IMG/VR virus record: IMGVR_UViG_3300037189_000112
Span: 1-28,634 of that record
DNA: 28,634 nucleotides
Origin: a virus
Strand: one strand, 5' to 3'
Shown piece after piece: positions 1 to 28,634 of the stretch. Under the pieces are notes generated by a model that made no database searches, was not told the DNA's origin, and was given only the letters and a program-made list of their open reading frames with translations. The translations under genes were made by a program, and so were the position numbers. How positions within the stretch are numbered: position 1 is the stretch's first letter; every line of letters starts with the position of its first letter.

Positions 1-1
1 A

Positions 2-187
2 AGAACAGCAGTCACAAGCTCTGGGCGCGAAGCAGCATCCAACGCAGGGGGTAAGAATTTATACACTCTTAGCCCTGATCGAGTAAAGGCGTTAAAGGAG
101 GCTGGCATGTGGGACAACCTAGAAGTTAGGAACCGCATGATCAAGCGCTACGCAGCAGAAGACCGTCAAACTAATGGAAGGAACTAA
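2..187 (+). CDS. C-terminal end of an upstream head-region gene (cut by window edge)
   Basis: An open frame runs from the left edge to a TAA at 185-187 and codes for the last 61 residues of a protein that starts outside the window. The visible part is polar and charged. It contains the motif LYTLSPDRVKALKEAGMWD followed by a basic end, NRMIKRYAAEDR, which reads like an amphipathic helical tail. The next gene starts 2 bases after the stop, so it belongs to the same operon. Its position shortly upstream of the capsid gene would suit a scaffolding, protease or other head-assembly protein, but no diagnostic motif is visible and the function is inferred from context only. Confidence 0.7.
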   Translation, partial: RTAVTSSGREAASNAGGKNLYTLSPDRVKALKEAGMWDNLEVRNRMIKRYAAEDRQTNGRN

Positions 188-189
188 TC

Positions 190-729
190 ATGGAAACTCG
201 TTTAAAAAAATCTCTCTCTGCAGGTGGGCGCGAAGATCGCGCTAGTCACGACAAGTCGCGTGAGGCACCAGAAGAAATGTTTGTGTCAGCCGATGAGCGT
301 CGCAAGATGTGGAAGGACGAATGGACACAAAGCGCATTGCCCAATGCTCCTGATTTACCCGGCTGGCATGTATGCTGGCTTTCAACAACCAATAGTTACG
401 ACAGTATTGATAAGCGGATTCGCCTTGGCTATGTGCCTGTTAAAGCAGACGACGTTAAAGGATATGAGAATTACCGTGTAAAGGCTGGAGAGCATGTTGG
501 ATATATCGCATGTAATGAGATGTTGCTGTTTAAAATCCCGATGGATGTCTACCAAGACATCATGGCTCACTTCCACCACGACGCACCGATGGAAGAGGCT
601 AACAAGATCAGATTGCAAGCAGAGCAGCAAGTTGGACGCGATAGCACAGGCAAACGTCTGGGTCATGTTGAGGGTGATGGCATTGAGCAATTAGACAAAC
701 CGTTGCCTGCCCCAACTTTTGCTGGGTAG
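190..729 (+). CDS. Hypothetical phage protein upstream of capsid genes
   Basis: This 179-residue soluble protein has no signal peptide or membrane segment. The first 45 residues are highly charged and probably disordered. The middle (about residues 55-125) is a compact segment containing GWHVCWLSTTN, YDSIDKRIRLGYVPV and a CNEMLLFKIP motif, and the C-terminus is Gln/Glu-rich then Pro-rich. The ATG follows a GGAAGG-like ribosome site ending just upstream. It lies between an incomplete upstream gene and the small structural protein before the capsid gene, which suggests a role in head assembly or as a minor virion protein. I know of similar unnamed proteins in this position in uncultured aquatic phages, but no function is established. 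Confidence 0.75.
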   Translation: METRLKKSLSAGGREDRASHDKSREAPEEMFVSADERRKMWKDEWTQSALPNAPDLPGWHVCWLSTTNSYDSIDKRIRLGYVPVKADDVKGYENYRVKAGEHVGYIACNEMLLFKIPMDVYQDIMAHFHHDAPMEEANKIRLQAEQQVGRDSTGKRLGHVEGDGIEQLDKPLPAPTFAG

Positions 730-757
730 GTATTTGTTAAATTGATTGGAGTTTATT

Positions 758-1330
758 ATGTCAAGTGTAAATGCTCCGTTCGGTTTGCGCCCTGCGTTTC
801 ATCCTTCGGGTCTGGATCGCGCTGTTGCGCTTGCTGGCGGTATTGCGTCGGGTTATTCAACCGACATTCTGAAAAATCAACCTGTTACGCTGACCACTAG
901 CGGAACCTTGAACGTAGCTACCGCTGGTAGCGCATTCCAAGGCGCTTTTGCTGGTGTTGAGTGGACAGACACAACTGGTCGTCGTCGTATTTCTAACTAC
1001 TGGCCTGCTAGTACCGCATATCAAACTGGTTCATGCATAGCTTATTACTATAGTGATCCAAACATTGTTTATGAGATACAAGCTGACGGTTCATTGGCTC
1101 AAACCTCTATCGGTGATCAAGCAAACTTCACTAACGTGTCTGCTGGTTCAACGACTACTGGTTTGTCACAGTGCACAATATCAACCACATTGGCTGGTAC
1201 TAGTGCAGTTGGCGATCTACGTATTATTAATTTAGCCCCCGCTGTTGATAACGCATGGGGTGATGCATACACGGTTGTTCAGGTGCAGGTAAGCCGCAGC
1301 CAGTATGTAGCAACCATTAACGCTATTTAA
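758..1330 (+). CDS. Small head structural protein, possible capsid decoration
   Basis: This is a 190-residue protein starting MSSVNAPFGLRP. The ATG at 758 is preferred over an in-frame TTG at 746 because a GGAG ribosome site sits at 748-751, 6 bases before the ATG and inside the longer version. The protein is rich in Gly, Ala, Ser and Thr with alternating beta-type pattern, has no membrane segment, and holds a conserved-looking core at residues 60-110 (FAGVEWTDTTGRRR, then a run ending in SCIAYYYSDP). It ends 14 bases before the capsid gene, which has its own strong GGAGGG site. Placement directly before the major capsid gene is typical of decoration, cement or other head proteins. The exact role is inferred. 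Confidence 0.7.
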   Translation: MSSVNAPFGLRPAFHPSGLDRAVALAGGIASGYSTDILKNQPVTLTTSGTLNVATAGSAFQGAFAGVEWTDTTGRRRISNYWPASTAYQTGSCIAYYYSDPNIVYEIQADGSLAQTSIGDQANFTNVSAGSTTTGLSQCTISTTLAGTSAVGDLRIINLAPAVDNAWGDAYTVVQVQVSRSQYVATINAI

Positions 1331-1344
1331 GGAGGGCATAAATC

Positions 1345-2259
1345 ATGGCAGCCCCAATGAGAAGTACCGACTTTCGTAGCATTGTCGAACCAATCCTGAA
1401 CGAATGTTTCGACGGTGTCTACGATCAGCGTACTGATGAATGGTCACGAGTTTTCCGTGAGCAAGAAGGTATTCCACGTAACTATCACGAAGAGCCAGTA
1501 TTGTATGGCTTTGGCGCAGCTCCACAATTGCCTGACGGTACTCCAGTATCGTATCAGCAAGGTGGCGTATTGTTCTTAAAGCGTTACGTCTACTCAGTAT
1601 ATGGCTTGGCATTTGCCTTGACCAAAGTATTGGTAGAAGACGGTGATCACATCCGTATCGGTCAAGTTTATGCTAAGCACTTAGCACAATCTTTGATTGA
1701 AACCAAAGAGACTCTGTCTGCTAACGTATTGAACCGCGCTTTCAACAGTTCATACCCCGGTGGTGATGGTGTACAGCTGAACTCAGCTTCACACCCAATC
1801 GTTAACGGTACTGCTTCTAACTTGCTGGCTACGGCAGCTAACTTGTCCCAGACTTCTCTGGAACAAATGCTGATCCAAATCCGTCAAGCTGTTGACAACA
1901 ATGGTAAGAAAATCCGTTTGGTTCCACGTCAGTTAGTAGTGGCACCGGGCAACATTTTCCAAGCTGAAGTTCTCTTGAAGTCTGTATTGCGTTCAGGTAA
2001 CGCTAATAACGACATCAACCCAATCAAATCAATCGGTCTGTTAGACGAAGGCGCGGCAGTTCTGTCACGTCTGACTTCTGCTACCGCTTGGTGGGTACAG
2101 ACAGATGCACCAGAAGGCATGAAGCTGATGATGCGTCGTAAGTTAGAGAAGACAATGGAAGGTGACTTCGAGACTGACTCAATGCGCTACAAGGCGACTG
2201 AGCGTTACGACGTTGGCTACACCGACTGGCGTTCCATGTACGGCACACCGGGCGTTTAA
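1345..2259 (+). CDS. Major capsid protein (HK97-fold type)
   Basis: This 304-residue protein is predicted to form the icosahedral shell. The ATG lies 8 bases after a strong GGAGGG site at 1331-1336. Features that fit an HK97-fold capsid subunit are an acidic, helical N-terminal arm, a long helix around residues 100-140 (HIRIGQVYAKHLAQSLIETK), a central segment with LVVAPGNIFQAEVLLKS, and a C-terminal strand region with MRRKLEKTMEGDFETDS followed by MRYKATERYDVGYTDWR. That ending is typical of phage capsid proteins of the Mu gpT-like and related families. The codons are more GC-rich than in the neighbouring genes, in keeping with high expression. A strong terminator follows immediately, which would raise its mRNA level over downstream genes. 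The capsid call is firm; the subfamily is not. Confidence 0.88.
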   Translation: MAAPMRSTDFRSIVEPILNECFDGVYDQRTDEWSRVFREQEGIPRNYHEEPVLYGFGAAPQLPDGTPVSYQQGGVLFLKRYVYSVYGLAFALTKVLVEDGDHIRIGQVYAKHLAQSLIETKETLSANVLNRAFNSSYPGGDGVQLNSASHPIVNGTASNLLATAANLSQTSLEQMLIQIRQAVDNNGKKIRLVPRQLVVAPGNIFQAEVLLKSVLRSGNANNDINPIKSIGLLDEGAAVLSRLTSATAWWVQTDAPEGMKLMMRRKLEKTMEGDFETDSMRYKATERYDVGYTDWRSMYGTPGV

Positions 2260-2270
2260 TCCAAAGCAAG

Positions 2271-2299
2271 GGGGTTGGGATAAAACCCAGCCCCTTTTT
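2271..2299 (+). terminator. Rho-independent terminator after major capsid gene
   Basis: The arms GGGGTTGGG (2271-2279) and CCCAGCCCC (2286-2294) form a 9-base-pair stem with one G-T pair, a 6-base A-rich loop and a five-T run at 2295-2299. It begins 12 bases after the capsid stop codon. It probably ends a share of transcripts so that capsid protein is made in excess over the downstream structural proteins. Confidence 0.9.
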
Positions 2300-2337
2300 A
2301 AATTTATATTTGTCATACTTTTCAAGGAGCAGACAAA

Positions 2338-3309
2338 ATGCCGCAATTTTCAGATGATCTATTTCTAGGCCCTGCCCAGACCTTTATGGGTACTGGCATT
2401 CGCCCTTATACAACTACGTTTACTGGTTCAATGTCTGGTACGACATTAACCGTTACTGCATTACTGCAAGGTTCCCCTATTGTTGTTGGTATGTTCGTTG
2501 ATGGTTCAAGCGTAACCGATGGCACTTACATTACTGGTTTTGGTACTGGTACTGGCGGTACAGGTACATACACAATCAACCAGTCTGTGACTGCATCAAG
2601 CACTACAATGACTGCGCATGGCAACATTGCATTTGATGATCCTTCATTGATGGATTTAGGTGTTGGCCCACTAGGTCGCATCTATGTTTGGGATGTCGTC
2701 CCACAAGCTTTGGTTGCAAATAACATTGCAGCCTCACAAACTCCTGCAGCGGCAGGTGCTTTGACTTTAACTGCAGGCACTTCTGTTAAATCAGTTATTC
2801 GTCAAGACGGTACAACTGTATTGCAACTTGATCTACCTCGTGCTGTAAGCATTGCTCAAGTTACTGCAGGTACAGCTCGTACCTTTACGGTATCTGGCTA
2901 TGACTATTATGGTCAGCCAATGTCTGAAGCAATTACTTCTAGCCCAGCAAATACTGTAAACGGCAAGAAGGCATTCTTCCAAGTTAGCTCTGTGACTGTG
3001 GCTGGTGGCGGTACTTCTACTGCTGTGACTGTTGGTACAACCGACATTCTTGGCTTACCAGTGCGTGTATTCAATGTAGCTTACATTGCAAGCGTTAAGA
3101 GCAATAACACATTAGCTCAAGATGCTGGTACGTTTGTAGCAGCTGCAACAGCAACTGCAACAACTACTACTGGTGACGTTCGTGGTACTTATGTTCCTGC
3201 TACTGCTTCTGACGGTATTGTCCGTACAGTAATGGGAATTTTATTGCCAAGTATCGCTGTTGGCCCTAACGCAACTCGCGTTGGTGCTCTTGGTGTAACC
3301 CAAGCCTAA
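2338..3309 (+). CDS. Virion structural protein with inserted Gly/Thr-rich beta domain
   Basis: This 323-residue protein has no membrane segment and starts at an ATG 9 bases after AAGGAG. The first 25 residues (DDLFLGPAQTF, then GTGIRPY) and residues 95-323 look like one structural protein. Residues about 30-95 are a separate low-complexity beta module with SGTTLTVTA and a GTGTGGTGTYTIN run, of a kind found inserted in many aquatic phage proteins. The C-terminal part is strand-rich, with a SYDYYGQP-like segment (VSGYDYYGQPMSEAI) and a GVTQA end. It sits after the capsid gene and its terminator, so a head or head-surface protein is likely. The precise role is unknown, and tail-tube identity is not supported. 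Confidence 0.7.
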   Translation: MPQFSDDLFLGPAQTFMGTGIRPYTTTFTGSMSGTTLTVTALLQGSPIVVGMFVDGSSVTDGTYITGFGTGTGGTGTYTINQSVTASSTTMTAHGNIAFDDPSLMDLGVGPLGRIYVWDVVPQALVANNIAASQTPAAAGALTLTAGTSVKSVIRQDGTTVLQLDLPRAVSIAQVTAGTARTFTVSGYDYYGQPMSEAITSSPANTVNGKKAFFQVSSVTVAGGGTSTAVTVGTTDILGLPVRVFNVAYIASVKSNNTLAQDAGTFVAAATATATTTTGDVRGTYVPATASDGIVRTVMGILLPSIAVGPNATRVGALGVTQA

Positions 3310-3321
3310 TAGGAGACCAAC

Positions 3322-4404
3322 ATGGGTCAATTTAAACCAATGGTCAAAATGATGACCACTGAGCCAACAGTTGAGTTAAAGCTCAAAAATGGCGGTCATG
3401 TAGCTATGAAGCGTGGCGGTTCTACTACTGAAGCTAAGAAAATGGCTTTCGGTGGTTTACCAACCACAATGCCTGCAAGCATGCCTCCTGCAGTCGACAA
3501 GGACACAATGATGGCAAGTGCTCCTAAGAAGCCTTCAATGGCATCACGTCGCAAGTCAATGATGGCTATGAAAGCACCAGTCACTCCAGTAATGAAAAAG
3601 GGTGGCGCAGCTCATGAAGACGCAGCTCAAGATCGTGCAATGATCAAGAAAGCTTTAGCTGGTAAGAAGTACGCTACTGGCGGTGTTGTAATGGGTCAAG
3701 GCGGCTACAAAGATGGCGGCAGCATAAAACCTGTCAGCGACTCTGAAAAGGGCGCTAAGGGCTATGTCAATACCAAGATGGACACCACTAAGAAGGGCAC
3801 TAAAACTGGCTCGACTGGTCAAGTCAACAAAGGCAATGGCGGTGGCTACGCTAAAGGTGGCGGTGTAGAGGGTAATGTTAGCGGCACTCCTGCTGGCGTA
3901 ACCAACACCAAGACTGGCAATGTTCGCTTAGGTAATGCTGGTGGCTTCAGAAAAGGTGGTGGAGCAAAAAAGTTTGCTGACGGTGGCGCTGTTCAAGATG
4001 ATGGTCGCCCCGTCAAGATGCCCCAAGGTAGCAAACGTGCACCAACACCTGTAAGCATTAATCAACTCTCTGGCACCTACAGAAAAGGCGGTAGAGCGAA
4101 GAAGATGGCTGAAGGCGGTGACGCTCAAGTAGCAAACAATGAGCGTGCATACAAGCAATATGAAGCAGACGAAGAGAAATTTAACAAGGGCTTACGTAAT
4201 GACGTTAAAGATGCATTAATGTACGTTCCACGTAAAGCAGCTAGCCTAGCTAGTAAAGTAGGTAAAGCAATTTCTGATAGTGATCTTGCTAAGGGCGCTA
4301 GAAATTATGGTCGCTCATATAAAGAAGGTTTAGGCATGAAGCCTGACACGCCATATGAAAAAGATGGTGGTGCTATTAAGAAACGATCTGGCGGTAAATG
4401 CTAA
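3322..4404 (+). CDS. Highly basic Gly/Lys/Met-rich repeat protein
   Basis: This 360-residue protein of low complexity is strongly basic and has no membrane segment. Short repeats of the type aromatic-x-x-GG or K-GG recur through it, for example KKYATGGVV, GGYKDGGSI, GGGYAKGGGV, GGFRKGGGAKKFADGG, TYRKGGRAKKMAEGG and DGGAIKK. The N-terminal third is also rich in Met and Lys (SRRKSMMAMKAP). The C-terminal 100 residues are more complex and helical (DVKDALMYVPRKAASLASK). The ATG follows AGGAG closely. The composition would suit a DNA-binding internal head protein or a disordered linker, but this is inference. Similar repeat proteins occur in aquatic phages without known function. A second terminator follows. 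Confidence 0.7.
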   Translation: MGQFKPMVKMMTTEPTVELKLKNGGHVAMKRGGSTTEAKKMAFGGLPTTMPASMPPAVDKDTMMASAPKKPSMASRRKSMMAMKAPVTPVMKKGGAAHEDAAQDRAMIKKALAGKKYATGGVVMGQGGYKDGGSIKPVSDSEKGAKGYVNTKMDTTKKGTKTGSTGQVNKGNGGGYAKGGGVEGNVSGTPAGVTNTKTGNVRLGNAGGFRKGGGAKKFADGGAVQDDGRPVKMPQGSKRAPTPVSINQLSGTYRKGGRAKKMAEGGDAQVANNERAYKQYEADEEKFNKGLRNDVKDALMYVPRKAASLASKVGKAISDSDLAKGARNYGRSYKEGLGMKPDTPYEKDGGAIKKRSGGKC

Positions 4405-4412
4405 ATAAAGTA

Positions 4413-4437
4413 GGGGGGCTATGGCTCCCCACTTTTA
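4413..4437 (+). terminator. Rho-independent terminator after basic repeat protein
   Basis: GGGGGGC (4413-4419) pairs with GCTCCCC (4424-4430) in a 7-base-pair stem with one G-T pair around a TATG loop. It is followed by ACTTTT (4431-4436) and more A/T. It lies 9 bases after the stop at 4404. The next gene starts at 4452, leaving little room for a promoter, so partial read-through is likely. Confidence 0.75.
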
Positions 4438-4451
4438 ATTAAGGAATTATT

Positions 4452-5213
4452 ATGGGAACTTATTCTTCTGCGACACGTCAAGGTGCGTTTGAGCCATTTG
4501 AGTTACAAGTTGCTCGTGGTCAAGTTGATGGTCATACGCCTATAGAAATTTTTGGCTATTCAACTGCTGTTGGTAGTACAGCATCAGGCCCATTATGGGA
4601 AGGCTTAACCCTTTCTGGTGGTAACTATGTATATCCATCGTCTGCCGCTCAATTAGTATTAGTAAGCGATTCTGCAACTGATGCGTCAACTCGCTCTGTT
4701 GTAATTGATGGATTAGATGCAAACTTTGCGCAACAATACGAAACGATTGCATTAAATGGAACATCGAATGTAACAACAACTAAGTCATTCTTGCGCATTA
4801 ATGCAATGTATATGTTGAACAGCACAAATACTGGAAACATTACAGCATCAATTAGCTCTACAGTTTATGCAAAGATTAATGCAGGTATTGGTCAGACTCA
4901 GATGTCTATTTATACTGTTCCTGCTGGTTATACTTTCTATTTGTCTTATTCGCAATATGATGCAAGTATTGGATTTACATCTAGCAATTACATGATAGGT
5001 TCTGAATACAATAAATTTAATGCTGGTACTTATAATGGTCAAGTAACATTGACTCATCAATCAACTTTTGTGCAAAAGCAAGAAGTACCATATACAGTTC
5101 CAGTGTTGCATTCAGAAAAAACAGATATTCAATTTTTAGTAAAAGCAAATAGTGGTAGTCCATTTACTGTTAGTTGCTACCAAGGTGGAATTTTAATTAA
5201 AAATCCGGATTAA
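4452..5213 (+). CDS. Beta-rich virion structural protein
   Basis: This 253-residue protein has no signal peptide or membrane helix. It has a strand-rich pattern throughout, with many Ser, Thr, Asn and Tyr. The N-terminus (FEPFELQVARGQVDGH) is followed by segments resembling virion receptor or decoration domains: IFGYSTAVGSTASGPLWEG at residues about 33-51 and VPAGYTFYLSYSQYDAS at about 155-171. It ends in a short strand, QGGILIKNPD. The gene is more AT-rich than its upstream neighbour. It follows the second terminator and is tightly followed by the next gene (2-base gap). It is probably a head-surface or neck protein, but I do not recognise a named family. Confidence 0.65.
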   Translation: MGTYSSATRQGAFEPFELQVARGQVDGHTPIEIFGYSTAVGSTASGPLWEGLTLSGGNYVYPSSAAQLVLVSDSATDASTRSVVIDGLDANFAQQYETIALNGTSNVTTTKSFLRINAMYMLNSTNTGNITASISSTVYAKINAGIGQTQMSIYTVPAGYTFYLSYSQYDASIGFTSSNYMIGSEYNKFNAGTYNGQVTLTHQSTFVQKQEVPYTVPVLHSEKTDIQFLVKANSGSPFTVSCYQGGILIKNPD

Positions 5214-5215
5214 TT

Positions 5216-5767
5216 ATGCCTGCTAAATCTAAAGCCCAATTTCGCTTAATGGAAGCGGCAGCGCACAATCCTAAGATTGCTAAGAAAGTTGGCATACCAC
5301 AGGCGACTGCATCTGAATATACAGAGTCAAATGTAGGTAAGAAAGCTTATAGCAAGCTTCCTGCAACTAAAAAATATGGTGGCGGTTTATATGCCAACAT
5401 TCACGCTAAGCAAGAACGTATTGCACACGGCTCTGGTGAAAAAATGCGTAAGGTTGGTAGCGAAGGTGCTCCAACAGCTGATGCATTTAAGCAAGCAGCA
5501 AAAACTGCAAAGATGAAAGAAGGTGGAGTATCTTTAGCTGTTGGTCGTGGCGAAAAGCTTTCTGTTGAAAAAGGTGCAGGATTAACAGCTAAAGGTCGTG
5601 AGAAGTATAACCGTGAGACTGGTAGCCATTTAAAAGCTCCTCAGCCACAAGGTGGCAGTAGAAAAGATTCATTTTGCGCTCGTATGAGTGGCGTAATAAA
5701 ACATGCAGAGGGCGATGCTCCTAGAGCTAAAGCCTCGTTAAAACGATGGAAATGTCCGGGGTGGTAA
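5216..5767 (+). CDS. Basic protein with DUF3008-like start and DUF6321-like end
   Basis: This is a 183-residue basic protein. The N-terminus, MPAKSKAQFRLMEAAAHNPK, matches the pattern of DUF3008 (MPAKSKAQ, then a helical stretch). The C-terminal part runs from about residue 120 (GLTAKGREKYNRETGSHLKAP) to the end (FCARMSGV, RAKASLKRWKC) and matches the DUF6321 pattern seen in many aquatic phages, including the paired FCARM and RWKC cysteine motifs. The middle contains a KMKEGGVSLAVGRGE segment like the GG repeats of the basic protein two genes upstream. The ATG lies 2 bases after the previous stop. A minor virion or DNA-contacting role is likely from composition and context; no biochemical function is known. 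Confidence 0.75.
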   Translation: MPAKSKAQFRLMEAAAHNPKIAKKVGIPQATASEYTESNVGKKAYSKLPATKKYGGGLYANIHAKQERIAHGSGEKMRKVGSEGAPTADAFKQAAKTAKMKEGGVSLAVGRGEKLSVEKGAGLTAKGREKYNRETGSHLKAPQPQGGSRKDSFCARMSGVIKHAEGDAPRAKASLKRWKCPGW

Positions 5768-5770
5768 ACA

Positions 5771-6841
5771 ATGGCTTATTCTGGAACTGTTGGACAAACC
5801 GTAGTCTCAGTACAGGACTTGATCGACCATGGCGCTCGTAGAAGCGGGAAGCTTGCTGAGGAATTAACTTCTGAGCAAGTCTATGGAGCGAAACAGTCGC
5901 TTTTCTTTCTGCTGAGCAATCTGTCTAACTTAGGTATCTTGTATTGGGCAATTGAGAGCAAGATTTATGGCTTAACGCCAGACACTGCTATTTATGAACT
6001 GCCAATAGGCTCAATTGACGTTCTGAACGCAAACTATCGCACGCTGAACCGCCCTACTCCTAATTCAACTGGAGCTTACACAGCCTCTTCTGGTGTGGCT
6101 GCTAACGCTTTTGACAGCAATTTAGACACAGCTTGTACGCAATCAGCTATAAACGGAAACATTGCAGTCAATTACGGTACAAATAATCCATTATATGCAG
6201 GTACTTTAGGTGTTTTGCCTAATGTATCTGGAGATTTTCATATTGTATTTGAGACATCTACCGATGGAACAACGTGGACTACGCTAGTTGATGCGGGGGT
6301 TGTTACTTGGGTGAAGGGAACTTGGCTCTGGTATGACGTAGTCAATGGTGCAACTGCTCAGTATTACCGCATGCGTGAGACTGGCGGCAATACTTTGAAT
6401 GTTACTGAGTTTTATGTAGGCAATAACAGCACAGAAGTGCCGATGGCTCGATTAAATCGTGATGATTTCGTGTCTTTGCCGAACAAAAACTTTACAGCTA
6501 ACCAGCCGTATCAGTTTTGGTTTAATCGCACAATACCTAATGCGCAGATTAATCTATGGCCTACCCCAAGTAATGCATTTGTGCAGATAGTTGTTTGGTA
6601 TTCACGTCAGATTATGGACGTTGGATCATTAAGTGGTCAGCTAGAGATACCAGATCGTTGGTACATGGCAATTCAGAGTATGTTAGCGCACCAAATGAGC
6701 TTAGAATTACCGGGGGTTCCTTTAGAGCGTACTCAGTATCTTGAAGCACAAGCAGATAAATATCTGATGATTGCTCAGTCTGAAGAACGTGATAAGTCAC
6801 CAGTTTACTTTGCACCTAACATTGCGGTTTACACAAGATAA
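5771..6841 (+). CDS. Head-tail adaptor-like protein with inserted discoidin-like domain
   Basis: This 356-residue protein has a split structural core. Residues 1-92 (TVVSVQDLIDHGARRSGK, LLSNLSNLGILYWAIESK, then IGSIDVLNANYRTL) and residues about 225-356 (NRDDFVSLPNKNF, NLWPTPSNAFVQIVVWYSRQ, then a helical end) resemble tail-accessory/adaptor proteins of the P22 gp4 and SU10-adaptor kind. Residues about 98-217 form a beta-sandwich insertion resembling an F5/8 type C (discoidin) domain, with ANAFDSNLDTACTQ, FHIVFETSTDGTTW and YYRMRETGG-TLNVTE motifs. The insertion could expose a sugar-binding surface at the neck. The stop overlaps the next ATG by one base. The core assignment comes from remembered family patterns; the insert is clear. 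Confidence 0.7.
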   Translation: MAYSGTVGQTVVSVQDLIDHGARRSGKLAEELTSEQVYGAKQSLFFLLSNLSNLGILYWAIESKIYGLTPDTAIYELPIGSIDVLNANYRTLNRPTPNSTGAYTASSGVAANAFDSNLDTACTQSAINGNIAVNYGTNNPLYAGTLGVLPNVSGDFHIVFETSTDGTTWTTLVDAGVVTWVKGTWLWYDVVNGATAQYYRMRETGGNTLNVTEFYVGNNSTEVPMARLNRDDFVSLPNKNFTANQPYQFWFNRTIPNAQINLWPTPSNAFVQIVVWYSRQIMDVGSLSGQLEIPDRWYMAIQSMLAHQMSLELPGVPLERTQYLEAQADKYLMIAQSEERDKSPVYFAPNIAVYTR

Positions 6842-7095
6842 TGCCAATATTTTTAGACACTCGTGGTTATTCAGACATTGCGATTGCAATATGTGACCGT
6901 TGCCGCATGAAGAGACCGCATGCTGAGTTATCTAAAGACCCAAATTTCCCCGGTCTAATGGTTTGTGAGCAAGGGTGCAAAGATAATTTCGATCCTTATC
7001 GCTTGCCAGCAAGGAAGACAGAAAAGATTACGATTAGATTTCCACGTCTTGATGCTGATATAGCGGTTGATCCAAATTATGTACCACCAAACTAA
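6841..7095 (+). CDS. Small Cys4 (zinc-ribbon-like) phage protein
   Basis: This 84-residue protein has cysteines at 18, 21, 42 and 46 (ICDRC and VCEQGC), a CxxC/CxxxC pattern suited to binding one zinc. A conserved-looking NFDPYRLPARK segment follows, then a beta-like tail and a Pro-rich end. There is no membrane segment. The start overlaps the adaptor stop codon by one base (TAATG), so translation is coupled to it. It may be a small neck or assembly protein. Zinc binding is inferred from the cysteine spacing, and the function is unknown. Confidence 0.75.
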   Translation: MPIFLDTRGYSDIAIAICDRCRMKRPHAELSKDPNFPGLMVCEQGCKDNFDPYRLPARKTEKITIRFPRLDADIAVDPNYVPPN

Positions 7096-7131
7096 ATCGA
7101 CGATTAATCGCAGGTCTGGAGGTATTTTTTA

Positions 7132-9657
7132 ATGGCTGCACCAAATTACACACCAGTATCGCTTTATTACAGCACAACGCCTTCTGCCGTCCCGACAAAT
7201 ACTAATTTGCTCAACGGTGAGTTAGCGCTCAACATTTACGATAAGAAGTTATACGCAAAAGATAGTACAGGCGCTGTATTCTTATTGGCATCTCAAGCTG
7301 GTACTTTAGGTACAGTCACAAACGTATCAGTTGTGTCTGCAAATGGTTTGGCTGGTACGGTAGCAAACGCTACTACAGCGGCTGCAATCACGCTTAGCAC
7401 GACCGTTACAGGCGTTCTGAAGGGTAATGGAACAGCGATCTCTGCAGCGGCTGCAGGGACTGATTATGCCCCTGCAACTGCAGGTAGTTCTATTCTGTAT
7501 GGCAACGGCTCTGGTGGCTTTAGTAATGTAACAGTTGGTACAGGTCTTTCTTTTGCAGGTGGAACTTTATCAACGACTGGTACAGGTACAGTCACATCAG
7601 TTGCAGTATCTGGCGGTACAACGGGTTTAACCACAACTGGCAGCCCAATTACTACTAACGGCACTATCACATTAACTGGCACTTTAGGTGTAGCTAATGG
7701 TGGTACTGGTACGACTACGCTGACTGGTTACGTTAAGGGTACAGGCGTATCACCCCTATCTGCTACGTCAACTATTCCAACGACAGACTTATCTGGCACT
7801 GTATCAAACGCTCAGCTAGCAAATAGCAACATAACGATTAACGGCAATACGGTTAGCTTAGGTGGCTCGACTAACATCACAGCTGCGGCTGCTAATGCAT
7901 TAACGATTGGCACAGGATTGTCTGGCACGTCTTACAACGGATCAGCTCCTGTAACAGTAGCGATTGATTCAACTGTAGTTACATTAAATGGCACTCAGAC
8001 TCTTACAAATAAGACGCTGACCAGCCCAAATATTTTAAATACGATTAAGTTTACTGGCTCTGGTGCTTCTGCTTACACACCGTTTGTACAGACATTTGCT
8101 AGTTACGTAACAAACTATAACGGCTATCAATTAAATTACATTGAGAATGTAAACAACGGATCAGATGCATCTGTTGACTATGTAGCTTATAACGACGCTT
8201 CGGATGTTGACTCATATTTTGTTGATATGGGTATATCAAGCTCGAACTATTCAAATGCTACTTACACTATATTCCCAGCAAACGGTGGTTATCTTTATAC
8301 TGGTGGCGGTACAAGTGGACAGGCATCAGCTCTATTATTAGGTACAAGTAATTCAGCTAGTGATCTTGTTATGTTCACAGGCGGCACATTGCTTGCCAAT
8401 ACAAGGGCTACAGTTAAGGGTAATACTGGTAACGTATTAATTAATACGACTACAGATTCTGGTTACAAGTTAAATGTAAACGGCACTACTTATTTTGGTG
8501 GAGCCTCTACATTTGGTAGCACAGTTCTACTTAACGCTGATCCAACTTTATCGTTGCAAGCAGCAACTAAACAATATGTTGATGCGGCTGTTTCTACAGG
8601 TTTTGTAGTACATACACCAGCTAGGTTAGCTACTACTGCAGCGCTTCCAACCAATACTTATTCAAATGGATCGTCTGGAGTTGGAGCAACTTTAACTGCT
8701 ACTGCTAATGGAGCGTTGAGTGTTGATAGTGTTGCAGTTGCAACAAGTGACCGAATCCTTGTTAAGAATCAAGCTGCACCTGCTCAAAACGGTGTCTATA
8801 CAGTCACAGCTACAGGTAGCGCAGGAGCGCCTTATGTATTGACTCGTGCTACCGACTTTGATACAGCAGCTGCTGGAGAGATTGCAAACAATGCATACTT
8901 CTTTGTAACTGAAGGTACTGTTAATGCAGGTAGTTCATTTATTCTTTCGCAGACTGCAGCTATTACTGTTGGAACTACAGCTTTACCGTTTACGTTATTT
9001 AACGATCAGCTTGATTACACTGGCGGCACTAACATCAACGTAACTGGTACAGTTATTTCGTTAAACGGAACTGTTGCAGCGACTAATGGTGGTACAGGAA
9101 CAAGTACAGTAACAACTGGTGACTTGTTATATGGTTCTGCTACAAACACTTGGAGCAAGTTACCATTAGGTATTGGCTACAAGTCATTAGTTGTAAATGC
9201 GGGTGGAACACAGCTTGAATGGAATGCTGTTGCATTAAATCAGAATGCTGCAGTATCTGGTCAGCTTGGTATCAGTAATGGCGGTACAGGTCAATCAACA
9301 GCAAATGCAGGCTTTAATGCTTTAGCCCCGACAACATCTAAGGGTGACTTAATTGTCAATAACGGTACTGCTAATGTAAGACAAGCAGTCGGTGCAGATA
9401 CTTATGTATTGACGGCTGATTCAACTACTGCTTCTGGCGTTAAGTGGGCAGCTGCAGCAGCTAGCGGTGTATCAACATTTAGCGGTGGCTCTACTGGCTT
9501 TACACCTAGCACAGCAACTTCTGGCGCAGTAGTATTAGCAGGAACTTTAGTAATAGCAAACGGTGGTACAGGAGCTACTACGGTAGCTGCAGCACAATCA
9601 AATCTTCAAGTCGATCCTGCGGGTACTGCCGTGGCGATGAGCATAGCGCTTGGGTAA
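7132..9657 (+). CDS. Large tail fibre protein with NGGTG repeats
   Basis: This 841-residue protein starts at an ATG 8 bases after GGAGG. The N-terminus (LLNGELALNIYDKKLYAKD at about residue 27) is the typical virion-attachment segment of aquatic phage fibres. The rest is built of fibre repeats: NGGTGTTT near residue 187, TNKTLTSPN near 290, NGGTGTST near 651, NGGTGQST near 714 and NGGTGATT near 809, with a TKQYVDAAV helical segment near 482. A less repetitive region at about residues 300-440, with aromatic and Asp/Asn-rich strands, may be an inserted globular domain. The composition is Thr/Gly/Ala/Asn-rich, as in triple-stranded fibres. It is likely to be a trimeric host-binding or spacer fibre. 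It opens the host-recognition array. Confidence 0.85.
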   Translation: MAAPNYTPVSLYYSTTPSAVPTNTNLLNGELALNIYDKKLYAKDSTGAVFLLASQAGTLGTVTNVSVVSANGLAGTVANATTAAAITLSTTVTGVLKGNGTAISAAAAGTDYAPATAGSSILYGNGSGGFSNVTVGTGLSFAGGTLSTTGTGTVTSVAVSGGTTGLTTTGSPITTNGTITLTGTLGVANGGTGTTTLTGYVKGTGVSPLSATSTIPTTDLSGTVSNAQLANSNITINGNTVSLGGSTNITAAAANALTIGTGLSGTSYNGSAPVTVAIDSTVVTLNGTQTLTNKTLTSPNILNTIKFTGSGASAYTPFVQTFASYVTNYNGYQLNYIENVNNGSDASVDYVAYNDASDVDSYFVDMGISSSNYSNATYTIFPANGGYLYTGGGTSGQASALLLGTSNSASDLVMFTGGTLLANTRATVKGNTGNVLINTTTDSGYKLNVNGTTYFGGASTFGSTVLLNADPTLSLQAATKQYVDAAVSTGFVVHTPARLATTAALPTNTYSNGSSGVGATLTATANGALSVDSVAVATSDRILVKNQAAPAQNGVYTVTATGSAGAPYVLTRATDFDTAAAGEIANNAYFFVTEGTVNAGSSFILSQTAAITVGTTALPFTLFNDQLDYTGGTNINVTGTVISLNGTVAATNGGTGTSTVTTGDLLYGSATNTWSKLPLGIGYKSLVVNAGGTQLEWNAVALNQNAAVSGQLGISNGGTGQSTANAGFNALAPTTSKGDLIVNNGTANVRQAVGADTYVLTADSTTASGVKWAAAAASGVSTFSGGSTGFTPSTATSGAVVLAGTLVIANGGTGATTVAAAQSNLQVDPAGTAVAMSIALG

Positions 9658-9659
9658 AC

Positions 9660-10091
9660 ATGAAAAAGATATGTAAAACATGCGGTGAAGAAAAACTTTT
9701 AGAGTTATTTTCTAAAGGTAAAGGATACACAAACGGATACCGACCACACTGTATTGAATGTAGAAGAAAATATGAAGTAGAAAGTTTTCATAAACACAAA
9801 CATAAAAAACCTTATGATTATGTTTATGACAAAGATAAAAAATTAAAAGCAGCGTATGGAATTGGATATGCTGAATATTTAACAATGCTTGAAGTGCAAA
9901 ATGGTTGTTGTGCAATTTGCGGTACAAATGATACGGGCGGAAGAAAAGCTTTTCATGTAGACCATTGTCACAAAACAGGAAAAGTTAGAGGTTTGTTATG
10001 TGGCAACTGTAATTCAGGGATTGGAAATTTACGAGACGATATTGAATTACTGAAAAGAGCAATTCAATATTTAGAATCGACATTAGGATAG
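9660..10091 (+). CDS. Endonuclease VII-type HNH nuclease, likely homing endonuclease
   Basis: This is a 143-residue protein. The N-terminal part has a Cys4 cluster (CKTC at 5-8, CIEC at 31-34) and a basic linker (HKHKHKKP). Residues 83-123 match the recombination endonuclease VII/HNH family: CAIC at 84-87, VDHCHKTG with D101 and H102, then LCGNCNSGIGN with C114, C117 and N118. The spacing of CxxC, DH and CxxCN is the same as in T4 endonuclease VII, so metal binding and catalysis look intact. It could resolve DNA branches, but a small free-standing HNH gene between fibre genes, more AT-rich than its flanks, is typical of a homing endonuclease. It starts 2 bases after the fibre stop and does not break that gene. 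Confidence 0.88.
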   Translation: MKKICKTCGEEKLLELFSKGKGYTNGYRPHCIECRRKYEVESFHKHKHKKPYDYVYDKDKKLKAAYGIGYAEYLTMLEVQNGCCAICGTNDTGGRKAFHVDHCHKTGKVRGLLCGNCNSGIGNLRDDIELLKRAIQYLESTLG

Positions 10092-10095
10092 CAAA

Positions 10096-10422
10096 ATGGC
10101 AAATACTTTTAAATCATACCCAGCAAAGAATGTCGGCACATCAGCCGCTACTGTGTATACATGTCCGTCATCAACACAGACGACATTAATTGGCTTGTCG
10201 ATGGCTAATACAACATCTGCGCCAATTACTACCTCTGCTTACATTACCCGCTCAGCGGTTAATTATTATTTGATTAGCGGGGCTACGGTGCCAGTAGGAT
10301 CATCATTAGTTATTGTTGGTGGAGATCAAAAGGTTGTCATGCAGACAGGGGATGTTTTGTATGTACTTAATAGCGTTGCTGCTTCTGGTGACTGCTTCTC
10401 ATCATTGTTGGAGATCACCTAA
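10096..10422 (+). CDS. Small beta-rich tail or virion protein
   Basis: This 108-residue protein has no membrane segment. The pattern of short strands includes ATVYTCPSSTQTTLIGLSMAN, VNYYLISGATVPVGSSLVIVG and a KVVMQTGDVLYVL segment, and ends with a CFSSLLEIT strand. It reads as a single beta-sandwich of the kind found in small phage virion proteins next to fibre genes. It lies between the HNH nuclease and a fibre gene, and its TAA stop overlaps the fibre ATG. It may be a fibre-attachment or receptor-contact protein. The family is familiar from aquatic phages but has no established function. Confidence 0.7.
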   Translation: MANTFKSYPAKNVGTSAATVYTCPSSTQTTLIGLSMANTTSAPITTSAYITRSAVNYYLISGATVPVGSSLVIVGGDQKVVMQTGDVLYVLNSVAASGDCFSSLLEIT

Positions 10423-11408
10423 TGACATACTTAGGCTCGCCACCATCTACTCAATCTTTTGCTGCAGGTACTGATACCTTTAACGGTGACGGTACTACTA
10501 CTGCATTTACGCTTACTCGTAACGTAGCTACAGTCAATGATATTTTAGTTATTGTTAATAACGTAGAACAACAGCCTAGCAATTATTCTGTATCAAGCAA
10601 CATACTGACATTTTCTACTGCACCGTCTAGCGGTACATCAAATATCTATGTGCGTTATCTCAGCACAAACATTACAGCTGTAGTACCGCAGCAAGGTACT
10701 GTTAATTTAGCTTCATTTTCAGCAACGGGTACACCAAGCTCGTCTACGTATTTACGTGGTGACAATACTTGGGCAACAATTAGTTCTGGCAGCGGTCAAC
10801 AACAAATGTCGTGGGCTACATATCCTACTACTGTGTTTAACAGCACAGGTACACCGATGGCTAACACTGGCACAGGTACATTTAATTGGACTTGCCCTAC
10901 TGGTGTAACAAGAGTAACGGTAAGCGTTGTGGGTGGTGGCGGTGGAGCCAACACTTCTAGTTGTGCTACAAATGGTTCTGCTGGCGGTATTGCTATTGGT
11001 ACATACACTGTGACACCGGGTACTGTTTATGCTGTTACTGTTGGTGTTGGCGGTACTGGTGCTACTAGTGCAGCAACTAATGGTGGTTCATCATCTTTTT
11101 CTTCCTTTTGTTCCGCAACTGGCGGACTAGCTGGTAATGGTACTAGTGCTGCGCCTGTTACTGGTTCAGGTACAGGGGGTAATATTAGAAACAGTCCGGC
11201 TTTTTATTATTCAACTATGATCCCTTTACATGTCCCTTCTTTTAATGGTGGGATTGCAGGTACGGGTAATGCAGTAAACAATGATTCAGTTACAACAGCA
11301 TCTTATACATGGACAATAGGTTCAAGGTCTGCTGCAGGCGCAGGAGGTAGCGGTTCATATCCTAGTGGTGGTGTTACAGGTTTAGTTTTAATTACATGGG
11401 TGGGCTAA
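10422..11408 (+). CDS. Tail fibre/adhesin with glycine-rich tip
   Basis: This is a 328-residue protein. Residues about 18-85 form a conserved attachment module (FNGDGTTTAFTLTRNV, ILVIVNNVEQQPSNY, LTFSTAPSSGTSNIYVRYL), which is also present at the start of the fibre gene at 12432. A short spacer (STYLRGDNTWATI) follows, and from residue about 150 there is a beta domain with strongly glycine-rich loops (VSVVGGGGGANTS, VGVGGTGATS, GAGGSGSYPSGG). Such glycine-rich tips are found in receptor-binding adhesins of phages and often vary between relatives. The start overlaps the upstream stop by one base. It is likely to act in host recognition; the receptor cannot be told from sequence. Confidence 0.8.
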   Translation: MTYLGSPPSTQSFAAGTDTFNGDGTTTAFTLTRNVATVNDILVIVNNVEQQPSNYSVSSNILTFSTAPSSGTSNIYVRYLSTNITAVVPQQGTVNLASFSATGTPSSSTYLRGDNTWATISSGSGQQQMSWATYPTTVFNSTGTPMANTGTGTFNWTCPTGVTRVTVSVVGGGGGANTSSCATNGSAGGIAIGTYTVTPGTVYAVTVGVGGTGATSAATNGGSSSFSSFCSATGGLAGNGTSAAPVTGSGTGGNIRNSPAFYYSTMIPLHVPSFNGGIAGTGNAVNNDSVTTASYTWTIGSRSAAGAGGSGSYPSGGVTGLVLITWVG

Positions 11409-11411
11409 AAA

Positions 11412-11660
11412 ATGAAAAATGCTTTAATTTCTCCTAATGAGCCATCTTATAGTTATGATGAAACCGTGTTGGGTATAAGAGTTGCGGAAGTACGTGATGA
11501 TACGTTTGAAGTTGCATTACCTTTGTTTTGGGTTGAGTGTGCCGATGATGTATTAGCAGATCAGTTTTATTATGACCTTGATACACAAACTATTATGGCT
11601 AAACCAATACGCCCAAAACCACAACCAATTGTAGAAGGTGGCCCTAGTGTCGTTGCTTAA
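11412..11660 (+). CDS. Small acidic protein, possible fibre assembly factor
   Basis: This 82-residue acidic protein starts MKNALISPNEPSYSYDETV. Its centre contains RVAEVRDDTFEVALPLFWVECADDVLADQFYYD, seen here as two short strands and an acidic helix, and it has a Pro-rich tail (RPKPQPI). It follows a fibre gene by 3 bases, as small assembly or chaperone genes often do. The family occurs next to fibres in aquatic phages, but no function has been shown. Its last 14 bases overlap the start of the cupin gene in another frame. Confidence 0.7.
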   Translation: MKNALISPNEPSYSYDETVLGIRVAEVRDDTFEVALPLFWVECADDVLADQFYYDLDTQTIMAKPIRPKPQPIVEGGPSVVA

Positions 11661-11913
11661 TACGCCATTAGAAATAGGTAACTTATTAGGAGCTATCTAT
11701 ACCTTTGAGCAAGCAGGTGATACTTTACCTATGCACAACCATTTTGAAGGTAATGCACACATAACTATTGTTGCTAGAGGTCGGGTAAAGATACATGGCG
11801 ATAATTGGGAAATGGAAAAAGAAGCAGGATCAGTAATAGATTTTCCACCAAACCAAAGCCACGAGTTTATAGCTTTGGAAGATAACAGCAGAATAGTAAA
11901 TATTATTAAGTAA
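11647..11913 (+). CDS. Single-domain cupin protein
   Basis: This 88-residue protein starts at GTG 11647. An earlier in-frame GTG at 11638 is less likely, because the AAGGTGG ribosome site at 11635-11641 is well placed for 11647 and overlaps 11638. It has the metal-site pattern of the cupin fold: MHNHFEGNAH gives H30, H32 and H38, and SHEF gives H72, with the intervening strands ITIVARGRVKIHG and AGSVIDFPP. Length and motifs match small cupin_2 proteins. Such proteins bind metals or sugars, or act as enzymes such as dioxygenases and isomerases; here no substrate can be named. It is nested in the fibre array, overlapping the previous gene by 14 bases, so it may act in virion modification or as a structural beta barrel. 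Confidence 0.82.
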   Translation: MSLLNTPLEIGNLLGAIYTFEQAGDTLPMHNHFEGNAHITIVARGRVKIHGDNWEMEKEAGSVIDFPPNQSHEFIALEDNSRIVNIIK

Positions 11914-11921
11914 GGTGTGAT

Positions 11922-12428
11922 ATGCCAATAAGTACAGTACCTCCAGTTGGATTAACGCAGCCACTAACATCTGGTGCGGCAGTGCCGACAGTTGCCGGAA
12001 CAACCGTAGACTTTACAGGTATACCAAGCTGGGTAAAGCGTATTACTGTAATGTTTAATGGTGTTAGTACAAGTGGTACATCAAGCTATCAAATACAAAT
12101 TGGCTCTGGTAGTGTTGTAACTACAGGATATACATCTTCTTCTTGCCTTACATATAATGGCACACCTGTATCTACATCAGCCACAACTGGATTTGTAATA
12201 TATTCAAATCAAGCAGGATATGCATTTTATGGTTCGCTTGTAATTCATAATATTAATGGAAATAACTGGGTTTCAAATCACTGCATTGGAAGCTATTTAA
12301 TAACAGTTGGGGCAAGTGTTGGTGGTGGGGCAATTGCTCTTGGCGGCACACTTGATCGCCTTCGTATTACTACAGTAAACGGCACAGACACATTTGACGC
12401 AGGTTCAATTAACATTCTTTACGAGTAA
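11922..12428 (+). CDS. Beta-sandwich tail protein, putative receptor-binding module
   Basis: This 168-residue protein has a short Pro/Thr-rich start followed by one compact strand-rich domain. Recognisable segments are TTVDFTGIPSWVKRITVMFNG (residues about 27-47), YQIQIGSGSVVTTGY and LDRLRITTVNGTDTFDAGS near the end. This domain type recurs as a fibre tip or stand-alone tail protein in aquatic phages. The ATG follows AAGGTG by a short gap. It lies between the cupin and a longer fibre, 3 bases before the next ATG. A host-surface-binding role is likely from context. Confidence 0.72.
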   Translation: MPISTVPPVGLTQPLTSGAAVPTVAGTTVDFTGIPSWVKRITVMFNGVSTSGTSSYQIQIGSGSVVTTGYTSSSCLTYNGTPVSTSATTGFVIYSNQAGYAFYGSLVIHNINGNNWVSNHCIGSYLITVGASVGGGAIALGGTLDRLRITTVNGTDTFDAGSINILYE

Positions 12429-12431
12429 GCC

Positions 12432-13769
12432 ATGTCATATATAGGTATAGCACCTTCTACAGCAGCATTTCCGTTCGATCAGTTCAGCGGTAATGGCACT
12501 ACTACTGCGTTCACATTGACGTATGCTCCAGCGAACACGACATCAATAATAGTGTCTATATCTGGCGTAGTACAGAATCCTAATACGTATAGTGTATCTA
12601 ACTTAACTCTGACATTTTCTGCTGCACCGCCTACAGGTACTAATAATATTGCTATTCTGTACTTAGGCATTCCTGCAACATCAGTTACATCACCGGGCAA
12701 TACTGCATACCTTACAACTACAGTTTTTACAGCAACTGGTGGTCAGACTACATTTACACCTTCTGCAGCATACCAAGTAGGTTATATCAACGTCATACGT
12801 AATGGCTCACAGTTAGCCCCTGCAGATTTCACAGCAACAAATGGTACGACTGTAGTGTTAGCTAACGCTTGCGTAGCGGGTGACACTATAGTTACGCAAG
12901 CATATACCTTAGCTAGCATAGCTAATGCGTTACCACTAACAGGCGGCACGGTTACAGGTGCGACTACATTTAGTAGTAACGTAACAGTATCTGGAACACT
13001 AACAGCATCAGGTGGTATTACTGGCGTAACTCAAATTCAACCTATATCTGCATCTGTTGCTGCTAATGCTCTTACTATTTCAGCTAGTGCTTTAAGTTTA
13101 AGTTTTAGGTCAACCACTTTAGGTAGTGGAACTATTACTAGCGTTACTGGAACGCCTTCAAGTTTAGTTGTCCCTGCTTCAGCAACATTAGGTACGGTTA
13201 ACGCTGTTCAGTCTCGTTTGGTTGTTATAGCACTTAACAATGCAGGTACGATTGAATTAGCTGTTGTTAATATTGCTGGTGGTACTCAGTTAGATGAAAC
13301 TAATTTAATTAGCACAACCGCAATCACTTCTGGCTCAACATCTGCAAGTACAGTTTATTCCACTACTGCAAGAACGTCTGTAGCATATCGTGTTATTGGT
13401 TATATAGAATCTACACAGACTACAGCAGGTACATGGGCAACTGCACCATCCACAATTCAAGGTGTTGGTGGGCAAGCTTTAACTGCAATGAGTTCAGTTG
13501 GATATGGTCAGACTTGGCAATCGGTTACAAGAACATCTGGTACAACTTATTACAACACTACAGGTAAACCAATTATTGTTGCAGGTTATTGGAGTGCGCA
13601 AACAGTTTCTTGTGGTGCTAATTTGACAGTTAATGGAGTTATTACTTCTTACGCAAATTCAGCAAACGCAAACGGAGCAATATGGCCTTGTTTTGCATTA
13701 GTGCCTCCGGGAGGGTCTTACGTACAGACTCTTTCAAATATGTCTACAGCACTTTGCGAACTTCGTTAA
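12432..13769 (+). CDS. Tail fibre with tandem attachment modules
   Basis: This is a 445-residue protein. Residues 1-85 (FSGNGTTTAFTLTYAP, YSVSNLTLTFSAAPPTGTNN) are a second copy of the attachment module in the fibre at 10422. Residues about 95-165 (FTATGGQTTFTPSAAY, INVIRNGSQLAP, FTATNGTTVVL) look like a diverged tandem repeat of it. A fibre-shaft segment follows (LTGGTVTGATTFSSNVTVSG, about 165-200), then a globular C-terminal domain from about residue 215. That domain ends in a segment with YGQTWQSVTRTSGTTYYNTTG, a pattern common at fibre tips, and CxL-type terminal strands. It is probably a host-binding fibre. The small protein after it may be its assembly partner. Confidence 0.82.
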   Translation: MSYIGIAPSTAAFPFDQFSGNGTTTAFTLTYAPANTTSIIVSISGVVQNPNTYSVSNLTLTFSAAPPTGTNNIAILYLGIPATSVTSPGNTAYLTTTVFTATGGQTTFTPSAAYQVGYINVIRNGSQLAPADFTATNGTTVVLANACVAGDTIVTQAYTLASIANALPLTGGTVTGATTFSSNVTVSGTLTASGGITGVTQIQPISASVAANALTISASALSLSFRSTTLGSGTITSVTGTPSSLVVPASATLGTVNAVQSRLVVIALNNAGTIELAVVNIAGGTQLDETNLISTTAITSGSTSASTVYSTTARTSVAYRVIGYIESTQTTAGTWATAPSTIQGVGGQALTAMSSVGYGQTWQSVTRTSGTTYYNTTGKPIIVAGYWSAQTVSCGANLTVNGVITSYANSANANGAIWPCFALVPPGGSYVQTLSNMSTALCELR

Positions 13770-13778
13770 GGATTAAAA

Positions 13779-14039
13779 ATGCCACATTACAAAGACTTAA
13801 ACAACAAGCTGCATTTCCTAGACGATGCGTCATTTGCACATTATCTGCCAGCAGGTTGTGTAGAAATTACTGATGCAGAAGCAGAATCTTTACGTCCAGT
13901 ACATACCCCAACATACGCAGAAAAACGTGCTGCTGAATATCCATCGTTTGCAGATCAGTTTGATTTGTTATATCACGGCGGAGAATTTGCATGGAAAGCT
14001 GCAATACAAACGGTAAAAAATAAGTACCCCAAGGAGTAA
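13779..14039 (+). CDS. Small fibre-associated protein, tail assembly chaperone-like
   Basis: This is an 86-residue protein. It begins MPHYKDLNNKLHFLDD with a short acidic strand-and-loop region (FAHYLPAGCVEITDAEAESL). The C-terminal helix pair RAAEYPSFADQFDLLYHGGEFAWKAAIQ, ending KNKYPK, matches the pattern of small XkdW/DUF4376-like tail-fibre assembly proteins. It lies 9 bases after a fibre stop. The next gene has its own AAGGAG site, which overlaps the end of this gene. It probably helps folding or attachment of a neighbouring fibre. The assignment comes from pattern and context. Confidence 0.7.
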   Translation: MPHYKDLNNKLHFLDDASFAHYLPAGCVEITDAEAESLRPVHTPTYAEKRAAEYPSFADQFDLLYHGGEFAWKAAIQTVKNKYPKE

Positions 14040-14042
14040 GAA

Positions 14043-14483
14043 ATGACTTTTGCAGCATCACTAGGACAGCTAGTATCAAACGGTGCATTAAGCGCAGATA
14101 CGTCTGGAAACGTAGGTGTTGGTACTACTACACCTTTAGCTAAGCTCTCTATTGTTGGCACTGGATACTCACCTAACATACCGCTATCTGATAGCGCAGG
14201 CGGCATAGACTGGAACACTGCATTAGGTCAAGTAGCTACATTTACATTTGCGTCAACTAATCGTACTTTTAATGCGCCAACAAATTTAGTGAATGGCGGC
14301 TTCTACGCATTAGCTGTAATACAGAATGCAGGCAGCAACACATTGACATGGAATGCTGTATTTAAGTGGACAGGCGGCACAGCGCCAACACTATCTACGG
14401 CTGCGGGTGCTAAGGATTACTTTACGTTTAGAAGCGATGGCACATTTCTGTATCAACAAGGTCAGTCTCTGGCGGTGGCGTAA
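14043..14483 (+). CDS. Short fibre-like tail protein
   Basis: This is a 146-residue protein. It starts with a fibre-type segment, LSADTSGNVGVGTTTPLAKL, of the kind used in tail-fibre shafts. It continues into a beta domain with NGGFYALAVIQNAGSNTLTWN and an end domain with KDYFTFRSDGTFLYQQGQS. The domain resembles repeated modules in the long fibre and in the protein at 20946. The ATG follows AAGGAG at 14030-14035, and its TAA overlaps the next ATG by one base. It is probably a short fibre, or a detached fragment of a longer fibre that works with the 815-residue protein downstream. Confidence 0.7.
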   Translation: MTFAASLGQLVSNGALSADTSGNVGVGTTTPLAKLSIVGTGYSPNIPLSDSAGGIDWNTALGQVATFTFASTNRTFNAPTNLVNGGFYALAVIQNAGSNTLTWNAVFKWTGGTAPTLSTAAGAKDYFTFRSDGTFLYQQGQSLAVA

Positions 14484-16930
14484 TGACGTATCCAGTATTA
14501 CCGTCGGGTTCTTCAGGCTATCAGATACAGCGTAGTGTAAGGCTGCGTGCGAGTGCGTCTGCTTATTTTAGCCGTACAGCTGGAGCGCCTACTAGCCCTT
14601 ACATTTGGACAGTAAGTGCTTGGTTAAAACTTGGTAGTTCTCCCGGTGGAAATTCATTTTGCTTATTGGGTGGTGGTAATACTACGCCTAACTTTTTATA
14701 CAGCTATATAGATTTAACCACAGGTACATTTCAATTATTTGCTCCTAATACTGGTACAACTTTAAATTTAATTACAACTCAAGTATTCCGTGATTATTCT
14801 TCTTGGTATCATTTTGTTATATCTGTTGACACTACACAAGCAACAGCATCTAACCGTGTAAAAATTTATGTAAATGGCTCACAAATAACAGCATTTAGTA
14901 CAGCAACATATCCAGCATTAAATGCTACATTTTTTTGGAATCAAAATGGCGTTGTACAAAGATTAGGGTCAATATCTGGAGTATCAGGTTTTTATGATGG
15001 ATATTATGCAGAAATGATTGGAGTGGATGGTCAGCAATTAACACCTACATCGTTCGGTGAGTTTAGTCCTGTAACTGGCGTATGGATACCTAAAGGCTAC
15101 ACAGGAACATACGGCACTAACGGATTCTTCCTGAAATTTACCGACAACTCCGCAGCTACAGCCGCAGCTATAGGTAAAGATTACAGCGGTAACGGTAACA
15201 ACTGGACACCTAACAACATATCTGTGACTGCAGGTGTGACGTATGACTCTATGTTAGATGTGCCTACGTTGAATAACCCTACGGCTGCTAACTTTGCTGT
15301 TTGGAACCCATTAAATAACCCTGCTTCTGCCACATTTGCAGATGGTAATTTAAAAATTACAAATTCGGCAGGTGATTATCGTGGATGTTTGTCAACAATG
15401 TCTATTCCATCAAGCGGCAAGTTTTATTGGGAATCTCAATCTACAGCAACATCAGGAACATTTAGCATTTGTAATATGGGTATTGCTCCACTTGGAATAC
15501 CTTTATCTGGTAATCAAAATGGATATGCAAATAGTGCTGCATGGTATTTAGGAAATGCTGCTGCTGCTTTTTGGATACCGGGAGGAATATCTGTTGGGGC
15601 AAGTAGTCCTAGTGATGTATTTCAATTTGCTTATGACGCAACAACAGGGAAAGTTTGGCTTGGTCGAAATAATGTATGGTATTGGGGTAATACAACGACA
15701 AACAATACGACAGGTGACCCTTCTGGTGGAACAAACCCAACTTTTACTTTAACTTCAGCAGAGTTTTACGCATGGGCTTTTGCGTATGCAAATGGTTCGA
15801 CAATTAATTTTGGTCAACGCCCATTTACTTATACTCCACCAACAGCATTCAAGTCACTCAATACTTTTAACTTGACTACACCATCTATTCCTAATGGCAC
15901 TAAGCAAATGGGTACTTTGTTATGGACTGGCGCAGGTACGACTGGCGCAGGATCAATTACAGGTCTTAACTTTCAGCCAGACTTTGTTTGGTCAAAAGTT
16001 AAATCTACTACTTATAACCACACTTTATTTAATTCTGTTGTAGGTGGCGGTGTAAAGAAAGGCTTATCATCAAGCTCTGCATTATCAGAGGCTGCATTCA
16101 ATGATGATGCTGGTATCGGATATTTAACAACATTTGATGCAAATGGTTTCAGTTATATTGGTGGCACTGCTCCTGCATATTTTAGTGCTAATGCTCAAAC
16201 TTACGTTGGATGGAATTGGAAAGGCTCTAATGCTACAGCCGTTTCCAATACATCAGGATCAGTAACTTCATCAGTAAGCGCTAATCCCACAGCGGGTTTT
16301 AGTGTTGTTACTTGGACTGCTCCTGCTTCTGGTGCTTACACAGTTGGTCACGGACTTAATGTTGCCCCTTCTTTGATATTGGTAAAAGATAGAGCTAATA
16401 GCGTTTCTTGGATTGTTTATCATAAGTCTGTTTCTACTACTACAGCACTTTATTTAGTTTTAAATTCAACTGCCGCAATAGCTTCTGCAGCGGGAATTTG
16501 GGGCTCTGCTTTGCCAACATCATCTGTGTTTGGTAATACAGCTGGAACTGGCGTTTCCGTAAATGCTGCTTCTTTAGCCTATTGTTTTGCCGAAATAGCA
16601 GGTTATTCTAAATTTGGTAGTTTTACTGGCAACGGTTCTGCAGATGGCCCTTTTATCTACACAGGATTTAGACCAAGTTTTATTTGTATTAAACGCTCAG
16701 ATGTTGCTAGTGGATGGATAATTCTTGACTCAACAAGAAGCCCTTACAATGTAGCTGATAAATATATTTTTGCAGAAGCAACATCAGGAGAAGGAACGCT
16801 TGCGCTTGAGGATTTTTTATCAAATGGATTTAAAATTCGCTCAACTAGCTCAAGTGTTAACACATCATCTGGCACGTATATATATTTTGCGTTTGCTGAA
16901 TCTCCCTTTAACTATAGTTTGTCGAGGTAA
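14483..16930 (+). CDS. Large multi-domain receptor-binding protein (LamG, SPRY-like, triple repeat)
   Basis: This 815-residue protein has no membrane segment. Residues about 17-190 form a concanavalin-like (LamG/pentraxin) domain, with YIWTVSAWLKLG, WYHFVISVDTT, RVKIYVNGSQI and YDGYYAEMIGVDGQ. Residues about 275-460 resemble a SPRY-type domain, with SGKFYWESQS, VFQFAYDATTGKVWLG and INFGQRPFTYTPP. Residues about 470-815 contain three diverged copies of one module: QPDFVWSKVKS near 494, APSLILVKDRA near 632 and RPSFICIKRSD near 731, each followed by strands and an aromatic end such as GWNWKG or AFAESPF. These are carbohydrate- or protein-binding folds used in host adsorption. It is the main candidate for primary receptor binding, and it overlaps the previous gene by one base. 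Confidence 0.82.
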   Translation: MTYPVLPSGSSGYQIQRSVRLRASASAYFSRTAGAPTSPYIWTVSAWLKLGSSPGGNSFCLLGGGNTTPNFLYSYIDLTTGTFQLFAPNTGTTLNLITTQVFRDYSSWYHFVISVDTTQATASNRVKIYVNGSQITAFSTATYPALNATFFWNQNGVVQRLGSISGVSGFYDGYYAEMIGVDGQQLTPTSFGEFSPVTGVWIPKGYTGTYGTNGFFLKFTDNSAATAAAIGKDYSGNGNNWTPNNISVTAGVTYDSMLDVPTLNNPTAANFAVWNPLNNPASATFADGNLKITNSAGDYRGCLSTMSIPSSGKFYWESQSTATSGTFSICNMGIAPLGIPLSGNQNGYANSAAWYLGNAAAAFWIPGGISVGASSPSDVFQFAYDATTGKVWLGRNNVWYWGNTTTNNTTGDPSGGTNPTFTLTSAEFYAWAFAYANGSTINFGQRPFTYTPPTAFKSLNTFNLTTPSIPNGTKQMGTLLWTGAGTTGAGSITGLNFQPDFVWSKVKSTTYNHTLFNSVVGGGVKKGLSSSSALSEAAFNDDAGIGYLTTFDANGFSYIGGTAPAYFSANAQTYVGWNWKGSNATAVSNTSGSVTSSVSANPTAGFSVVTWTAPASGAYTVGHGLNVAPSLILVKDRANSVSWIVYHKSVSTTTALYLVLNSTAAIASAAGIWGSALPTSSVFGNTAGTGVSVNAASLAYCFAEIAGYSKFGSFTGNGSADGPFIYTGFRPSFICIKRSDVASGWIILDSTRSPYNVADKYIFAEATSGEGTLALEDFLSNGFKIRSTSSSVNTSSGTYIYFAFAESPFNYSLSR

Positions 16931-16932
16931 TA

Positions 16933-17457
16933 ATGTTTGCAATAGTACAAAACGGAATAGTAATGCTGCTTATACAGGCAGGCACCGCATTTGAGTGGGA
17001 TGGTAACTTCTACCCCGCTAACTGGTGCAACCTCTCTACACCTGAAGAGAAGGCAGCTATAGGCATGGTTGATGTAGTGTATGGTCAGCAAGCGAATGAC
17101 CAATACTACTGGGTGACGCAGGATGCGCCTGTATATAACGCCCAGACGAATCAAGTAGACATCAGCTTTACTAGTACGCCTAAAGACTTGACGATGATCA
17201 AGACGACTAGCATTGCTCAGGTGAATAGCATAGCTTACTCAATATTGTTTCCTACAGACTGGATGGTAGTCAAGGCAATAGAGACTAGCACGACTGTACC
17301 TGCAGCATGGAATACGTGGAGACAGTCAATCAGAGCGACTGCTACTAGTGCGGTAACAGCTATTGAAGGCGCTATAGACGTTGATGCTGTAGCTACAATT
17401 ATGCAAAGTATTGTCTGGGCAAAAGACCCAGATCAACTTGCTGCTGAACAGGAGTAA
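16933..17457 (+). CDS. Tail fibre assembly-like protein (DUF4376-type)
   Basis: This is a 174-residue soluble protein. The N-terminal half is a small strand-rich domain (MFAIVQNGIVMLLIQAGTAF, then WDGNFYPANW, EKAAIGMVDVVYG and YYWVTQDAPVYNAQTNQV). The C-terminal half is helical: residues about 90-155 hold MIKTTSIAQVNSIAYSILFP, VPAAWNTWRQSIRATATSAV and a final acidic helix. This two-part form, including the helix-rich end with W..WR, matches tail-fibre assembly chaperones and DUF4376-type proteins. It starts 2 bases after the stop of the 815-residue receptor-binding protein and probably acts on it or on the fibre that follows. Confidence 0.75.
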   Translation: MFAIVQNGIVMLLIQAGTAFEWDGNFYPANWCNLSTPEEKAAIGMVDVVYGQQANDQYYWVTQDAPVYNAQTNQVDISFTSTPKDLTMIKTTSIAQVNSIAYSILFPTDWMVVKAIETSTTVPAAWNTWRQSIRATATSAVTAIEGAIDVDAVATIMQSIVWAKDPDQLAAEQE

Positions 17458-17460
17458 GAC

Positions 17461-18465
17461 ATGGCATTAACTCAAGTACAGTCTGGGATGATGGATAGCG
17501 TTGCCCAGTATTACAGCTTTAAAAATAGAATTATTAACGGTCAAATGCAGATTGCACAACGTGCTACATCTGCGACTATTACTGCAGGTTCTACTATTGC
17601 AGCAGGTTATTCTACTGTAGATCGTTTTTATGTTTACTGTACTGGTGCTAACGTAACTGCTGCTCAAGTATCTGGTTCTGGCTCAACTAAAAATAGATTG
17701 CAAATTACTGGTGCCGCTTCTGTTACTGCAATTGGTGTTGGGCAACGTATTGAACAATTAAACAGTTATGATTTAGCTAATTCTACTGCTACCTTATCTG
17801 TAGACTTAGCTAATTCATTACTTACTTCTGTAACATGGACAGCTTATTATGCTAACACTGCTGATACTTTTGGTACGTTAGCAAGTCCAACAAGAACGCA
17901 AATATCTACTGGTACATTTACGGTTACGTCTACCGTTACAAACTATAACGCACAAATAGCTATTCCTGCAGCTGCTACTACAGGTATTGAAATTGTGTTT
18001 ACTGTTGGATCACAAACTTCAGGAACATTTACGATAGGTAACGTACAGCTAGAGAAGGGTAGTACAGCCACTAGCTTTGATTACAGAGATTATCAGGCTG
18101 AGTTAGCTAAGTGTCAGAGGTATTATGAAAAGTCATACCCACAAGGCACAGCAGTTCCAACTAATCTAACTAATGCAGGATATGCGGCTGGGTATTCTAC
18201 TGTTGCTTGTGCTAATTTATCTTCTTACATGATGGTTAAATTTGCAGTTACAAAAAGGGCGCTTGCAACTATACAAACATACAGTTATGCAAGCAGTACA
18301 GCATCTACTGCATCTAATGGATCAGGGACAGATTTAGCGGCAGGAAGTGCTTCTGTATCAATTTCTTCTGATTCTTGTTTTCAAGTTTATAACAATGCTG
18401 GGTCAAGCATAACACCAGCTTCAGGTGCTTTTATTGTTCATTGGTCAGCAAGTGCAGAGCTATAG
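17461..18465 (+). CDS. Tail fibre/receptor-binding protein with carbohydrate-binding-like domain
   Basis: This is a 334-residue protein. Residues about 18-55 (YSFKNRIINGQMQIAQRATS, then YSTVDRFYVYC) are a well-known start of phage tail proteins with a jelly-roll carbohydrate-binding-like domain. The domain continues through GVGQRIEQLNSYDLAN and ends at about residue 212 with IGNVQLEKGSTATSFDYR, a hallmark of this family. After ELAKCQRYYEKSYPQG comes a C-terminal beta domain (about 225-334) that is probably the receptor-facing tip. It is the last fibre gene of the array, followed after 11 bases by the lysis-region genes. It is likely to bind host surface glycans; the specificity is unknown. 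Confidence 0.83.
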   Translation: MALTQVQSGMMDSVAQYYSFKNRIINGQMQIAQRATSATITAGSTIAAGYSTVDRFYVYCTGANVTAAQVSGSGSTKNRLQITGAASVTAIGVGQRIEQLNSYDLANSTATLSVDLANSLLTSVTWTAYYANTADTFGTLASPTRTQISTGTFTVTSTVTNYNAQIAIPAAATTGIEIVFTVGSQTSGTFTIGNVQLEKGSTATSFDYRDYQAELAKCQRYYEKSYPQGTAVPTNLTNAGYAAGYSTVACANLSSYMMVKFAVTKRALATIQTYSYASSTASTASNGSGTDLAAGSASVSISSDSCFQVYNNAGSSITPASGAFIVHWSASAEL

Positions 18466-18476
18466 AAAGACTAATC

Positions 18477-18698
18477 ATGGAAAATCAATTTATATTTAAC
18501 TGTATCGTTGGAATTACTGGATTCCTTTTGGTATTCGTGTTCAATTCTATTACTAGAAAGCTTCAAAAGATTGAGGATACTCTAGCATCTTTGCCTAAAG
18601 AGTATGTACAAAAAGATGACTATAGGGCAGACATTTCTGACATTAAAACTATTTTGAAACAAATATTTGACAAACTGGATGCAAAGCAAGACAAATGA
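18477..18698 (+). CDS. Small single-pass membrane protein with coiled coil
   Basis: This 73-residue protein starts at ATG 18477. An in-frame ATG at 18441 would extend into the previous gene and lacks a good ribosome site. Residues 5-23 are a hydrophobic helix (FNCIVGITGFLLVFVFNSI). The rest is a charged helix with coiled-coil character (KLQKIEDTLASLP, then KDDYRADISDIKTILKQIF). This form is common in phage lysis regions, where such proteins act as holin-like, antiholin-like or XhlA-like accessory proteins. It starts the lysis block. The exact role is not clear from sequence. Confidence 0.75.
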   Translation: MENQFIFNCIVGITGFLLVFVFNSITRKLQKIEDTLASLPKEYVQKDDYRADISDIKTILKQIFDKLDAKQDK

Positions 18699-18707
18699 GG
18701 ATGAATT

Positions 18708-19328
18708 ATGATCGACCCGATGACAATAGGGTTAGCTATACAGGGCGTAAGGCTCGTAGTTAACGCAGTTAAATCCTCTGCTGATGAGGCTCGTGAGGCT
18801 GTTGAAAGCATTCAAGAATGTGTTAATTCAGGTAAAAAGCTAGGTCAATCACTTTCACCGATAAAAAAGTTTTTCTCAGCAGCAAGTAGATATGAAGAAA
18901 ACAGATCGCAGTTAGAAGATGCAAAGAAAAAGCAAGACGAAGCAATAGCAAATGGTCAGCCAGTAGATGACCCAATCAGTGATGCCGAATACGTGATGGA
19001 TATGATGGCAGCTGATAGAGAGATTAAACAGTATTACGACCAAATTAAGCATTACATGATTTACCACTTTGATGAAAGTGGAATGTGGGAAGAGTTCTGG
19101 GAAAGATTAAGCCGACTACGCAGAGAACGTGAAGCAAAAGCGGAAGAGGCAAGAAAAGCAGCGACCGAAGCTAGGCTCGCAATAGCCGCTGAAAAGATGC
19201 GGAAAAAACGACAAAGACAAAAAATATTTAACGTCATCTACAACTGTGTAGGTGGTTTTGTAATCACCGCAATTATTGCGGGGTTTGCGTGGTTTATTCA
19301 CTGGATGTTTGATCAAGGAGCACATTAA
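18708..19328 (+). CDS. Coiled-coil protein with C-terminal membrane anchor, lysis region
   Basis: This is a 206-residue protein. The first 60 residues are helical and weakly hydrophobic (MTIGLAIQGVRLVVNAVK). Residues about 60-170 are strongly charged helices, including YEENRSQLEDAKKKQDEAI, a conserved-looking IKHYMIYHFDESGMWEEFW and an Arg/Lys/Glu-rich coiled coil ending RKKRQRQK. A single membrane helix follows at about residues 175-198 (NCVGGFVITAIIAGFAWFIH). It is flanked by two other membrane protein genes, and its stop overlaps the putative holin start by one base. Similar proteins occur in aquatic phages near lysis genes. A spanin-like or membrane-associated virion role is possible but unproven. 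Confidence 0.72.
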   Translation: MIDPMTIGLAIQGVRLVVNAVKSSADEAREAVESIQECVNSGKKLGQSLSPIKKFFSAASRYEENRSQLEDAKKKQDEAIANGQPVDDPISDAEYVMDMMAADREIKQYYDQIKHYMIYHFDESGMWEEFWERLSRLRREREAKAEEARKAATEARLAIAAEKMRKKRQRQKIFNVIYNCVGGFVITAIIAGFAWFIHWMFDQGAH

Positions 19329-19813
19329 TGCTGACACTATTTTCTACACTTATATCGTTCTTATCTGGCGGTCTGCCAAAGTTGTTGGATTTCTTTCAAG
19401 ACAAGTCGGATAAAAAGCATGAACTGGCTATGGCTGAAATGCAGATGGATCAGCAGATTAGGTTGCAAACAATGGGATTTAAATCCCAAGAGCATATTGA
19501 AGAGATCAAGACGCACCAAATAGAGATACAAACGGCTACTGAAGAGCGCCAGAGCCTCTATGCGCACGATATAGCAATTGGTCAAGGTGCAAGCCAGTGG
19601 GTGATTAATATGCGTGCTTGCGTGCGTCCAGCAATTACATTTGGCTTATTCTTCCTGCTAGTGTTTGTGGATGTATTTGGCTTTTATTATGCAATCCACA
19701 CTAATGTGCCGTTTGATACTGCTTTGAATATTCTGTGGGATGATGAGACGCAGACTATCTGGGCATCAGTTGTAAGCTTTTGGTTCGGAACTCAAGCTTT
19801 TGCCAAAAAATGA
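19328..19813 (+). CDS. Putative holin (3TM-type)
   Basis: This is a 161-residue protein. An N-terminal hydrophobic segment (LFSTLISFLSGGLPKLLDFF) precedes a charged helix rich in Gln, Glu and Lys (residues about 30-80). A WVINMRACVRPAITFG motif and a strong membrane helix (FGLFFLLVFVDVFGFYYAI, about 100-120) follow, then a final weakly hydrophobic helix with WASVVSFWFGTQAF. The R-x-x-x-RP motif before a membrane helix and the overall size match holins of the 3TM/GTA-holin type. It overlaps the lysozyme start by 4 bases (ATGA), the standard holin-endolysin order. It would form the membrane holes that release the lysozyme. Confidence 0.75.
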   Translation: MLTLFSTLISFLSGGLPKLLDFFQDKSDKKHELAMAEMQMDQQIRLQTMGFKSQEHIEEIKTHQIEIQTATEERQSLYAHDIAIGQGASQWVINMRACVRPAITFGLFFLLVFVDVFGFYYAIHTNVPFDTALNILWDDETQTIWASVVSFWFGTQAFAKK

Positions 19814-20310
19814 ATATCTCAGATCAAGGCTTAGCTTCTATTAAGCGAAATGAGGGGGTAAGGGTCAAACCTTACCTTGACAGCATTTTGCTGTGGACTA
19901 CTGGAGTTGGGCATTTAATAGCCCCTCCAGAGCACATGAAAATGACGCTTGATGAACGTAAAGAAGCTAAGGCTAAAGGCAAGCTTTTATGCCCTAAAGA
20001 GTGGGATAGAACTTTGACAATGGGGGAGGTAGATGAGATACTCAAAGGTGACTTACGACGTTTTGAATCTGGTGTTTTACGGTATTGCCCTGTGGGGCTT
20101 ACTCAGGGTCGGTTTGATGCTTTGGTTAGCTTTTCCTTCAACTGCGGATTGGGGACGTTACAACGTTCGTCCATACGCATGCGACACAACAGAGCCGACT
20201 TTCAAGCCGCGAGTGAGGGTTTCCTGCTCTACACGAAAGCCGCAGGAATAGTAAATAAAGGGCTTCAGAGACGCAGGAATGAAGAACGTGCAATGTATTT
20301 ATCAAGGTGA
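19810..20310 (+). CDS. Lysozyme (endolysin, glycoside hydrolase family 24, T4-like)
   Basis: This 166-residue muramidase would cut the glycan strands of peptidoglycan. The ATG at 19810 overlaps the holin stop (ATGA). An upstream in-frame TTG at 19780 lies inside the holin gene and is not needed. The catalytic triad is visible: E15 in IKRNEG, D24 in PYLDS and T30 in LWTTGVGH, with the same 9- and 6-residue spacing as E11, D20 and T26 of T4 lysozyme. Further family marks are LTQGRFDALVSFSFNCGLG (about residues 97-115) and GLQRRRNEERAMYL at the end. There is no signal peptide or membrane anchor, so release depends on the holin. The length is normal for the family. Confidence 0.94.
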   Translation: MNISDQGLASIKRNEGVRVKPYLDSILLWTTGVGHLIAPPEHMKMTLDERKEAKAKGKLLCPKEWDRTLTMGEVDEILKGDLRRFESGVLRYCPVGLTQGRFDALVSFSFNCGLGTLQRSSIRMRHNRADFQAASEGFLLYTKAAGIVNKGLQRRRNEERAMYLSR

Positions 20311-20313
20311 TAT

Positions 20314-20949
20314 ATGACAACCGCAGCCGTGATGACATACGATTCGCTAGTGGACGATATTTCGACCTACCTAGAGCGTACTGACACCGCAACAATTGAG
20401 AAAATCCCAACTTTCATTATGCTTGCTGAGCAGGTTATTGCGTCTCAGATTAAGTTCTTAGGTAACCTTACAGTTAACAATAGCACAATGACTTTAGGCG
20501 AAGGAATTATCGCTAAGCCTGCTAGATGGCACAAGACTGTGTCATTAAATTTAACGGTAGGTGGTGTACGTCAGCCAGTCTTTTTAAGGGAATATGAGTA
20601 CCTGAGACAATATTGGCCTAACTCTACGCTAAAAGATGTTCCAAAGTATTACGCAGATTATGACTACAGTCACTGGCTAGTAGCTCCTACCCCTGCAGAC
20701 AACTACACTTTTGAAGTGCTTTATTACGAGCGTGTGCAGCCTCTGGACTCTTCAAACCAAACTAACTGGTTTACTATCTATGCACCGCAAGCGCTGCTAT
20801 ACGGCTCTCTATTGCAGGCTATGCCGTTCTTAAAGAACGATGATCGTATGCCTATGTGGAGAGCTGAGTACGATTTGATCATTAACACCCTGAAGGCTGA
20901 GAATACTCAGCGTATCGGGGATAGACAAGCAGTGGCGGTGGACTCATGA
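20314..20949 (+). CDS. Head-tail adaptor protein (SU10-adaptor/gp11-like)
   Basis: This 211-residue protein is helical at both ends with a central beta part. It starts VMTYDSLVDDISTYLERTD, then has ATIEKIPTFIMLAEQVIASQ. The middle has RWHKTVSLNLTVGG, FLREYEYLRQYWP and YEVLYYERV-like strands (FEVLYYERVQPLDSSNQ). The end is helical (YAPQALLYGSLLQAMPFLKND, then MWRAEYDLIINTLK). This order matches adaptor proteins of the SU10 and T7 gp11 type, which form a ring below the portal. The gene overlaps the next by 4 bases (ATGA). It follows the lysozyme by 3 bases, so the tail machinery resumes directly after the lysis genes. Confidence 0.82.
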   Translation: MTTAAVMTYDSLVDDISTYLERTDTATIEKIPTFIMLAEQVIASQIKFLGNLTVNNSTMTLGEGIIAKPARWHKTVSLNLTVGGVRQPVFLREYEYLRQYWPNSTLKDVPKYYADYDYSHWLVAPTPADNYTFEVLYYERVQPLDSSNQTNWFTIYAPQALLYGSLLQAMPFLKNDDRMPMWRAEYDLIINTLKAENTQRIGDRQAVAVDS

Positions 20950-22181
20950 GTTACGTTAGCCCATTTACTGGTGACGTTGTCCAACCAACGGACGTTAGTT
21001 ACCGTGCAATTACCCTTTCTGCGAATACGCAGCTAGCATGGCCTATCAACGGCAATGCGACAGGGAACTATGCTGCTCGAATAATGGAAGTAACGGCAAC
21101 GACTACTGGTCTGACCCTTCGTATGCCGCCAGCCGACCAGACATCGGTTGGTACTGATGCCCTAATTAGGGGATTGGGAGCTAATACTTTTACGGTTGCC
21201 GATTATAACGGGAATGTAATCTGTACCGTAGCAGCTGGCGAAGCAAAATATATCTACATTACAGCTAACCCAACATCTTCTGGTACATGGGGTTTGATTT
21301 ATTTTGGTGTAGCTACAGCTAACGTAGATGCTGCAACCCTGCAGGGATACGGTATTTTAGCTCTTGGTAGCACGCTAAACCAAAGCCACCCTACTACGTT
21401 GATGACTACAGGCTATGCTTTCTCTGGCGTAGATCGTGCTCAGGTAAAGATTTGGGAAGGCGGTACGGGTACAGCTACGCTTCCTTTAGCGGGACTTTTA
21501 GGTAACAACTGGTTTACATTATTTAAAAATAACGGCACAGGCACGGTTGTTATATCAACAACTGGCGGTGAGTTAATTGATGGCAATGTATCCAAAACAT
21601 TCCAACCTTCTGAGTCAGCGCTTATTGTTTGTACTGGCACTGAATACGTAGCTATTGGTTATGGCGTTAGCACAAACTTTGTATTTACCGCATTAGTTAA
21701 GCCAGTTACAACTGGTACATATACCTTAACTCCAAGTGAGGCTGGTAACACTATTCAAGAGTATGTTGGCACATTGACTGGAAATGTAACCGTCAATTAC
21801 CCACCTACAATTAACTTGTATGTAGTTAGTAACCAGACGGTAGACAACGGCTATACGCTGACTTTGACTACTGGAATTTCTGGTAGCGCAACGGCAATTA
21901 TTCCACCGGGTCAGCAAGCTACGCTTATCTGTGATGGCACGAATATGTTGAATGCCAACACGATTTCCGCTGGTGCTACCGCTATTACGTTGATCAACGG
22001 CACTGTTGGCACTCCATCACTTAGCTTTGCGTTTGAGCCTTCTACTGGTATCTACAGAGCTGGTGCAGGCAAAATGGATATTTCTATTTTAGGCACTAAC
22101 TTAGTTGAGTTTTCATCAACTGGCATGACTGTAACTGGGACTGGTAACTTTACTGGCGGTATTTTTGGAGGCACCTTTTAA
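20946..22181 (+). CDS. Fibre-like tail protein between adaptor and nozzle genes
   Basis: This 411-residue protein is Thr/Gly/Asn-rich, has no membrane segment and is strand-rich throughout. Residues 1-120 (VSPFTGDVVQPTDVSYRAIT, then LRMPPADQTSVGTDALIRGLG) form a probable virion-attachment domain, which is a frequent start for proteins next to the adaptor gene. Later parts include WEGGTGTATLPLAGLLGN (about 170-187), FTALVKPVTTGTYTLTPSEAG (about 240-260) and an end domain with FAFEPSTGIYRAGAGKMDIS. It overlaps both neighbours (4 bases and 1 base). It is probably a tail spike or fibre anchored at the adaptor-nozzle interface, or a structural component there. Confidence 0.75.
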   Translation: MSYVSPFTGDVVQPTDVSYRAITLSANTQLAWPINGNATGNYAARIMEVTATTTGLTLRMPPADQTSVGTDALIRGLGANTFTVADYNGNVICTVAAGEAKYIYITANPTSSGTWGLIYFGVATANVDAATLQGYGILALGSTLNQSHPTTLMTTGYAFSGVDRAQVKIWEGGTGTATLPLAGLLGNNWFTLFKNNGTGTVVISTTGGELIDGNVSKTFQPSESALIVCTGTEYVAIGYGVSTNFVFTALVKPVTTGTYTLTPSEAGNTIQEYVGTLTGNVTVNYPPTINLYVVSNQTVDNGYTLTLTTGISGSATAIIPPGQQATLICDGTNMLNANTISAGATAITLINGTVGTPSLSFAFEPSTGIYRAGAGKMDISILGTNLVEFSSTGMTVTGTGNFTGGIFGGTF

Positions 22182-23986
22182 TGACTAAGAAGGTTTTCGC
22201 CCTAGATACAAAAGCTGGCATTCAGCGTGATGGTACTGTCTTTGACATGAACTTTTACACTGACGGACGTTGGGTAAGGTTTCAGCGTGGTCGTCCTCGT
22301 AAGATATTAGGCTATAGACAGATTTCTCAGGGCTTAGCAGGCATTTCTCGTGGCTTGTATGTCAACCCACAGAATGGCTTTAACTTAGTTTTTAACGGCT
22401 ATGCAGACGGTTTGCAGGTCATTCCTATTACTAACACTGGCTCAGGCTCTGGTGTTACAGACTTCACCCTATCAAACTTTACAGCTAACTCAGCTAACTT
22501 ATGGCAGTTTGATACATTTTTTGATACCACTGGCGCAGGAGTTGAGAGCTTAGTTGCTCATCCGGGTCAGAATTTAAACGACATTTCAAGCAGCACTAAT
22601 ACTCCTGTTTTAATTGGCAACGTATCTGGCTCAAGTATGGCTGCTATGTTTGATGGCGCTACGCCTATTTCAGTTAGCGGTGGAGTCGTTGTCCTGCATC
22701 CCTATGTATTTGTGTTTGGCAATAATGGATTGATTAAAAATTGTGCAGCTGGTGACCCTACTGACTGGACAGGCCCTGATGCTAACGAGACTAACGTAGC
22801 AGGCTCAAAGATTGTGCAAGGATTACCAGTCCGAGGTGGTTCTAACTCACCTTCAGGATTATTCTGGTCGCTAGACTCTTTGATCCGTGTTTCATACAAC
22901 CCTACAACGATTACAACTGGCGCTACTACAACGACCTTGTTCTGGCGTTATGACATCATTTCTAGCCAGTCTTCTATTCTTTCTTCCCAGTCTGTCATTG
23001 AATATGACGGAATCTATTACTGGTGCGGAGTTGATAGATTTTTGATGTACAACGGTGTTGTAAAAGAAATACCGAACACCATGAACCAGAACTACTTTTT
23101 TGATAACCTGAACTATGCTCAGCGTCAGAAAGTATATGCAACTAAAGTTCCTCGTTATGGTGAGATTTGGTGGTTCTATCCTAAAGGAACAGCAACTGAA
23201 TGTACTGACGCAATTATTTATAACGTGCGTGAGCAAACTTGGTATGACGCAGGTGAGGCTTTAGGAGCTCGTAGATCAGCGGGTTACTTCTCGCAGGTAT
23301 TCCACTACCCAATCAATATGGGATGGGAGCCAGCGGCTGTAGGCGGTATTAGCACCTCTACTAGAAGCAGCGGTGGCTCTGGCTACACAAACGGCACCTA
23401 CACCTTTACATCGCTTACTGGAGGCAGTGGAACAGGCGCTGTAGCCACTATCGTGGTTTCTGGTGGTGCGGTTACTAGCTACACAATTACTAATCACGGG
23501 ACTAACTACAAGGTAGGCGATGTCCTGATTAGCAATAGCCACGGTGGTACTGGGTTCTCGATTACGGTTAACACAATATTTAGCTATATGTCTTTATGGC
23601 AACACGAGTTTGGCACAGACGAGGTAAAGAATTCATATGTCAATGCGATTGAAAGCTATTTCGAGACAAGCGACCTTGGGTGGGTGGCTGGTGGCCCTTC
23701 CCAAGATAGTCCTATTGGGGATAATAAGTGGCTGCATATTGAGCGTGTTGAGCCTGACTTTATCCAGTCGGGTGAGATGAGCTTATTTATTACTGGTAGA
23801 CCATATGCTCAATCGCAAGATGTAACAAGTGATCCCTATATTTTTAACCCAGATACGAATAAAATTGACATGCGTGAGCAGCGTCGTGAATTAAGAATTA
23901 GGGTTTTATCAAATGCTTCTGGCGGTGACTATCAGCTAGGTAAGTTGCTAATCAGTGCTGATATTGGTGACGTAAGAGGTTATTGA
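22181..23986 (+). CDS. Tail nozzle / DNA stabilisation protein (P22 gp10/T7 gp12-like)
   Basis: This is a 601-residue protein. The start FALDTKAGIQRDGTVFDMNF with YTDGRWVRFQRGRPRKILGY is the hallmark of this family of nozzle proteins. The body has repeated strand units with WS/FWR/W-rich turns (LYVNPQNGFNLVFNG, HPYVFVFGNNGLIKNC, SVIEYDGIYYWCGVDRFLMY, GEIWWFYPKG), as in a beta-propeller. Residues about 387-466 are an inserted Gly/Thr module (SGGSGYTNGTYTF, then GTGAVATIVVSGG and GTNYKVGDVL). The C-terminus resumes with WQHEFGTDEV, HIERVEPDF and RRELRIRVLSN. It closes the DNA channel in short-tailed phages. The stop overlaps the next ATG by one base. Confidence 0.82.
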   Translation: MTKKVFALDTKAGIQRDGTVFDMNFYTDGRWVRFQRGRPRKILGYRQISQGLAGISRGLYVNPQNGFNLVFNGYADGLQVIPITNTGSGSGVTDFTLSNFTANSANLWQFDTFFDTTGAGVESLVAHPGQNLNDISSSTNTPVLIGNVSGSSMAAMFDGATPISVSGGVVVLHPYVFVFGNNGLIKNCAAGDPTDWTGPDANETNVAGSKIVQGLPVRGGSNSPSGLFWSLDSLIRVSYNPTTITTGATTTTLFWRYDIISSQSSILSSQSVIEYDGIYYWCGVDRFLMYNGVVKEIPNTMNQNYFFDNLNYAQRQKVYATKVPRYGEIWWFYPKGTATECTDAIIYNVREQTWYDAGEALGARRSAGYFSQVFHYPINMGWEPAAVGGISTSTRSSGGSGYTNGTYTFTSLTGGSGTGAVATIVVSGGAVTSYTITNHGTNYKVGDVLISNSHGGTGFSITVNTIFSYMSLWQHEFGTDEVKNSYVNAIESYFETSDLGWVAGGPSQDSPIGDNKWLHIERVEPDFIQSGEMSLFITGRPYAQSQDVTSDPYIFNPDTNKIDMREQRRELRIRVLSNASGGDYQLGKLLISADIGDVRGY

Positions 23987-24231
23987 TGGCGGGTGTTGCT
24001 CAAGTTTATGACCCAAGAAACCACACCTTTGAATCTTGGGCATCGTTGATGTGTGAGTTGTATGCGGGGCAACAATTAGCTATTCCTGATGCTAATACTG
24101 ACTGGAAAGAGTGGGCTTCAGGATTAAAGGCAATTGATGTATTTACAAACGAGGGGATACCGGGGCCTGCCATCTTTGATGATTGGCAAGTCTGGGCAGA
24201 GGAGGTAGTAAATGCAGTTAATCCAAGATGA
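23986..24231 (+). CDS. Small hypothetical protein upstream of the acyl carrier gene
   Basis: This 81-residue acidic protein starts at ATG 23986, which overlaps the nozzle gene stop by one base. A TTG one codon upstream (23983) is unlikely to be used. It is rich in Trp: FESWASLMCELYAGQQLAIP, DWKEWASGLKAIDVF and FDDWQVWAEEVVNAVN. The sequence suggests small helices around a hydrophobic core, with no membrane segment. Proteins of this type lie after nozzle genes in aquatic phages and may be small assembly or attachment proteins. Its last 20 bases overlap the start of the acyl carrier gene in another frame. Confidence 0.7.
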   Translation: MAGVAQVYDPRNHTFESWASLMCELYAGQQLAIPDANTDWKEWASGLKAIDVFTNEGIPGPAIFDDWQVWAEEVVNAVNPR

Positions 24232-24511
24232 TGGATTTATAGAATTATTTAATGCAGTAGCAAGAGTAGCAAAGCCGATGCACCCAGATTTTAATTTGGC
24301 TAAGTCGCTTGATGATGGGTTTGTAGATATTGAAATAGATAGTCTTGATTGCTTATTAATTGTTATCTACATGTGCGAGTTGTTTGGTGTTCCTGAAGAG
24401 ATTGGAAAAGAATTTAACCCAATCAATATTAGGGAGCTGTATAACTTAATCATGGAGCACAAAACAAAAGTGCCAGAATCAATTGAAGCGGCAATTAAGG
24501 AGATCGAATGA
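24212..24511 (+). CDS. Phage acyl carrier protein
   Basis: This 99-residue acidic protein is a carrier that would hold acyl chains on a phosphopantetheine arm. The attachment site is DSLD with Ser44, in the standard place before helix 2. The usual helix pattern follows: SLDCLLIVIYMCELFGVPEEI as helix 2, then NPINIRELYNLIMEHK as helix 3-4. Its N-terminus is about 8 residues longer than in E. coli AcpP (Ser36), and it has a charged C-terminal tail (ESIEAAIKEIE). The cysteine after the DSLD motif is unusual but not disruptive. It overlaps the previous gene by 20 bases and the ketosynthase by 4 (ATGA). It would need a host phosphopantetheinyl transferase, since none is visible here. Confidence 0.9.
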   Translation: MQLIQDDGFIELFNAVARVAKPMHPDFNLAKSLDDGFVDIEIDSLDCLLIVIYMCELFGVPEEIGKEFNPINIRELYNLIMEHKTKVPESIEAAIKEIE

Positions 24512-25635
24512 TATATCTCACTCATTATCGAACTGCTTCTACTACAAATATTGAGTTAATGGATGATGTTGTATACCCACAGAGGGTGCATTGGTTTCCA
24601 GAAACTTATGCAAAGGTAGCTTCTGGCATGTTCTACGTGCCACATAAAGTAGCAGAAAAAGTTTTAGACCCGCAGCTTATGAAAAGCTTGCGTGAGAATA
24701 AAGTAGGTAAGACAGCGTTTATTTTAGCAGCTGGTAACTCTAACTTTGCAGGTGTTAGCCCTAGAGATTACAAGAGCAAGTTAACTTACACGTACAAGTT
24801 CTTGCCATTGTCTTTAACGCAGGTGTGGGCTGGTCGTATAGCGCAATTCTGTGGTGCAGATGACCACGTTGTATCAGATTCAAGTGCTTGTGCATCTAGT
24901 ATGAAAGTAATGATGGATGTGCAGACATTGATTAAGTTTTATGGGTTTGACAGGGTAATAGTTTTAACAGTTGAGGATGGTGTATCTAATTCTACTCTTG
25001 AATTCTTTGGTGAGGCTAAAGCTTCTCTAACGGCAAAAGATGAAGAGATAGGGATTAAGCCAAGTGCATTTGATAAAACGAATCATGGTTTTTACGTAGG
25101 GCAAGGTGCTGCTTTTGCAGTGTTTGATAGTGAGAGCGTGGTAGAGAGAGAGGGGAGTAAAGTTTATGCAAAATTATGCGGAGCGTATGCAGCATCGGAA
25201 AGAAGCAGTAATGCTATTGGTCAGAGGGAAGACGGGCAAGGTTTCGTTAATGCTATTGAGGCTGCCATTCGTATTGCTGGGGTGTCTAATAGCGATATTA
25301 ATATTGTCAAAACGCATGGTACAGGAACTCTGTCTAACAATATGGCAGAAGCTACAGCGCTTAATTCAACGCTGAAAGATTTTGTAGCTACATCGTATAA
25401 ACAAAAGATAGGTCATACGATGGGCGCTAGCGGTTTATTAGAGACGTTACTGTTGCTAGACGATATAAGAAGTAATGTAGTGCCAGCAATACCTAATAGG
25501 ACAGAGCACGATGAAGTTTATTTATCTGATCCTATAGAGCCGCCAAAGGGATTGATTTTAAGTTTGGCTGCAGGTATGGGTAATATTTACGGTGCTGCAA
25601 TTTTTGATGCGATTGGTGGTGATTATGTTAGTTGA
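24508..25635 (+). CDS. Beta-ketoacyl-ACP synthase (KAS I/II-like)
   Basis: This 375-residue condensing enzyme of the thiolase fold would extend acyl chains by joining acyl groups to malonyl-ACP. All catalytic positions are present: C128 in DSSACASS, H270 in KTHGTGT, and K298 and H303 in KQKIGHTMGASG. The spacing is close to that of FabF C163, H303, K335 and H340. Other family marks are a VGQGAAFAVF strand (about 197-206) and a Gly-rich AAGMGNIYGAAIF near the end, where Met357 appears to replace the FabF gatekeeper Phe. It is about 40 residues shorter than FabF, mainly at the N-terminus. AAGGAG lies 5 bases upstream of the ATG. The gene is coupled to the carrier protein by a 4-base overlap and overlaps the next gene by 11 bases. 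Confidence 0.93.
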   Translation: MIYLTHYRTASTTNIELMDDVVYPQRVHWFPETYAKVASGMFYVPHKVAEKVLDPQLMKSLRENKVGKTAFILAAGNSNFAGVSPRDYKSKLTYTYKFLPLSLTQVWAGRIAQFCGADDHVVSDSSACASSMKVMMDVQTLIKFYGFDRVIVLTVEDGVSNSTLEFFGEAKASLTAKDEEIGIKPSAFDKTNHGFYVGQGAAFAVFDSESVVEREGSKVYAKLCGAYAASERSSNAIGQREDGQGFVNAIEAAIRIAGVSNSDINIVKTHGTGTLSNNMAEATALNSTLKDFVATSYKQKIGHTMGASGLLETLLLLDDIRSNVVPAIPNRTEHDEVYLSDPIEPPKGLILSLAAGMGNIYGAAIFDAIGGDYVS

Positions 25636-26068
25636 CAGCAAAAAAACAAAGTTAGGCGTTGAGGCAATTATTGTTGCTTCAGCTGCTGAGACTGACTCTT
25701 CACATCCAATTGCAACTGCTTATGCAGCAATCGTTAAAGAGTTAAATATAAAGGGAACTATTCCACTGCAAGAGGGTAATACGCTTTTTATTATTCATCA
25801 CGTTTCAAGCAGAATTGGTTTCTTTCGAGCGCTTAACGCTGACATAGCAAAAAATTATCTTGCTAACTCTTTAGAGTTTGTTAAAGCAGCGTACAAATTA
25901 GGATATGACGAGCTTTATACAGAATTTGAAAGTCCGTCTATTTTAAACATATTTAAAGCTATTAAACGCAATCCTCCAAATGAAGATATGGAATTTGTAG
26001 CACAAGAAAAAGACGGAAAATATATTGTTACTTTATATCTTGGCCCTACTAGAGAGCGAGAAAAATAA
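25625..26068 (+). CDS. Unknown protein of the acyl carrier/ketosynthase cluster
   Basis: This 147-residue protein starts at ATG 25625, after a GGTGGTG site and 11 bases before the ketosynthase stop. Residues 11-60 have strand-helix-strand character (GVEAIIVASAAETDSSHP, GNTLFIIHHVSS). Residues 65-112 include FRALNADIAKNYLANSLEF, AAYKLGYDELYTEF and SPSILNIFKAI. The end is NPPNEDMEFVAQEKDGKY followed by a VTLYLGP strand. The mixed fold with a central helix and GYDELYTEF strand could suit an acetyltransferase-like (GNAT-like) protein, but no acetyl-CoA loop is visible. I know of relatives in aquatic phages, unnamed. The stop overlaps the next ATG by one base, so translation is linked to the large virion protein. 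Confidence 0.72.
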   Translation: MLVDSKKTKLGVEAIIVASAAETDSSHPIATAYAAIVKELNIKGTIPLQEGNTLFIIHHVSSRIGFFRALNADIAKNYLANSLEFVKAAYKLGYDELYTEFESPSILNIFKAIKRNPPNEDMEFVAQEKDGKYIVTLYLGPTREREK

Positions 26069-28413
26069 TGTCAGCTGTTGTTGATTTTGTTAAAGGTGCA
26101 GTCAATACCGTTCTTGACCTAGGTCATAAGGCGATTGATCTCGTTGTCGATACAGTTAAGGCTGTTATCGCTGACCCTCTGCCAACATTATTAATGATTG
26201 CTGGTGCTACTGTAGGGATACCTGTTCCGCTCACTGCGGCAGCGGTTACAGCCGCTAGAGGTGGAAGTTTAGAGGATATAGCTAAGTCAGCTGTAGGTGC
26301 TTATGTAGGTCAAGAAGTTGCTCCTGTTATTTCAGGATCAATTGCGCCAACTGTTGGAGGCATGATTTCTAATCAAGCAGTTGCTACTGCAGTTACAAAT
26401 GCTATTACAAGTGGCTTAGTTAATGGCACTGTATCTGCTATTCAGGGCGGGGACTTTGCTAAAGGTTTTACTGGTGGTTTTGTAGGTTCAGCTGTTGGTG
26501 CAGGGGCTAAAGAAATTATTGGTAAGCCAACGATGGATTTCGCTAAGAGCTTAGGTTTTGACGAGCAGACTGGAAAAGCGATTGTAACTGCATTGAGTTC
26601 ATCTGTAGGTAAAGGTGCTGGTGCAGCTGCTACTGGTGGTGATTTCAGTGCTGCATTTGAACGTGGTTTAGCTACCTCTGGCGTTAACTTTGCTGCTACA
26701 AAAGCATCTGATGCTATTAAAGAAACTCTAAAAAATGAGACATCATCTAATGATGCTGAGCTTAGAGCAAAGTATGAGCAAACAACAAAAATTAATCAAG
26801 ACATTCAAGCTAATGCTGCAGCTCAACAAAAAGCTGTTGATGATGCAAATGCAAGAGCAATAGCTACAAATGATAAGCAAACTGCTTTACAAAATGAAAT
26901 AAATAAATTTAATGACAATATAAAATTATCTCAAAGTGATGATCTTAGAGATAATATATATGGTCAAATGAATCAACTTTATACTGGTTATGATCCTGAA
27001 TCTGAAACGTCTTATGTTCCTCCAGAAAATGCAGCGCAATTTGCAGCATTACAAAAACAACTAAATGAAGTTTATGATGATCAAACAAGAGCAGATATAA
27101 GAGCTGATTTAGTAAAAAGAGCTGAAGATTTTACAAAAGAATATAAAGATAGCTCTGACTATGTTACTAAGCAACAAGAACAACTTAAAACTCTTCAGCA
27201 ACAACAAATAGATTTAATTAAACAATACGATCAAGTTACAAGCGGCACAAAACAAAGTGCTGCAGACTTTTTTACACAAGAAGAAAAAAATGCTGAAAGA
27301 ATAAAACAAGCTTATGACCTTAATGAGCAATACAAAACATTAACTGGTCAAGAACTTACTCCAGAAAAGCTTGTTGAATTACAAAAAGCTGATAATTTAA
27401 AAGAAGCAGCTGCTAAAGATTTAGGCTTTGATTCAGTTGAGTCAATGCAAACTGCTTTAACAATGAAGTCTCTACCAACTGATGTAGCGCCTAAGCTAGA
27501 AGGCAGAGAAGGTGAGATTGCAGGTCAGCTAGTTAAGGAAACATTAGAGGACGGCTCTGTTGTTTACTCACGTACGTTTACTGGTACGACTCCAGACGGT
27601 CAGAAATACTCATACAAAGCAACCTATGATGAAAAGAATCCTCGTGGTGTTGAGTATGAGGTTTTAAATGGTGTTTCACAAAACTATAAATCTGGAACCC
27701 CTGTAGATGTTGTATCTGGCACCGAGAGACCTAATTTTGGCGTACCTCCTGCTCAAGATACAGGCACTACTACAGAAACTAAAAAAACCGCAGCTGATTT
27801 ACAAAAAGACGCTGCTGATGCATATAACAATTTTGTTAACACTTCTGTAATAGCAACTCAAGTACCAACCCCAGAAAATGTAGATGCAGCAAATCAAGCA
27901 AAGTTAGATGCTGAGCTAAAGCAAAAGATGGCTGATGATGCTATGGGTGTAACTAATACAGGTACTACTGATACTACTGGCGCTGGCTCAACTGGCAGCA
28001 CAGATACATTAGCCCCAATTAATCAAGAAGAATTACCTGTTAAATCTAATCAAACGCTTCCTATTAGTGATAATGTTGGCAATAATGTAGTGCCAGACAA
28101 TACAACTTCTGGATTGGGTAATGTTCTTGGTGATGCGGCTAAAACTATACTTACTAGCGGTTTAACTTCTGGCACTTCTGGTACTTCTGGCAGCACTACC
28201 ACTGCGCCAACAGCTACTGCTAAGACTGCAGCGGTTGCACCAGTTGTGACTTCAGGACTTACTCCTGTAGCTAAGTCTAATACGGCTTCACCATCAATAT
28301 ATTTTGAAGCACCAAATATTATGATGACACCTGCTCAGATTGCTGAAAGAGAATCTTTTTCGCTAGGTCGCAGAATTAAACGAGGTGGATTAGCCTCAAA
28401 ACGTAAGAAATAA
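26068..28413 (+). CDS. Large putative internal virion (ejection) protein
   Basis: This is a 781-residue protein. Residues 1-30 are an amphipathic helix region (VVDFVKGAVNTVLDLGHKAI). Residues about 33-65 are hydrophobic, and residues 70-215 are Gly/Ala-rich with repeated weakly hydrophobic helices (TVGGMISNQAVATAVTNAIT). Residues about 225-460 are charged coiled coil, Gln/Lys/Glu-rich and A-rich at the DNA level. A small beta domain with YSYKATYDEKNP lies at about 490-545, and a Thr/Pro/Ala-rich linker runs from about 560. The C-terminus is strongly basic (LGRRIKRGGLASKRKK). It follows the tail genes and looks suited to membrane contact, so an internal or ejected virion protein is more likely than a tape measure. 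Confidence 0.72.
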   Translation: MSAVVDFVKGAVNTVLDLGHKAIDLVVDTVKAVIADPLPTLLMIAGATVGIPVPLTAAAVTAARGGSLEDIAKSAVGAYVGQEVAPVISGSIAPTVGGMISNQAVATAVTNAITSGLVNGTVSAIQGGDFAKGFTGGFVGSAVGAGAKEIIGKPTMDFAKSLGFDEQTGKAIVTALSSSVGKGAGAAATGGDFSAAFERGLATSGVNFAATKASDAIKETLKNETSSNDAELRAKYEQTTKINQDIQANAAAQQKAVDDANARAIATNDKQTALQNEINKFNDNIKLSQSDDLRDNIYGQMNQLYTGYDPESETSYVPPENAAQFAALQKQLNEVYDDQTRADIRADLVKRAEDFTKEYKDSSDYVTKQQEQLKTLQQQQIDLIKQYDQVTSGTKQSAADFFTQEEKNAERIKQAYDLNEQYKTLTGQELTPEKLVELQKADNLKEAAAKDLGFDSVESMQTALTMKSLPTDVAPKLEGREGEIAGQLVKETLEDGSVVYSRTFTGTTPDGQKYSYKATYDEKNPRGVEYEVLNGVSQNYKSGTPVDVVSGTERPNFGVPPAQDTGTTTETKKTAADLQKDAADAYNNFVNTSVIATQVPTPENVDAANQAKLDAELKQKMADDAMGVTNTGTTDTTGAGSTGSTDTLAPINQEELPVKSNQTLPISDNVGNNVVPDNTTSGLGNVLGDAAKTILTSGLTSGTSGTSGSTTTAPTATAKTAAVAPVVTSGLTPVAKSNTASPSIYFEAPNIMMTPAQIAERESFSLGRRIKRGGLASKRKK

Positions 28414-28422
28414 GAGGAAATT

Positions 28423-28634
28423 ATGGCAGACGCAACTACCACAGCTAACGGAACTACAGTAGCGCCAACAGCATTATCAGTAGGCGCAGCAGCTCCTGCA
28501 GCAGCAACTGCAGCTGAACCCGGTATTGGACAAAGTCTTATTGACTTAGCTAGTTCTATTTTATCTACTAATACAGGCAAAGGCGCTGCTATGGGCGGCT
28601 TGCTTGGATACTTGTTGAATCAATATGGATCACC
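28423..28634 (+). CDS. Start of an Ala/Gly-rich phage protein (cut by window edge)
   Basis: The ATG at 28423 follows a GAGGAAA site and opens a frame that runs off the right edge with no stop, giving 70 complete codons. The first 30 residues are Ala/Thr-rich (MADATTTANGTTVAPTALSV). A helical segment with IGQSLIDLASSIL follows, then NTGKGAAMGGLLGYLLNQYG. The Gly/Leu-rich helix resembles small hydrophobic parts of internal virion proteins. It begins 9 bases after the stop of the 781-residue protein and probably acts with it. The full length and role cannot be seen. Confidence 0.7.
   Translation, partial: MADATTTANGTTVAPTALSVGAAAPAAATAAEPGIGQSLIDLASSILSTNTGKGAAMGGLLGYLLNQYGS

Follow-up and report, generated by a model that had tools for sequence, protein, structure and literature searches.

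Organization of the locus

The window analyzed here is a whole IMG/VR virus record of 28,634 bases. It contains genes for an acyl carrier protein (ACP) and a beta-ketoacyl synthase (KS), located downstream of capsid, tail-fibre, endolysin, and nozzle genes. The locus is organized as follows.

22181..23986, plus strand: gene for the nozzle/stabilisation protein, assigned to phrog_3287, a virion structural protein (named phage stabilization protein in the relative MW202545)
23983..24231, plus strand: small conserved gene that follows the nozzle gene and borders the cargo slot on the left; ATG 23986 is an alternative start
24212..24511, plus strand: ACP, 99 aa, with Ser44 within DSLD
24508..25635, plus strand: KS of the KAS I/II type, 375 aa, with C128, H270, K298, and H303 intact
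25625..26068, plus strand: g3, 147 aa, with a GNAT fold and no canonical Q/RxxGxG/A cofactor loop
26068..28413, plus strand: long protein, 781 aa, with a hydrophobic N-terminal region and no family match

By these coordinates, successive genes from the small gene through the long gene overlap by 20, 4, 11, and 1 nt. The 11-nt overlap of KS and g3 follows from placing the g3 start at ATG 25625, which is the best candidate (147 aa); in the ORF list, the gene begins further upstream, with GTG at 25592. ACP has AGGAGG, a strong ribosome-binding site, ahead of it, and the KS site, AAGGAG, sits inside the ACP gene. Scans for promoters and terminators gave counts at or below the shuffled expectation. 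An earlier sequence-only reading of the window had claimed these ORFs and overlaps together with ACP Ser44 and KS Cys128, His270, Lys298, and His303, and direct reading of the residues found all of them in place. The ACP and KS genes are not chance ORFs, since KS matches Pfam families and the same gene order is observed in all relatives holding both genes; a misread frame is likewise ruled out by conservation and dN/dS.

The nozzle protein has a peculiarity of its own. Its residues about 385-466 (window 23330-23590) are glycine-rich, match families of baseplate and fibre proteins from other phages, and look like an inserted domain.

Conserved order, lineage, and the variable cargo slot

A KS search of IMG/VR yielded 150 related stretches, the best 80 of which share 67-74% identity along almost their entire length, and divergent relatives were added by further searches. 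ACP lies directly upstream of KS in 175 further sequences, wherever the sequence reaches that far, and the 4-nt overlap is kept in 167 of the 175; the six loci without ACP start at a contig end in or near KS. Every locus with both genes has them in the order ACP-KS-g3-long protein, usually with the nozzle and small genes ahead. One example is the public phage record MW202545 (Manatee Spring), which has the same arrangement as the window and in which KS is annotated as 3-oxoacyl-ACP synthase and ACP as hypothetical. Another is L083 (JAGYJQ010000016.1), a contig in a Balneolaceae MAG, with the same arrangement and different upstream genes; its presence in this MAG is possibly a host hint or a binning error. 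A scattered auxiliary gene is ruled out by the constant order. The sequence-only reading had placed an intact ACP and KS in the late, structural operon, and the comparison of relatives, in which a scattered pair was looked for, agrees: the position does not change and the catalytic residues are kept.

The phage proteins form one clade (100/100) with long stems in a tree built from 46 phage KSs and 15 cellular ones, the cellular sample being mainly from one phylum plus E. coli. The cellular matches listed (118 genomes of one phylum, with the phage contig L083 set apart) show at most 34% identity to the phage KS. Relative to this cellular sample, the phage KS is neither nested among cellular homologs nor close to them, unlike what is expected for a gene of recent host origin. 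Both genes of the pair are under strong purifying selection, with dN/dS of 0.078 for KS and 0.091 for ACP, and the values for KS, ACP, and g3 are all about 0.08-0.09. Among the five neighbors, KS shows the highest conservation (mean identity 69%), and its distances follow those of the nozzle gene (0.84), the small gene (0.88), and ACP (0.88). The tracking of distances and the low dN/dS indicate that the pair was inherited with the virion genes and kept. The conservation and the lineage of ACP-KS are stronger than the sequence-only reading claimed.

These data bear on the explanation that ACP and KS are simply fabF and acpP taken from a host and used as auxiliary metabolic genes to boost fatty acid synthesis. 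The KAS I/II type of the KS agrees with it, and phage ACPs are reported in this sense (PMC11705849, PMC5463345, PMC10152775). However, the KS belongs to a deep virus-only clade with no more than 34% identity to the cellular KSs found, was inherited with virion genes, and scores 120 against a FabF cut-off of 494. We therefore consider this explanation very unlikely.

The surroundings of the pair were surveyed in relatives picked by the nozzle gene, blind to KS: 11 carried KS, 60 did not, each of these having at least 1.2 kb of downstream sequence, and 9 were too short to tell. In some KS-less loci the long protein comes directly and the slot holds nothing; in others, a divergent gene of 120-150 aa lies ahead of the long protein. 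Six loci (L343, L346, L347, L348, L351, and L370) have a glycosyltransferase-like gene of about 315 aa directly after the small gene; that of L343 is a PF11397 glycosyltransferase (E=3.8e-54), and the five others share its start. In L324 and L336, the small gene and g3 are separated by a gene of the PF10118 family, 'predicted metal-dependent hydrolase' (E=1.5e-28 for L336, the one tested), and g3 comes next, the latter having a VDS-type N-terminus in L324. Finally, L256/L257, whose nozzle and small gene are 75 and 78% identical to those of the window, lack ACP-KS, and their small gene is followed immediately by g3.

Thus, the site of ACP-KS is a cargo slot, and the coupling of the pair to virion genes is positional. 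Since most nozzle relatives hold other cargo or nothing at this site, closeness to virion genes alone is no argument for a virion role. The suggestion of the sequence-only reading that the placement favors such a role is not supported, as most nozzle relatives lack ACP-KS and g3 occurs without it. The PF11397 and PF10118 genes fit late host- or envelope-modifying cargo, and more late-acting enzymes may be sought in this slot.

Divergence of the ketosynthase and its carrier

The KS matches PF02801 (E=1.4e-16) and PF00109 (E=8.6e-10), and the two scores (61 and 39.1 bits) both exceed the curated cut-off of 20.8, making it a member of the superfamily. Cys128, His270, Lys298, and His303 are invariant in all 176 distinct sequences (the window plus 175 further), which rules out a degenerate, non-catalytic KS. 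With the FabF equivalog TIGR03150, the score is 120.5 bits, far below the curated cut-off of 493.75. The structure model is of moderate quality (pLDDT 67, pTM 0.76), and its closest structures are KasA and FabF.

The gating loops were read from an alignment of the phage KSs with E. coli FabF. The FabF gate GFGGTN is replaced by GMGN[IV]Y, with Met at the F400 position in all 174 phage sequences having that column and Tyr or Phe at the N404 position. The capping loop has its own sequence, NAIGQ, with invariant N235, G238, and Q239, and the position of FabF Asp265 is variable. Hence, the phage KS lacks the FabF/FabB gate of GFGG with Phe400 and Asn404, and Asp265. In FabF, the gating loops decide which acyl-ACP is admitted, and the reaction order becomes looser when Phe400 is lost (PMC7138838).

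The DSL motif of ACP is present in 169 of 176 sequences, at least five of the exceptions having DSM. The window ACP gave no match to PF00550 in a profile search and no other Pfam match on its own; among its relatives, 7 of 15 match PF00550 weakly (best E 0.0031). The ACP family profile found 79 sequences of solved structures up to E=1 (best 2.7e-4), and among the structure matches listed, all 60 are ACPs or belong to larger complexes as ACP subunits. Where E. coli AcpP has Glu41, 82 of the 82 phage ACPs of the first set have a hydrophobic residue (Val, Met, Ile, or Leu). The replaced gating loops of KS, together with this hydrophobic position, suggest that ACP and KS are tuned to each other and are not copies of host FabF and AcpP.

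Possible functions and comparison with known systems

The sequence-only reading found no companion fatty-acid enzymes beside the pair, and the same holds on a larger scale. In 24 related KS-bearing records of 49-66 kb, which have no completeness estimate and may be incomplete, there was no ACPS-type phosphopantetheinyl transferase, malonyltransferase, short-chain reductase, FabA/Z dehydratase, or 4HBT hotdog thioesterase; enzymes of these kinds hidden elsewhere in the genome were thus rejected for these records. Accordingly, activation of the carrier, and completion or transfer of the chain, must fall to the host.

We lean, tentatively, towards a late cargo pair that makes a special acyl-ACP, passed by host enzymes to the envelope; the activation and activity of the pair, its late timing, and the destination of the acyl group are what we infer here. 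ACP and KS would form a two-gene, translationally coupled cassette in the variable late-operon slot, which has the tail-closure genes on one side and those of the GNAT-fold protein and the presumed ejection protein on the other. Host phosphopantetheinyl transferase and malonyl transferase would charge the phage ACP, and the phage KS, with its intact chemistry and its own substrate gate, would condense malonyl-ACP with an acyl chain. The product would be held on a carrier whose helix II differs from that of the host ACP until host enzymes finish it or hand it on to the cell envelope, so that acyl chains of the infected cell would be altered late in infection. Two points speak against this reading: host enzymes might use the phage ACP poorly, judging from its lack of the AcpP Glu41 contact, and the envelope need not be the target of the other cargo genes.

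The lack of companion enzymes in the 24 records would also agree with interference, in which host fatty acid synthesis is slowed or misdirected by the phage ACP and KS, either through trapping of phosphopantetheine or malonyl groups or through decarboxylation of malonyl-ACP. The altered gate points the same way; Streptococcus pneumoniae FabF without its Phe400 gate gives a shunt product (PMC7138838). We nevertheless regard interference as unlikely: the genes are located among late, not early, genes, and full conservation of the tetrad and the unique gate residues over wide divergence argues for a specific reaction.

Another scenario, which we find rather unlikely, is virion acylation. The acyl group of the pair would be put on the long presumed ejection protein by g3 or another acyltransferase, helping it to enter the membrane, as in acyl-ACP-dependent protein acylation systems. 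The long protein (781 aa) gave no match in family searches and, judging by position only, is probably an internal or ejection protein. It begins with an amphipathic stretch of hydrophobic character, and residue 2 is mostly Ser or Gly; this start would suit acylation, as would the constant adjacency of ACP, KS, g3, and the long protein. The g3 model (pLDDT 91) has GNATs as its top PDB matches (E 3e-4, TM about 0.5), among them the AHL synthase TofI. The AHL synthase family uses acyl-ACP, and by analogy with GNAT-fold TofI, g3 may accept acyl groups. Moreover, in L256, which lacks ACP-KS, 4 of the 22 conserved columns of g3 are changed, exceeding 131 of 134 g3 proteins from KS-bearing phages. 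Against virion acylation, g3-like genes persist in relatives without ACP-KS, which weakens the case for g3 as a dedicated partner of the pair, and g3 of KS-less L267 keeps all 22 columns. In addition, g3 has RALNAD where the canonical Q/RxxGxG/A cofactor loop belongs, and 64 of 149 long proteins have no Lys in the first 45 residues, although the target could lie elsewhere. Phage look-alikes of the g3 model include 'internal virion protein A', and the g3 family profile found no match among PDB sequences.

In KS-carrying phages (n=149), the N-terminal 45 residues of the long protein (window 26068-26200) have a median net charge of -8, and the N-terminus has +7 in KS-less L277/L278 and -11 in KS-less L267. 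A KS-linked bias towards negative charge was rejected, as the acidity is seen in L267 too.

A related option is a virus-specific minimal KS-carrier synthase. The chain, unreduced or elongated in a special way, would be built on a carrier of its own and become a polyketide-like product or the acyl group of a virion protein; we give this option a low likelihood, somewhat short of improbable. The phage pair differs from the type II minimal polyketide synthase (KS, chain-length factor, and ACP) in having one KS-domain match per record in 24 of the 24 related records of 49-66 kb.

Compared with the elongating synthases FabF and KasA, the phage KS has the same thiolase-type fold, PF00109/PF02801 domains, and Cys-His-Lys-His active site, but it is shorter, with a divergent N-terminal part and both gating loops replaced. 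Similarly, the phage ACP shares with bacterial type II AcpP the DSLD phosphopantetheine site, acidic character, and comparable length and spacing, and differs in the hydrophobic Glu41 position and an extra conserved C-terminal KT.EP segment. PHROG already gathers relatives of KS in phrog_35856 (E=5e-40) and of ACP in phrog_28189 (E=7e-6), both annotated as of unknown function.

In the open-licence literature searched, we found no description of the ACP-KS pair as a conserved viral lineage and no match to phage ketosynthase phrases. Single ACP genes of unknown role are reported in the phages R22Y, vB_EliS-R6L, and R16F (PMC11705849, PMC5463345, PMC10152775). They share with the window a phage-encoded ACP of unknown role, but belong to different phages and gene surroundings, and the accessible parts of these papers mention no KS partner. 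Viral fabF appears in two metagenome surveys (PMC12783922, PMC10653327). Another case is fabG-acpP-fabF in predicted Rhodobacteraceae prophages, where acpP adjoins fabF on predicted viral sequence, as in the window; however, these genes follow the E. coli order with fabG, are not described among virion genes (PMC8224337), and may be a host operon.

Lipid-related genes of phages are commonly taken to be borrowed from the host. In the present case, a carrier and a condensing enzyme constitute an old viral lineage that comprises at least 176 distinct sequences, was inherited together with virion genes, and has a redesigned substrate gate. If active, the pair would represent a virus-evolved step of acyl synthesis and would offer a clear test of whether phages reshape the envelope or virion acylation late in infection.
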